From Amphiplicatus metriothermophilus (GTDB lineage Bacteria; Pseudomonadota; Alphaproteobacteria; Caulobacterales; Parvularculaceae), in the NCBI RefSeq assembly GCF_900199215.1, contig NZ_FZQA01000001.1, positions 62,001-126,000 on the forward strand: a stretch of 64,000 nucleotides of DNA, read 5' to 3'. Position numbers and translations under genes: made by a program. The notes under the pieces are model-generated. The model searched no databases, had not been told where the DNA came from, and saw only the letters and a list, made by a program, of their open reading frames with translations. Below, piece by piece: positions 1 to 64,000 of the stretch (its first letter is position 1; each line of letters starts with the position of its first letter).

Positions 1-465
1 GATTTCGCGGACGCTGGCGATCCGGCGGAAGGGCGAGACGTTCCTGACCGCCGCCATGATGAGCCGCTCCACCGGCTCGGGCGCGAGATAGCCCGCATCC
101 GGATCGTCGCCGATTGTCACGGCTTTCGCTTCAAGGGCGTGCAGCGCGCTCGCGTCGCCGGCGCGCACATAGCGGGCGAAAGCCGCCTTGCGCCCGTCCG
201 CGGCGGGCGCGGCCTCGCCCTTGGCCGGACGCTTCGCCGCGAGGGCGAGCCGGTCGAGCGCGGCCTTCTGCTCGTCGAGCGCCCGGTCGATGCGGGCGAT
301 CTTCTCCCTGAGCACGACATCGTCGCGCACGCCTTTCTCAAGCGCGGAAAGGCGCCGGTCGTTGTTGCGCTTGAAGGTCTCGAAGGCGCGCAGGAACTCC
401 GTCATGGCCGCGCGGATCTCCGGCGAGGCCGGGGCGGCGGCGCCGGCTTTGGTTTCGATGGTCAT
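1..465 (-). CDS. HK97-type major capsid protein, GTA g5-like (3' truncated by window edge)
   Basis: Reading minus from the ATG at 465, the frame stays open to base 1, giving the first 155 residues of a phage-type major capsid protein. The N-terminal ~100 residues are charged and helical (MTIETKAG..., then KGVRDDVVLREKIARIDRAL), as expected for the delta/scaffold domain that the prohead protease removes. The body begins with GDDPDAGYLAPEPVERLI, the usual start of the mature HK97 fold. A clear AAGGAGC ribosome site precedes the ATG. Gene order (terminase, portal, small gene, protease, capsid) matches the Rhodobacter capsulatus gene transfer agent, so g5 is the likely counterpart. The C-terminus lies outside the window. 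Confidence 0.88.
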   Translation of the reverse strand, partial: MTIETKAGAAAPASPEIRAAMTEFLRAFETFKRNNDRRLSALEKGVRDDVVLREKIARIDRALDEQKAALDRLALAAKRPAKGEAAPAADGRKAAFARYVRAGDASALHALEAKAVTIGDDPDAGYLAPEPVERLIMAAVRNVSPFRRIASVREI

Positions 466-495
466 ATGCTGCTCCTTTACTGTCTGTACTGATGG

Positions 496-981
496 TCAGG
501 CTGCGAAGAGGCGCGTCGCCTCGCGCAGGCTTTCGGCGAGGGCGTCCGCAGGCGGCGCCGGCTTTTCCGGGGGCCCGAGGCGCGTCACGCGCGCGCCAGG
601 CGCCATCGGGAAGGTGACGAGCGAGACCTCCCAAAGGTCGGCCTCGAGAATGACGCGCCCGCCCTTTTCGCGGCGCGCGCGCACGGTCTGAAAGCCGATG
701 GAGAGCCCGTCGAGGCCGCCGCCCGCGACGAGCGCGTAGGCCTCGCGCGCGGTCTCGGAGCCGAGAATGAGCTCGCCGACCGCATAGAGCCCGCGCGCGT
801 CCTCCGTGAAGGACAGCCAGCGCCCGATGGGGATTTCCGCCGCATGCTGATAAAGAAAGCGGATCTCGGGCGCCGACCGGCGGGCGCGAAAGGCGCCGGG
901 CGCGACGACGTCGCCGTTCATGTCCGGCGCGCCGAAGATCGAGGCGTAGCCCTCGATGCGGGCGACGAGATTCCCGCTCAC
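496..981 (-). CDS. HK97-family prohead protease, GTA g4-like
   Basis: Serine protease of 161 residues that matures the procapsid by cleaving the capsid delta domain. The start is a GTG whose last two bases are shared with the TGA of the upstream gene (GTGA overlap), preceded by AAGGAGAA; a longer upstream reading in this frame would bury the neighbour and is rejected. The family signature GYASIFGAPDMNGDVVAPGAF begins near residue 12. FLYQHAAEIPIGRW carries the likely catalytic His and GGLDGLSIGF the likely Ser. It sits between g3.5 and the capsid gene as in known GTA clusters and would be co-transcribed with them. Confidence 0.92.
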   Translation of the reverse strand: MSGNLVARIEGYASIFGAPDMNGDVVAPGAFRARRSAPEIRFLYQHAAEIPIGRWLSFTEDARGLYAVGELILGSETAREAYALVAGGGLDGLSIGFQTVRARREKGGRVILEADLWEVSLVTFPMAPGARVTRLGPPEKPAPPADALAESLREATRLFAA

Positions 982-1256
982 GGCCGGTTCTCCTTGTAGG
1001 CTCTGTCGATCTTCGCCTCGATCCGGTCGAGGCTGTCGCGTATGGCGCGGGTCTGTTCTTCGAGCCGGGCGGTGCGCTCGACGAGCGCGACATTGGCCTC
1101 GGCCCGGCGTTCGAGCTGGGCGAGGCGCTCGGCCGCCGCGCCGGCCCACACGAGCGCGAGGCCGGTCTGCGCGGCCAGCGCGGCGCCGACCGCGATGGTC
1201 ACGCGCACTTCCGGCGCGCGGCGCCGCGCGCCGAGCTCCGCATTGCGTTCAGACAT
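978..1256 (-). CDS. small membrane/coiled-coil GTA protein (g3.5-like)
   Basis: A 92-residue protein between portal and protease genes, the same slot as RcGTA g3.5 (the rcc01685 family). Residues ~18-42 (VRVTIAVGAALAAQTGLALVW) form one hydrophobic segment. The rest is an acidic/basic heptad-like helix (LAQLERRAEANVALVERTARLEEQTRAI). Its start overlaps the end of the portal gene by 8 bp and its stop overlaps the protease start, so translation is probably coupled. I infer identity mainly from position and size; the sequence alone would only say small membrane-anchored coiled coil. Confidence 0.7.
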   Translation of the reverse strand: MSERNAELGARRRAPEVRVTIAVGAALAAQTGLALVWAGAAAERLAQLERRAEANVALVERTARLEEQTRAIRDSLDRIEAKIDRAYKENRP

Positions 1257-2439
1257 CGCCCGCCTCCCCGCCGGCGCGCGGCGCCAGGCCGAGCATGGCG
1301 CGCTTTTCGTCCTCGTCGAGGAAATCGGCCGCCGAGACGCGCGCCCACAGCGCGTCGCGTTCGGCCGCCAGCGCCTCGATCCCGGCGAGATCGCACTCGA
1401 CGCGCGCGCCGAAGGCCCGGCCGAGCCAGCCCGTGAGCGCGGCCGCGGTCTTCTTCACCAGCGGCAGCACGGTCTGCTTCCAGAAGGCGAGATTGGCCTC
1501 GCGATAGTTCGAATACGTATTGTCGCCGGGAATGCCGAGCAGCATCGGCGGCACGCCGAAGGCGAGCGCAATCTCGCGCGCGGCGGCGTTCTTCGCCTCC
1601 ATGAAGTCCATGTCGGCGGGGCTCAGCGACATCTGCCGCCAGTCAAGCCCGCCGTCGAGAACGATCGGCCGACCGGCGCCGGCGGGTCCGGCGTAGGTCT
1701 CGGCGAGCTCGGCCTTGAGCCGCTCGAACTGCTCGGGCGCGAGGCTTTCGGCGCCTTCCGGCCCCTTGTAGACGAGCGCGCCCGAGGGCCGCGCGGCGTT
1801 GTCGAGCAGCGCCTTGTTCCAGGCGGTCGCGGCGTTGTGCAGATCGACCGGAGCGGCCGCCGCTTCGAGCGGGGAAAGCCCGTAATGATCGTTGGTCGGA
1901 TGAAAGAGCTTCAGATGCAGGATCGGCGCGATCGCGCCCTCGTCCATGCGGAACAGCACCTTGCGCCCGCCGACGGAATACTCATAGGCGTCGGGCCAGC
2001 CGCGCGGACCCAGCCGCGCCTTCATCCGGTCGGGGCGCAGCGCGTAAAGCTCCCGCGCCGCGCCGTCGAGAAAGGCCGCTTCGAGATAGGCGTTGCCCGC
2101 CGTCTGCAGGAAGCCGTAGAGCGCCTCGAACAGCTCCGCGCCCGATTGGTCCGGGTTCGGCCGTTCGAGCAGCGCCTTCAGGGGGTGATCGCAGGCGACG
2201 GCGCCGTCCTCGACGATCTTCAGCGGCGCGGACGCCGCGGCTTCGGCGACGAGGCGCACGCAGCGATAGGCGACGACGTTGCGCTCGAAGCCGGCGCGCG
2301 CGAGCGAGGCGTAATCGCGCGGCGTCCACACCGGCGCGCGCGGCCCGGCGAGCGCGATGAGAGGCCTCGCGGCGCTCGCCTTCTTCTCGGCCGCGCGCGG
2401 CCGCAGCGCGCGAAAGGGATCAGCAAGGCTCAGGCGCAT
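1249..2439 (-). CDS. HK97-family portal protein, GTA g3-like
   Basis: Portal protein of 396 residues that would form the dodecameric DNA gate at the capsid vertex. Family landmarks are a conserved N-terminal stretch VVAYRCVRLVAEAAASAPLK (residues ~55-74), the LLERPNPDQSGAELFEALYGF segment, and PPMLLGIPGDNTYSNYREA near residues 310-330, typical of HK97/GTA portals. The start ATG follows GCAGGAGCC. The length is normal for GTA portals, which are shorter than many phage portals. It lies 48 bp after the terminase gene on the same strand. Confidence 0.93.
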   Translation of the reverse strand: MRLSLADPFRALRPRAAEKKASAARPLIALAGPRAPVWTPRDYASLARAGFERNVVAYRCVRLVAEAAASAPLKIVEDGAVACDHPLKALLERPNPDQSGAELFEALYGFLQTAGNAYLEAAFLDGAARELYALRPDRMKARLGPRGWPDAYEYSVGGRKVLFRMDEGAIAPILHLKLFHPTNDHYGLSPLEAAAAPVDLHNAATAWNKALLDNAARPSGALVYKGPEGAESLAPEQFERLKAELAETYAGPAGAGRPIVLDGGLDWRQMSLSPADMDFMEAKNAAAREIALAFGVPPMLLGIPGDNTYSNYREANLAFWKQTVLPLVKKTAAALTGWLGRAFGARVECDLAGIEALAAERDALWARVSAADFLDEDEKRAMLGLAPRAGGEAGDV

Positions 2440-2487
2440 GGCGCGGCTCCTGCGGCGCGGAATTTTTCGTTCGACACGAGCGTTCTC

Positions 2488-3759
2488 CTATTCGATCCGC
2501 CTCACGCCCGGCGCGGCGCGCCGCGGGCGGAGCATCAAATCCGTGATCGCCCAGACGAGGGCGTCGAGGCGGTCGGGGCTGGCGCCCGCCCCGCCCGTGA
2601 AAGACGTCATCTGGTCTTCGAGAGCGCGGAAAGCGCCGACATGGCGCACGCGCCCCTGTTCGTAGAGAGCGGCGACGGGCTCGGCGCGCAGGCGCTTGCC
2701 GCGCATGGCGCGCACCGCGCGCGTCGGCGCGGCCGGATCGATCTGCGCGATCACGGCCTTCGCCATGTCGCCGCCCTGGTTGACCTCGACGACGAGCCGG
2801 TCGGCGTCGAAATCCTCGAAGGCGGCGAGCGCGCGCCCCGCCCAGCCGCGCGGGGAAAGCCCGCGCGCGGAGTAATCGGCGAGCACGTAGGCCGTCTCGC
2901 CCGCCCGGCCGGCGACGACGATTCCGCATTCGTCCGCATCCGGACCGGCGCTCGCCGGCGGATCGACGGCGACGACGACCCGCTCCATCCCGGGCGCGGC
3001 GGCGATGCGCGCGGCCTCGATCATGGACCAGGTCCACAAGGCGCCCTCGACATGCTCGACGAGCTCGCCCAGGAGCTCCTGCCGGCCGAGGGCCGAACCT
3101 TCATAGGCGCGGATCACCTCGTCGAAGAAGGCGGGCGCGAGATTGTCGCGATTGTCGTAGGTCGAGGCGCGCGCCACGACCGTGCTCTCGGCCGCCATGA
3201 GCCGCTTGAGCAGCCCGACGGGCCGCGGCGTGGTGGTGACCGCCTGGCGCGGCCGGCGCCCGAGGCGCAGGGCGAGCTGGAGGTTCGACCAGGTCTCCTC
3301 CGGATAGCGCCACTTGCACAGCTCGTCCGACCACGCCGCGTCGAACTGGAAACCGCGCAGGCCCTCGGGGTCTTCGGCCGAGAAGCAATGCGCGACCGCG
3401 CCCGTGCGCTCCCAGCGAAGGCGCCGGCGCGAAGGCTCCCAGCGCGGCCGGTCGGCCGAATGCGACAGCGCGAGAATGCCGGAAGGTCCTTCGATCATGA
3501 TCTCCCTCGCATCGGCGTAGGATTCGGCCACGAGCGCGATGGCGCGCGCCGAATGCGGATTGTCCTGGTACGGTCCTTCGGCGAGGGAGCGGATCCACTC
3601 CGCCCCCGCGCGGGTCTTGCCCGCCCCGCGCCCGCCCAGGACGAGCCAGGTCGTCCAGCCGTCGCCCTCGGGCGCAAGCTGGTCGGGCCGGGCGAGAAGG
3701 GGCCAGAACGCCTTTTCACTTTCCGGCTCCAGGCGCCTTATCAGGGCCAGCTTTCTCAA
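2488..3759 (-). CDS. terminase large subunit, GTA g2-like
   Basis: DNA-packaging motor of 423 residues. Residues ~42-49 are the Walker A loop GGRGAGKT, and FDAAWSDELCKW supplies the Walker B-like acidic residues. The C-terminal nuclease half has VVVAVDPPASAG (first metal-binding Asp) and a late SPDRLDALVWA motif (last catalytic Asp), which are conserved in phage and GTA terminases. The start overlaps the end of the upstream g1-like gene by 44 bp. In GTAs this enzyme packages host DNA by headful; whether this cluster still makes particles cannot be judged from the head genes alone. Confidence 0.93.
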   Translation of the reverse strand: MRKLALIRRLEPESEKAFWPLLARPDQLAPEGDGWTTWLVLGGRGAGKTRAGAEWIRSLAEGPYQDNPHSARAIALVAESYADAREIMIEGPSGILALSHSADRPRWEPSRRRLRWERTGAVAHCFSAEDPEGLRGFQFDAAWSDELCKWRYPEETWSNLQLALRLGRRPRQAVTTTPRPVGLLKRLMAAESTVVARASTYDNRDNLAPAFFDEVIRAYEGSALGRQELLGELVEHVEGALWTWSMIEAARIAAAPGMERVVVAVDPPASAGPDADECGIVVAGRAGETAYVLADYSARGLSPRGWAGRALAAFEDFDADRLVVEVNQGGDMAKAVIAQIDPAAPTRAVRAMRGKRLRAEPVAALYEQGRVRHVGAFRALEDQMTSFTGGAGASPDRLDALVWAITDLMLRPRRAAPGVRRIE

Positions 3760-4201
3760 GAGCGCGCTTTTCCTCGACGAGGGCGCGCAGCTCGCTTTCG
3801 GCCTGCTCGATGAGCTCGAAGGCGCGCCGGCGCCATTCGGGATCGAGCATGTCGGCGGATTTGTCTGCCTGCTTATCGGTCATCTCCTTGCACCTTTGCG
3901 CCGCGAGCGTCAGCGTGTTGATGTGCCGGACGTCGCGGTCCTCCGTTTTGACCGCCTTCCCGTCCGCTGCGGCTTGCGCGCGCGCGAGCCGCCCGGCCCG
4001 GTGCGCGGCGGCGACGGCGAGAAAGCCCATCGTCTTGCGCAGGAGCGCGGCGACGAGCGCCTCGTCGGCCGCCGCGGCGAGCCGGCGCGCCGCGGCCAGC
4101 GGCGAGACCGGCGCGCGGGCGGCGGGATCGGCGGCGGGGCCCCGCGCCCCCATCTCGGGGGCGCGGGCGGGGTCGGGTCGGATGGCGGTTTCTTCACTCA
4201 T
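3716..4201 (-). CDS. GTA g1-like protein (small-terminase position)
   Basis: First gene of the head operon, 161 residues from the ATG at 4201; an ATG at 4210 and a GTG at 4258 are in frame, none has a strong ribosome site, and the 4258 start would run through a dyad, so I prefer the short form. The N-terminal third is Pro/Ala rich. The middle has RKTMGFLAVAAAHRAGRLARA, and the C-terminus is a charged helix ELIEQAESELRALVEEKRAL. Position and helical character match RcGTA g1, which acts as the small terminase partner. Sequence recognition is weak without a search. Confidence 0.62.
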   Translation of the reverse strand: MSEETAIRPDPARAPEMGARGPAADPAARAPVSPLAAARRLAAAADEALVAALLRKTMGFLAVAAAHRAGRLARAQAAADGKAVKTEDRDVRHINTLTLAAQRCKEMTDKQADKSADMLDPEWRRRAFELIEQAESELRALVEEKRALEKAGPDKAPGAGK

Positions 4202-4395
4202 GGCGCGCATCGTAAGGGCGCGCCGAAAGGCGGGGATAACTTGTGAATAGTTATCCACCTTTGAGGAAATTTCTCAGGAAAAACAAGGATCCGCCGATTC
4301 GCCAATAAGTTGAATCGGCGCCATTTTCGGCCTCGGCGAAAAATTTTTTTCGGGTTTTTCGGGGGTTTTTTTTCGGCTTTTCGTCGCCCGCCCCC
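4202..4395. promoter_or_regulatory. AT-rich control region upstream of GTA operon
   Basis: Non-coding stretch that differs sharply from the GC-rich surroundings. It holds a dyad with arms GGATAAC (4234-4240) and GTTATCC (4250-4256). TTATCCACC at 4251-4259 is one base from the Escherichia coli DnaA box. A second dyad has 9-bp arms CGCCGATTC (4292-4300) and GAATCGGCG (4312-4320). Long T runs lie at 4340-4372. It separates the end of the FMN reductase gene from the first GTA gene, so it should contain a terminator for the former and the promoter for the latter. DnaA or nucleoid-protein binding is speculation. Confidence 0.5.
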
Positions 4396-5022
4396 TTACG
4401 CCGCGTCCTCCCGCAGCGCGCGGGCGATGCGGTCGGCGAAAGCGGCCGCGCGGACCTGCGCCTCGGGCGCGAGACGGCGGTCCTCGCCGAAGCGGACATG
4501 CAGCATCCCGCCCCAGCGCATGGCGAAATAGCGCGCGGTCTCGGCGAAGGGAGTCTCGAAGCCCGGCGGGGCTTCCTCGCTCGCGCTCGTGACCAGCGCG
4601 AAGGCGCGCCTGCCGGCGAGGGCGCGGCCCAGAGGCTTATGGGGGCCGGTCGCGTCGGTCAGGCGGTCGAAGAAGGTCTTCATCCGCCCGCTCATGGAAT
4701 ACCAGTAGACCGGCGTGGCGAAAACGACGGCGCGCGCCTGCGCGAGACTGCGCAAGAGGGGCAGGAAATCATCCGCCTCGTGACGATGCGCGTAGTCGTA
4801 GGGGCCGATCGCGAGATCGTTGAGATCGATCACGCGCGCCGCCGACGCGCGCGGGAACACCGCGTCGACGAGCGCGCGGGTGTTGCCGTCGCTTCGCGCC
4901 GAACCCAGAACCGCCGCGACCGGCGGGGCGGCGCGCCGGCTCGCCCGCGCGCGGGCGCTATCTTCCCCGCGCCGGGCGAAGGCCGCGCGCAGATGACCGG
5001 CCATTTGCGCGCCCTCAGACAT
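4396..5022 (-). CDS. NADPH-dependent FMN reductase / flavodoxin-fold oxidoreductase
   Basis: A 208-residue flavodoxin-like protein. After a ~33-residue basic leader comes AVLGSARSDGNTRALVDAVF, the phosphate-binding loop for FMN. VFATPVYWYSMSGRMKTFFDRL, typical of NAD(P)H-dependent FMN reductases/quinone reductases, contacts the isoalloxazine ring. The start at 5022 overlaps the end of the VOC gene by 8 bp. An internal ATG at 5004 would shorten the leader. The pair is probably one operon running away from the divergent regulator at 5536, hinting at a redox or small-molecule stress role. The substrate is unknown. Confidence 0.82.
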   Translation of the reverse strand: MSEGAQMAGHLRAAFARRGEDSARARASRRAAPPVAAVLGSARSDGNTRALVDAVFPRASAARVIDLNDLAIGPYDYAHRHEADDFLPLLRSLAQARAVVFATPVYWYSMSGRMKTFFDRLTDATGPHKPLGRALAGRRAFALVTSASEEAPPGFETPFAETARYFAMRWGGMLHVRFGEDRRLAPEAQVRAAAFADRIARALREDAA

Positions 5023-5449
5023 AGCGGTTCTTCTCCGCCGGATCGTCGCTCAGATATTCGACGAACTCGAACTCCAGCCCTTCCTCGTCGATGAAATAGA
5101 CGTTGCGCCGGAAAGGGTGCGCCGGCCCCCAATGGCTCGGTTCGTATCCGGCCTTTTCGAGCCGGGCGACGACGTCCTCGATCGAGTCGACGACGAAGCC
5201 GATATGCGCCAGGCCCGGCTCGTCGCTGTCGAGATCGCGCTGGCGGCCGCGGCCGAAATCGTTGAGCGTGACGTAAAAGTCGTCGTCGCCGACATGGACC
5301 CAGCGCCGGGCCATGCCTTTCCACGCGTCGCGGCCCTCTCCGCGCACGCGCCATTCGGGAAAGGCGGCCGTGAGAAAGTCCAGGGTCGGCCCGATCGCCG
5401 TGACGACGAGATTGGCGTGCTCGATTCTGGGGGTGAGAGCGGCGGACAT
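5015..5449 (-). CDS. VOC (glyoxalase/dioxygenase-fold) family protein
   Basis: A 144-residue single-chain vicinal oxygen chelate protein with two beta-alpha-beta-beta-beta units. Possible metal ligands are His in RIEHANLVV (near residue 10), His in PGLAHIGFVV (near 82) and Glu in LEFEFVEYL near the C-terminus. The ATG follows GGAGGCCCCC. It is the first gene of a two-gene unit with the FMN reductase and is divergent from a Cys-rich winged-helix regulator, with palindromes in between. Family assignment is firm; substrate (glyoxalase, dioxygenase or resistance type) is not. Confidence 0.85.
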   Translation of the reverse strand: MSAALTPRIEHANLVVTAIGPTLDFLTAAFPEWRVRGEGRDAWKGMARRWVHVGDDDFYVTLNDFGRGRQRDLDSDEPGLAHIGFVVDSIEDVVARLEKAGYEPSHWGPAHPFRRNVYFIDEEGLEFEFVEYLSDDPAEKNRYV

Positions 5450-5471
5450 GGGGGCCTCCAGCGCATGATTT

Positions 5472-5519
5472 AAGAAAGGATTTTCTTTCTTTAATGGCGC
5501 TTGTTTTCGAAAGCAAGAG
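5472..5519. promoter_or_regulatory. paired palindromes in divergent promoter (likely operator)
   Basis: Two dyads in the 86-bp gap between VOC and regulator genes: AAGAAAG (5472-5478) with CTTTCTT (5485-5491), and CTTGTTTTCGAAAGCAAG (5502-5519), an 18-bp near-perfect palindrome centred on TTTCGAAA. They are the natural binding sites for the adjacent winged-helix regulator, which would then control both itself and the VOC/FMN-reductase pair. Binding is inferred, not shown. Confidence 0.5.
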
Positions 5520-5535
5520 CTTTTATAAACTTCCC

Positions 5536-6234
5536 ATGCCCGCCGCCGCGAAAAAGCCCGCCCGGCGCAAGAGCGCCGCCGCCCGCCGTCTTCCCGCCCG
5601 TCCGGCGGGCGAAGGCGGGGCGGCGCGCGGGCGCATTCTCGACCTTCTCAAGCGCCATGGCGGCCAGTCCTCGGCCGCGCTCGCCGCCGAGCTGGGCGTG
5701 ACGCCCATGGCGGTGCGGCTTCATCTTTACGAGATGGAGAAGGAGGGGCTGGCGCGCTGCGCGCCGGTCGCTTCGGGCCGCGGCCGGCCGACGAAAGTCT
5801 GGACGCTGACGGAAGCGGCCGACCGCTTCTTTCCCGACGCCCATCAGGGTCTGGCGGTCGGACTCATCCGCTCGCTCGAAGGGCTCTTCGGCGCCGAGGG
5901 CCTGTCGCAGGTGATCGCGCGGCACGGCGACAATCAGCGCGCGGCCTATCGGGCGCGCCTCGAAGGGGCGAAGAGTCTGGGCGAGCGCGTGAAGCGGCTC
6001 GCCGCCGCGCGCGCGGAGGAAGGCTATATGGCCGAGGCGCGCCGCGACGGGCGCGACTGGCTGCTCGTCGAGAACCACTGCCCCATCTGCTCGGCGGCGC
6101 GCGTCTGCACGCGCCTGTGCGCGAACGAACTCGACGTGTTCCGGGACGTTCTGGGCGCGGACGTTTCCGTCGTCCGCGAGGAGCATCTTCTCGCCGGCGC
6201 GCGGCGGTGCGCCTATCGGATCTCGGCGCTTTAG
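5536..6234 (+). CDS. SufR/DeoR-like winged-helix regulator with C-terminal Cys cluster
   Basis: A 232-residue transcription factor. I start it at ATG 5536 (MPAAAKKPARR) because the in-frame ATG at 5494 lies inside the operator palindromes. A basic leader is followed by a winged helix (residues ~32-85: ILDLLKRHGGQSSAALAAELGVTPMAVRLHLYEM, then a GRGRPTKVWTLT wing). The C-terminal half has CPICSAARVCTRLC near residues 185-200 plus a later Cys (RRCAYRI), a pattern used by SufR-type regulators to bind an Fe-S cluster. It probably senses Fe-S or redox state and represses the divergent oxidoreductase operon; the true ligand is unproven. Confidence 0.8.
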   Translation: MPAAAKKPARRKSAAARRLPARPAGEGGAARGRILDLLKRHGGQSSAALAAELGVTPMAVRLHLYEMEKEGLARCAPVASGRGRPTKVWTLTEAADRFFPDAHQGLAVGLIRSLEGLFGAEGLSQVIARHGDNQRAAYRARLEGAKSLGERVKRLAAARAEEGYMAEARRDGRDWLLVENHCPICSAARVCTRLCANELDVFRDVLGADVSVVREEHLLAGARRCAYRISAL

Positions 6235-6353
6235 CGCGGGACGTATTTTCCTCGAACCGACGACGCGCGCGGCCAACGCCGCTCATCCCGGCGACGGCCC
6301 GGACCCATAAAACATCAGACGCGGCGCAGACGCCTCCGGCCCCCGGCCCGGCT

Positions 6354-6839
6354 TCACTCATCCCGCATCGAAAGCCACAACAGCACGATCCCGCTGCCGA
6401 CGAGGAACTTGTGCGCGTCGCCGAGCGAGGCCTGGCCGAGCTCGGTCTGCCACATCTGGAACAGCGCCCCGCCGATCGCCGTGAAGCCGCCGAACCAGAC
6501 GACGAGCGCCATCGCGCAGCCGGCGATCGCGAGGCTCTTCGCGCCGTTGAAAGCCTCCGCCGGCTTGTCCGCGGCGCCGATCAGGCGCCATGCGCCGGCG
6601 AGCGACAGCACGCCGACCAGAAGCTCGCCCGTCAGAATGACGACGAGCGCGACGGTCGCCGCCGCCGTTCCCTCGAGCGGGGGGACGAGCGCGACCGGAT
6701 ACCAGGGCCGCTCGCCCATGGCGATCGTCGCGCCGACCGCGCCGCGGGCGACCTCCCAGTTGGCGATGTTCGCCGCGAAATAAAAAAGGCCGTTGAGCCC
6801 GACGAAAATGACGAGAATGATTTTCAGCCAGCGGATCAT
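6354..6839 (-). CDS. DUF2165 family small integral membrane protein
   Basis: A 161-residue inner-membrane protein with about four hydrophobic segments: MIRWLKIILVIFVGLNGLFYF at the N-terminus, a pair around residues 57-85, and GSGIVLLWLSMRD at the end. Features characteristic of DUF2165 are the early NGLFYFAANIANWEVARGAV stretch, AWRLIGA, and a C-terminal HKFLVGSGIVLLWLSMRDE. No function is known for the family. It is monocistronic, with 78 bp to the next co-directional gene. Confidence 0.8.
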   Translation of the reverse strand: MIRWLKIILVIFVGLNGLFYFAANIANWEVARGAVGATIAMGERPWYPVALVPPLEGTAAATVALVVILTGELLVGVLSLAGAWRLIGAADKPAEAFNGAKSLAIAGCAMALVVWFGGFTAIGGALFQMWQTELGQASLGDAHKFLVGSGIVLLWLSMRDE

Positions 6840-6917
6840 ACGCGCTCTCCCCTCTCTTACGCCGGAAAGAGCCTAGCGCGAATCGGCGGATCGCGCAAAA
6901 AAGGCGGGCCCGGACGG

Positions 6918-7685
6918 TCAGACGCCCCGGCGGCGCCCCGCGCCGCGGCGTCCGCCCCTGAGCGCGCGCGCGGCGAGGCGCGCGTCCGCCCCGTAGCGCC
7001 CCGTGCGCAGGCGCATCCCGACCATCACGAGGCCCGACAGCGCGAAGACGAGGCCCGCCGCCGCCGCGGTCTTGAGCAACGGATTGTTGAAGTCCGTGCG
7101 CCCCTCGTAATCCATGATGTGCAGCATCCAGAAGAAATCGTAGAAGCGCCACAGGTCGTTGCGCCGGGCGAGAATCGCGCCCGTGGCGGGATCGACGTAA
7201 AGGCGCGTTCCGGCCTCGTCGCCCATCGCGACGCGCCAGACCGGCAGCGCCCCGCGATAGTCGACCGGCGCGGCTTCGAGCCATTCGGCCTGCGCGTCGG
7301 GCGCGGCGCCGGCGAAGTCGGCCCGCGCGGCGGCGAGGGCGCGCGCTTCGTCGAGGGGCGAGAGAACCTGCCCGCTCGCCGCGTCGATCATGACGGCGCC
7401 CGCGGGCCCGCGCGCGAGGAAGACCGGCGCGCCGAGAAAGGTCTTCAGCGCGATCTCCTCGACCGCGCCGCCGGCCGCGCCGGCCGCGGCTGCGATCGCC
7501 GCGTCGAGGGGAATGAGGCCCGCCGCCTCGATCGGCGCCGGCGCCGCCGCGCGGACGTTCGGCAGGCCCTTCACGTCGTCGATGTGGAACCAGCTCATGA
7601 CGACGCCGGAGGCCGTCCAGAGAACGACCTGCAGGCCGAGAACGAGCCCCGCCCAGAGATGGATGCGCGCGACAAGCTGTTTCAT
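6918..7685 (-). CDS. PepSY-domain membrane protein (iron-reductase-like, short)
   Basis: A 255-residue protein starting with a membrane helix MKQLVARIHLWAGLVLGLQVVLW whose HLW motif is seen in PepSY-TM proteins. Two periplasmic PepSY-like repeats follow (residues ~55-170; RLYVDPATGAILARRNDLWR is a typical PepSY end). A second helix lies near 200-225 (LLKTAAAAGLVFALSGLVMVG), before an Arg-rich cytoplasmic tail. HIMDYEGR between helices recalls heme-binding His in the larger PepSY-TM iron reductases. It is shorter than these, so it may be an accessory redox or sensory protein. Confidence 0.75.
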   Translation of the reverse strand: MKQLVARIHLWAGLVLGLQVVLWTASGVVMSWFHIDDVKGLPNVRAAAPAPIEAAGLIPLDAAIAAAAGAAGGAVEEIALKTFLGAPVFLARGPAGAVMIDAASGQVLSPLDEARALAAARADFAGAAPDAQAEWLEAAPVDYRGALPVWRVAMGDEAGTRLYVDPATGAILARRNDLWRFYDFFWMLHIMDYEGRTDFNNPLLKTAAAAGLVFALSGLVMVGMRLRTGRYGADARLAARALRGGRRGAGRRRGV

Positions 7686-7785
7686 CGGATCTTTTCCTTC
7701 GCCAGCCTGCGCTCCTAGCCCATCGGCGCGCGTCAGGCCAGCCGCGCGGGTTCATCGCGCCCGCCCGCCGGGCTATGCTGCGGGC

Positions 7786-8235
7786 ATGGCCGACGCCGCG
7801 CGCCCCTTCTGGGAGACCAAGACCCTCGCCGAGATGACCGACGAAGAGTGGGAATCGCTCTGCGACGGCTGCGGCAGGTGCTGCCTCGTCCTGCTCTGCG
7901 ACGAGGAGACGGGCGAGACATGGGAGACCGACGTCGCCTGCCGTCTGTTCGACGCGAAGAAAAGAACGTGTACGGATTACATGAACCGCCACGCGCGAGT
8001 GCGCGACTGCGTGCGCCTGTCGCCCGACAACGCCGGCGCGCTCGAATGGATGCCGAAGACCTGCGCCTATCGGCGCCTCGCCCGCGGACAGGGCCTGCCC
8101 GAATGGCATCCGCTGCTGACGGGAACGCGCCGCAGCGTCGTCCGGGCCGGCGTCGCCGTCGCGCCCGACCTCGCCAGCGAAGCGGACGTCGCCGCGGAGG
8201 ACCTCGAAGACCGCGTCACACGCCGCCGGACGTAA
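7786..8235 (+). CDS. YcgN/UPF0260-type cysteine-cluster protein
   Basis: A 149-residue protein with the Cys pattern of the UPF0260 family: CDGCGRCC near residues 26-33, then LLCDEE, ACRLFD, TCTDY, DCVRL and TCAYRRLA. These clustered cysteines probably bind a metal or Fe-S centre. The ATG at 7786 has no good ribosome site but sits about 6 bases after a TATGCT -10-like hexamer, so the message may be leaderless. It stands alone and the cellular role of the family is unknown. Confidence 0.88.
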   Translation: MADAARPFWETKTLAEMTDEEWESLCDGCGRCCLVLLCDEETGETWETDVACRLFDAKKRTCTDYMNRHARVRDCVRLSPDNAGALEWMPKTCAYRRLARGQGLPEWHPLLTGTRRSVVRAGVAVAPDLASEADVAAEDLEDRVTRRRT

Positions 8236-8271
8236 GGGGCGGTCCTTGCCAATCAAAGGCCTAAAGGATAG

Positions 8272-8622
8272 GTGTTCATTAAAGGCGCGACGATCTTATA
8301 TGTTTGCAGGATGCGCGCCCGTGCAAGGACGAACGCCGTGCAAGGCAAAATCAGGGACATCGTCGAACAGGTCGTGAAAGACCGCTTTCCCGACGCGCGA
8401 ATTCTTTCGGTTTCTGTAAACGAAGACGAAGATTTCGAAGGGGAGAGAATTCTGCGCGTGACGGTTGTGTTCGACAGCGCCACGGGACTGCTCGACTCGC
8501 AACGCGCGGCGAGCCTGGTCCGGCATATGCGCCCGAAGCTGCGCGAAGCCGGCGAAGAGGCGTTTCCTATTCTGTCTTTCATTTCAAAAGCGGACGCCGA
8601 GCTGGCCAGTGCAGGCGCGTGA
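8272..8622 (+). CDS. uncharacterised small protein, upstream partner of HEPN-like gene
   Basis: Up to 116 residues. Starts are ambiguous: GTG 8272 has AAAGGAT just upstream, ATG 8311 has no good site, and GTG 8338 follows AAGGACG. The core IRDIVEQVVKDRFPDARILSV, then ILRVTVVFDSATGLL and RAASLVRHMRPKLREAGEEA, looks like a compact alpha/beta fold. It lacks the GSxxR...D signature of MNT nucleotidyltransferase antitoxins, so it is not the classic HEPN partner. Its 3' end overlaps the following HEPN-like gene by 14 bp, implying coupled translation. I do not recognise the family. Confidence 0.6.
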   Translation: MFIKGATILYVCRMRARARTNAVQGKIRDIVEQVVKDRFPDARILSVSVNEDEDFEGERILRVTVVFDSATGLLDSQRAASLVRHMRPKLREAGEEAFPILSFISKADAELASAGA

Positions 8623-9073
8623 CCTGCTGCAGACGGCGAGGAAGCTTGCGCGCAGCCGGGGAAAGCCCCGGCAGAGCGATTTGCGCAGAGCCATAAGCAC
8701 CACCTATTACGCCGCATTTCATTGTCTTGCCCAGAGTTGCGCCGACTATATGGTCGGGACAAACGCGAAAACCCGCAGCAAGCATGCCTGGCGTCAGGTC
8801 TATAGGGCTCTGGAGCATGGCTTTTCCCGGTCCGCCTGCAAGGACAGCTTGATCAATGACTTCCCGAAAGAGATAAGGGATTTTTCCAACACATTTATAG
8901 AAATGCAGGAAAAGCGGCATCAGGCTGATTATGATCCGTATGCGCGGTTTGAGAAGTCGGAAGCGCTGCAGGATATTTTACGCGTGGAAGCGGCGATCGA
9001 CGCCTTTCGCCAGGCGCCCCTGAAAGACAAGCGAGCTTTCTGCGCGTTCGTTCTGTTTAAAAAACGGCCGTAG
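8609..9073 (+). CDS. HEPN-like helical protein (putative toxin-type partner)
   Basis: A 154-residue all-helical protein from GTG 8609. RRAISTTYYAAFHCLAQSC near residues 28-46 is the recurring 'R.A.S..YYA.FH' helix of HEPN-related proteins, and KRHQADYDPYARF near 107-119 is the 'R.ADYD' segment often found with it. The strict catalytic RX4-6H motif of HEPN RNases is not obvious, so RNase activity is uncertain. Base composition is visibly lower in GC than the neighbours, suggesting transfer. It forms a two-gene cassette with the overlapping upstream ORF, arranged like a toxin-antitoxin or small defence pair. Confidence 0.65.
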   Translation: MQARDLLQTARKLARSRGKPRQSDLRRAISTTYYAAFHCLAQSCADYMVGTNAKTRSKHAWRQVYRALEHGFSRSACKDSLINDFPKEIRDFSNTFIEMQEKRHQADYDPYARFEKSEALQDILRVEAAIDAFRQAPLKDKRAFCAFVLFKKRP

Positions 9074-9333
9074 CGTCCGCTTCGAGCAGGACCTTCGCCA
9101 GACAAGGACGGCCTGCGGGGGAAGGTTTCAAGGCGCTTTTCTGTCTATTCTTAACCCATTGATATTGCTTCTGTATTTCGTACGAGCAGCGTCTTTCCAA
9201 ATCCTTCCCCCCTTTCCGCGTCATAATCTTTCCCCGGTTTCGGCCGCTTCGCCGCCATGCTAACGCCTTAGGCGAAGGCCGCCGACGCAGGCCGGCTTCG
9301 CGGCCAGCGGGACCGACGGAAAGACGCGCGCGC

Positions 9334-11499
9334 ATGGACCGGAAGGCGAAGAAAAAGGACGCAGCGCCGGGCGGGACGGGCCCCCTCGCCCGCGCCGGGC
9401 GCGCGCTTGCAGGCGCGGCGCGGCGGGTCGGCGACGCCTTTGCTGCAGCAGGCGCCGATCTCGCCGCCGGCGCGCGGGCCCTCGCCGGCGACGTCGCCCG
9501 GATCCTGCGCCTGCGCCCCGCGGCGAAGCCCGCGGAACGGGGGGCGTCCCGCGAAAGGCGGGGGAAGCGGCCGCCGGCCGGCCGGCCCTTCTGGCCGGCC
9601 CTCGCGCGGGAGGCGGCGAGCGTCTGCGTCTCGCTGGGGCTCGCCGGCGCCGTCGGCGGGCTTTATCTCGCCTTCGTTCTCGTCGCGCCGCGGCCCGAAC
9701 CGGGCGCCGATCTGTGGGCGGTCAACCGCCAGCCCTCGATCGTGCTGCTCGACCGCAACGGGCGCGAGCTCGCCGCGCGCGGGGCGCGCTACGGTGCGGC
9801 CGTCGCGCTCGCCGACCTGCCGGACTATCTCGTCGAGGCTTTTCTGGCCACGGAGGATCGCCGCTTCTACGAGCATCGCGGGATCGACCTTAAAGGAACC
9901 CTGCGCGCGGTGTGGACGAATCTGCGCTCGGGCGAGGTCGTCGAAGGCGGCTCGACCATCACCCAGCAGCTTGCGCGCAATCTCTTTCTGTCCTTCGAGC
10001 AGACCTATGCGCGCAAGGCGCGCGAGGCGCTGCTGGCGCTGTGGCTGGAGGGCCGCCTTTCCAAGGACGAGATCCTCTCGCTCTATCTCAACCGCATCTA
10101 TCTCGGCGCCGGCGCCTATGGGATCGAGAGCGCGGCGCGCACCTATTTCGACAAGTCGGCGAAGAACGTGACGCTCGCCGAGGCGGTGATGCTCGCCGGC
10201 CTGCCCAAGGCGCCGTCGAGTCTTGCGCCCACGCAGAACCCGTACGGCGCGCAGAACCGCGCCAACGTCGTGCTCGAAAATCTGCGCGAGACCGGCGCGA
10301 TCACCGAATTCGAGGCGCGCGAGGCGCGACGCAATCCGCCTGTCATCGTCAACAAGGACGGCGAGGCCGACATCGGCTATTTCTTCGACTATGTCGCGGC
10401 GCGCGCGCGCGAACTCGCGGGCGGTCGGCCCGGCGACCTGATCGTGACGACGACGCTCGACGCCAAGCTCCAGCGCGACGCGCAGGCCGCGGTGAAAGCG
10501 GTCATCGGCACGGAGACGAAACTGATGGGCGCCGAGCAAGCCGCCCTCATCGCCTATGACGTGAACGGCGCGATCCGCGCCATGGTGGGCGGGCTTTCCT
10601 ATATCGAAAGCCAGTTCAACCGCGCGGTGCAGGCGCGCCGCCAGCCGGGCTCGGCCTTCAAGCCGTTCGTGTACGTCGCCGCGCTTGAGGCTGGGCTGAC
10701 GCCGGAGTCCTCCTTCGTCGATCAGCCCATCGACGTCGACGGCTGGCGGCCGAAGAACTATACGGAAGGCCATCAGGGCCGGATGCGCCTCACCGAAGCA
10801 GTCGCGAAATCGGTCAACACCATCGCCGTGCAGGCGAGCGAGTACGCCGGGCGCGAGAAGGTCGCCGAGGCCGCGCGCCGGCTCGGCATCCGCTCCGACA
10901 TCAAGCCCGTCGCCTCGATCGCGCTCGGGGGCGTCAACGTCACGCTCGACGAGCTCACCGCCGCCTATATCCCCTTCGCGCGCGGCGGGCTGCGTCCCGA
11001 GCCCTATTTCATCGAACGCATCGAGGACCAGAATCTCGAAGTCGTCTATCAGCACAGGGATAAACCGCCCGAGCGCGTCATCGCGCCGGAAATCGCCGAG
11101 CAGATGACGCATCTGCTCTATCAGGTGATGCATTCGGGCACGGGTCGCGCGGCCAGCCTCGGCGCGCGCCCCGCCGCCGGCAAGACCGGCACCACCAACG
11201 ACTGGCGCGACGCCTGGTTCGTCGGCTATACGGCGCAGCTCGTCGCCGGCGTGTGGGTGGGCAACGATTCCTACACGCCCATGGACAGGGTCACGGGCGG
11301 AACCCTGCCGGCCGAGATCTGGCGGACCTTCATGCTCGCCGCGCACCAGAACATGCCGCGCCGGCCGCTCAAGGGCGCCTACCCAGCCGTGACGTATGCG
11401 GACGAAATGGCGCTCATCGACTTCTATCGCGACGTCCAGCGCGGCCTGCGCGACGTGCGCCGCGACGGCGACGAGCGCCGCGTACGCCGCCGACGGTAG
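9334..11499 (+). CDS. class A penicillin-binding protein (PBP1-type transglycosylase/transpeptidase)
   Basis: A 721-residue bifunctional peptidoglycan synthase. A long basic/Ala-rich cytoplasmic leader (residues 1-88) precedes one membrane helix (~90-115). The GT51 glycosyltransferase domain shows EDRRFYEHRGID near 173, GGSTITQQLARN and RKAREALLALWLE. The transpeptidase domain has the acyl-Ser motif GSAFK (S~440), SVN (~493) and KTGTT (K~617). The C-terminal tail is Arg/Asp rich. All catalytic motifs are intact, so it should polymerise and cross-link glycan. It is a single gene with its own upstream gap. Confidence 0.93.
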   Translation: MDRKAKKKDAAPGGTGPLARAGRALAGAARRVGDAFAAAGADLAAGARALAGDVARILRLRPAAKPAERGASRERRGKRPPAGRPFWPALAREAASVCVSLGLAGAVGGLYLAFVLVAPRPEPGADLWAVNRQPSIVLLDRNGRELAARGARYGAAVALADLPDYLVEAFLATEDRRFYEHRGIDLKGTLRAVWTNLRSGEVVEGGSTITQQLARNLFLSFEQTYARKAREALLALWLEGRLSKDEILSLYLNRIYLGAGAYGIESAARTYFDKSAKNVTLAEAVMLAGLPKAPSSLAPTQNPYGAQNRANVVLENLRETGAITEFEAREARRNPPVIVNKDGEADIGYFFDYVAARARELAGGRPGDLIVTTTLDAKLQRDAQAAVKAVIGTETKLMGAEQAALIAYDVNGAIRAMVGGLSYIESQFNRAVQARRQPGSAFKPFVYVAALEAGLTPESSFVDQPIDVDGWRPKNYTEGHQGRMRLTEAVAKSVNTIAVQASEYAGREKVAEAARRLGIRSDIKPVASIALGGVNVTLDELTAAYIPFARGGLRPEPYFIERIEDQNLEVVYQHRDKPPERVIAPEIAEQMTHLLYQVMHSGTGRAASLGARPAAGKTGTTNDWRDAWFVGYTAQLVAGVWVGNDSYTPMDRVTGGTLPAEIWRTFMLAAHQNMPRRPLKGAYPAVTYADEMALIDFYRDVQRGLRDVRRDGDERRVRRRR

Positions 11500-11505
11500 G
11501 GCGGC

Positions 11506-11538
11506 GCGCGGACGATTCCTCGCGGAATCAGTCCGCGC
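11506..11538. terminator. long stem-loop between convergent genes
   Basis: Arms GCGCGGACGATTCC (11506-11519) and GGAATC-A-GTCCGCGC (11524-11538) form a 14-bp stem with one bulged A and a TCGC loop. It lies between the PBP stop and the ABM stop, overlapping the last codons of the latter. No U-tract follows, so it may block or stabilise transcripts rather than act as a classic terminator. Confidence 0.5.
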
Positions 11539-11866
11539 CGGGCTTCATCCTGTCCCGAGCGGGCGGCGCGAGCAGATCGACGCGCGGGGCGAGCGCCGTC
11601 TCGCCGAGATAGTCGATCACCGCCGCGCGCATGCGGCGGAAGCTTTCATGATTCATCACGCCGCTTTCCTCCACGCAGCGCCGGCGCGTCTCCTCGTCCG
11701 GCCACAGCGCGTAAGACCAGTAGACCCCGTCCGCGTCGCGATGGAGCCGCGCGCCGTAGGAGCCGCATTTCTCATGCATCAGCCGCGTGCCCTCGGCCCA
11801 GGCGACCTCGAAGGCGCGCTCCTTTCCGGGCGCGACGCGCCAGCGATAGAGATAGGCGACGGTCAT
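11528..11866 (-). CDS. ABM-like dimeric alpha/beta-barrel protein
   Basis: A 112-residue protein that begins with MTVAYLYRWRVAPGKERAFEVAW, the beta-alpha start of antibiotic-biosynthesis-monooxygenase (ABM) or related ferredoxin-like dimer proteins. YGARLHRDADGVYWSYALW supplies the later strands. The substrate cannot be inferred. It is convergent with the PBP gene and lies just beside the AT-rich acyltransferase gene; its own base composition is that of the host. Confidence 0.7.
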   Translation of the reverse strand: MTVAYLYRWRVAPGKERAFEVAWAEGTRLMHEKCGSYGARLHRDADGVYWSYALWPDEETRRRCVEESGVMNHESFRRMRAAVIDYLGETALAPRVDLLAPPARDRMKPGAD

Positions 11867-11897
11867 GACGCCCCTAGTGCTGTTAGTCGATCAAGCG

Positions 11898-12992
11898 CTA
11901 TGCGCACGCTTCAGATCGAGACTTATGAACGATATACGACTTTCGGAGTTTCAGAAACGGTCGTTCTATAAGGTGGAAGCTTAAAAAGCCGGGAATGATC
12001 ATTAGAGGAAATAGAAGCAACGCCCATATCGTTGCAATATAAAAGTTCGAAATATCCATAATATTGTTATGTATAAATTCAGCAGCATAAAATACAAAGA
12101 AGAAATGCAACAAGTATATCGAGTACGAGAACTCGCCGAGCTTGCTGATAAAGCCCGAAAGCCCTTTTCGAGATGGCGAAAACGATCCATCGTACCAAGA
12201 GATCGCCAGGGCGTAAAATGCGCCTTCAATTGTCGGCATCACTATCCACAACGGGCTAGGAGAAGGATAAACGGGCGACTTATAAAAGCCGCCGCCCGCA
12301 TCGAACGCCCAGTAAAAAGAACTAAAAATAATAAACGCAAAGAGCATTATAGCATGCTTGCCCTTCACATAATATTGGTATTTTGCGGCTATAATTCCAA
12401 GCATAAACTGATCTAATCGACCAAATATGTACCAATAAGCGGCAGTTTGAACTTCTCCATATACTGCATATATAATAGCGCGTAGAATTATAGCTGATAA
12501 TATAACAGAAGCCCCATATATTATATTTTTTCTAGTCAAAGCCAGCAGAACTGGAAGTAGTACGTAAAAGTGAAACTCTACTGTTATTGACCACCCCCCG
12601 TTCGGTAGCGTATTTTTAATTATGCCGTAAAATATGCGTAGAGCGTAGTAGGCAAGATCCTCTCCTATAATCGCCTTCTTAACACCAATTATAGATACAA
12701 CAAATACCAATAGAGGCAACAAGCGAATTGCTCTATTAAAAAGAAATTCTCTATAGTTGATCCCTCTACCGTCGAGCAGTTTTGCGAACAAGAACCCGCT
12801 TAATGTCATAAACAATGCTACGCCTGTATGCCCTTCATCAAGCAGAGCAAGAGGAAAAAGCGCAGGCGCCCCCTCAAAGGGAACCGGATTGCCTGAATAG
12901 CCATGTATGAAATGCCACCCGAACACGAGGAAGGCGGCTGCTGCACGAACATGGTCAAGCGCTACATAATGAACGCCAGAGGAGGATCGCAT
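11898..12992 (-). CDS. acyltransferase family 3 (OafA/YrhL-like) membrane protein, AT-rich
   Basis: A 364-residue integral membrane acyltransferase with about ten helices. Family marks are LDHVRAAAAFLVFGWHF at residues ~12-28 (catalytic His of the R/H motif), GVALFMTLSGFLFAKLL, FLFNRAIRLLPLL, WSITVEFHFYVLLPVLL, FGRLDQFMLGIIAA and a C-terminal ERPFLKLRK. Such enzymes O-acetylate or succinylate polysaccharides, LPS or lipids. The gene and its 3' and 5' flanks are about 40% GC by eye against near 70% around it, with A/T-ending codons, so it is almost certainly acquired recently. It ends ~30 bp from the ABM gene and begins ~85 bp from mccA. Confidence 0.9.
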   Translation of the reverse strand: MRSSSGVHYVALDHVRAAAAFLVFGWHFIHGYSGNPVPFEGAPALFPLALLDEGHTGVALFMTLSGFLFAKLLDGRGINYREFLFNRAIRLLPLLVFVVSIIGVKKAIIGEDLAYYALRIFYGIIKNTLPNGGWSITVEFHFYVLLPVLLALTRKNIIYGASVILSAIILRAIIYAVYGEVQTAAYWYIFGRLDQFMLGIIAAKYQYYVKGKHAIMLFAFIIFSSFYWAFDAGGGFYKSPVYPSPSPLWIVMPTIEGAFYALAISWYDGSFSPSRKGLSGFISKLGEFSYSIYLLHFFFVFYAAEFIHNNIMDISNFYIATIWALLLFPLMIIPGFLSFHLIERPFLKLRKSYIVHKSRSEACA

Positions 12993-13078
12993 CGCAGTGA
13001 CGTCTTGATCTGATTCTTTTCATTTTAAATGCACAAATCTTATAATAAATCACGAAGACCTGAAAAGTCTACTATAAA

Positions 13079-15103
13079 TCACTCCGCCTCTTCGAACTCG
13101 ACCAGCAGGTCGCCTTCCTTCACCTGATCGCCGGGCCGGAAGCGGAACGCCTTCACGACGCCGTCGACGGGCGCCTTGACGGCGTGCTCCATTTTCATCG
13201 CCTCCATGACGAGCAGGGTGTCGCCGGCCTTGACCGCCGCGCCCGGCTTGGCGGCGAGCATGGCGACCACGCCGGGCATGGGCGCGGCGAGCGAGCCTTC
13301 CGCCGAGTGATGGCTCGCCAGGCCGATCAGCGGATCGGGGAAGGAAACGTCCCAATGATCCGCGCCGATCCACACCCGAAGCCCGGCGCCGTGCGGGGCG
13401 GCCTCGGCCTCGAATGTTCGTCCGTCTACGGTCATTCTGACGCCGCGCGCGGTCGGCTCGCCGGCGAAGGAGAAGCGAACGGGCTCGCCCGCGGGCGCGC
13501 CTTCGCGGCGCGCCGCGGCGCCGGCGTCGGGCTCGATCACGACGTCCACTTCGCCGCCGTCATAGAGGAGCCGCGCGAGCGCCGGCTTGCCGTCGAGGTC
13601 GATCCAGTAGGCGGCCTTCGCCGGCTTGTTCAGCCGAAAGCCCGTGAGACGCTCCCACGGGTCCGGGCCGGCGCCCTGGCGCGCTTCGAGATGGCGCAGA
13701 AGCAGCGCCGCCGCGAGGACGCGCGCGTCGAGCGGCGGACGGGCGAGCAGGCTCTCGCGCCGCTCCTCAATCAGCCGCGTCGAGACGTCGCCGGCGGCGA
13801 AACATTCATCCGTACACAGCGCATGGAGAAACCGCGCGTTGGTCTCCGGCCCGGCGACGCGCACGGCGCGAAGCGCGGCGCCGAGGCGCGCCAGCGCCTG
13901 CGCGCGCGTATCGCCATGCGCGACGATCTTGGCGATCATCGGATCGTACCAGGGCGTGACGTCCATGCCCTCCTCGACGCCGGAATCGACGCGCGCGAGA
14001 TTTTCCGGCAGGCAAAGCCGGGTCAGGGTTCCGATCGAAGGCGCGAAGTTCTGATCTGGATTTTCCGCATAGAGACGGGCTTCGAAAGCGTGCCCGCGCT
14101 CGACGATCTCCTCCTGCCTCAGCGGCAGGGGTTCGCCGGCGGCGACGCGAAACTGCCATTCGACGAGGTCGAGGCCGGTGATCGCCTCGGTCACGGGATG
14201 CTCGACCTGCAGGCGGGTGTTCATTTCCATGAAATAGACGCCGTCCGAGTCCGGATCGTAAAGGAACTCGACCGTGCCCGCCCCGACATAATCGACCGCG
14301 CGCGACGCGTTGACGCCGGCTTCGAGCAGCTTCGCGCGCGCCGCGGCCGGCAGGCCCGGCGCCGGCGCCTCCTCGATGATCTTCTGGTGGCGGCGCTGGG
14401 CGGAGCAGTCGCGCTCGAACAGATGGACGACGTTCCCGCGCCTGTCGCCGAAAACCTGCACCTCCACATGACGCGGACGGACGAGATACTTCTCGACCAG
14501 AAAGCGGTCGTCGCCGAAGGCGGATTTCGCCTCGCGCTTCGCCGAGGCGAGCGCGTCTTCCAGATCGGCCTCGCGCTCGACCAGGCGCATCCCCTTGCCG
14601 CCGCCGCCCGCCGCGGCCTTCAGGAGCACCGGATAGCCGACGCGCCGGGCCTCGCGCCGGAAGGTCTCGGGCGACTGATCCGCGCCCTGATAGCCCGGCA
14701 GGACCGGCACCCCGGCTTTCTGCATCAGATCCTTCGCCGCCGATTTCGACCCCATGGCGCGGATCGAGGCGGGCCCGGGCCCGATGAAGACGATGCCCGC
14801 CGCCTCGAGCGCCTCGGCGAAATCGGCGTTTTCGGACAGGAACCCGTAGCCGGGATGGACCGCCTCGGCGCCGGTCGCGCGCGCGGCCTCGACGATGCGC
14901 CCGATCTTCAGATAGCTCTCGGCGGGCGCCGGCGGGCCGATATGGACCGCCTCGTCGCAGGCCCTGACATGCGGCGCGGCTTTGTCCGCATCCGAATAGA
15001 CCGCAACCGTTTCGATTCCCATCCGCCGCGCCGTGCGCGCGACGCGCACGGCGATCTCTCCGCGATTGGCGATGAGGATTTTCTTGAACATCTGTCCGCT
15101 CAC
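13079..15103 (-). CDS. mccA: 3-methylcrotonyl-CoA carboxylase alpha (biotin) subunit
   Basis: A 674-residue biotin-dependent carboxylase subunit. The N-terminal biotin carboxylase begins FKKILIANRGEIAVRVARTA; its ATP-grasp loop is GGGGKGMR and its carboxylase signature MEMNTRLQVEHPVTE. The C-terminal biotinyl domain ends with VMEAMKMEHAV, biotin on K637. With mccB in the same cluster it should carboxylate 3-methylcrotonyl-CoA in leucine breakdown; propionyl- or geranyl-CoA carboxylase are weaker alternatives. I take GTG 15103, which forms a GTGA overlap with the preceding GNAT gene; ATG 15091 is a possible start. Confidence 0.9.
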   Translation of the reverse strand: MSGQMFKKILIANRGEIAVRVARTARRMGIETVAVYSDADKAAPHVRACDEAVHIGPPAPAESYLKIGRIVEAARATGAEAVHPGYGFLSENADFAEALEAAGIVFIGPGPASIRAMGSKSAAKDLMQKAGVPVLPGYQGADQSPETFRREARRVGYPVLLKAAAGGGGKGMRLVEREADLEDALASAKREAKSAFGDDRFLVEKYLVRPRHVEVQVFGDRRGNVVHLFERDCSAQRRHQKIIEEAPAPGLPAAARAKLLEAGVNASRAVDYVGAGTVEFLYDPDSDGVYFMEMNTRLQVEHPVTEAITGLDLVEWQFRVAAGEPLPLRQEEIVERGHAFEARLYAENPDQNFAPSIGTLTRLCLPENLARVDSGVEEGMDVTPWYDPMIAKIVAHGDTRAQALARLGAALRAVRVAGPETNARFLHALCTDECFAAGDVSTRLIEERRESLLARPPLDARVLAAALLLRHLEARQGAGPDPWERLTGFRLNKPAKAAYWIDLDGKPALARLLYDGGEVDVVIEPDAGAAARREGAPAGEPVRFSFAGEPTARGVRMTVDGRTFEAEAAPHGAGLRVWIGADHWDVSFPDPLIGLASHHSAEGSLAAPMPGVVAMLAAKPGAAVKAGDTLLVMEAMKMEHAVKAPVDGVVKAFRFRPGDQVKEGDLLVEFEEAE

Positions 15104-15612
15104 GCCGCCTCAAAGGCTGGATGATAATGAACGCGCCGGGCCGGCGAGGCCGGCAGACCGGCGAAATCGAGAATCTGAAACGCCTCGCCCGCGTCGAGCG
15201 CGGCCCAGCGCATATTGAGACGCGAGGCCGGAACGAAGCCGAAGCGCGCGTAATAGGCCGGCTCGCCGAGGACGACGACGAGGCTCGCGCCGCGCGCGCG
15301 GCAAATCTCAAGCCCGGTCTCGACGAGCGCCGCGCCGATTCCCCTGCGCTGATGAGCCGGGGCGACCGCGAGCGGCGCCAGGCCCAGCGCCGGGCCTTTG
15401 AGCGGCGGCTCGAGCGCGACGCGGCTGAAGGCGCAATGGCCGACGAGCGCCTCGTCGATCGTCGCCGCCAGCTCCAGCGCCATGGCGTCGTCCGCCCACA
15501 GCGCTTCGACGATGCGCGCCTCGTCCTCGCGGCCGAAGGCGGCCGCGACAAGCGCGCGGATGGCGGGCCGGTCCGCCTCTTCCGACTCGCGGATGCGTAC
15601 AGCGGCGCTCAC
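15100..15612 (-). CDS. GNAT family N-acetyltransferase (YhbS-like)
   Basis: A 170-residue acetyltransferase with the acetyl-CoA binding signature LAVAPAHQRRGIGAALVETGLE (residues ~83-104) and the late GEPAYYARFGFVPAS motif typical of YhbS-like members. It starts at a GTG overlapping the stop of the enoyl-CoA hydratase gene (GTGA) and its stop overlaps the start of mccA in the same way, so it is translated as part of the leucine-degradation operon. Its substrate and any link to leucine catabolism are unknown. Confidence 0.85.
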   Translation of the reverse strand: MSAAVRIRESEEADRPAIRALVAAAFGREDEARIVEALWADDAMALELAATIDEALVGHCAFSRVALEPPLKGPALGLAPLAVAPAHQRRGIGAALVETGLEICRARGASLVVVLGEPAYYARFGFVPASRLNMRWAALDAGEAFQILDFAGLPASPARRVHYHPAFEAA

Positions 15613-16400
15613 GCCTTCACCCAGTTCGGCCTGCGCTTTTCCAGAAATGCGCTGACGCCTTCCTTTCCTTCCGGGCTCGCGCGCAGGCGCGCGATGCGCT
15701 CGGCCGTGTCCTCCATCACCGCCTCCGTGATGGGACGGCTCTTGACCGCGCGGATGAGGTCCTTCGCCTCGGCGACGGCGCCCGGCCCGCAGGCGAGCAG
15801 ATTCTCGATCACGCCGTCGAGGCTCGCTTCAAGCTGCGCTTTCATCGCGACCATGTGCACGAGGCCGATGCGCCGCGCGGTCTCGGCGTCGAAGCGCTCG
15901 CCGGTGAGGAAGTAGCGCCGCGCCTGGCGCGCGCCGATCGCCTGCACGACGAAGGGCGAGATGACCGCTGGGACGAGCCCGAGGCGAACCTCAGAGAGGG
16001 CGAAAAAGGCGTCCTCGCCGGCGATTGCGATGTCGCAGGCCGCGACGAGCCCGACGCCGCCGCCCATCGCCGGCCCGTTCACGAGCGCGATGGTCGGCTT
16101 GGGCGAGGCGTAGATCGCATGCAGCATGTGGGCGAGCCGGCGCGCGTCGTCCCGGTTCTCGACGGCGGAGTAGCCGGCCGCGCGGCGCATCATGTTGAGG
16201 TCGGCGCCGGCCGAAAAGGCCGCGCCCGCGCCCGTGAGCACGATGGCGCGCACGTTCGGCTCGGCGTTGAGCCTGCCCACGGCGTCGCAGACGGCGCCGA
16301 TCAGCGCCTCGTTGAAGGCGTTCCGCAGCTCCGGGCGGTTCATCGTGAGCCGCGCGACGCCGCGGGAGTCGACGGTCTGCAGAAGGACTTGTTCGGTCAT
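15609..16400 (-). CDS. enoyl-CoA hydratase/isomerase, likely methylglutaconyl-CoA hydratase
   Basis: A 263-residue crotonase. MTEQVLLQTVDSRGVARLTMNRPELRNAF begins the fold; AFSAGADLNMM (near 67) and AMGGGVGLVAACDIAI (near 107) form the oxyanion-hole loops, and FALSEVRLGLVPAVISP carries the catalytic acidic region. I chose ATG 16400; an in-frame ATG at 16463 would add a poor leader. Its place between mccB and mccA suggests it hydrates 3-methylglutaconyl-CoA, the product of the carboxylase, feeding HMG-CoA lyase encoded at 21100. That specificity is inferred from context. Confidence 0.87.
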   Translation of the reverse strand: MTEQVLLQTVDSRGVARLTMNRPELRNAFNEALIGAVCDAVGRLNAEPNVRAIVLTGAGAAFSAGADLNMMRRAAGYSAVENRDDARRLAHMLHAIYASPKPTIALVNGPAMGGGVGLVAACDIAIAGEDAFFALSEVRLGLVPAVISPFVVQAIGARQARRYFLTGERFDAETARRIGLVHMVAMKAQLEASLDGVIENLLACGPGAVAEAKDLIRAVKSRPITEAVMEDTAERIARLRASPEGKEGVSAFLEKRRPNWVKA

Positions 16401-16469
16401 GATCGGCGCCTCGTCGTCTTGACAGATGATCGATGACGGATGGGGAATGGGGAAGAAGAACATGAGTCA

Positions 16470-16598
16470 TCCCGGATGCCGCGCAGCATGAAATGCTGGG
16501 CTGCTGATCCGGGACCGGGCGCGGGCGAAACTCGGCGCTCGCCGACGGCGATCCCGGGTCTGCATCGCATCATCGAAGATGCTGCCATGCGCCCGGGA
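16470..16598. repeat. two nested intergenic palindromic elements
   Basis: The 258-bp gap between mccB and the hydratase gene holds two similar hairpins. The first has outer arms TCCCGGAT (16470-16477) and ATCCGGGA (16507-16514) with an inner hairpin CAGCAT (16484-16489) / ATGCTG (16493-16498). The second has outer arms TCCCGGG (16552-16558) and CCCGGGA (16592-16598) with inner GCATC (16567-16571) / GATGC (16578-16582). The shared design suggests a dispersed intergenic repeat family. It could stabilise or attenuate mRNA inside the operon. Confidence 0.6.
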
Positions 16599-16658
16599 CG
16601 ACGAAACCCTCTAATCTCCGCTTCCCTTTCTCCATTCGCCATTCCCTGTCGCCTCGCC

Positions 16659-18263
16659 TTACATCCTGAACACGCCGAATTTCGTCGGCTCGATGGCTGC
16701 GTTCAAACTCGCCGAAATGCACAGACCCAGCACGTCGCGGGTCTGGACGGGATCGATGATCCCGTCGTCCCAGCCGCGCGCGGAGGAATAATAGGGCGAG
16801 CCCTGACGGTCGTAGTCGGCGCGGATCTTCGCCTTGAATGCCTCCTCATCCTCTTCTGACCAGGTCTCGCCTTCGCGCAGCCCCTCGCGCCGCACCGTGG
16901 CGAGCACGCTCGCGGCCTGCTCGCCGCCCATGACGGAGATGCGCGCGTTCGGCCACATGAACAGGAAGCGCGGCCCGTAGGCGCGCCCGCACATGCCGTA
17001 ATTGCCCGCCCCGTAGGAGCCGCCGACGATGACGGTGAATTTCGGCACGCGCGCCGTGGCGACCGCCGTGACGAGCTTCGCGCCGTCCTTGGCGATCCCG
17101 CCGGCCTCTGCGGCGCGGCCGACCATGAAGCCCGTGATGTTCTGCAGGAAGATCAACGGAATCCCGCGCTGGCAGCACAGCTCGATGAAATGCGCGCCCT
17201 TGAGCGCGCTTTCGGAAAAGAGAATCCCGTTGTTCGCGAGGATTCCGACGGGAAAGCCGTGGATGCGCGCGAAGCCCGTCGCCAGGGTCGCGCCGTAAAG
17301 CGGCTTGAACTCGTCGAAGCGGGACCCGTCGACCATGCGCGCGATGATCTCGCGCGCGTCATAGGGCTTGCGCCCGTCCTGCTCGACGATCCCGTAGATT
17401 TCCTCGGCGGGGTAAAGCGGGTCCTCCGGCGCGGCGGTCGCAAGCCGGCCGCGCTTTCGCCAGTTGAGGCGGGAGACGATGCGCCGCGCGAGGCCGAGCG
17501 CGTGGTCGTCGTCCTCGGCGAGATGATCGGCGACGCCGGACTCGCGCGCATGCACGTCGCCGCCGCCAAGCTCCTCGGCGGTCACGACCTCGCCGGTCGC
17601 TGCCTTGACGAGCGGCGGGCCGCCGAGAAAGATCGTGCCCTGCTTGCGCACGATGATCGCCTCGTCCGACATCGCCGGCACATAGGCGCCGCCCGCCGTG
17701 CAGGAGCCGTGCACGACCGCGATCTGCGGGATGCCGGCGGCGGAGAGATTGGCCTGGTTGTAGAAGATGCGGCCGAAATCGTCCTTGTCCGGAAAGACCT
17801 CGTCCTGCATGGGCAGGAAGGCCCCGCCCGATTCGACGAGATAGATGCAGGGCAGCCGGTTCTCGCCTGCGATCTCCTGCGCGCGCAGGTGCTTCTTGAC
17901 CGTCATCGGGTGATAGGTTCCGCCCTTCACCGTCGGGTCGTTGGCGACGATCATGCACTCCACGCCCTCGACGCGCCCGATGCCGGCGACGATCCCGGCG
18001 GCGTTCACGTCGCCCGAATACATCTGCCAAGCGGCGAAAGCCCCCAGCTCGAGAAAAGGCGCGCCGGGATCGACGAGCCGCTCGATGCGCTCGCGGGCGA
18101 GCAGCTTGCCGCGCGCCTTGTGGCGCTCGGCGTAGCGCGGCCCGCCGCCCTGCGCGACCTTCTCCGTATTGGCTTTGAGCTCCTCGACGAGCCGGCGCAT
18201 CGCCGCGGCGTTGGCGGCGAAGCCTTCCGACTGCGGGTCGATTCTGGACTGGATGACGGGCAT
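16659..18263 (-). CDS. mccB: 3-methylcrotonyl-CoA carboxylase beta (carboxyltransferase) subunit
   Basis: A 534-residue carboxyltransferase of the crotonase superfamily. Diagnostic stretches are [21 protein letters not shown] (near 64), [19 protein letters not shown] (near 145), a [14 protein letters not shown] acyl-CoA loop, and [25 protein letters not shown] plus [20 protein letters not shown] in the C-terminal half, all typical of MccB rather than PccB. The start at 18263 ([10 protein letters not shown]) is preceded by a GGGGGC purine run. It is first in the cluster, 258 bp before the hydratase gene, with hairpin repeats between. Confidence 0.93.
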
Positions 18264-18394
18264 GGCCCCCTGGCGTTTCCTCTTGTTTGAGAAGGGTTTA
18301 ACAGAGGGGGCCGGGCAAGGGAACGGGGCGCGTGCGAGCCTGCGGCGCGTCATTCCGCGCCGCGCCGCGCCCGGGACGACGGCTCCGGCGCGCC

Positions 18395-18823
18395 TTAAAC
18401 GCCGATCTTCTCAAGCGCCTTTCTGAGCCCGTCCGGCAAGGGGACGGGCCGGCGCGCGCGCCGGTCCACATAGACATGAACGAAATGGCCCTGCGCCGCG
18501 GCTTCCTGCGCGCCCTCGGCGAAGATCGCCAGCTCGTAGCGCACGGAGGAGTTCCCGATCTTCGCGACGCGCAGGGCGCCTTCGAGCTTCTGGGGAAATT
18601 CGAGCGGGGCGAAATAGCGGCAGCCCGTCTCGACGACAAGGCCGATGACGGCGCCCTCATGGATGTCGAGCGCGCCCGAGGCGATCAGATATTCGTTCAC
18701 GATAGTGTCGAAAAGCCCGTAATGGACGACGTTGTTCAAATGGCCGTAAATGTCGTTGTCCGCCCAGCGGGTCTGAAGCGGCAGAAAATGTCTGTAATCT
18801 GATCGTTTCGCCCGTTCCGACAT
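18395..18823 (-). CDS. acyl-CoA thioesterase, 4HBT hotdog fold
   Basis: A 142-residue hotdog thioesterase. [20 protein letters not shown] (residues ~17-36) contains the Asp of the 4HBT active-site motif, and the long helix follows. The start ATG 18823 has GGGAGAG upstream. It hydrolyses acyl-CoA; chain preference is unknown. It lies 131 bp upstream of mccB on the same strand and may belong to the same transcription unit, releasing CoA from branched or medium-chain intermediates, though this link is only positional. Confidence 0.87.
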
Positions 18824-18946
18824 CGAACTCTCCCGTCCTCGCATCGGCGAAAGCTATGTAGCCGCCTTTGCAGCGCGCGGCCAGAGCCCGGCGCAGCCGG
18901 GAAGGAGCGCGCCGGCCCCGATCCGGGCCCGGCGCCGGGGAGCTTC

Positions 18947-19357
18947 CTAGCGGAACATCTGCGCGCCGATCATCACGATCGCCGCCCAGGAGACGAGATA
19001 GACCGGCGTCCTGAGGAAAGGAACGCCGAGCGCATAGACGACGGCGTGGAGGACGCGCGCGAAGAAGAAGACCTGCGCCCAGGCGCCGATGACGACGCCC
19101 GCGACCCCGCCGGCGACATAGTCGGCCGCGATCACGACGGCGAGGAAGGCGGGCATGGTCTCGACCATGTTGAGATGGGCGCGCTTGGCGCGCTGGGCCC
19201 ATAGCGGCGGCTCCGGCTCGCGCGCCGGAAAGCCTTCCGGATAGTTTGTAATGAACTTCCACGGTCCCCACGCGAACACGCGCGCGAGAATATAGGGCGT
19301 CCACAGAAGAATGGTCAGAAGGCCGCTCAGGCCGACGTAAAAATAGGCGGTTTCCAT
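18947..19357 (-). CDS. MAPEG family membrane protein
   Basis: A 136-residue protein with four hydrophobic helices. Its MAPEG signature lies in the middle: RAKRAHLNMVETMPAFLAVV (residues ~57-76), with RVLHAVVYALGVPFLRTPVY following. MAPEG members are eicosanoid/glutathione-metabolising trimers in eukaryotes, but the bacterial short form is functionally undefined. It is monocistronic, with small gaps to both neighbours. Confidence 0.85.
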   Translation of the reverse strand: METAYFYVGLSGLLTILLWTPYILARVFAWGPWKFITNYPEGFPAREPEPPLWAQRAKRAHLNMVETMPAFLAVVIAADYVAGGVAGVVIGAWAQVFFFARVLHAVVYALGVPFLRTPVYLVSWAAIVMIGAQMFR

Positions 19358-19450
19358 TCGGCTCTCCGTCTGTTTCCGGAAATGAGAAGGACGCGCCGCG
19401 CCGGCGGGAAGAGGATGGCCGGCTTGCGGCGCGTCTCGCGGCGCGCGGGC

Positions 19451-19933
19451 CTAGAGTTCGCCCGCGGCCGTGCTTTTGATCTTCTTCCAGTTGGCGTCGG
19501 CTTTCGCGATCACGCCGTCCTTGTCCTTCTGATACATGCGGAATATCTCCTCGTTCAGAAAGACGTAAAGCCGACCCTTGTAGACATCCGCGAAGCGCGG
19601 ATCGCCGTCGAACTTCTTGCCGACGGAGACGCCGAAGGTGCAGAAGCCGCCATTCGCCGGGACATACGCCGCGGCGTTGCGCTTGAACTTCTCCATGTTC
19701 GCGCGCGAGTCGAAGTAATAGGCGACGTCTTCATGCACCGCCGTGTAAGCCGCCGTTCCTTCGATACGGTTGCCCAGCTCGACGAAAGCGACCGGGTCGA
19801 CGCCGTGCAGGCCGAGCGGCTTGCCGACGGCGGTCAGTCCTGGAACGACGTTCGCCTCGTCGGCGGCGAAGGCCGGCGAGGCGGCGAGAAGCGCGCCTAC
19901 GGAGAGCGCGGCGGCGAGGGTTTTCCTGATCAT
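19451..19933 (-). CDS. secreted YHS-domain protein
   Basis: A 160-residue protein with a clear Sec signal peptide MIRKTLAAALSVGALLAASPAFA cut after AFA. Residues ~40-95 form a YHS domain (LHGVDPVAFVELGNRIEGTAAYTAVHEDVAYYFDS...ANMEKFKRNAAAYVP), a small fold found with metal-transport or redox proteins. A lone Cys (GGFCTFG) is conserved in this secreted subfamily. A periplasmic location is likely; no partner genes are nearby to suggest the cargo. Confidence 0.85.
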   Translation of the reverse strand: MIRKTLAAALSVGALLAASPAFAADEANVVPGLTAVGKPLGLHGVDPVAFVELGNRIEGTAAYTAVHEDVAYYFDSRANMEKFKRNAAAYVPANGGFCTFGVSVGKKFDGDPRFADVYKGRLYVFLNEEIFRMYQKDKDGVIAKADANWKKIKSTAAGEL

Positions 19934-20179
19934 GACGATGGTCCTTTCTGTTTCGGAAAACGATGCGCCGAACTAAGGCGCGCACGGACGATGGATCAAT
20001 CGCCGGGCCCGAATGCGGAACGTTTCGCGCCTGCTTCCGGACGCCGGGCGAATTTCCGCGCGCGCTCTCGCGCCGCCGTGAACGGAAGATGGGGGCGCAA
20101 GCGCCGCGCCGTTCGCCCGGCCGGCGCGCGCCGCAACAATCGGGCGGCGCAGCGCCGGCGAAGATGCTATGAAAGGCGC

Positions 20180-20716
20180 ATGAGCGAGACCTCTTGCATG
20201 ACCTTCGAGACGGCGTTCGGCTGGTGCGGGCTCGCCTGGGGCCGGTCGGGCCTGCTCGCCGTCGCTTTTCCGCAGGACGCGCGCGCGGCGGTTCGCCGCC
20301 GGCTTGCGGCGCGCGCCCCCGGCGCGGCTGAGGACGCCGCCCCGCCCGCGCCGATCCGCCGGCTCGCCGGGGATATCGCCGCGCATCTCGGCGGCGATCT
20401 GCGCGCTTTGGCGGAGGTCGATCTCGACATGACGGGCCTGCCGGCTTTCGACCGTGCGGTTTACGGCGAAGCCCTCGCCATTCCGCCCGGCCGGACGCGG
20501 ACCTATGGCGAGATCGCCCGCGCGCTGGGCGACGTCGCGCCGGCGCGCCGCGTCGGCCAGGCCCTGGGGCGCAATCCCTTCCCGCTCGTCGTGCCGTGCC
20601 ACCGCGTCGTCGGCGCCGACGGGACGATGACCGGATTCTCCGCGCCCGGCGGCGCCGAAGCCAAACGCCGGCTCCTCAGACTCGAAGGCGCGCTCGCCCC
20701 GGAGCTTTTCGACTGA
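20180..20716 (+). CDS. methylated-DNA--protein-cysteine S-methyltransferase
   Basis: DNA repair alkyltransferase of 178 residues that removes methyl groups from O6-methylguanine by suicide transfer to Cys. The active site is FPLVVPCHRVVGADGTMTGF (near residues 135-154, Cys in PCHR). IPPGRTRTYGEIARALG and ARRVGQALGRNP are the DNA-binding helix and Asn hinge. There is no N-terminal Ada regulatory domain. GAAAGG precedes ATG 20180, and a TATGAA hexamer lies seven bases upstream, so transcripts may be nearly leaderless. Confidence 0.92.
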   Translation: MSETSCMTFETAFGWCGLAWGRSGLLAVAFPQDARAAVRRRLAARAPGAAEDAAPPAPIRRLAGDIAAHLGGDLRALAEVDLDMTGLPAFDRAVYGEALAIPPGRTRTYGEIARALGDVAPARRVGQALGRNPFPLVVPCHRVVGADGTMTGFSAPGGAEAKRRLLRLEGALAPELFD

Positions 20717-20739
20717 CCGTCAGGGGGGCCGCGGCGCGC

Positions 20740-21021
20740 TCAGCGCTTCGCCGGCAGGGCGGGCAGCTTGTCGCCGTCGAGCAGGCGCAGCCGGCCCTCG
20801 CACAGATGCTGCGCCACCGCGTCGACCGAAAGCGTGAAGGCGCGCGCATGGGCGCCGTCGGAGAAGAGGATTTCGCAAACGCTCAGGCGGACGATCTCGT
20901 ACTCGCCGGCGGGGGCGGCCGCGAGGCCGCAGCCGTTTGCGTAGAACACGCCGTCGCGGATCACGGCTCTGGTCGCTTGCGGCATGACGCTTCCCTGCGG
21001 CGCGCGGACGGCGCCCTTCAC
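20740..21021 (-). CDS. hypothetical protein
   Basis: Up to 93 residues (ATG 21021; ATG 20985 also in frame). I do not recognise it. The sequence reads as a small beta-rich protein: AVIRDGVFYANGCGLAAAPAGEYEIVRLSVCEILFSDGAHARAF, then LSVDAVAQHLCEGRLRLL. Codon composition is host-like. It is convergent with the alkyltransferase gene and divergent from mvaB with about 78 bp between, so it is a plausible small gene though unsupported by any known family. Confidence 0.5.
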   Translation of the reverse strand: MKGAVRAPQGSVMPQATRAVIRDGVFYANGCGLAAAPAGEYEIVRLSVCEILFSDGAHARAFTLSVDAVAQHLCEGRLRLLDGDKLPALPAKR

Positions 21022-21099
21022 GACCGGCGATGATAGCGCTCATTGGTTCTCAAATCGTTTGCGCCCGCCGAGGCCGCTTCTGCTATAGTCCGCCGCGTC

Positions 21100-22029
21100 A
21101 TGAGCGAACGCATCGTCATCGTCGAGGTCGGCCCGCGCGACGGGCTGCAGAACGAGAAGCAGTCCGTCGACGTCGAAACGAAGGTCGCGCTGATCGAGCG
21201 GCTCGCCGCGGCCGGCTGCCCGGTGGTCGAGGCCGGCGCCTTCGTCTCGCCGAAATGGACGCCGCAAATGGCGGCGAGCGACCAGGTGATGGCCCGGATG
21301 AAGCGGCGGGCGGGCGCGTCCTATCCCGCGCTCGTGCCCAACATGAAGGGCTACGAGGGCGCGCGCGCGGCGCGCGCCGATACGATCGCGGTCTTCGCCG
21401 CCGCGTCCGAGACATTCAGTCAGCGGAACATCAACTGCTCGATCGCGGAAAGTCTCGAGCGCTTCCGCCCCGTCATGGAGGCCGCCCGCGCCGACGGGAT
21501 CCGCGTGCGCGGCTATGTCTCCTGCGTTCTCGGCTGCCCTTATGAGGGAAAAGTCCCCCTAGCCGCCGTGGTCAAGGTCGCCAAGGCGCTTTACGACATG
21601 GGCTGTTATGAGATTTCGCTGGGCGACACGATCGGGGTCGGAACCGCGGGCGAGGCGCGCGCGATGATCCGCGCCGTCGCCGGCGAGATTCCGGTCGCGG
21701 CGCTCGCCGGGCATTATCACGACACCTACGGCCAGGCGCTCGCCAATATCTGGGCCTCCATCGAAGAAGGCGCGCGCGTGTTCGATTCCTCCGTGTCCGG
21801 CCTCGGCGGCTGTCCCTACGCGCCGGGCGCGGCGGGCAATGTCGCCACCGAGGACGTCGCCTACATGCTCGCCGGCTCCGGCTTCGAGACCGGAATCGAC
21901 CTCGACGCCCTCGTCGAGACGAGCCTTTGGATCTCGCGCGCGCTCGGCCGCGCGCCGGGCTCGAAGGTCGCGCGGGCGCTGGCTGCAAAATGCGCGCGCG
22001 ACGATGCAACGGAACGATCCGCATCCTGA
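21100..22029 (+). CDS. mvaB: hydroxymethylglutaryl-CoA lyase
   Basis: A 309-residue TIM-barrel lyase that splits HMG-CoA into acetoacetate and acetyl-CoA, the last step of leucine degradation. It opens with IVEVGPRDGLQNEKQSV, has LGCPYEGKVPL near residue 150 and the metal-binding GHYHDTYGQALAN near 207. The active-site Cys is in VSGLGGCPYAPGAAGN near 235. The start is ATG 21100; the TATAGT hexamer at 21084-21089 is only ten bases before it, so translation may be leaderless. It is apart from the mcc cluster but completes the pathway. Confidence 0.93.
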   Translation: MSERIVIVEVGPRDGLQNEKQSVDVETKVALIERLAAAGCPVVEAGAFVSPKWTPQMAASDQVMARMKRRAGASYPALVPNMKGYEGARAARADTIAVFAAASETFSQRNINCSIAESLERFRPVMEAARADGIRVRGYVSCVLGCPYEGKVPLAAVVKVAKALYDMGCYEISLGDTIGVGTAGEARAMIRAVAGEIPVAALAGHYHDTYGQALANIWASIEEGARVFDSSVSGLGGCPYAPGAAGNVATEDVAYMLAGSGFETGIDLDALVETSLWISRALGRAPGSKVARALAAKCARDDATERSAS

Positions 22030-22036
22030 AAAGAGA

Positions 22037-22060
22037 ACAGGCGGTCCGAAGACCGCCTGT
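22037..22060 (-). terminator. intrinsic terminator for TonB receptor 1
   Basis: Perfect 10-bp arms ACAGGCGGTC (22037-22046) and GACCGCCTGT (22051-22060) with a 4-base loop. Read on the minus strand the hairpin is followed by TTCTCTTTTC, so it terminates the receptor gene; it also lies just after mvaB on the plus strand. Confidence 0.7.
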
Positions 22061-22103
22061 CCCGCCCCCTCCGGCGTTCGCCGCCGTTATGCAAGCGCGC
22101 TCA

Positions 22104-25070
22104 TCAGAACGTCATGCCCACGCCGAAGCCCCAGCGGCGCGGCTCGAGGATGAACAGGTTCTTGCTTGTGCCCGAGCTCTGGTCGCCGCGATAGATGCCG
22201 GTGACCGCGTCGTTGTCGGTCACGTTCTGCATGAAGAACCGCACATGCCAGTTTCCGTCCGTGGGCGCGAAACGAAGCTGCGCGTTGAGATAGGCGTAGC
22301 CGTCGACGCGGTCCTGCTCGGTGTTGAACAGGGTCGTGTACATCTCCGACTGGTAATAGGCGTCGACGCGCGGGGTCAGCGTGTAGCGCCCGCCGCTCAC
22401 CGGAATGTCGTACTGCACGCCGCCGGCGATCTTGAACTCCGGCGCGCCGAGCAGCTTGTTGCCTTCAAGGTCCTGCTCGATCCCGCCGACGACGGCGTAG
22501 GACCCGCCGGTGAGCGCGTTGATCGTGGCGATGTTGCCTTCCAGCGAGGAGCAGACCGAGAAGGGCGACGCGATCAGCCCGTCGAGCGCCGGCACGCCGG
22601 TCGGCGTTCCGCCGTTCGCCAGCAGCAGCGGGCCGTCGCCGGCGCCGCGGGTGACGACGCAGTTCGAGCCGGCGATGATGTCGGCGACGAGCTCGACGTC
22701 CGTGCGGCCGGCCGTGGGATTATGCGGATCGAAAGCCGAGAACTCGCCCACCTCGGTGTTGAGATAGGACGCGTTCATGTTGAACGTCAGCGCGTCGATC
22801 GGGCGCCAGACGAACTCGCCCTCGAGGCCCCAGATCGTCGCGTCGACATTGTCGTTGATCGACGTGCGCGAGACGATCCGCGACACCTGCAGGCCGGAAT
22901 AGTCGTAATAGAAGCCGGTCAGGTTCGCCATCAGGCGCCCGTTCGCCAGGGTCGACTTCACGCCCGCTTCATAGGCGTTGATGACCTCCGGCTCGAAGGT
23001 CAGCGACACGCCCGGAACCAGCGTGCGCGGGTTGAACCCGCCGGGCTTGAAGCCGCGCGTCCAGGACGCGTAGAACTGCGCATTGTCCGTAGGCGTCCAT
23101 TGCAGCACGGCGCGGCCGGTGGTCGAGTCGAAATCGTCCTCGATGACCCGGAAGTCGTTGACCGCGCCCGGCGTGCCTTCATTGAGCTCGTCGGCGTCGA
23201 GCAGATCGCGCACCGACGGCGTGCCGAGCGGCACGACGGGCGGAACGCCCGCCGGCAGCGTTCCGCTGATGAGCGCGATGAAGGAGTCCAGCAGGTCGCC
23301 CCTGTCGCGCAGGCCCTTGGTGTCCCAATTGTGGCGGACGCCGCCGGTCAGCTTCAGCGTGTCGGTGATGTCGAAATAGACTTCGCCGAAGACGGACGTC
23401 GAATCGAGGAAGTTGTCGTCGGTGTCGTTGAAGAAATAGGGCTTGTAGAAACCGAACCCTTGCGCGGCCGCCGCCGCGCTCGCCGCAGCCGCCGCGGCCG
23501 CCGCGTCGGCCGGCGATCCGCCGCTGGCGAGCACCGCCGCCGCCGCCGCATCGGCCGCTCCGCCCATCGCCGTCAGCGTGCCGCCGACGAGAGCGAGATA
23601 GTCGAGGCTCGTCGAGGCCACGGCGTAGTCGGCGAAGCCGTTCGATTCGATGCGGTTCGCGCCGATCAGGAAGTTCAGCGGCCCGTCGAAATCGGTGTTC
23701 ACGATGCCTTCCACCGACCAGTAGTCGCTCTCGCCGATCGACAGGTCGATCGCCTGATAGCGGTTCGAGCGCGACTGCACATGGCCGCCGATGACGCCGA
23801 CGAGGCCGTTATTGGGGCCTTCGATGCCGAGGTCGAAATCGGAGACCGGGAACATGCCGTCGGAGTAAAGCGCGAACACGCCGGGCATGGTCGCCAGCGC
23901 CGCGGGAACCGTCAGCTCGGGCCCCACGCCGCCGTCGAAATCCGTCCGCGTGGCGATCTTCGAATTGCCCCAGCCGGCGTTGATCTTCACCGAGAAATTC
24001 TCGAAGTCGTGCTTGGCGTTGAGAAGGAACACCGTCTCCTCGGCGTCGTATTTCGGCGTGGTGTCCATCGCCACCTGGCGCAGGCCGTCGGGCTGCGGCT
24101 CGCCCGCGACCGGGCCGCCGGCGAGCGAGAACAGGCCGAACGGCGCCGTCGACGGGCCGAAGATCAGCCCGAAGGTCTCCGCCGAAACGTTCGAGGCGAT
24201 GGTGCCGCGCAGATCGACGCCGTCGAAACGGCGCGGCCCGTTCGGATCGCAGCCGAGCAGCGGCTGCAGCGGGCCGGCGTTGCAGGACTGCTTCTGCCAG
24301 CGCGCGCGATTGTCCTCCTCGCGCATGTAGCTCGCCGTGAAGTCGATCGTCGTGTCGTCGGTGGCGAGCCAGCGCGCCGAACCGCGCAGGGCGTAGATGT
24401 CGCGGTCGTCGATGTCCTCGCCGGTCCACACGTTCTCGGTGTAGCCGTCGCGCTGGATGGTCGTGCCGGCCAGGCGCACCGCGAGCGTGTCGGCGAGCGG
24501 CACGTTGACCGCGCCGTGCACCTTCACCGAGTCGTAATTGCCGTATTCGGCGTCGACATAGCCTTCCACCTGATCGGGGTTGGCCTTGGCGGTGATGACG
24601 TTCATCACCCCGCCGGTGGCGTTGCGGCCGAACAGCGTGCCCTGCGGCCCGCGCAGGATCTCGATCCGCTCGATGTCGAAGAACTCGGTCTCGAACAGGC
24701 GCGGAGAGCTGATGAACACGTCGTTGACATGCACCGAGACGGCGTTCTCAGAGCTCGCCGCGACGAGGAAGTTGCCGATCCCGCGGATGGAGACCGCCGA
24801 ATTGGTGAACTGGGTGCGGGAGAACTGGAAGTTCGGGATGTTGAACTGGATGTCCTGGAAGCTCTCCATCTGACGGTCCTGGAGCTCGGCCCCGTCGAAG
24901 GCCGACACCGCGATCGGCACGTCCTGGAGAGACTGTTCGGTGCGCTGCGAGGTCACGACGATTTCGTCGCGAATCGACTGCGCCATGGCGCCGCCGGCGG
25001 CGAGCGCGCCGAGCGCGACGCCCGACAGAAGACGGCCGGCGACCGAAACGAGTCCGCAAGTCTGTTTCAT
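22104..25070 (-). CDS. TonB-dependent outer-membrane receptor 1
   Basis: A 988-residue TonB-dependent receptor. Residues 1-30 are a signal peptide ending GGAMAQ, followed by a TonB-box-like DEIVVTSQR. The plug has DVPIAVSAFDGAEL, RGIGNFLVA and IEILRGPQGTLFGRNATGG. A 22-stranded barrel ends with a terminal Phe (GVGMTF). The start is ATG 25070 with GGGGTGG upstream; an in-frame ATG at 25301 is too far upstream. Ligand is unknown; the plug resembles receptors for large organic compounds rather than classical siderophore ones. Residues ~501-536 are an odd Ala-rich insert in the barrel. Confidence 0.92.
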   Translation of the reverse strand: MKQTCGLVSVAGRLLSGVALGALAAGGAMAQSIRDEIVVTSQRTEQSLQDVPIAVSAFDGAELQDRQMESFQDIQFNIPNFQFSRTQFTNSAVSIRGIGNFLVAASSENAVSVHVNDVFISSPRLFETEFFDIERIEILRGPQGTLFGRNATGGVMNVITAKANPDQVEGYVDAEYGNYDSVKVHGAVNVPLADTLAVRLAGTTIQRDGYTENVWTGEDIDDRDIYALRGSARWLATDDTTIDFTASYMREEDNRARWQKQSCNAGPLQPLLGCDPNGPRRFDGVDLRGTIASNVSAETFGLIFGPSTAPFGLFSLAGGPVAGEPQPDGLRQVAMDTTPKYDAEETVFLLNAKHDFENFSVKINAGWGNSKIATRTDFDGGVGPELTVPAALATMPGVFALYSDGMFPVSDFDLGIEGPNNGLVGVIGGHVQSRSNRYQAIDLSIGESDYWSVEGIVNTDFDGPLNFLIGANRIESNGFADYAVASTSLDYLALVGGTLTAMGGAADAAAAAVLASGGSPADAAAAAAAASAAAAAQGFGFYKPYFFNDTDDNFLDSTSVFGEVYFDITDTLKLTGGVRHNWDTKGLRDRGDLLDSFIALISGTLPAGVPPVVPLGTPSVRDLLDADELNEGTPGAVNDFRVIEDDFDSTTGRAVLQWTPTDNAQFYASWTRGFKPGGFNPRTLVPGVSLTFEPEVINAYEAGVKSTLANGRLMANLTGFYYDYSGLQVSRIVSRTSINDNVDATIWGLEGEFVWRPIDALTFNMNASYLNTEVGEFSAFDPHNPTAGRTDVELVADIIAGSNCVVTRGAGDGPLLLANGGTPTGVPALDGLIASPFSVCSSLEGNIATINALTGGSYAVVGGIEQDLEGNKLLGAPEFKIAGGVQYDIPVSGGRYTLTPRVDAYYQSEMYTTLFNTEQDRVDGYAYLNAQLRFAPTDGNWHVRFFMQNVTDNDAVTGIYRGDQSSGTSKNLFILEPRRWGFGVGMTF

Positions 25071-25558
25071 GGATCCACCCCTTGTTTGCCGCCCCTTTGC
25101 GCTGCGGGGCGCCTGGTCGGCCGATGTCGTTGCGCGCATCCGCCCTCGCTCAATCATTCGCGCGTCTACACCGTGCAGTCCAGCGAGGGCTTCAGTCGAA
25201 AAAGACGGCGACCCGGAAGCCGTTACAATTTTACAACAATCGCGCGGCGCCAGGCGCGCCGGTTTGAGCGTTGTGCGTCGCAGCATCGCGGCTCTTTCCA
25301 CAATCTCGTCTTTTGAGGCTACGGCGAAGCCCTTAACGGGCGATTAACCATGGATTCCATCGGTTACGGATTAATGACGCCCGCGAGCGAGCGGCGACCG
25401 ACTCCCGCCCCGCTTGGCGAAAGTCATGCGCGCCGGGAGCGCCCGGAAAATCGCGCGCGGAGACCGTCCGTGCGCGCCTCTTCTCCCTTCGGCAGGCCGC
25501 GCCCGCGGGACCGGAGAGCGCCGAACTCCCGAATGGCGAGCGCCAAACCAATTGACTT
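25071..25558. other. non-coding stretch upstream of TonB receptor 1
   Basis: About 490 bp with no gene I can support on either strand. It should contain the receptor 1 promoter (AT-richer patch ACAATTTTACAACAATCG near 25225-25243). Remaining short open frames have Arg/Pro-rich translations typical of chance frames in high-GC DNA. It ends at the left island repeat. Confidence 0.5.
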
Positions 25559-25576
25559 TATTAGCGAATGGCGCGC
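25559..25576. repeat. left attachment-site repeat (attL-like)
   Basis: TATTAGCGAATGGCGCGC, identical over 18 bp to 30153-30170, where it covers the CCA end of tRNA-Arg and ten bases beyond. The match breaks on both sides, defining an exact direct repeat about 4.6 kb apart. This is the expected scar of site-specific integration at a tRNA 3' end. Confidence 0.75.
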
Positions 25577-26006
25577 GGCGGGCGGCGAAACCGCGAACTG
25601 GAGACTTATTATATCTTATTGATTTTGCTCGACAAAATCTTCGAACCACCTTGGCGATACAGTTCAGGGCGACGCGCGCGCACAGGCGAGGCTTTCAGCC
25701 GCGGCGTCGCAGCCATGACGGCGATTCCGCCTCACGCGACGCTCTTGCCGCCGCCAGCCATTTGAATCGATTTATCTTTTTTGGTTTGGAGGAGCGCTTT
25801 CCCTCATGAGAAGGGAGCCCCGGCTCACGGACGCGCCTTGCGGCGATAATTCGAAGAAGCAGCCGCCGCACAGCTTTGCGGCGGAGCCCCTCGCGCCGGG
25901 CGCGGAGCCAGCCTGTCGCAGACCTTCATCGACGATCAGAGCGTCAACACGGCCGAGGCCGACGAGCTGCGCGGCGCGCAAGCCTTATGAAGTTCGAAGC
26001 CGACTC
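25577..26006. other. island left end without an intact gene
   Basis: No complete gene. The plus frame ending at 25984 encodes a start-less ~50-residue tail, ...SLSQTFIDDQSVNTAEADEL and then RGAQAL, whose residue mix looks more protein-like than its neighbours and could be the end of a deleted gene. I cannot name the family. The rest is AT-richer DNA (25600-25640, 25765-25800). Confidence 0.4.
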
Positions 26007-26888
26007 TTAACGTGAAAAACGTGCAATCGCCGACGCCTGGCAAATTTCCGCAAGGGGCGGAATTTCAATTTCGAGAACTTCCTTCTCGCCGCGCCTACTG
26101 ATTGCAAAGATGCGGCGTTCTTTTGCGTCGTCGGACCATGAAAAAGCCTGGCCTTCAGCCTCAATGGCGATCGTCGCGATGTGGACCAGGGCCGGGCCCA
26201 TTTTCGGCTTCGCGAGCACATACATTTCCGGCAGGTCGTGCCCGAGCACATAGAGGTGGCCGTCGGGGCCGACCGCTCCGCCCGACGCGCCGTAAGGCGC
26301 CATGCGATCGAGAATGGCGGCGGGATACAGCCAGCCGCCATTGCGCCGCCATCCGGCGTCGAAAGCGACGACATTCGAATAGCGGTTATCCTTGTACGGC
26401 AGGCCGCCCGGCTTTCCATAATGGGTGAACCCGGCGATCCAGCCCTCAGCGGTCCTGTCGAACCAGGTGAGCGACCCTTCTTCGGTCAGCCCAAAACTGT
26501 GAGAGGCGACGGGCTCGAGCGTGTCCGCATCGAAAATCTCAATGGACGATCCCATCGGCGTCTGCGGATAATTGGAATTGGCGCAATAGAGTAGGCCGCT
26601 CTCATGATAGCAACTGTTTATGTGGCGCACGAGGCCGGCGTTCTCGCCCGACCAGCGCCGCACGAGCGCGCCGGTCCGGCGATCATGCTTGGCGATTACC
26701 GAGTTGTCGACAGCATAAAAATGAGCTTCGTCCGCCGCCGCTCCCTGATCGGCGTCCGCCGCCGGCCATGTGCGGACGGTCGTTCCCACCAATTGCTGAG
26801 GGGCGCAGCTTTCATCGGCGGCAAATGCGCTGCGGCTCAAGGGAATGAGCGCGGCGGCGATCAAGAATGCGGCGCTGAGCCTTTCCAT
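26007..26888 (-). CDS. secreted beta-propeller-like protein, partner of TonB receptor 2
   Basis: A 293-residue exported protein. From ATG 26888 (AAAAGGAT upstream) it has a signal peptide MERLSAAFLIAAALIPLSRSAFA. The rest is a repeated-blade pattern: FYAVDNSVIAKHDRRTGALVRRW, IEIFDADTLEPVASHSFGL, SNVVAFDAGWRRNGGW and GPDGHLYVLGHDLPEMYVL. It resembles YncE/gluconolactonase-type propellers but no catalytic residues can be assigned. It lies 72 bp after the receptor gene on the same strand, separated by a strong hairpin, so it may bind or process the receptor's ligand in the periplasm. Confidence 0.7.
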   Translation of the reverse strand: MERLSAAFLIAAALIPLSRSAFAADESCAPQQLVGTTVRTWPAADADQGAAADEAHFYAVDNSVIAKHDRRTGALVRRWSGENAGLVRHINSCYHESGLLYCANSNYPQTPMGSSIEIFDADTLEPVASHSFGLTEEGSLTWFDRTAEGWIAGFTHYGKPGGLPYKDNRYSNVVAFDAGWRRNGGWLYPAAILDRMAPYGASGGAVGPDGHLYVLGHDLPEMYVLAKPKMGPALVHIATIAIEAEGQAFSWSDDAKERRIFAISRRGEKEVLEIEIPPLAEICQASAIARFSR

Positions 26889-26909
26889 ATCGCATCCTTT
26901 TCTAAAGGC

Positions 26910-26939
26910 CCGGCGGCCCTTTTGACGAAGGGCCGCCGG
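26910..26939 (-). terminator. strong hairpin between receptor 2 and propeller gene
   Basis: Arms CCGGCGGCCCTT (26910-26921) and AAGGGCCGCCGG (26928-26939), 12 bp perfect, loop TTGACG. On the minus strand it is followed by GCCTTTAG, only weakly U-rich; on the plus strand by CGTTTTC. It may attenuate read-through from receptor to propeller gene, or protect mRNA ends. Confidence 0.6.
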
Positions 26940-26960
26940 CGTTTTCACAATCTGGCGTCG

Positions 26961-29558
26961 TCAGAACCCTACGCTTGCGCCGAAGAAGAATGTCGTGCCG
27001 ACATATTCATATTCGGTGTTCCACGCAGGCCGTCCGCCTTGGAATTCCGTCGTCGGCTCGTTGTTCAAATTGACGCCCTCCACGAACAGTTTGACATTTT
27101 CGCGGACATTATAGGCGATCTTCGCATCCCACCGACCGAAGGCCCCTTGGTCGAGAACCAGGTCCGGATTGGAATTCGGGTCAGTCAGAAAGCTGTCATT
27201 GAACGCATAGCTGACCGACGCGTCGATCGGCCCTTTTTGATAGAAAACCGAAAAGGCGTAGGTCTTCTCTGCCTGACCGACGAGCGGGAGGACCTCGCCA
27301 GTCGGAAGCGTCGTCTCGCCGTCGATGAACGTCGCCGACGCCGAGGCGCCGAAACCGTCGAGCGGCGACGGCAGGAAATCGAATTGGGTCTGCCCTAGCA
27401 GCTCGATCCCCTTCAGTTCGGCCGATGCGCCGTTGATCGTCGTCTTAAGATCGAGACGCGTCAGCACCGACGTGTCGATCGCGCCGACGAGACCGCGCGC
27501 CGCGAGCGCTGCGTCCATCTCCGCCTGCGTCGTCAGCGATTCCGTGAACGGGACAAGTTCGTCGGATATATCCTTGTAGAACAGGCCGACGGAAAGCGCC
27601 GTAAAATCATTCGGATACCACTCCGCCGACAAGTCGAAGTTCCATGATGTGCGCGGACGAAGGTCCGGATTGCCGATATTGACCGTGGCGATCGGCCCGC
27701 CGTCGTCTGTCGCGGTCGAGCGCGGCGCGATGATGTCGAAATCCGGCCGGCCGAGGGCGCGCGTAACGGCTGCGCGGAAGACAAGGCTTTCATCCGGTCG
27801 GTAATTGGCGATGATCGACGGCGTCACGGTGACATAATCGCCGCCATCCTCGACGCGCGTCGCGACGCCGTTAAGCAGAAGATTGCCGCTGCTTTCGATG
27901 TCCGTCCATTCGACGCGCGCGCCCGCGATGAGTTCAAGATCGCCATACTGCTTTTCGCCCATCGCATAGCCGGCGATGATGCGCTCGCGCAGCGCGTAAT
28001 CAGCCGCATTGTCGGCGACGAAATTATCGTCGAGGTCCGCCTCGAAGAAGGAGGCGTTCGCCGGATCGGCGAAGAACGCGTTGAGCCCGTCGATATTCAT
28101 GAAGATATTGGGAACGTCGCCGGCGTCGGTGTCATTGATGAATGCCCCGTCGGTAAAGGCCGGCGAAGTTCCAAGCGTCAGCGCCGAAGCGCCCGGATTG
28201 AACCGGCGCCGCCCTTCGTCGAGAATGCGATCGGTTGAAGCGTATTTAGCGCCGGTCTTGAGATAGAAGCTGTCGTCGATGTCCCACCGCAGGTCCGCCT
28301 TGCCGGTCCAAGTGATTTCTTCAAGCGCGCGATCGAAGAAACGGACCCGCCGCAAGCCGAACAGCGAAGGATCTTGCCGGTCGGGCGTGCCGGCGTCCGG
28401 GGTTATGTCGACGACGTTGAGATCGTTAAGCGCCCAGGCGTTCGGCCCGAAGATGGCGGCGGAGCGAAACTCCCAGAAGTCATTTGGCTCGGAAAGGTCG
28501 TTCTCGCTGCGCTGGCCGAGAAACGTCAGCGTATAGGCGCCGAAGGTCTTTTCGCCTCCAGCCGCAATTGTGAAGAGCTCCTTGTCCGCCTTTTCAAGAC
28601 GTATGTTGGCGTTGACGCGATTCGGGCCTGACACGCCGGAGCGCCCAGTCAGAGGAACGACGCCGCTGCTGAGATTCTCCTCAAAACGGTTTCTGTGCTG
28701 GAACTCGCTCCAGTCCGCGTAAAAGCCGCGCACGAAGAATTGCGTTTCATCGTCAGGGCGGAACTCGACCGCGCCGTTGATATTGAGCCGCTCGCGGCCG
28801 ATGACGTAATAATTATTCTTGACGTTGACGGGCAGACCGATGCCGCTGCTCTCGTCCCAATCGTCCTGATAGCGGCCCTGGGCTATATATTCCCTGTCCG
28901 ACCACGACGCGCCAATGAGCCAGCCGATCGTGTCATTGGCGAGCTTGCCCGCGACCAGCGCGTCGACCGCATAAGGGTCATGGCCGCCAAAGCCCTCGTC
29001 CTTGGGACGGATTTCCTCGTAGCCGTAGCGCCCCGTCAGATAGCCGTAAAATGCGTCGTCACGGTCGAAGGGCATCGCCGTTTTGAGATTAACCGTGCCG
29101 CCGATGCCTTGCGCATCCATGTCCGGCGTCGGCGTCTTGATGACCTGGACGCCGCCGAGAACGCCGCCCGAAATCACGTCAAGCGGCGCGCCGCGCCCGC
29201 CGCCTTCCTGCTCGGGCGAACCGAGGGAGACGCCGTTTATGGCGACATTGTTGAGGCCCGGATTGACGCCGCGAATCTGGACGAAGCGTCCTTCGCCCTT
29301 CTCGACCAGCATGGTGACGCCTGGCAGGCGATTGAGCGACTCGCCGACATTCTTATCCGGCAACTGGCCGAGTTCATCGATCCCGAGCGCGTCGACGACG
29401 CGGCTATCGTCGCGTTTTTCCTCGATCGCTTTTTGACGCGAAAGCTTCGTGCCAATGACGACGATTTCATCTCGGTCGTTCGACGCATCGGTCTGGGCAT
29501 AGGCGTAAGGCGTACACAGAGCGCCCGCAGCGCCCAGCAACATAGTCTTGAATCTCAT
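26961..29558 (-). CDS. TonB-dependent outer-membrane receptor 2 (Xanthomonas/Caulobacter type)
   Basis: An 865-residue receptor with a signal peptide MRFKTMLLGAAGALCTPYAYA and then a TonB-box-like DEIVVIG. The plug start IDELGQLPDKNVGESLNRLPG is the hallmark of the TIGR01782-type receptors, often used for carbohydrates, chitin or other organics. VQIRGVNPGLNNVAINGVSL and GGTVNLKTAMPFD follow, and a full barrel ends GASVGF with terminal Phe. The start is ATG 29558; an upstream in-frame start at 29741 would precede the signal peptide. It is intact and lies inside the island with the secreted partner downstream. The ligand is unknown. Confidence 0.92.
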   Translation of the reverse strand: MRFKTMLLGAAGALCTPYAYAQTDASNDRDEIVVIGTKLSRQKAIEEKRDDSRVVDALGIDELGQLPDKNVGESLNRLPGVTMLVEKGEGRFVQIRGVNPGLNNVAINGVSLGSPEQEGGGRGAPLDVISGGVLGGVQVIKTPTPDMDAQGIGGTVNLKTAMPFDRDDAFYGYLTGRYGYEEIRPKDEGFGGHDPYAVDALVAGKLANDTIGWLIGASWSDREYIAQGRYQDDWDESSGIGLPVNVKNNYYVIGRERLNINGAVEFRPDDETQFFVRGFYADWSEFQHRNRFEENLSSGVVPLTGRSGVSGPNRVNANIRLEKADKELFTIAAGGEKTFGAYTLTFLGQRSENDLSEPNDFWEFRSAAIFGPNAWALNDLNVVDITPDAGTPDRQDPSLFGLRRVRFFDRALEEITWTGKADLRWDIDDSFYLKTGAKYASTDRILDEGRRRFNPGASALTLGTSPAFTDGAFINDTDAGDVPNIFMNIDGLNAFFADPANASFFEADLDDNFVADNAADYALRERIIAGYAMGEKQYGDLELIAGARVEWTDIESSGNLLLNGVATRVEDGGDYVTVTPSIIANYRPDESLVFRAAVTRALGRPDFDIIAPRSTATDDGGPIATVNIGNPDLRPRTSWNFDLSAEWYPNDFTALSVGLFYKDISDELVPFTESLTTQAEMDAALAARGLVGAIDTSVLTRLDLKTTINGASAELKGIELLGQTQFDFLPSPLDGFGASASATFIDGETTLPTGEVLPLVGQAEKTYAFSVFYQKGPIDASVSYAFNDSFLTDPNSNPDLVLDQGAFGRWDAKIAYNVRENVKLFVEGVNLNNEPTTEFQGGRPAWNTEYEYVGTTFFFGASVGF

Positions 29559-29761
29559 CTTAGTCCCCAAATGACCCGATGGGGCCGTTAATGCGTCGTC
29601 ATGACGGGATAGTGACGCTTGCGCGAACTTTTTTAGCGGGCGTCCTGAATCGTTCAGGCGCGGCTGGCGTGATGATTGAAGGTCTGTTCCGGACTCCATA
29701 CGGCGCAATGCTCCGCCCGGGGAAAAGCTGTCGCCTGCCATGCCCTCGACAGTTGCGCGGG

Positions 29762-30169
29762 CGGCTCGGGCACGTGAACAAGCGCCTCCGCAATCTCTTG
29801 GCCGCTATCGCCGACGGGCTCGTCAAAGAAAGCGGTCTGTTCCGTGAAGAGATGGCGGCCGCCGAGGCCGAACGCGAGAACCTCGTTCGTCTGATTGAAG
29901 CGGAGGAAGCGCGCGCATGCGCGGCGCTCAAGCCGATCGGACTAGACGAAGCCGCGATCGCGGCGCAGCGCTTGCGCCGGCTTATCCTGGAGGCGCCCGG
30001 CGCATTGAAGAAGCGCTATGTGCGCGCTTTCGTCTCTGAAATCGTCGTGGGCCGTTCGGAGATTGTCGTCGCCGACCCCCAAGACGCGCTGGCCGAAGCC
30101 GTTTCCGGCGAGACGATCGCCCATATCGCCGGCGGACCGGTTCGCAGTTTGGTATTAGCGAATGGCGCG
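29762..30169 (+). pseudogene. serine recombinase C-terminal remnant
   Basis: An open plus frame encodes only the tail of a large serine recombinase. NKRLRNLLAAIADGLVKESG is the coiled-coil after the zinc ribbon, then AAEAERENLVRLIEAEEARA, then EAPGALKKRYVRAFVSEIVV and ALAEAVSGETIAHIAGGPVRS, the usual C-terminal end. There is no resolvase catalytic domain upstream; that space is the promoter side of receptor 2. The frame runs without a stop through the tRNA gene to 30457, a known quirk of recombinases whose att site is a tRNA 3' end. It is a truncated integrase of the island. Confidence 0.75.
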
Positions 30170-30170
30170 C
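30153..30170. repeat. right attachment-site repeat (attR-like)
   Basis: Second copy of TATTAGCGAATGGCGCGC. Its bases 30163-30170 are the CCA tail, discriminator and last acceptor bases of tRNA-Arg on the minus strand, so integration left the tRNA intact. Confidence 0.75.
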
Positions 30171-30239
30171 CCGAAAGGATTCGAACCTCTGACCCCCAGA
30201 TTCGTAGTCTGGTGCTCTATCCAGCTGAGCTACGGGCGC
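30163..30239 (-). tRNA. tRNA-Arg (anticodon ACG)
   Basis: A 77-nt cloverleaf on the minus strand. Acceptor GCGCCCG pairs with CGGGCGC, followed by discriminator G and an encoded CCA. The D arm is GCTCAGCTGGATAGAGC, the anticodon stem CCAGA/TCTGG with loop CTACGAA (anticodon ACG), and the T loop TTCGAAT. It is the integration target of the adjacent island. Confidence 0.97.
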
Positions 30240-30362
30240 GCATCGCGCAAGGCCGCCCGCCTGAAGGCCGGGCCCCGCGCGGACCCGCGTTAAAGCGGAT
30301 TGCGCGGCGAATTGCAAGGCCGGCCGGAACCGGCGCCGGCGGGCCTTTTCGCGTTCCGCGCC

Positions 30363-31391
30363 CTAGCCGCCCCGCCCGTCCTGCCGTTCGGCCTCGAAGA
30401 CGGCGCGGGCGACGGCGCGCGCCAGGCAATCGGCGGCCAGAAGCCCGACGCGCGTGAGCGTCAGCGGATCGCAGGGGCGCTCCTCGCCCGTCGCCAGCAC
30501 GAAGACCGCGTCGCCGTCGGTCGGCCCGTGGACCGGCCGGACGGCGCGGGCGAGCCCGTCCTGCGCCATGATCGCGACCCGGCGCGCGTCGGCCTGGGTC
30601 ATATCGGCCGCGACCGCGATGACGGCGATAGTCGTGTTGGCCCGCGCGCGCGCCGCGGCGCGCTTCGCGTCGGGCGGCAGATCGGGAACCGGCCGCCAGT
30701 CCGGCGCGGGCCGGGCGCCGCCGAACTCGCCGTCCTCCTCGAAAGGCCAGGCCCAGAAAGCCGCGCTCGCCGGCATTCTGACCGAGCCGAAGCTGTTGAC
30801 CGCGACGAGCGCGCCGAGGACGAGCCCGTCGTCGCAGACGTAAGAGGCCGAGCCGAGCCCGCCGGGCCCGGCCCCCGCCATCGCGCCGTAGCCCGCGCCC
30901 GCCCGGCCGAGACGGACGGGCCCGCCGTCCGCCGCCGCGCAGGCGTCGCGCCCCAGCCGACGATAGGGCGGCTCTTCGCCCCAGTCCTTGTCGCCGCCAT
31001 TGGCGAGATCGTAGAGGATCGCCGCCGGGACGATGGGCGAGGCCGGCGCGCCCGCGCCTTTCACGAGCGCGAAGCCGCGCCCGCGCGCGCCGAGCCAGGC
31101 CGCCGCGCCGTCGGCGGCGGCGAGCCCGTAAGAGGACCCGCCGCTCAAGACGATCGCGTCGGCGCGCGCGACCAGGGTCGAAGGATCGAGCAGATCGGTC
31201 TCGCGCGTGCCCGGCCCGCCGCCGCGCACGTCGCCGGCGCAGACCGCCGGCGCGGCCGGCAGCACGACGCTGACGCCGGTCTTCGCGCGCGCGTCCTGCG
31301 CCGCGCCGACGGAGATTCCCGGCACGTCCGTGATGTCGTTGCGCGGGCCCTTGCGCGCGGTCTTGCCGGTCCTGGTCGCAGCGTTCGTCAT
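30363..31391 (-). CDS. P1-family peptidase (DmpA/L-aminopeptidase-D-esterase type)
   Basis: A 342-residue N-terminal-nucleophile hydrolase. Family motifs are NDITDVPGISVGAAQD near residue 16, VLSGGSSYGLAAADGAAAWL near 80, and VLGALVAVNSFGSV where the precursor is cleaved before the catalytic Ser (N-S bond). VRPVHGPTDGDAVFVLATG is near the C-terminus. I start it at ATG 31391 although its ribosome site is poor; longer frames reach upstream but would overlap the divergent gene's promoter. It probably removes N-terminal or D-/beta-amino acids from small peptides, alongside the divergent gamma-glutamyltransferase. Confidence 0.87.
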   Translation of the reverse strand: MTNAATRTGKTARKGPRNDITDVPGISVGAAQDARAKTGVSVVLPAAPAVCAGDVRGGGPGTRETDLLDPSTLVARADAIVLSGGSSYGLAAADGAAAWLGARGRGFALVKGAGAPASPIVPAAILYDLANGGDKDWGEEPPYRRLGRDACAAADGGPVRLGRAGAGYGAMAGAGPGGLGSASYVCDDGLVLGALVAVNSFGSVRMPASAAFWAWPFEEDGEFGGARPAPDWRPVPDLPPDAKRAAARARANTTIAVIAVAADMTQADARRVAIMAQDGLARAVRPVHGPTDGDAVFVLATGEERPCDPLTLTRVGLLAADCLARAVARAVFEAERQDGRGG

Positions 31392-31491
31392 TTTGCAATC
31401 ATGCGCGCGTGATCGTATTTCGCCGGAGGGCGGCTCGCCGTCGCAGCCGCGGCACTCTACAAGGTTCGGCGCGGAAAGAAGAGGAATGTTC

Positions 31492-33300
31492 ATGGCGTAT
31501 TTGCGCAAGGGCGCGCGGGCGCTCGCGGTCATCACGGCGATGCTGGCGTTCGCCGCCTGCGGACGGGAGACGGGCGGACAGACGGGCGCGCCGGCGGCGC
31601 GATCCGAGGCGGGCGCCGCCGCCCCCAAACGGTATTTCGTCGCCGCGGCCAACCGCCACGCCGTCGAGGCGGGCGCAATGGCGCTCGAGCGCGGCGGCTC
31701 GGCGGTCGACGCGGCGATCGCGGTGCAGGCCGTGCTTGGCCTCGTCGAGCCGCAGTCCTCGGGCCTGGGCGGCGGCGCCTTCATGCTGCATTACGACCCG
31801 GCCGCCGGGACGCTCGAGACCTATGACGGGCGCGAGGTCGCGCCGGCCTCGGCCCGGCCCGACCGGTTTCTCACGCCCGAAGGCGAGCCGATGAACTTCC
31901 TCGACGCGGTGGTCGGCGGGCTCTCGGTCGGCGTGCCCGGCGTTGTGCGCATGCTCGAACTCGCCCATGAGGAGCACGGGGTCCTGCCATGGGCGGAGCT
32001 TTTCGAGCCGGCTGCGCGGCTCGCAGAGGAGGGCTTTGCCGTCTCGCCGCGCCTTCACGGCCTCATCGCGCGCATTCCACGACTGAAGCAGATGCCTGCC
32101 GCCGCAGAATATTTCTATACGGAGGACGGCGCGCCCCTTCCCGTCGGCCATGTGCTGAAGAACCCGGCCTATGCGCGCACGTTGCGCCTCATCGCCGAAG
32201 GCGGCGCGGACGCGTTTTATGAAGGCGAGATCGCCGCGGCGATCGTCGAAGCGGTCAATTCCGCGCCCAATCCGGGGGGCATGACGCTCGAGGATCTGCG
32301 CGATTACCGCCCGGTCAAGCGCGAGGCTGTCTGCGGGCCCTATCGGGGATATGAAATCTGCTCCATGGCTCCGCCGAGTTCGGGCGGGGTCACGCTCCTG
32401 CAGATCCTCGCCCTGCTCGAGCCGTTCGACATGAAGGGCGCCGGCGCGGACAGCATCGAGGCGATTCACCTGCTGTTCGAGGCGAGCCGGCTCGCTTACG
32501 CCGACCGCAACATGTATCTCGGCGACCTCGACCATGCGGCGGGCGATCTCGCGCCCGAAGCGGTGATCGCCGGGCTGCTCAATCCGGCCTATCTCGCCGC
32601 GCGCGCCGCCCTCATCAGCCGCGCGCGCGCGATGGAGAGCGTCGGGGCGGGCGATCCGTCCGTCTACGCCATAGACGGCGAGGCCGCGCCCGGCCGCTGG
32701 AGCGGCTTCGCGCCCGACGCCTCGCCCGAGCCGCCTTCGACCAGCCATTTCGTCATCGTCGACGGCGAGGGACGGGTCGTCTCCATGACCACCACGGTCG
32801 AGTTCGCCTTCGGCAGCCATCTCATGGCCGCCGGCATGGTGCTGAACAATCAGCTTACGGACTTCTCCTTCCTGCCGGAACGCGACGGCGTTCCCGTGGC
32901 CAACGCGGTCGCGCCCGGCAAGCGCCCGCGCAGCTCCATGACGCCGGCGATCGTCTTCGACGGCGAGGGCGAGGTCTGGGCCGCGCTCGGCTCGCCCGGC
33001 GGGCCGGCGATCATCGGCTATGTGGCCAAGACCCTGATCGGCCTGATCGACTGGGGACTTTCCATGCAGGCCGCGATCGACGCGCCCCATGCGGTCTATC
33101 CGCGCGGCGCGCCGATCCTCGAAGCCGGCGGCTTCGATGCGCAGATCGTCGCGGGACTCAGACGCCTCGGCCACGACGTCTCGGAGCGGGAGCTGACGAG
33201 CGGCCTGCACGGCTTCCGCCGGCTGCCGGACGGGACCTTCGACGGCGGCGCCGACAAACGCCGCGAAGGGACGTGGAAGACGGGATTCGTCGCCGAATAG
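31492..33300 (+). CDS. ggt: gamma-glutamyltransferase, lipoprotein-like signal
   Basis: A 602-residue Ntn hydrolase that transfers or hydrolyses gamma-glutamyl groups, for example from glutathione. An N-terminal lipobox-like LAFAAC near residue 23 suggests export and lipid anchoring. GGSAVDAAIAVQAVLGLVEP and SSGLGGGAFMLHYD mark the large subunit. The self-cleavage nucleophile is Thr417 in PPSTSHFVIVD. NNQLTDFSF and GSPGGPAIIGYVAKTL follow in the small subunit. AGAGGA lies six bases before ATG 31492; the ATG at 31486 overlaps that site. It is divergent from the P1 peptidase and convergent with the kinase gene. Confidence 0.92.
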   Translation: MAYLRKGARALAVITAMLAFAACGRETGGQTGAPAARSEAGAAAPKRYFVAAANRHAVEAGAMALERGGSAVDAAIAVQAVLGLVEPQSSGLGGGAFMLHYDPAAGTLETYDGREVAPASARPDRFLTPEGEPMNFLDAVVGGLSVGVPGVVRMLELAHEEHGVLPWAELFEPAARLAEEGFAVSPRLHGLIARIPRLKQMPAAAEYFYTEDGAPLPVGHVLKNPAYARTLRLIAEGGADAFYEGEIAAAIVEAVNSAPNPGGMTLEDLRDYRPVKREAVCGPYRGYEICSMAPPSSGGVTLLQILALLEPFDMKGAGADSIEAIHLLFEASRLAYADRNMYLGDLDHAAGDLAPEAVIAGLLNPAYLAARAALISRARAMESVGAGDPSVYAIDGEAAPGRWSGFAPDASPEPPSTSHFVIVDGEGRVVSMTTTVEFAFGSHLMAAGMVLNNQLTDFSFLPERDGVPVANAVAPGKRPRSSMTPAIVFDGEGEVWAALGSPGGPAIIGYVAKTLIGLIDWGLSMQAAIDAPHAVYPRGAPILEAGGFDAQIVAGLRRLGHDVSERELTSGLHGFRRLPDGTFDGGADKRREGTWKTGFVAE

Positions 33301-33308
33301 CGCGCGCC

Positions 33309-34742
33309 CTACGCCTGCGGCAGGGTCAGCGCGAAAACCGTTCCGTGATCGTCTGATTTCGCGATGACGAGCGCGCCGCCGTGGGCGCTGGCGATCTCGT
33401 GAGCGATCGCCGCGCCGAGACCGGACCCGCCCGGCTTTCGCGAGCCCATGAAGGGCTCGAACAGATGCGCGCGCGCCTCCTCTGGCAGGCCGGGGCCGTT
33501 GTCCGCGACCTCCACCTCGACATTCGCGCCCTCCTTTCGCGCCCGGATGAAGACGCGCCCGCCGTTCGGCGCGGGCGCGCCCCCGCCCTCATCGGCCGGC
33601 GCGAGCGCCTCGGCCGCGTTGCGCACGAGATTGAACAGCGCGCGGTAAAGCTGGTTGCGGTCGGCGACGATCTCGAGATCCTCCGGGACCTCGTTGACGA
33701 AGCGCGCATGCATGACCGCCGTATCGTCGAACACCTCGTCGACGAGCCCTTTCAGCGGGAAGCGCGACTTCGACAGCATGGCCGGCTCCATGCGCGCGTA
33801 GCTGAGCGTATCGCGGCTCAGGGCGATGGCGCGGTCGAGCGCCTGAATAAGACGTGGACTGAGCTTTTTCACGCGCGGATCGTCGCTGCCTGCAAGCCGA
33901 TCCGACATGAGCTGGGCCGAGGCGAGAATATTGCGAAGATCGTGGCTCAGCTTCGACACGCCCGCGCCGAGCGCGGCGAGCCGGCGGCGCTGCGACAACA
34001 GCTCGTGCACGCGCCGCTCGAGCGCGCGCAGGCTTTCCTGCGCCGCGCCGATCTCGTCCTCGCGGCGCGTCGGTTCAATGATGTTGCGCTCGTCTTCCGG
34101 ATTGGCGTTGAACGCCGCCATCTGGCCGGTCAGACGGCGCACCGGCCTGACGATCAGGCAATCGAGCGACCAGTAGACGAGCGCGGCCGTCAGGGTCGAG
34201 ATGATGAGCGACAGGCCGAGAATGTTGCGCGCGTAAGTGTGCAGATCGCGGCGCAGGGCCCGCTGCGAGACCAGCATGCCGACCTCTTCCCCGCCGAATT
34301 TCGGCCAGCCGATGACGCGCAGAAGCCTGTCGCCGCGCGAGAACATGGTGCCCCAGGCGTCGAGCGTGAGCTGCACGGGGCCGGCGCCGTGCAGGTTGAC
34401 GTAATGCATCGGCCTGTCCTTGTAGGCCCCGATATCCGGCGAATAGACGGGAACGCGCGCGCCCTGGCGCGTGACCGTCACGCCGAGAATATTGGCGGTC
34501 GCAAAGAGCTGGCGCGCGACCGTGGGGTCGATCATTTCCTGATCGGGCGCTTCGAGCGCGAGGCCGACGAGATAGGCCGCCTCGATGCGCGCATAGAGCC
34601 AGTCGGCGCGCTGCTTGGCGACCGAGGGGATCATCACCACCGCCTCGGCGAGCAGCACGAACAGGATCGTCAGCATCAGAAGCTGCGTCGACAGCGAGCG
34701 GCGGATGCGCGCGAAAGACCTGGCTGGAGCGGCGCGGTTCAT
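33309..34742 (-). CDS. sensor histidine kinase without adjacent response regulator
   Basis: A 477-residue inner-membrane kinase. There are membrane helices near residues 17-38 (LSTQLLMLTILFVLLAEAVVM) and ~182-203 (ILGLSLIISTLTAALVYWSL), with a ~140-residue periplasmic sensor between. A HAMP-like VRPVRRLTGQMAAF follows, then the phospho-acceptor KLSHDLRNILASAQL, N box NQLYRALFNLVRNAAEAL, and G boxes VADNGPGLP and GGSGLGAAIAHEI. All catalytic motifs are present. It starts 14 bp after the oxidoreductase gene, so it is the last gene of the TVP38 operon; no response regulator lies nearby. Confidence 0.9.
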   Translation of the reverse strand: MNRAAPARSFARIRRSLSTQLLMLTILFVLLAEAVVMIPSVAKQRADWLYARIEAAYLVGLALEAPDQEMIDPTVARQLFATANILGVTVTRQGARVPVYSPDIGAYKDRPMHYVNLHGAGPVQLTLDAWGTMFSRGDRLLRVIGWPKFGGEEVGMLVSQRALRRDLHTYARNILGLSLIISTLTAALVYWSLDCLIVRPVRRLTGQMAAFNANPEDERNIIEPTRREDEIGAAQESLRALERRVHELLSQRRRLAALGAGVSKLSHDLRNILASAQLMSDRLAGSDDPRVKKLSPRLIQALDRAIALSRDTLSYARMEPAMLSKSRFPLKGLVDEVFDDTAVMHARFVNEVPEDLEIVADRNQLYRALFNLVRNAAEALAPADEGGGAPAPNGGRVFIRARKEGANVEVEVADNGPGLPEEARAHLFEPFMGSRKPGGSGLGAAIAHEIASAHGGALVIAKSDDHGTVFALTLPQA

Positions 34743-34756
34743 GCCGCCTTTATCGC

Positions 34757-36169
34757 CTAGTCGAAAAGGGCGAGCAATCGCACGAGCAGCCTCGTGCGGT
34801 CGGAAAACAGCGCGGGCGCATACCATGCGCCCGCCGCGCGCTTGACGATCTCGCCGCGCGTCGGATAGGCCGGCATGACGTTCGTAAAGGCGCGCATGGA
34901 CATTTTGTCGGCCATGGCGAAGCAGACGAGCCCGATCGCTTCGGCCGCGCCCGCGCCGGCCGCGCTCGCGCCAAGAATACGGCCGCGCTGATCGGCGACC
35001 AGCTTGAGGAAACCCTCCGTGCGCCCCTCCGTCTGCGCGCGGTCGTTGTCGGCGAAACGCCAGCGCGCGGACCGCGCGCCGGGATGGTCCTTCGCCGCCT
35101 CCTCTTCGGACAGGCCGACGGCGGCGATTTCCGGGTCCGTGTAGGTCGCGCGCGGGGCGAGCCGGTCGCGCCGGCGCGCAGGCATCTTGAAGAGAATGTT
35201 GCGCACGATCGTGCTTGCATGATCGCCTGCCAGATGCGTGAACTGCGGCCCGCCCGCGACGTCGCCGGCGGCGTATATGCGTCGGTTGCTCGTTCGCAGG
35301 CGATCGTCGACGACGATTCCCTTGTCCGTATACGCAACGCCTGCGGCTTCGAGGCCGAGACCGTCGACATTCGCGCGCCGGCCGACGGCGAGCAGGAGGT
35401 GCGAGCCCTCGACCGTCTCGCCGCCTTCGAGCGCGACCGAGACCGCCCCCGCGCGAGCGTCGATGCGGGCGATCTTCGCCCGTTCGCGCAGCGCGACGCC
35501 TTCCGCGTCCAGCCGCGCGCGCAGGAGGCCGACGGCCTCAGGGTCCTCCCGGTTGAGGATCTCCAGCGCGTCGATGATCGTCACGCGCGCGCCGAGGCGC
35601 CGGAAAGCCTGGCCCAGCTCGCAGCCGATGGGCCCGCCGCCGACGATGACGAGATGGCCGGGAAGCGCGTCGAGATCGAAGACCGTCTCGTTGGTGAGAT
35701 AGGGCGCGGCCTCAAGGCCCGGAATCGGCGGAACGGCGGGCGAGGATCCCGTTGCGACCACGAAATGCTTCGCGCGGATCTCATGCTCGCCCGCGGCGAG
35801 CGCGCGCGGTCCGACGAAGGCGCCGGCTTCGCGGATGACCGTCGCGCCGAGACCCTCGAAGCGCTCCTGGCTGTCATGCGGGGCGATGGCAGCGACGGCC
35901 GCGCGCACATGCGCCATGACGGCTGGAAAATCGACGGTCGGTTCTCCGTACACGCCGAATTTGCCGCCATCGCGCATCGCCTGCGCGCGCGCCGCGGCGG
36001 CCAGAAGCGCCTTCGACGGCACGCAGCCGTAATTGAGGCAGTCCCCGCCCATCTTGCCCTTCTCGACGAGGACGACCTTGCGGCCGAGCTGGGCCGCGCC
36101 GGCCGCGACGGACAGGCCCGCCGCGCCGGCGCCGATCACGCACAGATCGGCGTCGATGACGTTCGGCAT
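34757..36169 (-). CDS. FAD-dependent disulfide oxidoreductase (mercuric reductase/LPD-like)
   Basis: A 470-residue class I pyridine nucleotide-disulfide oxidoreductase. FAD site DLCVIGAGAAGLSVAAGAAQ starts near residue 8; the redox disulfide is in GGDCLNYGCVPSKAL near 42-56. The NAD(P) site is LVIVGGGPIGCELGQAF near 172; the second FAD motif is IYAAGDVAGGPQFTHLA. The usual C-terminal His-Glu of lipoamide dehydrogenase is not evident (YPTRGEIVKRAAG instead), so the substrate is not lipoamide for certain. It shares one base with the upstream TVP38 gene, a pairing common in proteobacteria. Confidence 0.88.
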   Translation of the reverse strand: MPNVIDADLCVIGAGAAGLSVAAGAAQLGRKVVLVEKGKMGGDCLNYGCVPSKALLAAAARAQAMRDGGKFGVYGEPTVDFPAVMAHVRAAVAAIAPHDSQERFEGLGATVIREAGAFVGPRALAAGEHEIRAKHFVVATGSSPAVPPIPGLEAAPYLTNETVFDLDALPGHLVIVGGGPIGCELGQAFRRLGARVTIIDALEILNREDPEAVGLLRARLDAEGVALRERAKIARIDARAGAVSVALEGGETVEGSHLLLAVGRRANVDGLGLEAAGVAYTDKGIVVDDRLRTSNRRIYAAGDVAGGPQFTHLAGDHASTIVRNILFKMPARRRDRLAPRATYTDPEIAAVGLSEEEAAKDHPGARSARWRFADNDRAQTEGRTEGFLKLVADQRGRILGASAAGAGAAEAIGLVCFAMADKMSMRAFTNVMPAYPTRGEIVKRAAGAWYAPALFSDRTRLLVRLLALFD

Positions 36170-36963
36170 TACTGCTGCTCCGCGTCAAGCTTGTCGCGAC
36201 GGCGCAGGACGCGCCACAGAACCGGCAGCAGCGCCAGCACGGAGAGCGCGACGATCGGGGTGAGAATCTCCGGCTGCAGAAGAAGACGGCCGAAGGCGAC
36301 CTCCCCGCCGCGCGCCAGTATCGCGCCGAGGCCGTTGCCGGCGCTCACATAAGCGAAGGAGCCGGGAATGATGCCGATGAAGGTGGCGAGCACGTACTCG
36401 CGCGTTTTGATGCGCGTGAAGGCCGGCGCGATGTTGACCACGAAGAAGGGAAAGAGCGGGATGAGCCGCAGGAGCAAAAGATAGGAAAAGGCGTTCCGGC
36501 TGAAGCCGTCCTCGATGCGCCGGACGAATCCGGCCGCCCGCGCGCGCAGGAACTCGCCGAACGCGGTGCGCGCCGCGATGAAGATGGCGCTGGCGCCGAG
36601 GGTGGCCGCGACGACGACGACGGCGGTTCCGGTCCAGATCCCGAACAGAAAGCCCGCCGCGACCGACATCATCGCGCCGCCGGGCAGCGACAGCGCCACG
36701 ACCAGCGCATAGGCGAGCATGAACAGCGCGAGCGCGCCCCAAAAATTGCGCGCGACGAAGGCCGCCAGCGCCTCGTGATGAGCGCGCAGCGCGTCGAGGC
36801 TGAGATATTTGTCAAGCCCCAGCGCGAAGACGAGGCCGAGCCCGACCGCGATCGCGAGGAGCGGGGCGAAGCGCAGCCAGCGGCGCGGCCGGCCCGGCGC
36901 GGGCGCGCCGCCGGCTTCGGCTGTTTCCTCGGCGACCTTCGGCGGAACGGGGGAAGCGTTCAT
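36169..36963 (-). CDS. TVP38/TMEM64 family membrane protein
   Basis: A 264-residue membrane protein of the DedA/SNARE-associated superfamily. The N-terminal ~30 residues are Pro/Ala rich, then come five or six helices. The signature FWGALALFMLAYALVVALSLPGGAMMSVAAGFLFG spans residues ~95-130, and FPFFVVNIAPAFTRIKTREYVLATFIGIIPGSFAYVSAG follows near 185-222. I prefer ATG 36963 because AGGAGA lies about 11 bases upstream; 36984 is also in frame. It is first gene of the operon with the oxidoreductase and the kinase. The family may act in lipid scrambling or ion homeostasis. Confidence 0.88.
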   Translation of the reverse strand: MNASPVPPKVAEETAEAGGAPAPGRPRRWLRFAPLLAIAVGLGLVFALGLDKYLSLDALRAHHEALAAFVARNFWGALALFMLAYALVVALSLPGGAMMSVAAGFLFGIWTGTAVVVVAATLGASAIFIAARTAFGEFLRARAAGFVRRIEDGFSRNAFSYLLLLRLIPLFPFFVVNIAPAFTRIKTREYVLATFIGIIPGSFAYVSAGNGLGAILARGGEVAFGRLLLQPEILTPIVALSVLALLPVLWRVLRRRDKLDAEQQ

Positions 36964-37190
36964 CGGCGCGCGGGTTCTCCTCATCGGGCGCGCTTGCGCG
37001 CGCTCGTCTCACAATAACGGCGTTCGGAACAGGCAGATAACGCCCTGGCGCGCCGAGCGCCCGACAATTCCTGCTGAAATCCGGTCACAATGAAGGGAGA
37101 AGCCGGGAACGAAGCGCGACGCGCAAGACGGGGCCGCCAGCGGGATCTCTCGCGGCGCGCTTCCGCCCCCGCCGCAGCTTTTCCCGCGCC

Positions 37191-37219
37191 TTGACGGGGC
37201 GGCGCCCAGCGGCTAGGTA
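37191..37219 (+). promoter_or_regulatory. probable sigma-70-type promoter of rpmH operon
   Basis: TTGACG at 37191-37196 and TAGGTA at 37214-37219 with a 17-bp spacer, about 60 bp before rpmH. The -35 is close to consensus; the -10 is moderate. Confidence 0.45.
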
Positions 37220-37276
37220 CGCGCCTCCTGCGCGGCGCGCGCCGCGGCACAAGAAGATTCCTGAAGAGATTGCGCC

Positions 37277-37411
37277 ATGAAACGGACCTATCAGCCGAGC
37301 CGGCTCGTTCGCAAGCGCCGCCACGGCTTCCGCGCGCGCCTGGCCACCAAGAACGGCCGCAAGGTGCTGGCGCGCCGCCGCGCCAAGGGCCGCAAGCGGT
37401 TGTCGGCCTGA
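37277..37411 (+). CDS. rpmH: 50S ribosomal protein L34
   Basis: A 44-residue ribosomal protein, almost entirely basic. [20 protein letters not shown] and [20 protein letters not shown] match L34 end to end at the normal length. GAAGAG lies eight bases before ATG 37277. It is the first gene of the conserved rpmH-rnpA-yidC block, transcribed from the promoter just upstream. Its stop codon is embedded in CTGA, where the next gene may begin. Confidence 0.97.
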
Positions 37412-37806
37412 GCGGGTCCGACCGGCCGTCCGGCGGCCGCGCCGGCGACCCGCCGCCGCAAGCGGCCGTCCTGCGGCCCATTCGCAAAAAGGCGGATTTC
37501 CAGGCCCTGCGCGGCGCGGCGCGCCGGGGAACGGCGAGCTTTCTTCTGGTCCGGCGGCGCCGGGAGGACGGCGATCCGGCCATCGGCGTCGGCTTCGCGG
37601 TCACGAAGAAGCTCGGCAAGGCCGTCCTGCGCAACCGCATTCGCCGGCGTCTGCGCGAGGCCTGCCGGCGGGTGATGCCGGTTCACGGCGAGCCGGGCTG
37701 CGATTATCTCCTCGTCGCCCGGGCGGGCGCGGCGACGCGCCCCTGGGCGCGGCTGCTTGACGATTTGAAGCGGGCCCTTTTAAGCCACGCGCGAGCCTCC
37801 ACATAA
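37408..37806 (+). CDS. rnpA: ribonuclease P protein component, non-standard start
   Basis: Protein subunit of RNase P, which supports 5' maturation of tRNAs. The conserved core is [19 protein letters not shown], then [20 protein letters not shown] with the RNR signature and RRRLREACR. From the rpmH stop to the core this frame has no ATG, GTG or TTG. The coordinates given use CTG 37408, which overlaps the rpmH stop as CTGA (132 codons). The only standard start is TTG 37270, seven bases before the rpmH ATG, which would make a 178-residue protein wholly enclosing rpmH. CTG 37471 is a third choice. The core is certain; the start is open. Confidence 0.9.
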
Positions 37807-37838
37807 CGCCGGCGCGCGGAGAACTTCGAGAGAAGCTG

Positions 37839-39629
37839 ATGGATCGGAATTTCATTCTCGCGATCGCCCTTTCCATGGGCGTCATCATCCTGTGGGAGGC
37901 GCTGGTCGCGGGCCCGCAGCGCGAGGCGATGGAAGCGGCCCGGCGCGCGGCCGGCGAGCAGACGGAACAGGCCACGCCCGGCGAAGCCGCCGATTTCGGC
38001 GCGGTGATCGGGACCCGTCCCGCCGTCACGATCGAGGAGGCGCTCGCCGCCGCGCCGCGGCGCATCCCTGTCGAAACGCCGAGCCTTGTCGGCTCGATCA
38101 ACCTCGCCGGCGCGCGCATCGACGATCTGCGCCTCAAAAACTATCGCGAGACGGTCGAGCCCGACAGCCCGATGATCCGCCTGCTGAGTCCGGAAGCGAC
38201 CGAGCACGGCCATTTCGTCCAGCAGGGATGGTTCGTGGGCAGCGCCTCCGATCGCACCGCCCTGTGGAGCGCGCCGGAGGGCGCGCAGCTGACGCCGGAG
38301 ACGCCCGTCACTCTCACCCGACGCGCCGGCGGGCTCGTCTTCGAGAAGACCATCGCCGTCGACGAGAAGTTCATGTTCACGGTCTCGCAGACCGTGCGCA
38401 ACGAAGGCGGCGAGCCGGCGACCATCACCCCCTACGGCCTCGTCGTGCAGCGCGGCGTGCCGAACAATCTCCAGAACTTCATGATCCTCCATGAAGGGCC
38501 GATCGCCGTCATCGGCAAGGCGCTTTACGAGCGCAAATACAAGAAGGCGATCAGCAACGAGATCAGGGCCGAAGGCGATCAGGGCTGGGTCGGCATCACC
38601 AACAAATACTGGCTCGCCGCCGCGATTCCGCCGCAGGGCGAGCGCTTCAACGCGGTGATGCGCAATGTGGGCGGGCCCGAGCGCCCGGTTTTCCAGGCGA
38701 GCTACGCGCTCAGTCCCCGCACGCTCGCGCCGGGCGAGACGGCGACGCTGACCTCCTATCTGTTCGGCGGAGCGAAGGACGTGGACATCCTGCGCTCCTA
38801 CGAGAAGCCTCCCGAGAAGGGCGGGCTCGGCATCGCGCGCTTCGACAGCGCCGTCGACTGGGGCAAGTTCTTCTACTGGGCGACGCGGCCGATCTTCACC
38901 GTGCTCGACTTTCTGGGCGACCGCACGGGCAATTTCGGCGTCGCGATTTTGCTCCTGACGCTGATCATCAAGATCCTGCTCTTCCCGCTGGCCAACAAGG
39001 CCTATGAGATGACGGCGAAGATGAAGAAGCTGCAGCCGCAGCTCGAGCAGCTCAAGGCGCGCTACGGCGACGACAAGATGAAGCTGCAGCAGGAGATGAT
39101 GGCGCTCTACCAGAAGGAGAAGCTGAACCCGGTCACGGGCTGCCTGCCGATCTTCGTGCAGATGCCGATCTTCTACGCGCTCTACAAGACGCTGTTCGTC
39201 ACCATCGAGCTGCGCCATGAGCCGTTCATTCTCTGGATCAGGGACCTGTCCGCGCCCGACCCGACGACGATCTTCAATCTGTTCGGGCTTCTGCCCTACG
39301 ACCCGACGGCGCTGCCCCTGATCGGCGCCTTTCTCGGCGTCGGCGTGCTGCCGCTTCTGATGGGCGTCGCCATGTGGTTCCAGATGAAGCTCAATCCGCC
39401 GCCGGCCGATCCCATACAGGCGCAGGTCTTCGCGCTGATGCCGATCATCTTCACCTTCCTGTTCGCTTCTTTCGCCGCGGGCCTCGTGCTTTACTGGTTC
39501 TGGAACACGCTTCTGTCCATCGGCCAGCAATGGATCATCATGAAGCGCAACGGGGTCGAGGTCGACATCGCGGCCAATCTCGGCCTCTCGCGTTTCGCGA
39601 AAAAGACCCCGCCCGCGGCCGGAAAATGA
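37839..39629 (+). CDS. yidC: membrane protein insertase YidC
   Basis: A 596-residue inner-membrane insertase. MDRNFILAIALSMGVIILWEAL is the N-terminal signal anchor, followed by a long periplasmic beta domain (residues ~60-350). The conserved five-helix core starts near 355 (FGVAILLLTLIIKILLFPLANKAYEM), has the hydrophilic-groove Arg in this helix's vicinity, and a cytoplasmic coiled coil MKKLQPQLEQLKARYGDDK. It ends Lys-rich. It follows rnpA by 32 bp, leaving no room for the yidD gene that often lies between them. Confidence 0.96.
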   Translation: MDRNFILAIALSMGVIILWEALVAGPQREAMEAARRAAGEQTEQATPGEAADFGAVIGTRPAVTIEEALAAAPRRIPVETPSLVGSINLAGARIDDLRLKNYRETVEPDSPMIRLLSPEATEHGHFVQQGWFVGSASDRTALWSAPEGAQLTPETPVTLTRRAGGLVFEKTIAVDEKFMFTVSQTVRNEGGEPATITPYGLVVQRGVPNNLQNFMILHEGPIAVIGKALYERKYKKAISNEIRAEGDQGWVGITNKYWLAAAIPPQGERFNAVMRNVGGPERPVFQASYALSPRTLAPGETATLTSYLFGGAKDVDILRSYEKPPEKGGLGIARFDSAVDWGKFFYWATRPIFTVLDFLGDRTGNFGVAILLLTLIIKILLFPLANKAYEMTAKMKKLQPQLEQLKARYGDDKMKLQQEMMALYQKEKLNPVTGCLPIFVQMPIFYALYKTLFVTIELRHEPFILWIRDLSAPDPTTIFNLFGLLPYDPTALPLIGAFLGVGVLPLLMGVAMWFQMKLNPPPADPIQAQVFALMPIIFTFLFASFAAGLVLYWFWNTLLSIGQQWIIMKRNGVEVDIAANLGLSRFAKKTPPAAGK

Positions 39630-40273
39630 CGCCTGCGGAGGATTATCTCCCGCCAGAGGCCGTCGAGGCGGGGCGCCGGCTGTTCGCCGGGCCCTGCGAC
39701 TTCATGCTCGGCGTCGCCGCGATGGACGCCCTGCCCGAAGCCGGTCCGCCCGAGGTCGCCTTCGCCGGCCGCTCGAATGTCGGCAAGTCTTCGCTCTTGA
39801 ACGCGCTCGCCGGACGGAAGAACCTCGCGCGCGCCTCGGCCGAGCCGGGCCGCACGCGCGAGCTCAATTTCTTCGATCTCGGCGGCGCGCTCCGGCTCGT
39901 CGATCTGCCGGGCTACGGCTATGCGCGCGCCGCCCAGCGCGACGTCGAGCGCTGGTCGCGGCTCGTGCGCGACTATCTGCGCGGACGGCCTTCGCTGCGC
40001 CGGGCGTGTCTGCTCGTCGACGCCCGCCACGGCCTCAAGCCCGCCGATCGCGAGGCGATGGACCTGCTCGACGAGGCGGCGGTCAATTACCAGATCGTCC
40101 TGACCAAGACCGACAAGGTGAAGCCGGACGCGCGCGCAGCGCTCCTGCGCGACACGGCGGCGGCGATCGCGCGCCGGCCGGCCGCGCATCCGGTTTTGCG
40201 CGCGACATCGGCGCGGACCGGCGACGGGATCGAAGCGCTGCGCGCCGATCTGTGGACGCTGACGCAAAGCTGA
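39626..40273 (+). CDS. yihA: ribosome biogenesis GTP-binding protein YihA/EngB
   Basis: A 215-residue GTPase for assembly of the large ribosomal subunit. G1 is AGRSNVGKSSLLNALAGRK near residues 49-67, G2 GRTRELNFF, G3 VDLPGYGYARA, G4 VLTKTDKVK and G5 ATSARTGDG. The start overlaps the yidC stop as ATGA, so translation is coupled. The length is normal. The short N-terminal extension is typical for alphaproteobacterial members. Confidence 0.95.
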   Translation: MTPAEDYLPPEAVEAGRRLFAGPCDFMLGVAAMDALPEAGPPEVAFAGRSNVGKSSLLNALAGRKNLARASAEPGRTRELNFFDLGGALRLVDLPGYGYARAAQRDVERWSRLVRDYLRGRPSLRRACLLVDARHGLKPADREAMDLLDEAAVNYQIVLTKTDKVKPDARAALLRDTAAAIARRPAAHPVLRATSARTGDGIEALRADLWTLTQS

Positions 40274-40320
40274 GGGCGCCTTTCACCCTTTCTTAACCAT
40301 CCGCGCGCGCAACTTGCGCC

Positions 40321-41262
40321 ATGACCGCACGTCGCGCCAGCCGGACCGTCGCCGCGCCCGACCTCGCCGGCGCGCGTGCGGCCTTTCTCGCCCATCTCAA
40401 GGCCGAACGGCGGGCGAGCGCGCATACGCAGCGTAATTACGGCGCGACGCTGGCGCGCTTCGAAAGTTTTCTTTCCGGCCATCTCGGCGGCGCGCCTGGA
40501 CTCGACGCGCTCGCGCGGCTCGAAGCGCGCGACTTTCGCGCCTTTCTCGCCGCCCGCCGGGCCGACGGGGCCGGACCTGCGACGCTGAAACTCGATCTGT
40601 CCGCACTTAAATCGTTTTTCCGCTTTCTCGCCCGCCGTTACGGCGTAGAGAACGATGCGATTACGGTCATGCGCGGACCCAAGGCGAAGGAGCGCCTGCC
40701 GCGTCCGGTGAGCGAGGCGGACGCCGCCGCACTTGTCGGCGAGGCGCAAGAAGAAGGCGAGGCGGCCTGGGTCGGCGCGCGCGACGACGCGCTGTTCATG
40801 CTGCTTTACGCAGCGGGCCTGCGCATTTCCGAGGCGCTGTCCCTGCGCCGGGCCGACGCGCCGCTGGGCGAGCGGCTGCGCGTGCGCGGCAAGGGCGCGA
40901 AGACTCGCGAAGTTCCCCTCATCGCGCCCGTCCGCGAGATCGTCGAGCGCTATCGCACGCTTTGCCCTTACGGGAGCGAAGCAGGCGATCCCCTGTTCTT
41001 CTCCGTGCGCGGAAAGCCGCTCAGTCCGCGCCTCGCCCAGCGCGCGCTCGAACGCCGGCGCAAGGCGCTCGGCCTGCCGGACTCGGCGACGCCGCACGCG
41101 CTGCGCCATTCCTTCGCCACGCATCTGCTCGCGCGCGGCGCGGACCTGCGCGCCATCCAGGAGCTTCTGGGCCACGCCTCGATCGCCGCTACGCAACGCT
41201 ACCTGAAGGTCGAAGCCGAACGCCTTCTTTCCGTCTACGAACAGGCTCACCCGCGGGCGTAA
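40321..41262 (+). CDS. xerC: XerC/XerD-type tyrosine recombinase
   Basis: A 313-residue tyrosine recombinase. An N-terminal SAM-like core-binding domain has FLAHLKAERRASAHTQRNYG and LKSFFRFLARRYG. The catalytic residues are Arg in AGLRISEAL, Lys in RGKGAKTREVPL, the HALRHSFATHLLARG box, His in LGHASIAATQRY and the Tyr nucleophile at its end. The architecture is that of chromosome-dimer recombinases rather than phage integrases. XerC versus XerD is not settled by sequence alone. It is 47 bp downstream of engB on the same strand. Confidence 0.88.
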   Translation: MTARRASRTVAAPDLAGARAAFLAHLKAERRASAHTQRNYGATLARFESFLSGHLGGAPGLDALARLEARDFRAFLAARRADGAGPATLKLDLSALKSFFRFLARRYGVENDAITVMRGPKAKERLPRPVSEADAAALVGEAQEEGEAAWVGARDDALFMLLYAAGLRISEALSLRRADAPLGERLRVRGKGAKTREVPLIAPVREIVERYRTLCPYGSEAGDPLFFSVRGKPLSPRLAQRALERRRKALGLPDSATPHALRHSFATHLLARGADLRAIQELLGHASIAATQRYLKVEAERLLSVYEQAHPRA

Positions 41263-41545
41263 GGGGGAAGTCCGCAACAAAACGGCCCGCGCCCGGCGAT
41301 CCCTCTCCGCCCGCTGCGCCGCAGCGCGCCGCAAAGCATTGCGCCCCGAACGCCCGTCGCGCTCGCCGCCGCCCCTCCATTCGCCGCAGGCGGAAGGCCG
41401 CTCGCCGCATCCGGCCGGCCCGCCGCTTGCTTTCGGTCCCGGCCGGGCGTTCCATCCCTTCGCTGACCGCTATCGTTTCCATCAAGAACGCGCGGATCGC
41501 GGGGGCGCGATCCGAGAGGGGGCGCGGGCAGAGGGGCGCCGACCC

Positions 41546-44500
41546 ATGAGTCTTACCCGCCTGTGCCTCAACAATCCGGCCGCTATCGCCGTGCTGCTCG
41601 CGGTCGTCGCGCTATTGGGCGCCCTCTCGGTCGAGCGCCTGCCCATCCAGCTCTTCCCCAATATCGAGCGGCCGACCCTCGGCGTGTGGACCGGCTGGCG
41701 CGCGGCGAGCCCGCGCGAGGTCGAGGCCGAGATCATCGAGCCGATCGAGCGCGAGCTGCGCGGCGCGCCGGGCCTGAGAACCATGCAGTCCTGGTCGAAT
41801 ACGGGCGGCGGCTTCGTCCATCTCGAATTCGCTCTCGGCACGGACATGGACAAGGCCTTCACCGAGGTGACGAGCCGGCTGCAACGGGTGCGCGGCCTGC
41901 CCGCCGACGCCGACCGGCCGGCGATCACCAACAATGGCGGCGGCGGCGCGGGCGACACGCTGATCTTTCTGTTTCTTCAGCGCCTGCCCGGCGCAAGCGA
42001 ATCGGGCGCGCGCCTCAGCGAGTTCGCGCGCCAGCGCATCGCGCCCGAGCTTGAATCCATCGAGGGCGTGGCCGGCGTCGAGGTGAACAGCGACGACGGC
42101 GAGGAGATCGTGCGAATCTCGTTCGATCCCTTCCTCGCGGCCCAGTACGGGATCACGCTCGACCAGATCTCGCAGGCGGCGAACCGCTCCTCCGACGTCA
42201 CCGGCGGCTCGGTCGAAGTCGGCCGGCGCAATTACACCATGCGCTTCGAGGGCCGCTTCACCGCCGACCAGCTTGAGAACGCCATTCTCGCCTGGCGCAA
42301 CGGCGCGCCGATCCGTCTGGGCGACATCGCCGAGGTCGCGGTCGGCCCGGACCGGGCCCAGGGCGTCGTTTACCAGAACGGCAATCCGGCGATCGGCATG
42401 CGCGTAATGCGCGCGCCGGGCGCCAACACGCTTGCGGCCATCAACGCCGTCACCGAGAAGATCAACGAACTCAACGCCGGCCCCCTCGCCGAGCTCGGCT
42501 ACGCGGTGCACAAGAGCTTCGATCCCTCGCTCTTCATCAAGCAGGCGCTGTCGCTCCTGACCGGAAATCTGCTCGCCGGGATCGTGCTCGCCGTAGGCGT
42601 TCTGTGGCTGTTCATCCGGCGGGTCGCGGCGACCCTGCTCATCGCGGCGGCGATACCGATCTGTCTGGCGGCGACGATCGTGTTCCTTAATGTCGCCGGA
42701 CGGTCGATCAACGTCATCTCGCTGGCCGGCCTCGCTTTCGCCACCGGCATGGTGCTCGACGCCGCCATCGTGGTGATGGAGAATTTCGTCCGCATGCGGG
42801 AGGAAGGCCGCGAGCCGATGCGCGCCGCCGGCGAGGCGGTCGGCCAGGTCTTCGGCGCGCTCTTCGCCTCCACCGTGACGACGGTCGCGATCTTCCTGCC
42901 CATCCTCTTTTTCGAGGATGTGGAAGGCCAGCTTTTCGCCGACCTCGCGCTCACCATCGCAGTCGCCGTCAGCTTCAGCCTGCTCGCCGCCGTGACGGTG
43001 CTGCCGACGGGCGCGGCGCATCTGATGAAGACCCGCCGCAGCGCGCCGCCGGCGAGCCGCCGCTTCGTCGAGCGCGTCGCCGGCGTCGTCATGGCGGCGA
43101 CGGCCACGCCGCGCAGGCGCTGGGCGTGGATCGCGGGCCTCACAGCCGCGCCGATCGCCCTCGGATGGCTGCTTTTTCCGTCCCTCAACTATCTGCCGCC
43201 GGTGAAGCGCGCGGCCATAGACGGCTTCATCTCCTTCCCGTCCGGCGCCAACGCCGACACAATGCGCAAGGAGTTCGCCGAAGTCGTGGTCGAACGCCTC
43301 GACCCCTACATGAAAGGCGAGAAGGAGCCGGCGCTGCTCAACTATTACCTCTACACAGGCGTCTGGGGCGGCAATATCGGCGTGCGCGCGAAGGACGTCG
43401 CGAAGCTCGGCGCGCTCGAGCGCATCGTCAACGAGGAGATCCTCGCCGGCTTCCCCGACACGCGCGTCTTCGCCGAGCGCGGCAACCTGTTCGGCGGCTT
43501 CGGCGGCGGCGGCGGAATCCGCGTCGAGCTTCAGGCGGCCGATTACGAAGCCCTGACCGAAGCCGCTCCCGCGGCGATCGACGTCATTCAGGCGGCGCTG
43601 CCCGGCGCATCGGTGTGGCCGAACCCCGACCCCCAGGTCGTCAATCCGGAGATCCGCATCCTGCCGAACGACCGCCGGATCGCCGAGGCCGGCTTCACCC
43701 GCGATTCGCTCGCGCGCGCGGTGCGCGCCTTCGGCGACGGGCTGTGGCTGGGCGAGTTCTTCCATGAGGACGCGCGACTCGACATCATCCTTCAGGCGAA
43801 CGGCATGACGGGTCCGGAGCATATCGAGACCGCGCCGCTCGCCACGCCCGGCGGGGCGGTCGTGCCGCTTGGCGAGCTGGCGACGATCGCGCGCGGCGTC
43901 GGCCCGCAGCAGATCCGCCGCCTCGACGGCCGGCGCGCCATCTCGCTCGGAATCAATCCGCCGAAGGGCATGGCGCTCGGGGACGTCGTCGAGGCGCTGA
44001 AGGAGAACGCCGAAGCCGATCTCTATCGCGCGCTGCCCGAAGGCGCGACGGTGAAATACGCCGGGGAAGCCGACGCCCTGGCGCGCGCGGTGAAAAATCT
44101 CGGCGCGAACTTCCTGCTCGCCGTGGCGATCCTGTTCCTCATCCTCTCGGCGCTGTTCAAATCCGTGCGCGACGCCGCGCTCGTCATCGTCGCCCTGCCC
44201 ATGGCGGCGGTCGGCGGGATCGTCGCGGTGCGCCTTCTCAACCTCGTCACGCCGACCCCGCTCGACCTGCTCGGCATGATCGGATTCATCATCCTGCTCG
44301 GCCTTGTCGTGAACAATTCGATCCTGCTCGTCTCGCAGGCGCGCGCCTGCGAACGCGAGGGCCTCGACCGCCGCGCGGCGGTTGCCGAAGCGCTCCGTCT
44401 GCGGATCAGGCCGATCTTCCTGACCACCCTCACCTCGATCATGGGGATGCTGCCGCTGGTCGTCGCGCCGGGCGCGGGCTCGGCGATCTATCGCGGGCTC

Positions 44501-44632
44501 GCGACCGTGATCGTCGGCGGGATGGCGGTCTCGACCCTGTTCACCCTGGTGCTGCTGCCCTCGCTTCTGCAGATCGGCGCGCCGGCGCGGCGCCGCCCGC
44601 TGCCCGCGGGCGCGCTGCAGCCGGCCGAATGA
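41546..44632 (+). CDS. RND-family efflux permease
   Basis: A 1028-residue proton-driven inner-membrane pump, full AcrB length. The first helix is LNNPAAIAVLLAVVALLGAL; two large periplasmic loops carry the porter domains. The TM4 motif with proton-relay acidic residues is GLAFATGMVLDAAIVVMENF near residue 400, repeated in the second half by GLVVNNSILLVSQARACEREG. Start ATG 41546 has GAGGGG about ten bases before. It precedes its adaptor gene, the reverse of the usual order, and no outer-membrane factor gene is present. Substrates (drugs, lipids or metals) are unknown; metal-type signature residues are not evident. Confidence 0.92.
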   Translation: MSLTRLCLNNPAAIAVLLAVVALLGALSVERLPIQLFPNIERPTLGVWTGWRAASPREVEAEIIEPIERELRGAPGLRTMQSWSNTGGGFVHLEFALGTDMDKAFTEVTSRLQRVRGLPADADRPAITNNGGGGAGDTLIFLFLQRLPGASESGARLSEFARQRIAPELESIEGVAGVEVNSDDGEEIVRISFDPFLAAQYGITLDQISQAANRSSDVTGGSVEVGRRNYTMRFEGRFTADQLENAILAWRNGAPIRLGDIAEVAVGPDRAQGVVYQNGNPAIGMRVMRAPGANTLAAINAVTEKINELNAGPLAELGYAVHKSFDPSLFIKQALSLLTGNLLAGIVLAVGVLWLFIRRVAATLLIAAAIPICLAATIVFLNVAGRSINVISLAGLAFATGMVLDAAIVVMENFVRMREEGREPMRAAGEAVGQVFGALFASTVTTVAIFLPILFFEDVEGQLFADLALTIAVAVSFSLLAAVTVLPTGAAHLMKTRRSAPPASRRFVERVAGVVMAATATPRRRWAWIAGLTAAPIALGWLLFPSLNYLPPVKRAAIDGFISFPSGANADTMRKEFAEVVVERLDPYMKGEKEPALLNYYLYTGVWGGNIGVRAKDVAKLGALERIVNEEILAGFPDTRVFAERGNLFGGFGGGGGIRVELQAADYEALTEAAPAAIDVIQAALPGASVWPNPDPQVVNPEIRILPNDRRIAEAGFTRDSLARAVRAFGDGLWLGEFFHEDARLDIILQANGMTGPEHIETAPLATPGGAVVPLGELATIARGVGPQQIRRLDGRRAISLGINPPKGMALGDVVEALKENAEADLYRALPEGATVKYAGEADALARAVKNLGANFLLAVAILFLILSALFKSVRDAALVIVALPMAAVGGIVAVRLLNLVTPTPLDLLGMIGFIILLGLVVNNSILLVSQARACEREGLDRRAAVAEALRLRIRPIFLTTLTSIMGMLPLVVAPGAGSAIYRGLATVIVGGMAVSTLFTLVLLPSLLQIGAPARRRPLPAGALQPAE

Positions 44633-44678
44633 CGACGAAAACGACAGAAATATCCAACGACAAAAAAGGACCAGCCAG

Positions 44679-45839
44679 ATGCCGAAGCTCCGTCTCATCT
44701 TTCTCGCCGCCGGCGCGCTGATCGTCGCCGGGGGCGGGGCGGCCTATGTCGCGGGCCTCGTTTCCGGCGGCGACAGCGAGGCCGTCGCCGCCGAAGCCGG
44801 CGCCCCGTCGGGCCCGCCGCCCGCCGTCGTGCGCGTCGCCGAGGCGGTGCGCGCCGAGCTCGCGCCGCAGGCGGAAGTTCCGGGCACGGTCGTCTCCCTG
44901 CGCGACAGCCTCGTCGCGGCGGCGGCCGCCGGCAAGATCGAATGGGTCGCCGAGATCGGCGCGGAGGTCGAGGAAGGCGCGGCCATCGCGCGCATCGACC
45001 CCGTCGACGCGCGCCTCGCGCTCGCCGAAGCCGAAGCGGACGTCGGCAGGCTGTCCGCGCGCGCGGACAATCTCGCGAAGCTCTATGAACGCTATCTGGG
45101 ACTCGGCGCGGAGTCGGGCGAGTCGGAAGCCTTCCTCGACCAGATGCGCGCCGACCGCGACGCGGCCCGCAACGATCTCGTTCGCGCCGAGGCGGCGCTC
45201 GCGCGCGCGCGGGTCAATCTCGAACGCACCGAGGTGCGCGCGCCCTTCGCCGGGCGCGTGGCCGCTCAGGCGATCCAGGTCGGCGAATACGCCGCGCCCG
45301 GCGCCGCGCTCCTGCGTCTCGTCGACACGCGCCGGCTCGAAGTGACCGCCCAGGCGCCGGCGAGCGTTCTCGCCGCGGTGCGGCCCGGCGATTCCATCCC
45401 CGTCAGCGACGGCGTGAAAACGCTCCAGGCCGAGGCGCGCGCCGTCGTGCCGGTGGGCGACGAGGTCACGCGGATGCTGGAGCTGCGCCTCGCCCTGCCG
45501 GCGGACGAGAGCGGCGAAGCGCCCTGGCCGATCGGTGCGGCGGTGCGCGCGAGGCTGCCGACCCGGACGCCCCAGCCCGTCGTCGCGGCTCACCGCGACG
45601 CGCTCATCCTGCGCGCCGGACGGGTCAGCGTCTTCGTCGTCGACGCGGAGAACACCGCCCGCCGGGTCGACGTGGAGCTCGGCACGGCGGACGGCGAGCT
45701 CATCGAGGTGATCGGCGAGATCGCGCCTGGCGACCGGCTCGTCATCCGCGGCGGCGAGCGCCTGCGCGACGGCCAGCCGGTCAGCGTGCAGGCGCCGCTG
45801 TCGGCCGCGGCCGACGCACCGGCGAGCAACTTATTCTAA
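44679..45839 (+). CDS. RND periplasmic adaptor (membrane fusion protein)
   Basis: A 386-residue adaptor with an N-terminal membrane anchor LRLIFLAAGALIVAGGGAAYVAGLV. The lipoyl half-motifs are GKIEWVAEIGAEVEEGAAIARIDP and VRAPFAGRVAAQAIQVGEYAAPG. Between them is a helical hairpin LALAEAEADVGRLSARADNL... ARNDLVRAEAALARARVNLE (residues ~110-190). Beta-barrel and membrane-proximal domains follow. It lies 46 bp after the permease gene and would link it to a TolC-like channel encoded elsewhere. Confidence 0.92.
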   Translation: MPKLRLIFLAAGALIVAGGGAAYVAGLVSGGDSEAVAAEAGAPSGPPPAVVRVAEAVRAELAPQAEVPGTVVSLRDSLVAAAAAGKIEWVAEIGAEVEEGAAIARIDPVDARLALAEAEADVGRLSARADNLAKLYERYLGLGAESGESEAFLDQMRADRDAARNDLVRAEAALARARVNLERTEVRAPFAGRVAAQAIQVGEYAAPGAALLRLVDTRRLEVTAQAPASVLAAVRPGDSIPVSDGVKTLQAEARAVVPVGDEVTRMLELRLALPADESGEAPWPIGAAVRARLPTRTPQPVVAAHRDALILRAGRVSVFVVDAENTARRVDVELGTADGELIEVIGEIAPGDRLVIRGGERLRDGQPVSVQAPLSAAADAPASNLF

Positions 45840-45853
45840 GGGCGGCCCGGCGC

Positions 45854-46171
45854 TCACGCCTCCTCGCCGAAGCGGTGCTCGACGAGCTTGACGAGCGTGT
45901 CGAGAGCTTCGGCGGCCTGCGGGCCCTCGGCGGTGATGAGAAGGCGCGCGCCGGGCCCCGCGCCCAGCATCATCAGTCCCATGATCGACGCGCCGCCGAC
46001 GGTGACGTCGTCCTTGGTCACGCGGATCGTCGCCTCGAAGGAGTTGACGACGGCGCAGAACCGGGCTGAGGCGCGCGCATGCAGGCCGCGCCGGTTCAGC
46101 ACCGTCACCTCGGCCGTGAGCGGCCTTGCGGCGCGGGCCGCGGAAGCGGGCGGGCGGACTTCGTCGCTCAC
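45854..46171 (-). CDS. HPr-family phosphocarrier protein
   Basis: A 105-residue HPr with a 17-residue extension before the fold. The phosphorylated His is in NRRGLHARASARF (near residue 31) and the regulatory Ser in GASIMGLMML (near 63). With EIIA and HprK alongside, it should act in an alphaproteobacterial regulatory PTS in which HprK phosphorylates the Ser. There are no sugar permease genes here. Its start overlaps the EIIA stop as ATGA. Confidence 0.93.
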   Translation of the reverse strand: MSDEVRPPASAARAARPLTAEVTVLNRRGLHARASARFCAVVNSFEATIRVTKDDVTVGGASIMGLMMLGAGPGARLLITAEGPQAAEALDTLVKLVEHRFGEEA

Positions 46172-46581
46172 TTCTCGTCGGATTCCCCGGACAGCACCCA
46201 GGAGGCGACGTTGATGTATTTGCGCCCGGCCTCATGGGCGGCGGCGACCGCGTCGGCCAGATCCTTGTCGGCGCGGATCGAGGCGATCTTGATGAGCATC
46301 GGCAGGTTGACGCCCGCGATCACTTCGGCGTTCGCCTTCTCCATCACGGAGATCGCAAGATTGGACGGCGTGCCGCCGAACATGTCGGTGAAAATGATGA
46401 CGCCGTCGCCGTCGTCGACCTCCTGGGCGGCGGCGAGAATGTCGGTCCGGCGCTTCTCCATGTCGTCGTCCGGACCGATGGAGATGGCGCGGGCGCGCTC
46501 CTGCGGGCCGACCACATGCTCGGCGGCGGCGAGAAACTCTTCGGCGAGGCGGCCGTGGGTGACGACGACGATGCCGATCAT
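46168..46581 (-). CDS. PTS EIIA component, mannose-family (regulatory)
   Basis: A 137-residue EIIA of the mannose/fructose family. The phospho-accepting His is in MIGIVVVTHGRLAEEFLAAA (His9). VIIFTDMFGGTPSNLAISVM is the conserved dimer/active-site loop. There is no EIIB, EIIC or EIID partner, so it is a signalling EIIA accepting phosphate from HPr, as in other alphaproteobacteria. It is 57 bp from hprK and overlaps the HPr gene by 4 bp. Confidence 0.93.
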   Translation of the reverse strand: MIGIVVVTHGRLAEEFLAAAEHVVGPQERARAISIGPDDDMEKRRTDILAAAQEVDDGDGVIIFTDMFGGTPSNLAISVMEKANAEVIAGVNLPMLIKIASIRADKDLADAVAAAHEAGRKYINVASWVLSGESDEK

Positions 46582-46638
46582 TCAGGCTCCTTCAGCGCGA
46601 TCCCCTCAACGCGATTCGAAACGTCCATGGTGCGCGCC

Positions 46639-47097
46639 TCAGGGCGTTTGTCCACCCAAAATCGCCCGCAGCGCCATGCGGAGCCGTATAGGTCCATCCG
46701 GCCCCGGCGCAAAGGGATAGCGCGGCAGGACGCCGCCGCCGGCGTCGAACGCGCCCGGCTCCGGCACGCGCGCGCCCGGCGCGTCGAGGTCGAAGACCGC
46801 CTGAAGGCGCGCGCGCGCGGCGGCGCGGATGGGAACCGGCCCAAAGCCGCGCAGCTCGACGAGGCCGCGAATGCGCTCGGGCGCCGAGGCCCACACGCCC
46901 GTCCCGTCCGATTCGATGATCGCCGCGTCGTCCGCGACGAGGGCCGTGCGCCGCCAGGGGCAGGTCTCGACCGCGGCGATCGCGAGGGCCGACTTGCCCG
47001 CCCCCGACCGGCCGAGCAGCAGCGCCCCGGCGAGAGGCCCGTCGGGATCGAGCGCGACAGCGAGCGCGACGCCGTGAATCAGCATGGGCTTCCTCAT
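46639..47097 (-). CDS. hprK: HPr kinase/phosphorylase, short C-terminal-domain form
   Basis: A 152-residue kinase made only of the catalytic domain. It opens IHGVALAVAL, then the Walker A loop LLLGRSGAGKSALAIAA near residues 27-43 and VADDAAIIESDG, then RGLVELRGFGPVPI, the HprK-family loop. The N-terminal regulatory domain of firmicute HprK is absent, which is normal for alphaproteobacteria. Its ATG overlaps the stop of the upstream kinase as ATGA, coupling it to the ChvG/ChvI unit. Confidence 0.9.
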   Translation of the reverse strand: MRKPMLIHGVALAVALDPDGPLAGALLLGRSGAGKSALAIAAVETCPWRRTALVADDAAIIESDGTGVWASAPERIRGLVELRGFGPVPIRAAARARLQAVFDLDAPGARVPEPGAFDAGGGVLPRYPFAPGPDGPIRLRMALRAILGGQTP

Positions 47098-48812
47098 GCG
47101 GCCGGCAGCTCGACGACGAAGCGCGCGCCGAGCCGCGGCCCTTCCGGGTTCGCCGGATCGGCGAGCCGGTTCTCGGCCCAGATCCGCCCGCCGTGGGAGG
47201 CGACGATCTGGCGGCAGATGGCGAGGCCGAGCCCGGAATTGTTCCCGAAGGCAGAGCCGGACGGACGCTTCGTATAGAACCGGGTGAAGATTTTTTCGAG
47301 CGCGTCGGGCGGCACGCCCGGCCCGTCGTCCTCGACCAGCACGCGCAGGCGCGCCTCGCGATCCGCCGCCGGCTCCAGAAAGACGCGCACCTCGCCGTTC
47401 GGCGGGCTGAACGAGCGGGCGTTGTCGATCAGATTGCGGAACACCTGGCTCAGCGCCGTCGGATTGCCGCTGACATAGACCGGCGGGCCTGCCGCGTCGA
47501 AACGCACGCGCGCCTCGCCGTCCTTCAGGGTCGCCGCGTAAAGCTCGCCGATGTCGGCGATGAGCTTGCGCAGCTCCACAGGCTCATGGGTCTGGCGGGC
47601 GAGCTCGGCGTCGAGGCGCGAAGCGTTCGAAATATCCGTAATCAGACGGTTCATGCGCGCGACGTCTTTCTTGATGAGCGCCATCAGCTTTTCGCGCGCC
47701 GCCGAGTCTTTGGCGATCTCAAGCGTTTCGGCGGCGCTGCGGATCGAGGTCAGCGGGTTCTTGAGCTCATGGGCCACGTCGGCGGCGAACGTCTCGATCG
47801 CCTCCATGCGGTCGTAGACGGCCTGGGTCATGGAGCGCAGCGCCGCCGAGAGCTCGCCGATCTCGTCGCGCCGCGCCGTCAGATCGGGAATGCGCACCCG
47901 GCCGGCCGCCGAGACGCCTTCGCGCACCTGATGGGCGGCGAGCGCGAGCTGGCGGATCGGCTGGGCGATGGCCGCGGTGAGCAGAAACGCCGACAGGATC
48001 GCCGTGAGGCATGCAAGGCCGAAAAACGGCAAGATGGCGAGTCGCGCGGCGAGCACCAGCTCGTCGATGCCGCCGATCTCGGCCGTCACGATCCCGTAGA
48101 TCGCCTGCACCTTTCGGATCGGAACGGATACGGAGGCGACGAGCTCGCCGTCCTCGTTGAGGCGCAGCGAGGTCGCGCCGCGCTCCTCGGCGAACGGCGA
48201 GGAGGCGAGGGCCTCGTTGAGCTCGTCTTCGAGCGCGCGCCGCGCCGCCTCGCGCCGGTACCCGCCAGCGAGAAAATTTCCGAACGCTTCGGCGAGCCGC
48301 CGGCGAGCCTCGTTGATAAACTCTTCCGTAGGCGAAGCGTCTATTGGGGCGAGCTCTTCGACGATAATGACGTCGCGGCGCAGCACCACGTCCTCGAGAA
48401 GCAGCGCGCCCGCATCGGTCACCGGCGGATCGGAGAAGCTCTGCGGCGCATTGAAGATTCGCACCCGTCCTTCGAAGCTGTCCCACACTCGCGTGAAGAT
48501 CTGATTGACGTCGCCTTCATTGAGCGCGAGCGCGCAGCCCGCCTCGCCGGGACCGGCCTCGCCCGCCTCCATCGGCCGGCAGGAGGTCTCGTCGATTGCC
48601 GTCTGGGCCAACACGTCGGCGATGATCTGCGCCTGGGCGCGCACGCCTTCGAGCTTGGCCTGGATGAGGCCGTCGCGGAACTGGGTGAGCCCGAACGAGC
48701 CGAACAGAAGGACGGCGAGGCCGGCGAGATTGGCGAGAAAGATCGTCAGCGTCAGGCGCGAGACCTGAAGGCCCGCCCCGCGCCGACGCCGCCTGCCGGC
48801 CGTTCGCGCCAT
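47094..48812 (-). CDS. chvG: ChvG-like sensor histidine kinase
   Basis: A 572-residue membrane kinase. An Arg-rich start is followed by TM1 (LTLTIFLANLAGLAVLLFGSF, ~20-40), a ~215-residue periplasmic sensor with two Cys, and TM2 near 265-290. HAMP is followed by FAADVAHELKNPLTSIRSAAETLE (phospho-His) and the N box SQVFRNLIDNARSFSP; VEDDGPGVP and GNNSGLGLAICRQI are the ATP lid. Pairing with the adjacent ChvI and with hprK/PTS genes identifies it as ChvG/ExoS type, which senses acid or envelope conditions in related bacteria. Its start shares a base with the chvI stop. Confidence 0.9.
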   Translation of the reverse strand: MARTAGRRRRRGAGLQVSRLTLTIFLANLAGLAVLLFGSFGLTQFRDGLIQAKLEGVRAQAQIIADVLAQTAIDETSCRPMEAGEAGPGEAGCALALNEGDVNQIFTRVWDSFEGRVRIFNAPQSFSDPPVTDAGALLLEDVVLRRDVIIVEELAPIDASPTEEFINEARRRLAEAFGNFLAGGYRREAARRALEDELNEALASSPFAEERGATSLRLNEDGELVASVSVPIRKVQAIYGIVTAEIGGIDELVLAARLAILPFFGLACLTAILSAFLLTAAIAQPIRQLALAAHQVREGVSAAGRVRIPDLTARRDEIGELSAALRSMTQAVYDRMEAIETFAADVAHELKNPLTSIRSAAETLEIAKDSAAREKLMALIKKDVARMNRLITDISNASRLDAELARQTHEPVELRKLIADIGELYAATLKDGEARVRFDAAGPPVYVSGNPTALSQVFRNLIDNARSFSPPNGEVRVFLEPAADREARLRVLVEDDGPGVPPDALEKIFTRFYTKRPSGSAFGNNSGLGLAICRQIVASHGGRIWAENRLADPANPEGPRLGARFVVELPAA

Positions 48813-49507
48813 CAGTTCTCTTTGTACTTGTAGCCCACGCCGTACAGGGTCTCGATGGCGTCGAAGTCCTTGTCGACCATGCGGAACTTCTTCCGTATGC
48901 GCTTTATGTGGCTGTCGATGGTGCGGTCGTCGACATAGACCTGGTCGTCATAGGCCGCGTCCATGAGCTGGTCGCGGTTCTTCACGAAACCCGGGCGCTG
49001 GGCGAGCGCCTGGAGAATCAGAAACTCAGTGACCGTGAGCGTGACCGGCTGGCCTTTCCACGTGCAGGCGTGGCGCAGGGGATCGAGCGTGAGGTCCCCC
49101 CGGCGCAGGATCTTTTTCTCCTCCTCCTCGGTCGGCGTCGGGCCGGCCGACCGCCGGCGCAGCACCGCCTTGATGCGCTCGATGAGGAGCCGCTGCGAGA
49201 ACGGCTTCTTCACATAGTCGTCCGCGCCCATGGTCAGGCCCAGAACCTCGTCGATCTCCTCGTCCTTGGAGGTGAGGAAGATGAGCGGCAGGTCCGAGCT
49301 CTGCCGGATGCGGCGCAGCAGCTCCATGCCGTCCATCGTGGGCATCTTGATGTCGGAGACGACGAGGTCGGGCGGCGTCGCGGCGATGTCGGCGAGCGCC
49401 GAGGCGCCGTCTTCATAGGTCTTCACCTTGAAGCCTTCCGATTCCAGCGCCATGGAGACGGAGGTGAGGATGTTTTCGTCGTCGTCGACCAGCGCGATCG
49501 TCGCCAT
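48812..49507 (-). CDS. chvI: ChvI-like OmpR-family response regulator
   Basis: A 231-residue response regulator. The receiver has ALVDDDENI, the phospho-Asp in [17 protein letters not shown], and [13 protein letters not shown] with KKPFSQ. The winged-helix DNA-binding domain has [36 protein letters not shown] and [10 protein letters not shown] at the end. ATG 49507 has GGGGAA upstream; 49534 is in frame but less likely. It heads the chvI-chvG-hprK-EIIA-HPr unit and presumably regulates envelope and metabolic genes. Confidence 0.93.
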
Positions 49508-49609
49508 TGTCAATTCCCCGGGTGATTTCAGCATCTTATGCCGCCCTAGCCTAGCCCGGATCGGCGGGCGAGAGAACGGCGCGAAACGGGCGAATTTGCG
49601 GCCCGGGCC

Positions 49610-49915
49610 TCAATTCGCGCCCGCGGCCTTCGCCGCGGCATCGATGACCTTCGCCAGCGCCGCGTCGCGCCGGGTGAGCCCGCCGGCCTCATGAGTCGCC
49701 AGCGTGATCTCGACCCGATTGTAGACGTTGAACCACTCGGGATGATGATCGGCCTTCTCGGCCGCGAGCGCGACGCGCGTCATGAAGCCGAAGGCGGCGT
49801 TGAAATCGGAAAACTTGAAGGCGCGAAAGGCGGCGTCCCGGCCTTCGACAGGCGTCCAGCCGGGATGATCCCTGAAAAACGCCGCGCGCGCCGCGTCGTC
49901 GAGCTTTTCAACCAC
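49610..49915 (-). CDS. 4a-hydroxytetrahydrobiopterin dehydratase
   Basis: A 101-residue pterin-4a-carbinolamine dehydratase. The active-site segment [18 protein letters not shown] (near residues 54-72) is diagnostic, followed by the [15 protein letters not shown] helix. It regenerates the pterin cofactor used by aromatic amino acid hydroxylases. It is monocistronic and divergent from the GNAT gene at 49994; no phenylalanine hydroxylase gene is in the window. Confidence 0.93.
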
Positions 49916-49993
49916 GCCTCGTCTCCCATCGGCTGCGCGTCCGGTTTAGATAGTCCCGCCGGCGGCGGCAAGACGCGCGCGAAAGGGCCCCCC

Positions 49994-50482
49994 ATGCTGA
50001 AGATCCAACCGCTCCGCGACGAAGACTGGCCTACGGTCTGGGCGATGCTGGAGCCGGTGTTCCGCGCCGGCGAGACCTATCCCTGCGACCCGGCGATCAC
50101 TGAAGAGGAAGCGCGCCTCTACTGGGCGGAGACGACCGAGGCTTCCTACGTCGCCCGCGACGCGGAGGGCCGGGCCGTCGGCGCGTTCTACATCCGGCCC
50201 GACCAGCCCGGTCTCGGCGATCACGTCTGCAATTGCGGCTATGTGGTCGCGGAAAGCGCGCGCGGGCGCGGGCTCGCCGTCGCGCTGTGCCGGCGCTCGC
50301 AGGAGATCGCGCGCGAGCGCGGCTATCGGGCGATGAAGTTCAACCTCGTCATCGCGACGAACGAAGCGGCCGTCAGGGCCTGGCTCAAAAGCGGCATGCG
50401 GATCATCGGCACGGTCCCGAAAGCGTTCCGCCACGCGCGCCTCGGCCTTGTCGACGCGCATATCATGTACAAGGAGCTTTAA
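49994..50482 (+). CDS. GNAT family N-acetyltransferase
   Basis: A 162-residue acetyltransferase. LKIQPLRDEDWPTVWAMLEPVFRAGETYP starts the fold. The acetyl-CoA loop is VVAESARGRGLAVALCRRSQE, and NLVIATNEAAVRAWLKSGMRIIGTVP is the typical end of the domain. The substrate is unknown. It is convergent with the short ORF and terminator at 50490-50651, so that hairpin lies just past its stop codon. Confidence 0.88.
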   Translation: MLKIQPLRDEDWPTVWAMLEPVFRAGETYPCDPAITEEEARLYWAETTEASYVARDAEGRAVGAFYIRPDQPGLGDHVCNCGYVVAESARGRGLAVALCRRSQEIARERGYRAMKFNLVIATNEAAVRAWLKSGMRIIGTVPKAFRHARLGLVDAHIMYKEL

Positions 50483-50489
50483 GCCTCGA

Positions 50490-50522
50490 AAAAAGAAAAA
50501 AGGGCCGTCCTTCGGGCGGCCC
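50490..50522 (-). terminator. intrinsic terminator of the small-ORF transcript
   Basis: Stem GGGCCGTCC (50502-50510) / GGGCGGCCC (50514-50522) with a TTC loop. Read on the minus strand the hairpin is followed by a run TTTTTTCTTTTTTCG, a strong U-tract. It faces the short ORF at 50651, so that locus is an independent short transcription unit. Confidence 0.85.
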
Positions 50523-50573
50523 CCGCAATTTCCTCGGCCGAACGGCCTCGAAATCCTGGTTCGATTTCGGCGG

Positions 50574-50651
50574 TCAGCGCGCTGCCGGAGGCTGCTCCGA
50601 AGCGCGGACTTTCCGCGAAGACCTCATCGGCTTCGAGAAATCGCTAGACAT
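50574..50651 (-). CDS. 25-residue small ORF with near-perfect Shine-Dalgarno
   Basis: ATG 50651 to TGA 50574 encodes 25 residues, MSSDFSKPMRSSRKVR and then ASEQPPAAR, basic and Ser/Pro/Ala rich with no membrane segment. The leader AAAGGAGGTGATCC (50653-50666) is complementary to 14 bases of the 16S 3' end, far stronger than any other site in the window, with seven bases from GGAGG to the ATG. A strong terminator lies ~50 bp past the stop, so a transcript of roughly 170-200 nt is likely. It may be a real small protein, a leader peptide or a ribosome-binding regulatory RNA. I do not recognise the family. Confidence 0.65.
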   Translation of the reverse strand: MSSDFSKPMRSSRKVRASEQPPAAR

Positions 50652-50757
50652 CGGATCACCTCCTTTCGTTTGTTGAACCTGACTGAAGCATGGGACGCGC
50701 CGCGCCCGATTGCAAGAGTGTAATGGTTAACGCCTCCGCGAGGCGGGGCGCGGTTCT

Positions 50758-51462
50758 TCAGGCTCCGTTCAGCGTTTCCTCGACCCAGCGCGGAACGATC
50801 TTCGTGGCCGGGCCGTAACGGCTGTCAGTGAAGAGCCAGGCGTTCTCCGACGGTTCGAGATTCAGCTCCGTACAGGGAATGTTCATCGCGCGCGCCTCGC
50901 CGACAAGACCCGCCGCCGGATAGACCGCGCCCGACGTGCCGATCGCCGCGAACAGGTCCGCAGACGTCACGGCCTCGTAAATCGCGTCGAGCGCCATCGG
51001 GATCTCGCCGAACCAGACGACATGCGGGCGCATCGCGCCCGCATGATCGCAGACGGGGCAGCGCGTCTCGATGCTCAACTCATCTTTCCACGGATGAACA
51101 GAATAGCAGGCGCCGCAGCGCGCCTTCATGAGCTCGCCATGCATATGGATAAGGTTTTTCGATCCGGCGCGCTCATGCAGGTCGTCGACGTTCTGCGTGA
51201 CCAATGTGAGCGAGCCCCCGCGCGCGGCGAGCTCTTTCTCCAGCTTCGCCAGCGCATAATGCGCCGCATTCGGCCTGACGGCCGGCAGCGCGCGCCGGCG
51301 CTCGTTATAGAAGGCGTGCACGAAAGCCGGATCGGCGGCGAACCCTTCCGGCGTGGCCGCCCTGCGCCAGTCGTATTTCGCCCAGACGCCATTCCGGTCG
51401 CGGAAAGTCGCCACCCCCGATTCGGCCGACACGCCGGAGCCGGTCAGAACGACGATGCGCAT
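50758..51462 (-). CDS. NAD-dependent deacylase, sirtuin (CobB-type)
   Basis: A 234-residue sirtuin. NAD binding uses VVLTGSGVSAESGVATFRD at the N-terminus, with Ser where most sirtuins have Ala (GAGxS). TQNVDDLHERAGSKNLIHMHG carries the catalytic His. The zinc site is CGACYS...CPVCDHAG, and GTSGAVYPAAG closes the Rossmann fold. GGAGG lies six bases before ATG 51462; the ATG at 51474 lies upstream of that site. Sequence features resemble class III (desuccinylase/deacetylase) CobB enzymes, which remove acyl groups from lysine. Confidence 0.9.
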   Translation of the reverse strand: MRIVVLTGSGVSAESGVATFRDRNGVWAKYDWRRAATPEGFAADPAFVHAFYNERRRALPAVRPNAAHYALAKLEKELAARGGSLTLVTQNVDDLHERAGSKNLIHMHGELMKARCGACYSVHPWKDELSIETRCPVCDHAGAMRPHVVWFGEIPMALDAIYEAVTSADLFAAIGTSGAVYPAAGLVGEARAMNIPCTELNLEPSENAWLFTDSRYGPATKIVPRWVEETLNGA

Positions 51463-51555
51463 GACGTCCTCCATCACGTTTTCGTTATCCTCGTCTCCGA
51501 AATATCCAACCGCATGATAGCGTCGTCCCGGCATCGAGCCTGAGAGGAATCGCCC

Positions 51556-51960
51556 ATGTCAAAGCTTGTTCTCTCCGCCATGCTGGCCATCGCCGCGCTC
51601 GGATTGGCCCGCGCCGCGGCGGAAAACGCCGCCGCCCAACCCGAGCGCGCCCTGTTCATTTTCGCCTACAGCCCCGGCCCCGCCTGGGTCGAGGGCAAGC
51701 CGATGCGCGAGCAGAACCTTCTGCCGCACGGGCGCTACATCCGCTCGCTGCTGGACGAGGGCCGCATTTTCGCCGCCGGCGGCTATGCGGACGCAGACGG
51801 GGGCGTCGCGCTAGTGTGGGCGCAGGATCGCGCGGAGGCCGAACGCCTGCTCGCCGCCGACCCCGCGATCGTCGAGGGAGTGTTCACGGCCGAGATCCGC
51901 GCCTGGGCGCCGCGCTTCGTGTCCGGCGAAACGTTGCAGCCGATCATCGCGCCGCGTTAG
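51556..51960 (+). CDS. exported YCII-domain protein
   Basis: A 134-residue protein with a signal peptide MSKLVLSAMLAIAALGLARAAA. It is followed by a YciI-like ferredoxin fold: FIFAYSPGPAWVEGKPMREQ, LPHGRYIRSLLDEGRIFAAG (His-containing helix), ERLLAADPAIVEGVFTAEIRAW. Cytoplasmic YciI proteins are small and of unknown reaction; an exported version is less usual. It is divergent from the sirtuin and overlaps the end of the DUF1993 gene by 4 bp on the other strand. Confidence 0.8.
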   Translation: MSKLVLSAMLAIAALGLARAAAENAAAQPERALFIFAYSPGPAWVEGKPMREQNLLPHGRYIRSLLDEGRIFAAGGYADADGGVALVWAQDRAEAERLLAADPAIVEGVFTAEIRAWAPRFVSGETLQPIIAPR

Positions 51961-52466
51961 CGCGGACGCGCGAGGAAGTCCGCCTTCCCCAGCGGAACCC
52001 CGCAGGCGCGCAAAAGCGCGTAGGCCGCCGTGACGTGGAAATAGACGTTCGGCAGCACGAAATTCAGAAGATAGTCGCGCCGCTTGAGCGTCATCGTTTC
52101 CTGCCCGACCGGAAAGGTCACCTCCGCCTCGGGCTGCGAGTCGATCGCGCCCCGATCGAGCGCCCTGATGAAATCGCGCGCTTTCGCGACGCGCGCCCTC
52201 AGCGCCTCGAAACTTTCCTCCGTGTCGGGAACGGACGGCGGCTCGACGCGCGCAAGTCGCGCCAGACCCCGCGAGGCGATATCGCAGGCGATCTGCGTCT
52301 GCCGCTTCATGGGAAACATGTCCGGCGCGAGACGCCAGTCGAGGAAGACCTGCTCCTCGACGCCCTTCGCGCGCGCGTGCGCGGCCCCCTTGTCGAGGAC
52401 GCCGTCGAGCGCGGCGAGCATCTGGTTCAGCGAAGCGTAGGCGACGTCCGAAAGCGAAAGCGGCAT
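51957..52466 (-). CDS. DUF1993 family protein (DinB-like helical bundle)
   Basis: A 169-residue helical protein. MPLSLSDVAYASLNQMLAALDGVL opens; FLDWRLAPDMFPMKRQTQIACDIASRGLARLA and LLNFVLPNVYFHVTAAYALLRACGVPLGK with FLA near the end are the DUF1993 pattern. His in YFHVTAAY could bind metal as in DinB-like folds. AGGGAG precedes ATG 52466; a further in-frame ATG at 52568 adds an unlikely leader. Function is unknown. Confidence 0.85.
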   Translation of the reverse strand: MPLSLSDVAYASLNQMLAALDGVLDKGAAHARAKGVEEQVFLDWRLAPDMFPMKRQTQIACDIASRGLARLARVEPPSVPDTEESFEALRARVAKARDFIRALDRGAIDSQPEAEVTFPVGQETMTLKRRDYLLNFVLPNVYFHVTAAYALLRACGVPLGKADFLARPR

Positions 52467-52628
52467 GGAGGACTCCCTGCGTGGCCGGCCGGCCGACCAT
52501 AGGGCCGCCGGGAGCGGATTGAAAAGACGCCGCGCGCGCGGAAACGGCCGCGCTCGCGAGAATGTCATAACGGCGCCGCGCGAAGGAATTTCAATAACCC
52601 GGTTCGAAGGCGGGCGCGGTTCCCGCCC

Positions 52629-53180
52629 CTATCGCGAAGGCGCGAGCGGATAGGTCTCGAGAATCTCGTAATGGCTCGCGTCTCCGCCGAGACGCGACTC
52701 GTAAAGGTGGAACTCCTCCACCGGGAACGGCCCGCAGGCGAACAGCCCGTGCATGGCGCAGAAGCGCGCGACGGCCTCGCGGCTGACCCCGCTCAGATAG
52801 GCGAGCGTCACGTGCGGCGCGAATTTGCGCCTGTCGCCCGGATAGCCTGCGCGCGCCAGCGCGTTCGCCACTTTCGACTGAAGATGCGCCAGCGGCGCAG
52901 AGGCGGCCACGCCAGCCCAGAGCACGTGCGGCCTGCGGTCGCCAAAAAATCCGCATCCTGATAAAGTGAGGTCGAAGCCCGGCGCGGCGACGCCTGAAAG
53001 CGAGGCGTGAATGTCCTCAAGCCCATGCCGGTCCGCGTCGCCGATGAACTGCAAGGTGAGATGAAAAGCCTCGTCGGGCCGCCAGCGCGCGCCCTCGAGC
53101 CCGGTCTGGAGCTGCGCGAGCGCGTCGGCGACGACTTCGGGGAGCGACAAAGCGACGAAGAGGCGGTACATGACGCCCAT
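52629..53180 (-). CDS. thpR: RNA 2',3'-cyclic phosphodiesterase (2H family)
   Basis: A 183-residue 2H phosphoesterase. Its two HxTx motifs are HLTLQFIGDADRHG (near residue 41) and HVTLAYLSGVSREAV (near 123). It opens YRLFVALSLPEVVADALAQL and has EEFHLYESRLGGDASHYEIL near the end, typical of ThpR. It opens 2',3'-cyclic phosphates in RNA. Starts 53180 and 53171 are both possible. It is divergent from the epimerase gene. Confidence 0.92.
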   Translation of the reverse strand: MGVMYRLFVALSLPEVVADALAQLQTGLEGARWRPDEAFHLTLQFIGDADRHGLEDIHASLSGVAAPGFDLTLSGCGFFGDRRPHVLWAGVAASAPLAHLQSKVANALARAGYPGDRRKFAPHVTLAYLSGVSREAVARFCAMHGLFACGPFPVEEFHLYESRLGGDASHYEILETYPLAPSR

Positions 53181-53236
53181 GTTTGTCCGCCGGCGGCGGC
53201 GCTGTAAATATCGACCCGCCGCGAAAGGATGCCGCC

Positions 53237-54106
53237 TTGACTGATCGCGAGATCGTTTTTCTCGGCTACGGCTACACGGCGCGCGCGCTCGCGCGCCGGC
53301 TCAAGACGGCGCGCTGGCGGATCGCCGCGACGGCGCGCAGCGCCGAGAAGGCCGCCGCGATCGAGCGCGCCGGCGCGCGCGCGATTCCCTGGACCGGGTC
53401 CGGAATCGACCCCGCCGCCTTCGCAGGCGCGTGCGCCGTTCTCGTCTCGACGCCGCCGGGCGAAGGCGGCTGCCCGGCGCTGGCCGCGGCGGGCGAGGCG
53501 CTCGCCGCGCGGGCCGGCGACATCGCCTGGATCGGCTATCTTTCCTCCAACGGCGTCTATGGCGATCACGGCGGGGCCTGGGTGGACGAATTCTCGCCCC
53601 TGCGCGCCGCTTCCAGGCGCGGGCTGCGCCGGATCGCGGCGGAGGCCGACTGGGCCGCGCTCGGCGCGACCTGGAACCTGCCGGTCGCGATCTTCCGCCT
53701 GCCGGGCATATACGGGCCGGGTCGATCGGCCCTCGACGCCGTGCGCGAGGGCCGCGCCAGGCGCATCGTGAAGGAAGGCCAGGTCTTCAATCGGATGCAT
53801 GTGGACGACATCGCCGCGGCGCTTGAGGCGAGCCTCGCGCGGCCTGAAGCGGGCGCGCTGTTCAATCTCGCCGACGACGAGCCGTCGCCGCCCCAGGACG
53901 TGATCGAATACGCCTGCGCGCTTCTGGGCGTGGACCCGCCCCCGCCCGTTCCCTTCGAAGAGGCCGAGCTTTCCGAAATGGGGCGCAGCTTCTATCTCGA
54001 AAACAAGCGTGTACGGAACGACCGGATGAAGCAGGCGCTCGGGCTGAAGCTCGCCTTTCCGACCTATCGGGAAGGCCTGCGCGCCATTCTCGCGGCGGGC
54101 GGCTAG
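53237..54106 (+). CDS. SDR/NAD(P)-binding epimerase-like protein (YeeZ-like)
   Basis: A 289-residue Rossmann protein. I use TTG 53237, since AAAGGAT lies seven bases before it and the protein then starts LTDREIVFLGYGYTARALA, a dinucleotide-binding loop (GYGYTA). Then come VLVSTPPGEGG, IGYLSSNGVYGDHGGAWVDE (SSxGVYG, usual in extended SDRs), and FRLPGIYGPGRSALDAVREG. The catalytic Tyr-Lys pair is replaced by a SSNGVYG pattern, as in YeeZ-like members. Substrate unknown. Confidence 0.8.
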   Translation: MTDREIVFLGYGYTARALARRLKTARWRIAATARSAEKAAAIERAGARAIPWTGSGIDPAAFAGACAVLVSTPPGEGGCPALAAAGEALAARAGDIAWIGYLSSNGVYGDHGGAWVDEFSPLRAASRRGLRRIAAEADWAALGATWNLPVAIFRLPGIYGPGRSALDAVREGRARRIVKEGQVFNRMHVDDIAAALEASLARPEAGALFNLADDEPSPPQDVIEYACALLGVDPPPPVPFEEAELSEMGRSFYLENKRVRNDRMKQALGLKLAFPTYREGLRAILAAGG

Positions 54107-54111
54107 TCCCC

Positions 54112-54615
54112 TCAGGCGTCCTCGCCCGGCGACGCCTCTTCCGGCGCCGGCGCCTTGTCGTTCCACTCATATATGCGCCGGATGAAGCAGCGGCGCGCGA
54201 AGTTTCCCGTATCCTCGACGATGATGACATCGCCGTGGGTCACGCACCCGCCGGACGGCCGGCTTTCGATGCCGATCGCCTGAGCGAATCGGAACAGGCG
54301 CTCCTCGCACGCGCCGGTAAGCTCCACCCGGTACCAGTCGTCGACGCCGCGTTCGAGCAGGACGACGTCGTCTTCCCCCTTCACGGGCTTCCAGCCGTTT
54401 ATATTGCGCCCGAAGCAGATGCGGTCGACCTCTGCGCCGAGGCGGAGATCGGTCCCCTCGCGAGCCTCGGGCGCTTCTTCGGCGTTCTCCTCGCCCGCCC
54501 GCGCGCCCATGAGCGAACCGGCGGCGAGGAACGCAGCGCTCGCGGCCAGTCCCAAAAGCCAGGCGTCGCGCGCGCCCTGCCGCGCGAGCCGGCGGCGTTT
54601 GATGAAGTTCGACAT
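54112..54615 (-). CDS. DUF6491 family exported protein
   Basis: A 167-residue protein with a basic start and one hydrophobic stretch AWLLGLAASAAFLAAGSLMG (residues ~18-37), probably a signal or anchor. The mature part has paired Cys positions: EVDRICFGRNINGWKP, RVELTGACEERLFRFAQAIGI, SGGCVTHGDVIIVED and RRCFIRRIYEW. This spacing is the DUF6491 pattern, suggesting two disulfides. AGGAGAAGG precedes ATG 54615. Function unknown; convergent with the epimerase gene. Confidence 0.75.
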   Translation of the reverse strand: MSNFIKRRRLARQGARDAWLLGLAASAAFLAAGSLMGARAGEENAEEAPEAREGTDLRLGAEVDRICFGRNINGWKPVKGEDDVVLLERGVDDWYRVELTGACEERLFRFAQAIGIESRPSGGCVTHGDVIIVEDTGNFARRCFIRRIYEWNDKAPAPEEASPGEDA

Positions 54616-54743
54616 CTCGCCTTCTCCTGTCCCTAAAGACGTCGATCCGCCTTGCCCTATTCCCCAGCCGCCCAAGACATGGCCGGCGATTGCGGAGAAA
54701 AAAGGGCGGGGGCCAGGACCGGCCGGCGACGGGCCGCGCAAGA

Positions 54744-54763
54744 CATAAAGAAATCCTTATATG
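54744..54763. promoter_or_regulatory. imperfect dyad upstream of ahcY (SahR/MetR-type operator?)
   Basis: CATAAAGAAATCCTTATATG contains the dyad ATAAnGAnnTCnTTAT (54745-54760). AT-rich sites of this shape precede methionine-cycle genes in many alphaproteobacteria and are attributed to ArsR-family regulators. It lies 75 bp before the ahcY start. No SAH-riboswitch structure was recognised. Confidence 0.4.
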
Positions 54764-54837
54764 AGCTTGGCCGCGACGCGCCCCCCTGCTATAAGCGCCC
54801 GGCTTTTGGATCGTTTTCACCCATGAAGGACCGCCGG

Positions 54838-56244
54838 ATGACAGAGCCCAGCCGCAAGGACTACGCCGTCAAGGACATCTCGCTCGCCGATTACGGACGC
54901 CGGGAGATCGAAATCGCCGAAACCGAAATGCCCGGCCTCATGGCTCTCCGCGAGGAGTTCGGGCCGAAAAAGCCGCTGAAGGGCGCGCGGATCGCCGGCT
55001 CGCTGCACATGACCATCCAGACGGCGGTGCTGATCGAGACCCTTCAGGCGCTAGGGGCGGAAATCCGCTGGGCCTCGTGCAACATATTTTCGACCCAGGA
55101 CCATGCGGCGGCCGCCATCGCCGCGGCCGGCGTTCCCGTCTTCGCCTTCAAGGGCGAAACCCTCGAGCAGTATTGGGACTTCGCCGACCGCATTTTCGAA
55201 TGGCCGAACGGCGAGACCGCCAACATGATCCTCGACGACGGCGGGGACGCGACCCTGCTCGTTCTCCTCGGTTCGGATGCGGAGAAAAATCCGTCGCTCA
55301 TCGAGAATCCGAAAAACGAGGAAGAGAAATATCTCTTTCAGACCATTCGCCGCCGGCTCGATAAAAATCCCGGCTGGTACTCGAAGGTGAAGGCCAGCAT
55401 CCGCGGCGTCACCGAAGAGACCACCACGGGCGTTCTGCGCCTTTATCAGCGCCAGAAGAAGGGCCAGCTGCCCTTCCCCGCCATCAACGTCAACGACTCC
55501 GTCACGAAGTCGAAATTCGACAACAAATACGGCTGCCGGGAGTCGCTGGTGGACGGCATCCGCCGCGCGACCGACGTGATGATCGCCGGCAAGGTCGCGA
55601 TCGTGTGCGGCTATGGCGATGTGGGCAAGGGCTCGGCCGCCTCGCTGAGGGGCGCCGGCGCGCGGGTGATGGTGACGGAAGTCGATCCCATCTGCGCGCT
55701 CCAGGCCGCCATGGACGGCTATGAAGTCGTCACCCTCGACGAGGACATCCATCGAGCCGACATCGTCATCACGGCGACGGGCAACAAGGACGTCCTCACC
55801 GTCGACCACATGCGCAAGCTCAAGGACATGGCCATCGTCGGCAATATCGGCCATTTCGACAACGAAATTCAGGTCGAGGCCCTGCGCAACTTCAAATGGG
55901 TGAACGTCAAGGACCAGGTGGACATGGTCCAGTTCCCCGACGGCAAGCGGATCATCCTTCTGTCGGAAGGCCGGCTGCTCAATCTCGGCAACGCCACCGG
56001 TCATCCGAGCTTCGTCATGTCGGCGTCCTTCACCAACCAGACTCTCGCGCAAATCGAGCTGTGGACGAAAGGCGATCAGTATAGGAACGAAGTCTACGTG
56101 CTGCCCAAGCATCTCGACGAGAAGGTCGCCGCGCTGCATTTGCCCAAGGTCGGCGCGAAGCTGACGAAGCTCTCCGAAGAGCAGGCGGAATATATCGGCG
56201 TCGATCCGAACGGACCGTTCAAGCCGGACCACTACCGCTACTGA
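54838..56244 (+). CDS. ahcY: adenosylhomocysteinase
   Basis: A 468-residue NAD-dependent hydrolase that splits S-adenosylhomocysteine into adenosine and homocysteine, sustaining methylation. [37 protein letters not shown] and DDGGDATLL form the substrate domain. [20 protein letters not shown] is the catalytic Lys/Asp/Cys region; [20 protein letters not shown] is the NAD loop. The C-terminal tail ends PDHYRY, needed to close the neighbour's NAD site. AAGGA lies seven bases before ATG 54838. It includes the ~40-residue insert usual in bacterial enzymes. Confidence 0.97.
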
Positions 56245-56276
56245 GCGCAGACTTCTCCTTGGGGTCGAAATTCGGA

Positions 56277-56303
56277 CCGGCGCGCCATCGGCGCGCCGGT
56301 TTT
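56277..56303 (+). terminator. intrinsic terminator of ahcY
   Basis: Perfect arms CCGGCGCGCC (56277-56286) and GGCGCGCCGG (56290-56299), ATC loop, then TTTT. It lies 33 bp past the ahcY stop on the same strand. Confidence 0.85.
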
Positions 56304-56500
56304 CATATAAAGAATACGTGTGGAGCGCCGCAATAAAGACGCGCAAAGGATGATTTTCGCTTTATGCCCGCGCCCGTTCTCGCCGATAGTTCCAGTAGAG
56401 AGGCGCGCGCCAGTCGCCTTCGAGTTCCCCGCGCGCCGGCCGCAGGACCAGACGCGCCGCATGAGCGGCGCAGAAGGAATGCGCAGAAAGGGATCGCGCG

Positions 56501-57081
56501 ATGAGCATCATGCGTTGGATTTTCGGCGCGCCGGCTGCGATCGCGATCACGGCGGCGCTGTTCGTTCTGATGGCGGGCCTGATCCGTCAGGACCTGCGTC
56601 TCGAACCGGCGAAGGCGGTTCCCGACATCAGCATCGTCGCCAAAATTCCCGAGCCAGAGATAGGGCCGGAAGGCGGGAAAGAGGAGTTGAGCCCGCCCGA
56701 GGCGCCGCCGCCTATCCCCCCGCGGACGAAGAAGGGCGACAAACCCGAAGGAACGATCGATTTGCCGAAGCCCGGCGAGATCGACCCCGGTCCTATCGGA
56801 CCGATCGGCGGGCCGGCGACGGCGCCGACGATCCGCGTCGCCCCGGCCTATCCCGAGCGCTGCGCGGCGCAGAACGTCGAGGGCGTGGTGCTGGTGCAGT
56901 TCGACGTCACGCCCGAGAGGGACGTCGTCAATCCGCTCATCCTTTCCTCGTCCATTCCTGCTTCGACCACACGGTTATTCGCGCCGTTTCGCGCTGGAAA
57001 TATCCGCCGGCCTATGAGAACGGGCGTCCGGTCGCGCGCCGCGGCGTCGTCGAACGGTTCGTCTTTGAGCTGACTGAATAG
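56501..57081 (+). pseudogene. TonB-family energy-transducing protein, single-base frameshift
   Basis: A TonB-like protein with a membrane anchor (WIFGAPAAIAITAALFVLMAGLI), a Pro-rich linker (EAPPPIPPRTKKG, PKPGEIDPGPIGP) and a C-terminal domain RVAPAYPERCAAQNVEGVVL. The first frame then goes out of phase near 56953 and ends at 57073. The other frame continues the domain as HSCFDHTVIRAVSRWKYPPA, then ENGRPVARRGVVERFVFELT, stopping at 57081. Restoring one C in CGTCCATTCC joins the halves perfectly. It is a recent inactivating deletion, a sequencing error or a programmed shift. GAAAGGG precedes ATG 56501. Confidence 0.8.
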
Positions 57082-57087
57082 CTCCCG

Positions 57088-57756
57088 TCAGGCCCGACGC
57101 AGCTTGAAGAACGCGATCAGGTGCAGGATCGCGAAAGCCGGCACGAGATAGCCGGGAATGAGCGCGAGCGGGAGCTCGGCCATCAGGCCGGTATGGATCG
57201 CCCCCGGCTGGTGCAACGCGCCGCCTTCGCGCGCAAGCGCGCCGGTCGCGAACGCGGCCGCGAAGTCGAACAGGCCGGCGGCGATCAGCGCGTAGGATGC
57301 GCGCCTCCAGCCGGGGGACCGGCGCCAGACGGCGAGCGCGACGAAGGGCGCGGCTAGGCCCACGGCGATGTCGCCGAAGCCCGCCGGCGCGGCGAAAACA
57401 GCCGGCAGCATGCCGAGCCCCCAAACGAACACGAAAGCCGCGCCGACGACGCGCCAGCCCTGCAGCGCCGTCACAAGGCCAAGGTCGATCTCATCCGCCC
57501 AGCGGCGAAGCCCCGCTGACCGCCCATAAGCGGCGCAAAAGGCGAGCGGCGGCAGAATCGCCGCAGCGACGAGTCCATAAGGCGGCGCGCCGTTCACGGA
57601 TTGATACAATCCGTTCGCGGCGGCGAGCGCCGACAACGCGCCCCAGACGATGAGCGTCGCGATGACAGGAAGGCGCAAAAGCGGCTCGCCTTTGCCCGCC
57701 GCCGCGCTCTCGGATCCGGCGCCGGCGCGCTCCGCCAGTTCGACATGCTCGGACAT
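57088..57756 (-). CDS. uncharacterised multi-spanning membrane protein
   Basis: A 222-residue protein with a ~28-residue hydrophilic start (MSEHVELAERAGAG) and about six helices (for example LPVIATLIVWGALSALAAANGLYQ; VVGAAFVFVWGLGMLPAVFAA; LVPAFAILHLIAFFKLRR at the C-terminus). I do not recognise the family. GGAGGAGG precedes ATG 57756. The palindrome GTGTATATACAC lies 20 bp upstream, so the adjacent MarR regulator probably controls it. Transport, sensing or detoxification are all open. Confidence 0.75.
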   Translation of the reverse strand: MSEHVELAERAGAGSESAAAGKGEPLLRLPVIATLIVWGALSALAAANGLYQSVNGAPPYGLVAAAILPPLAFCAAYGRSAGLRRWADEIDLGLVTALQGWRVVGAAFVFVWGLGMLPAVFAAPAGFGDIAVGLAAPFVALAVWRRSPGWRRASYALIAAGLFDFAAAFATGALAREGGALHQPGAIHTGLMAELPLALIPGYLVPAFAILHLIAFFKLRRA

Positions 57757-57775
57757 CGCAACCTCCTCCAGTATA

Positions 57776-57787
57776 GTGTATATACAC
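57776..57787. promoter_or_regulatory. MarR-type operator, copy 1
   Basis: GTGTATATACAC, a perfect 12-bp palindrome just upstream of the membrane-protein gene and identical to the core of the palindrome at 58236-58255. It is a likely binding site for the adjacent MarR repressor. Confidence 0.7.
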
Positions 57788-57811
57788 CTAACTGATGAAA
57801 AAAACTCGCCG

Positions 57812-58234
57812 TCAGCCGACGGCGCCAAGTACGGCCAGAAGCCGCGCCGCTTCTTTCTCGCCGAGCCGTCCGACGGCGCGCGCCTGGAACGCAGCCCACA
57901 GGGGCAGGCTCCTTTCATGGGCGCGCCGGCCGCGCGCCGTGAGCGCGACGCGGCGCTCGCGCCGATCTCTGGACGGTCTGTATGCGATCAATCCGTCCCT
58001 CTCCATCACGGCGAGATTGCGCGTCAACGTCGTCCGATCTGCGCCCATCGCCTCAGCGAGGCGCGATACGGACGCCTCGTCCATCGCGCGCAAAACGGCG
58101 AGCGCGGAGAATTGCGTCGCCGTGAGCCCGACCGGCTTCAGCGCGGCGTCGAGCGCGCGGGTCGCCGCCCGCGCCGCCTTGCGCAGGTTGAAGCAAAGAC
58201 AGGCCGACGGGGCCGCCAGATCGACGCTCTCCAT
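57812..58234 (-). CDS. MarR-family transcriptional regulator
   Basis: A 140-residue winged-helix repressor. LCFNLRKAARAATRALDAALKPVGLTATQFS is the dimer and first helices; ASVSRLAEAMGADRTTLTRNLAVMERDGLI is the recognition helix region, and RPSRDRRERRVALTARG the wing. ATG 58234 has no ribosome site and sits 1 bp from a 20-bp palindrome, so the message is short-leadered and the gene is surely autoregulated. Its downstream neighbour, the membrane-protein gene, has the same core palindrome and is the presumed target. Confidence 0.9.
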   Translation of the reverse strand: MESVDLAAPSACLCFNLRKAARAATRALDAALKPVGLTATQFSALAVLRAMDEASVSRLAEAMGADRTTLTRNLAVMERDGLIAYRPSRDRRERRVALTARGRRAHERSLPLWAAFQARAVGRLGEKEAARLLAVLGAVG

Positions 58235-58235
58235 A

Positions 58236-58255
58236 AATAGTGTATATACACTATT
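58236..58255. promoter_or_regulatory. MarR-type operator, copy 2 (autoregulation)
   Basis: AATAGTGTATATACACTATT, a perfect 20-bp palindrome immediately before the MarR gene start. Its 12-bp centre repeats at 57776-57787. Binding here would block the promoter of the regulator itself. Confidence 0.75.
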
Positions 58256-58305
58256 GCGGCGACCGTCAAGGGCCGCAACGGCGGAAAGGCGTCGCCGCCC
58301 CGCCG

Positions 58306-59550
58306 CTAGCGCAGCCGGCGGGCGGTCTTTTCGACCTCCTCCATGACGCGGAGGAGATTGCCGCCCCAGATCTTGGCGATCTCTTCTTCCGTGTACCCGC
58401 GTCTCACAAGCTCGCGGGTGACGTTGAGAGTCTCGCCGGCGTCCTCCCAGCCGACCACGCCGCCGCCGCCGTCGAAGTCCGACGCGACGCCGACATGATC
58501 GACGCCGACCAGCTTCACGGCGTAATCGATGTGGTCGACGAAGTCCGCGACCGTAGCGCGCGGCGCGATATCCCACATGGCTTCGAGGCGTTTTTCATAT
58601 TCGGCCTCGACCTCCGGCGTCATCGCCGCGCGCGCCTCGGTCGTCTCGAGCCCCATTTCCTTGCGGATCCGGTCCCGCAGCGCGATCTGCTCCTCCGTCA
58701 GCGGCTTCACATAGGCGTCGAGCGCGACGATCTGCACGACGCCGCCCTTCGCCGCGAGCGCGCGAAGCTGCTCGTCGTCGAGATTGCGCGGGCTGTCGGC
58801 GATCGCCTTGACGCCGGAATGAGACGCGATCGGCGGCGCGGCGGAAAGCGCGACCGCCTGCATCATGGTCTTTTTGCCGGCGTGCGAGACGTCGACCATG
58901 ATCCCATGACGGTTCAACTCGGCGACCAGAGACCGTCCGATCCCGGACAGTCCGCCGTGACGCTCTTCCGCGTCGCCGAGCGCTTCGTTGGGATTGGAGC
59001 TGTCGCCGAACTGGTTATGGCCGAAATGCGTGATCCCCATATAGCGCACGCCGGCCCGCGCCCAGGCCGCGACATCCTCGACCGACGGGCCCAAAGGATA
59101 GGCGTTCTCCATGCCGATAAGCGCGACGCGCTTGCCCGTGCGCGCAATGCGCCGCGCCTCGCGGGCCGTGAAAGCGACGCCGACCTCGTCCGGGTAGGCG
59201 CGCACGAGCCGCGCGATCGCCTCGATACGCGTGTTCGCCACGCGCCGCGCTTCGGCGTAGCCTTCCGGCGTCAGCGGCCCTTGCGGCGTGTAGACGATGA
59301 AGAAGGCCGCATCGAGCCCGCCCGCGCGCATTTTCGGCAGATCGACCTGAAGCTTCGTGAAGCCGCCGGGATCGTTCCTGAACGTCGCGTAATCGAGCGG
59401 AATGTCGACATGAGTGTCGAGCGCGAGGACCCGTTCGTGAATGCGCCGGGCCTCCTCTTCAAGCGTCGGATCGGCGAGGGGCTGGGCCGCGGCGGAAGCG
59501 GCGGCGAGCGCCGGCAGAAGCGCGCTCAGAAAGGCGGAGGGTGTTTTCAT
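58306..59550 (-). CDS. membrane dipeptidase (renal dipeptidase family, M19)
   Basis: A 414-residue zinc dipeptidase with a signal peptide MKTPSAFLSALLPALAAASAAAQ. Metal and active-site residues: DTHVDIPLDY near residue 45 (HxD), ALIGMENAYPLG (Glu), ITHFGHNQFGDSS, MVDVSHAGKKTMMQ, and IASHSGVKAIADSPRNLDD. The C-terminal VGVASDFDGGGG loop is present. GAGAGGACC precedes ATG 59550. It probably hydrolyses dipeptides, some of D-form, in the periplasm. Confidence 0.92.
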   Translation of the reverse strand: MKTPSAFLSALLPALAAASAAAQPLADPTLEEEARRIHERVLALDTHVDIPLDYATFRNDPGGFTKLQVDLPKMRAGGLDAAFFIVYTPQGPLTPEGYAEARRVANTRIEAIARLVRAYPDEVGVAFTAREARRIARTGKRVALIGMENAYPLGPSVEDVAAWARAGVRYMGITHFGHNQFGDSSNPNEALGDAEERHGGLSGIGRSLVAELNRHGIMVDVSHAGKKTMMQAVALSAAPPIASHSGVKAIADSPRNLDDEQLRALAAKGGVVQIVALDAYVKPLTEEQIALRDRIRKEMGLETTEARAAMTPEVEAEYEKRLEAMWDIAPRATVADFVDHIDYAVKLVGVDHVGVASDFDGGGGVVGWEDAGETLNVTRELVRRGYTEEEIAKIWGGNLLRVMEEVEKTARRLR

Positions 59551-59614
59551 GCGACGGTCCTCTCGGTCACGAATTCGGCGACGGCCTGACCATGCAGGCC
59601 GCCGACCGGAACGG

Positions 59615-61108
59615 TCAAGACCGCGCGCGCGGACGCGCAAGAGTCTCTTTCACGGCCTCGACAAGGTTTCCTCTTGATACGGAGAATTGCGCCGGCTGGG
59701 CTTCGCGCCACTCGACGTTGTCCTCGATCTGTTTCGAAAGCGCCGCGCCGAGGACGAGATCCTTGATCGTGACCGCGCCTTTCGCGCGCTCGTCCTCGCC
59801 CTCGATGACGGCGACCGGCGCGCCGCGTCTGTCGGCGTATTTGAGCTGCGCCCGCATGCCGGCCCCGCCGAGATAGACCTCCGCGCGCAGACCCGCCGCG
59901 CGCAATTCCGCCGCCATCCGCTGGTAGTCCGCCATGCGCGCCGGGTCGAGCGCCAGCACGACGACGGGACCGTCGAAGGCCCGCCCCGCGCCTGTTTCTT
60001 TCGCGAACTCCAATGCAGCGAGCAGGCGCGACACGCCGATGGAAACGCCGACGGCTGGAACTTCCACGCCCCTGAAGCGCTTGACGAGCCCGTCATAGCG
60101 GCCGCCGCCGCCGATGGAGCCGAAGCGCACGGGGCGGCCCTGCTCGTCTTGGGTCTCGAAGGCCAGGTCCGCCTCGAAGACCGGTCCCGTGTAATATTCA
60201 AGGCCGCGAATGATCGAACAGTCGATGCCGACGACTCCCTTGCAATCCTCAGGGAGCAGTCGGGTGATGGCGATCAATTCGTCGAGGCCGGCTTCGCCGC
60301 TTTTCGTCCCGCCCAACGTCTTTGAAATGGCCGATACGGTTTTCAGGCCCGCGCCGATCGCGGATTTCAGAAACAGCGCCACCGTGTCGATCTGCGCGTC
60401 CGACAGACCGACGCCTTTCGTGAAATCGCCGCTTTCATCGCGACGGCCCGGCCCGAGCAGCAGCCGCACGCCTTCCTCGCCGAGGCGGTCGAATTTATCC
60501 ATGGACCGCATGACATTCAGCCGGCGCTCGGCCTCGTCCTCGCTGTCGAGACCGATCTTTTCGAACAGCCCGTCGACGATCTTTCGGCTGCTGATCCGAA
60601 TACGGAAATCCTTGCGCGGAATGCCCGCCGCCTCGATCACTTCGACGAAAAGCGCGCACATCTCCGCATCGGCGTAAGGCGCCGGCGCGCCGACCGTATC
60701 GGCGTCGCACTGGGTGAACTGGCGGAACCGTCCGGGGCCGGGTTTTTCGTTGCGCCAGACCGGGCCGACGGCGTAGCGCCGATAGGGCTTTGGAAGCGCG
60801 TCGTAGTTCTGCGCGACGAACCGGGCGAGCGGCGCGGTCAGATCGTAGCGCAGGCTCATCCACTGCTCGTCGTCATCCTGCAGCGAGAAAACGCCCTGGT
60901 TCGGCCTGTCGACATCGGGCAGGAACTTGCCCAGCGCGTCGGTATATTCGAAGGTCGGCGTCTCCAAAGGCTCGAAGCCCCACGCCTCATAGACGGCGGA
61001 AATGCGCGCGAGCATCTCCCGCTCGGCGGCGATCTCCGCGCCGCGCCGATCGCGGAACCCGCGCGGGATGCGCGCCTTGGGCCGTATCTCTTTGGTTTTC
61101 TTCGCCAT
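59615..61108 (-). CDS. hisS: histidine--tRNA ligase
   Basis: A 497-residue class II synthetase. Motif 1 is in FEYTDALGKFLP; motif 2 is RYAVGPVWRNEKPGPGRFRQF; the His-binding GLEYYTGPVFEADL is near residue 310, and motif 3 SIGGGGRYDGLVKRFRG with VGVSIGVSRLLAAL. The C-terminal anticodon domain runs from about 400 (VVVLALDPARMADYQ). All active-site residues look intact. It is upstream of the dipeptidase gene on the same strand, 64 bp away. Confidence 0.95.
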   Translation of the reverse strand: MAKKTKEIRPKARIPRGFRDRRGAEIAAEREMLARISAVYEAWGFEPLETPTFEYTDALGKFLPDVDRPNQGVFSLQDDDEQWMSLRYDLTAPLARFVAQNYDALPKPYRRYAVGPVWRNEKPGPGRFRQFTQCDADTVGAPAPYADAEMCALFVEVIEAAGIPRKDFRIRISSRKIVDGLFEKIGLDSEDEAERRLNVMRSMDKFDRLGEEGVRLLLGPGRRDESGDFTKGVGLSDAQIDTVALFLKSAIGAGLKTVSAISKTLGGTKSGEAGLDELIAITRLLPEDCKGVVGIDCSIIRGLEYYTGPVFEADLAFETQDEQGRPVRFGSIGGGGRYDGLVKRFRGVEVPAVGVSIGVSRLLAALEFAKETGAGRAFDGPVVVLALDPARMADYQRMAAELRAAGLRAEVYLGGAGMRAQLKYADRRGAPVAVIEGEDERAKGAVTIKDLVLGAALSKQIEDNVEWREAQPAQFSVSRGNLVEAVKETLARPRARS

Positions 61109-61195
61109 CCGGCTCCCCGAAAGATCAGGCTCCGCGGGATAGCCGATGGCGCGCCGGCGCGCAACGCGCGCTCCGTCCGCCCTCCGGCGCGCGCG

Positions 61196-61783
61196 TCACG
61201 GCGCGGCGGGCGCTTCGACCGGATCGACGCGCTCGATGACGACCGGCTCGACCGGAACCTCGGCGTCGAACGGCCCGCCGGGGCCGGTCGGAACCGTGCC
61301 GATGGCGTCGACGACCGCCATCCCGTCGACGACCCGGCCGAAGACCGTATAGCCGTAGATCGGCCCGAGATCGGTCACGCGATGATCGAGCTTCGGATTG
61401 TCGACGAGATTGATGAACCACTGCGCCGCGGCGCTGTCCGGATCGTCCGTGCGCGCCATGGCGATGGTCCCCCGCTCGTTCCTGAGGCCGTTGTCGCCCT
61501 CGTAAGGAATGGGATCGCGGGTCGGCCGCTCGGTGAACAGCCGCGAATAGCCCCCGCCCTGAATGACGAAGCCGGGAACGACTCGGTGAACGAGCGTACG
61601 GTCGTAATGGCCGTCCTTCGCGTATTGCAGGAAGTTCTCGACCGTCGCCGGCGCCTTGTCCGGGTAAAGCTCGACCACGATGTCGCCCATGCTGGTGGCG
61701 ATCTTTACCCGGGGCGCCTCGGCGGCGGCGGCGCCGAGAAGACAAGAGAGGGCGGCGGCCAGAATCGCTGTCGTTTTCATCAT
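61196..61783 (-). CDS. exported peptidyl-prolyl cis-trans isomerase (cyclophilin)
   Basis: A 195-residue cyclophilin with a signal peptide MMKTTAILAAALSCLLGAAAAEA. KIATSMGDIVVELYPDKAPATVENF and YDRTLVHRVVPGFVIQGGGY carry the Arg and Phe of the active site; AMARTDDPDSAAAQWFINL and YGYTVFGRVVDGMAVVDAI complete it. The signal predicts a periplasmic PpiA-like enzyme assisting secreted-protein folding. It is followed by hisS on the same strand 87 bp away. Confidence 0.92.
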   Translation of the reverse strand: MMKTTAILAAALSCLLGAAAAEAPRVKIATSMGDIVVELYPDKAPATVENFLQYAKDGHYDRTLVHRVVPGFVIQGGGYSRLFTERPTRDPIPYEGDNGLRNERGTIAMARTDDPDSAAAQWFINLVDNPKLDHRVTDLGPIYGYTVFGRVVDGMAVVDAIGTVPTGPGGPFDAEVPVEPVVIERVDPVEAPAAP

Positions 61784-61805
61784 GCGCTTGCTTCCCGGCT
61801 CGGGC

Positions 61806-62165
61806 TCAAAAGCTCCTGCCGTCTATCTGTACGGGGGTCAGCGCCTTCAGATCGACCCCGTCGATGCAGCGCGCATTGACCGCCGCCATCTGCGCTCCGT
61901 CCGGCGCCTCGCCCCAGGCGAAGGCCTGCACGCCGCAGGTCTTGCAGAACACATGCGCGATTTTCTTTTTGTTGAAGCGATATTCCGTAAGCTGATCCTC
62001 TCCCTGAAGAAGCCTGAAATTCTCACGCGGCGTGAAGCTCAGGACGAAGCCTTTCTTCTCGCAATGCGAACAGTTGCAGACGTTGGTCTGGGAAAGATCG
62101 ACCTTCGCCTCGAACCGCACGGCCCCGCAATGGCATCCGCCGGTCACGTCTTTCATATCGCTCAT
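61806..62165 (-). CDS. GFA (glutathione-dependent formaldehyde-activating) family protein
   Basis: A 119-residue zinc protein of the GFA/DUF636 family. Zinc ligands: [12 protein letters not shown] near residue 9, [17 protein letters not shown] near 29, and [16 protein letters not shown] near 73. Its ATG overlaps the pgi stop as ATGA, so it is translated with glucose-6-phosphate isomerase, though a functional link is not obvious. The family's formaldehyde role is doubtful for most members. Confidence 0.9.
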
Positions 62166-63835
62166 GACCGTTCTCTCTTCGCTGCGGCTCTGATCCGGTT
62201 CACCCGGTCGATCAGCGCGTTGGTGGAGACGTCGTGACCGGCCGCGGCGGGCTTTTCCTCGCCGAGCCGGGCGAGCTCGGGCAGCACCCTTCCGGCGAGA
62301 GTCTTGCCGAGCTCGACGCCCCACTGGTCGAAGGAGTTGATCCCCCAGATCGCGCCCTGACAGAAGATCTTGTGCTCGTAGAGCGCGATCAGCGCGCCGA
62401 GCGTCTCGGGCGTCAGTTTCTCCATCACGATCGCATTGACGGGCCGGCCGCCGGGGAAAACCTTGTGCGGGGCGAGGCGGTCGACGTCCTTCTGCGCAAG
62501 GCCCTGGGCCAGCATCTCGGCGCGCGCTTCGGCTTCCGTGCGGCCGATCATCAGCGCTTCCTGCTGGGCGATGAAGTTCGCAAGCAGTTTCTCGTGATGA
62601 TCGCCGATGGGCGCATGCGACAGCGCCGGCGCGATGAAGTCCGCTGAAATCAGGTCCGTGCCCTGATGGATGAGCTGATAAAAGGCGTGCTGTCCGTTGG
62701 TGCCCGGTTCGCCGAAGATCACCGGTCCGGTTGCGCAGCCCGCCGGCGCGCCGTCGGCTCGCGCGCGCTTGCCGTTCGATTCCATATCCGCCTGCTGGAG
62801 ATAGGCCGGCAGCCGATGAAGATGCTGATCGTAGGGCAGAACCGCATGGGCGGCCGCGCCTTCGAAATTTCGGTTCCAGATCCCGACGAGGGCGAGGATC
62901 GCCGGCATGTTCTTGGCCGGCGGCGCGGCGCGGAAATGCTCGTCCATCGCATGGGCGCCCTTGAGCAGCTTCTCGAAATTGTCGAACCCGACCTGCAGCG
63001 CAATCGACAGCCCGATCGCCGACCACAGAGAATAGCGCCCGCCGACCCAGTCCCAGAACACGAACATGTTGGCGGGGTCGATTCCAAAATCTCTGACCGC
63101 GCGCTCGTTGGTGGAAAGCGCGACGAAGTGTTTGGCCACATCCGCTTCGCGCCCGCCCTTTTCGAGGAACCAGGCGCGCGCAGAGGCCGCGTTGGTCATG
63201 GTCTCCTGCGTGGCGAAGGTCTTGGAGGCGACGATGAAGAGCGTGCGCGCGGGATCGACGGCGGCGAGCGTATCGGCGAGATGCTGGCCGTCCACGTTGG
63301 ACACGAAGAAAGTGCGCCGGCCGCGGACCCAATAAGGGCTGAGCGCCTCCACGGCCATCTGCGGCCCGAGATCGGACCCGCCGATGCCGATATTCACCAC
63401 CGTGTCGAGGGGCGCGCCGGTATGGCCGGTCAGCTCCCCGGCGTGCACGCGGCGCGTGAAGTCCCGCATCTTTTCGCGCTCGGCGCGCACGCGCTTCGAG
63501 ACGTCCTCGCCGTCGACATGATAGGCGCGCATGGCGAAGTCGCGCAGCGCCACATGCAGGACCGCGCGCCGCTCGGTCGCGTTGATCTTTTCCCCCGCGA
63601 ACATGCGCCCGCGGACCCGTTCAAGATCCGCCGCCTCGGCGAGCGCCAGAAGCGCGTCGAAAATCTCCGGCGTGATGCGGTTCTTCGAGTAATCGAGATA
63701 GAGCCCCGCCGCTTCGAGGCTCATGCGCGCCGCGCGGGCCGGGTCGCGCTCGAACAGAGCGCGCGCAGACGGGCGCGGCGCGGCGGCGAGCTTTTCAAGG
63801 CGCGCCCAGGCGGGCGTTTTGACGACGTCGGTCAT
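62162..63835 (-). CDS. pgi: glucose-6-phosphate isomerase
   Basis: A 557-residue isomerase of glycolysis and gluconeogenesis converting glucose-6-phosphate and fructose-6-phosphate. [20 protein letters not shown] near residue 145 and [17 protein letters not shown] near 200 bind the phosphate; [19 protein letters not shown] near 260, [19 protein letters not shown] near 370 and the C-terminal [18 protein letters not shown] with the catalytic Lys complete the active site. Length is normal. Divergent from the gene beginning at 63940. Confidence 0.97.
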
Positions 63836-63939
63836 GGGAAGGCTCGCGGGCGGCTTCGGAGGGATCCGGCGCGCGAGTCATAAGCATTTTAAGGGGCCCG
63901 CTCAACGCTCCTTAAACCCGCGCCGGCTAGGCTCTCCCC

Positions 63940-64000
63940 ATGAGCTTCGCATACGCCCTCCGCCGGCCCGCCGTGCGCCGCGCGCTCTCGCGCGCCGCCG
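63940..64000 (+). CDS. start of an unidentified gene, cut by window edge
   Basis: ATG 63940 opens a frame MSFAYALRRPAVRRALSRAA running off the window. TAGGCT at 63928-63933 resembles a -10 hexamer only six bases before the ATG, as in several leaderless genes here. Too short to identify; it may not be coding. Confidence 0.35.
   Translation, partial: MSFAYALRRPAVRRALSRAA

Follow-up and report, generated by a model that had tools for sequence, protein, structure and literature searches.

A probable remnant of a serine-recombinase integrative unit at the 3′ end of a tRNA-Arg(ACG) gene in Amphiplicatus metriothermophilus

The 64,000-nucleotide stretch of contig NZ_FZQA01000001.1 analysed here (the window) contains a 4.6-kb segment enclosed by two copies of an 18-bp sequence, one of which runs into the 3′ end of a tRNA-Arg(ACG) gene, and the question raised by this arrangement is what kind of element placed the segment there. 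The near, tRNA-side copy of TATTAGCGAATGGCGCGC occupies 30153–30170 and the far copy 25559–25576, both on the plus strand. Within the window the sequence is present in exactly two copies with no third at up to three mismatches (in a shuffle control at the same tolerance, 2 of 100 shuffles reached two matches, with a mean of 0.22), and in the whole 3.16-Mb genome it was found at these two sites only, both exact, when up to two mismatches were tolerated. The exact sequence was absent from the 61 other family genomes searched; at up to two mismatches it is matched in 19 of the 62 family genomes, this one included, and every match outside this genome carries two mismatches. The tRNA gene, predicted by ARAGORN at 30163–30239 on the minus strand, would be the integration target whose 3′ end supplies the core of the site. 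Eight of the 18 bp of the near copy (30163–30170) lie inside it, as CCA end and acceptor stem, and 30153–30162 lie outside. The repetition of a tRNA 3′ end at the far end of the island, by which tRNA islands are recognized, is therefore found here over 8 bp, TGGCGCGC. The GC content of the island is 61.1%, compared with 68.2% in the left and 71.2% in the right flank, and the GC3 values of its two genes are 0.71 and 0.75, with 0.85–0.93 in four neighbouring genes and 0.75 in a fifth. An earlier note on this DNA had proposed the exact pair of repeats, the overlap of one copy with the CCA end and an island less GC-rich than its flanks; all three hold, the first of them across the entire genome.

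What is left of a recombinase lies at the tRNA end of the segment. A plus-strand stretch (29750–30154) aligns by tblastn, at 63.5% identity, with residues 394–530 of P0005, a full-length large serine recombinase (LSR), and the last ∼137 residues remain while the catalytic domain is absent; the frame is open on the plus strand from 29579 through the tRNA, and the stump gave no Pfam match below E 0.1. P0005, encoded by locus L066, is complete, having the Resolvase, Recombinase and zinc ribbon domains (PF00239, PF07508, PF13408) that mark an autonomous LSR element, and the window unit does not have these three domains. Because its recombinase is cut down to the last ∼137 residues the unit is non-autonomous, and judged by its sequence it is a remnant and no member of the autonomous LSR elements. 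The serine-recombinase stump of the earlier note is thus confirmed, and its claim that the integrase had been lost is right for the catalytic part but not for the stump, which is itself the C-terminus of a truncated integrase.

Searching the genome collection with the stump translation returned four relatives. Close LSR relatives are located at tRNA-Arg(ACG) (L064, L088) and at tRNA-Arg(CCG) (L066, identical with L086), and in L064 (a Marinicaulis MAG) and L066 (a Parvularculaceae MAG) the recombinase ends in ‘...GPVRSLVREWRA’ and is directly followed by the antisense tRNA-Arg gene, ACG and CCG, respectively. The stump likewise enters the near repeat copy, so that in the window as in these relatives an attachment site coincides with the end of the recombinase gene. 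In the order as a whole, 56 of 398 genomes, this one included, have an LSR match at E 1e-40. We inspected the best-scoring 30 LSR loci (19 clusters at 90% identity; more matching places exist beyond these), of which 19 abut the 3′ end of an opposite-strand tRNA gene by a fixed rule, which requires the tRNA 3′ end to fall between −30 and 150 nt relative to the point where the recombinase alignment stops; L103 is a twentieth, recognized by eye. The tRNA genes at the 19 rule-based loci comprise five Arg, thirteen Ser and one Leu. The largest cluster (L105–L111 and L113–L115) consists of ten near-identical recombinases from different genomes, eight of them at tRNA-Ser genes with three anticodons, which points to recent spread and to a relaxed choice among tRNA-Ser genes. 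Among the ten remaining loci, L090 and L112 lie at, or at most 61 bases from, a contig edge, the recombinase of L087 adjoins another head arm, and that of L089 (genome G064) is followed by a tRNA-Arg sequence broken off after the anticodon region (by eye), apparently a cut tRNA copy. In addition, a fragment of the same recombinase family with an internal stop ends on tRNA-Met in L191 (G059, 11778–12426).

To delimit the core, we compared the near with the far site of 13 pairs, drawn from 12 regions, with the reservation that in G009 and in contig 128 of G001 the two sites of a pair may belong to different elements. From TGG onward the near and far sites are identical over 6–13 bp in 12 of the 13 pairs and over 0 bp in G067, and upstream of TGG the identity covers 0–3 bp in ten pairs, the exceptions being the window (10 bp), G001 (8) and G058 (6, with recombinase ends on both sides). 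These identities make TGGCGC the common part, and the ten extra letters of the window repeat are hence peculiar to its own genome. The common core of both sites appears to be TGGCGCGC, the CCA end with the acceptor stem, at 30163–30170 in the near and 25569–25576 in the far site. The two 18-bp copies are likely to mark attachment sites, and the LSR relatives terminate at such a place; the att-like repeat of the earlier note can therefore be kept, but with a core of about 8 bp rather than 18. Tail arm and core are 12 nt apart in the window, as against 10 nt in the LSR relatives found in G009, G058 and G060; short-tract conversion between the ends could possibly account for the extra 10 bp and for the spacing.

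The attP half-sites of serine integrases are symmetric, inverted arms. In the window, GGCGGGCGGCGAAACCGCGAACTGG (25577–25601, plus strand) directly follows the far repeat copy as the putative head arm (P′) of the element, and its part AAACCGCGAACTGG (25588–25601) forms an inverted repeat at 12 of 14 positions with CCGGTTCGCAGTTT (30137–30150, plus strand), the putative tail arm (P) inside the 3′ end of the LSR stump. Arms inverted around a short core are thus present, with the near-side spacing off by 2 nt. Tandem LSR elements of other genomes show what the far side looks like, that is, TGGCGC and behind it an arm whose last letters, ACTGG, reach base 33, in G060 (L087), G058 (L133) and G009 (L116, two sites). 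From these four arms, which were chosen after the common 33-nt spacing with the window had been noticed, we built a matrix with the core excluded; a fifth tandem LSR far junction (L116, 15831) is without arm and was omitted. When both strands of the window (127,952 positions) were scanned, the base after the far repeat, 25577, came first with 13.9 bits, and the runner-up scored 11.4. In ∼1 Mb of other loci, the sites above 14 bits were the four training sites, three heads at tRNA-Arg (two in G008, one in G001) and six further sites, none of them a known head. These six indicate a chance rate of ∼3 per million positions for the score alone; the window head arm convinces by lying exactly next to the repeat and not just by its score. 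Together with the LSR relatives ending on tRNA genes, the head arm at the far copy supports well the reading of the repeats as attachment sites. The same matrix gave no convincing head arm behind tRNA-Arg in 12 relatives (best 11.3 bits; G007, L029), and a direct-repeat search of 19 LSR loci was informative in L116 and L133 only, with nothing in L117, L128 and L134 and other matches of 10–13 bp that look like chance.

Between the two arms the segment carries two minus-strand genes, separated from the head arm by a stretch without evident gene (25602–26006, based on the stops in the six frames of 25550–26030). The larger gene (26961–29558) encodes a TonB-dependent receptor that matches TIGR01782 over positions 2–868 of 868 with 526.1 bits, above the curated cutoff of 310, as the earlier note had anticipated for its type. 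The smaller one (26007–26888) encodes a presumably secreted protein with a signal-peptide-like N-terminus (by eye), and it is conserved beside the receptor; it had no Pfam or PDB match that would bear out the propeller-like character suggested in the earlier note, and its single-sequence AlphaFold model (pLDDT 44) is unusable for the fold. Receptor and partner stand side by side in G004, G023 and G040, and the partner accompanies a more distant receptor (33%) in G014. Because the pair is found elsewhere in relatives, it is a self-contained module. The pair of same-genus G004 sits outside any such unit, with identities of 72% for the receptor and 57% for the partner; no tRNA and no head arm were found in the 13–15 kb surrounding the pairs of G004, G023, G040 and G014. 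Comparison of the cargo neighbours in these four genomes showed that they differ and gave no clue to the ligand; in G023 an ExbB-like gene adjoins the pair. Judged at the level of the receptor family, the two-gene module probably serves the TonB-dependent uptake of a ligand; the nutrient uptake proposed in the earlier note is likewise read from the family name.

We then compared the same place in relatives. The S58 peptidase gene (30363–31391, minus strand; PF03576) is the chromosome-side neighbour of the tRNA; it is matched in 36 of 41 genomes and adjoined by tRNA-Arg(ACG) in 16 of 20 loci scanned, this genome included in both counts, and the sequence behind the tRNA varies among the 11 relatives that were read (with the method used, no tRNA was obtained in four of 15 regions). 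An empty site with one repeat copy, as predicted in the earlier note, was not found in 62 family genomes, one per species. Nor is the island as solitary as it had seemed, since in three genomes of the same genus the same tRNA gene has head arms (two in tandem in G008, one in G001) or an LSR stump (G006). The G006 stump comprises 62 C-terminal LSR residues, shares 90% identity with the LSR of G048 (L104) and ends 3 nt from the core; farther on are encoded a HemN-like radical SAM protein, a catalase-peroxidase-type peroxidase and a MAPEG protein. The matrix found no head arm for this stump. Among 24 tRNA-Arg near junctions tested, a set that leaves out the known LSR loci L116, L133 and L186, an LSR end is present in those of the window and of G006 only. 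Taken together, these relatives show tRNA-Arg as a putative repeated docking place for such units. To the left of the island, the window has a second TonB receptor gene (22104–25070) with strong relatives in most same-genus genomes; in G006 it lies ∼5 kb from tRNA-Arg.

Head arms are also found in the family without a recombinase. A degenerate head-site pattern gave, at up to two mismatches, 36 matches in 22 of the 62 family genomes, this one included; the pattern was drawn from eight arms, that of the window among them, so that the matches to these arms exist by construction, and one match in G009 (contig 4) and two in G007 are doubtful. At exactly three mismatches there were 43 matches and a backward control had 35 at up to three, and hence only matches at up to two were used. 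In eight genomes (G053, G046, G006 on contig 15, G056, G067, G051, G008 and G001) heads lie 590–2685 bp from tRNA-Arg with no recombinase match between, where recombinase-less means no tblastn match at E 1e-8 in L028, L031 and 28 regions fetched around head matches, some of which were centred on three-mismatch matches. The G067 unit has a weak core and is placed at tRNA-Arg(CCT). Heads occur in tandem in G008, G007, G048, G052, G065 and G009, and the contents of the units differ: G007 has a beta-lactamase-family protein, G008 an Rce1-like protein with a neighbour that looks LysR-like by eye, and G046 and G001 have proteins that gave no Pfam match. In L184 (G056), a recombinase-less unit at ∼11520–13590 looks, by eye, like a run of short protein repeats that resemble one another. 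The tails of the units in L173, L184, L170, L166, L031 and L028 have, some 50 nt ahead of the core, an imperfect inverted repeat (by eye) resembling TACTTTTTCG...GGTGATCGAAAAA, which may be the tail site of a second type of recombinase.

One of these units can be followed between genera. A 590-bp unit is shared by G001 and G065, which belong to different genera, with identical ends and 93.2% identity over 590/590 bp free of gaps, and among 398 genomes the full unit occurs in these two only. In the same two genomes the S58 gene region is 68–69% identical over 410 alignable bases, and the left flanks do not match. The first 31–39 bp of the unit also match in G008 (twice), G067, G045 and G007; in G390 there is a match of 23 bp, apparently by chance. 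These comparisons are good evidence that the 590-bp unit moved with the arm as its boundary, and it would have been moved by an LSR.

From the repeats, the arms, the stump and the tRNA-end position of the LSR relatives, we infer that the 4.6-kb segment is very probably a decayed, non-autonomous integrative unit which was inserted by an LSR into the 3′ end of tRNA-Arg(ACG). The low GC content, the head arms or LSR stump at this tRNA in three same-genus genomes and the varying sequence behind the tRNA also favour this reading. In the ancestral element, the recombinase gene would have been located at the tRNA end, with its last codons forming one attP arm. Recombination of TGGCGC(GC) from attP with its identical counterpart in the CCA/acceptor end of the tRNA would have joined the recombinase tail to an intact tRNA at the near site and placed the second attP arm behind the former chromosome flank at the far site, and a later loss of the catalytic part of the recombinase would have left both arms in place. 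The unit carries the TonB receptor and its presumably secreted partner as a two-gene module. Several points speak against this reading. No empty site came to light in the 62 family genomes, the 12-nt spacing and the 10 shared bp upstream of the core are unlike a clean LSR event, the far junction at L116 15831 has no arm, and six sites other than known heads outscore the window arm. In addition, only two of the 24 tRNA-Arg near junctions have an LSR end, no head arm was found for the G006 stump, and the receptor and partner, which in G004 lie outside such units, need not be foreign cargo.

The 18-bp identity is long for a serine core, and tRNA 3′ ends are described as a usual target of tyrosine integrases in the available part of a review (PMC5704250), so that an island of a vanished tyrosine integrase with the serine stump as an unrelated passenger has to be considered. 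However, the stump terminates at the core, in the manner of the LSR relatives at tRNAs, and the far arm has its matches among the arms of LSR elements; disfavoured on both counts, this candidate is very unlikely. Less credible still, and in our view scarcely tenable, is that the repeat is accidental and the boundaries fall within ordinary chromosomal variation behind the tRNA; the region differs in each of the 11 relatives and the shuffles did reach two matches at up to three mismatches, but a pair that is unique and exact in 3.16 Mb, with an arm at the far copy and a recombinase end at the near copy, is not what chance would be expected to give. A rival of much greater weight, which we consider quite possible although somewhat short of an even chance, is that the units are still alive: LSRs would move recombinase-less head-arm units in trans, these would stack at tRNA-Arg, and the window stump would be kept for its tail arm. 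The number and spread of head sites, the units beside tRNA-Arg in eight genomes, the tandem heads and a 590-bp unit far better conserved than the S58 genes of its two hosts would all fit such a system, and so would the two independent stumps, each retaining only its arm-coding end. On the other hand, the unit-bearing genomes G007, G008, G046 and G056 are without LSR match at E 1e-40 (at most three candidates were scored per genome), several unit tails are unlike LSR-coding tails, and the head pattern is derived by sequence comparison from arms that include that of the window. As a wider and more tentative proposal, about which we are rather doubtful on balance, tRNA genes of the family might anchor a system of serine-recombinase cassettes in which units with a 33-nt, CCA-mimicking head are added serially and moved in trans, the last codons of the moving recombinases supplying the second half of the site; in that case the window unit would have been reduced to such a cassette with a site-coding recombinase end.

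Several known systems resemble parts of this picture. The pseudo-SCC elements of staphylococci are recombinase-less, have serine-recombinase sites and are stacked at the 3′ end of a gene, rlmH, by CcrA/B/C, whereas the window has a tRNA target and an LSR. Integron cassettes are small tandem units with a common site, which are handled by a tyrosine integrase through folded attC sites, in contrast to the serine recombinase, inverted arms and tRNA anchor found here. Streptococcus ICEs with serine integrases at rumA, in the available part of their description, have direct repeats of 2–21 bp with one end in the target and the other in the integrase gene, and their integration swaps the integrase 3′ end and so alters its C-terminus (PMC4701971). 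As in the window unit, the repeat lies within the 3′ end of a serine integrase; as far as that text goes, however, integration at rumA exchanges the 3′ part of a protein gene, whereas in the window the tRNA 3′ end is intact and the recombinase is truncated. CIMEs, according to the sections available of PMC5704250, have lost their integration genes and retained their att sites, and accretion proceeds by insertion at the target-gene side with stacking; the same sections give tyrosine integrases for the tRNA cases of stacking and state that site-specific serine-recombinase IMEs disrupt genes. With two cargo genes and a stump between arms and cores, the window unit has, like a CIME, lost integration and transfer genes and kept attL and attR, but it differs from the tRNA cases in those sections by its serine-recombinase remnant. 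An alphaproteobacterial parallel is the Paracoccus prophage vB_PamS_Pami6, which in the available text is the sole serine-recombinase prophage with a predicted site, a tRNA-Met gene (PMC6536676). The likeness, drawn from this description, lies in the serine recombinase and the predicted tRNA target, but vB_PamS_Pami6 is a phage. In the open-licence literature we found no description of a tRNA-ending LSR family together with recombinase-less head-arm units at tRNA-Arg.

Short cores make it difficult to recognize serine-recombinase sites from sequence. An LSR family whose genes terminate at tRNA 3′ ends reveals its own sites and both attP arms, and is a possible source of integrases for tRNA targets. 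Moreover, if the recombinase-less units move, they would constitute a tRNA-anchored equivalent of the integron that works with a serine recombinase, and their movement would help to account for the variation in gene content behind tRNA-Arg among the genomes of these bacteria.
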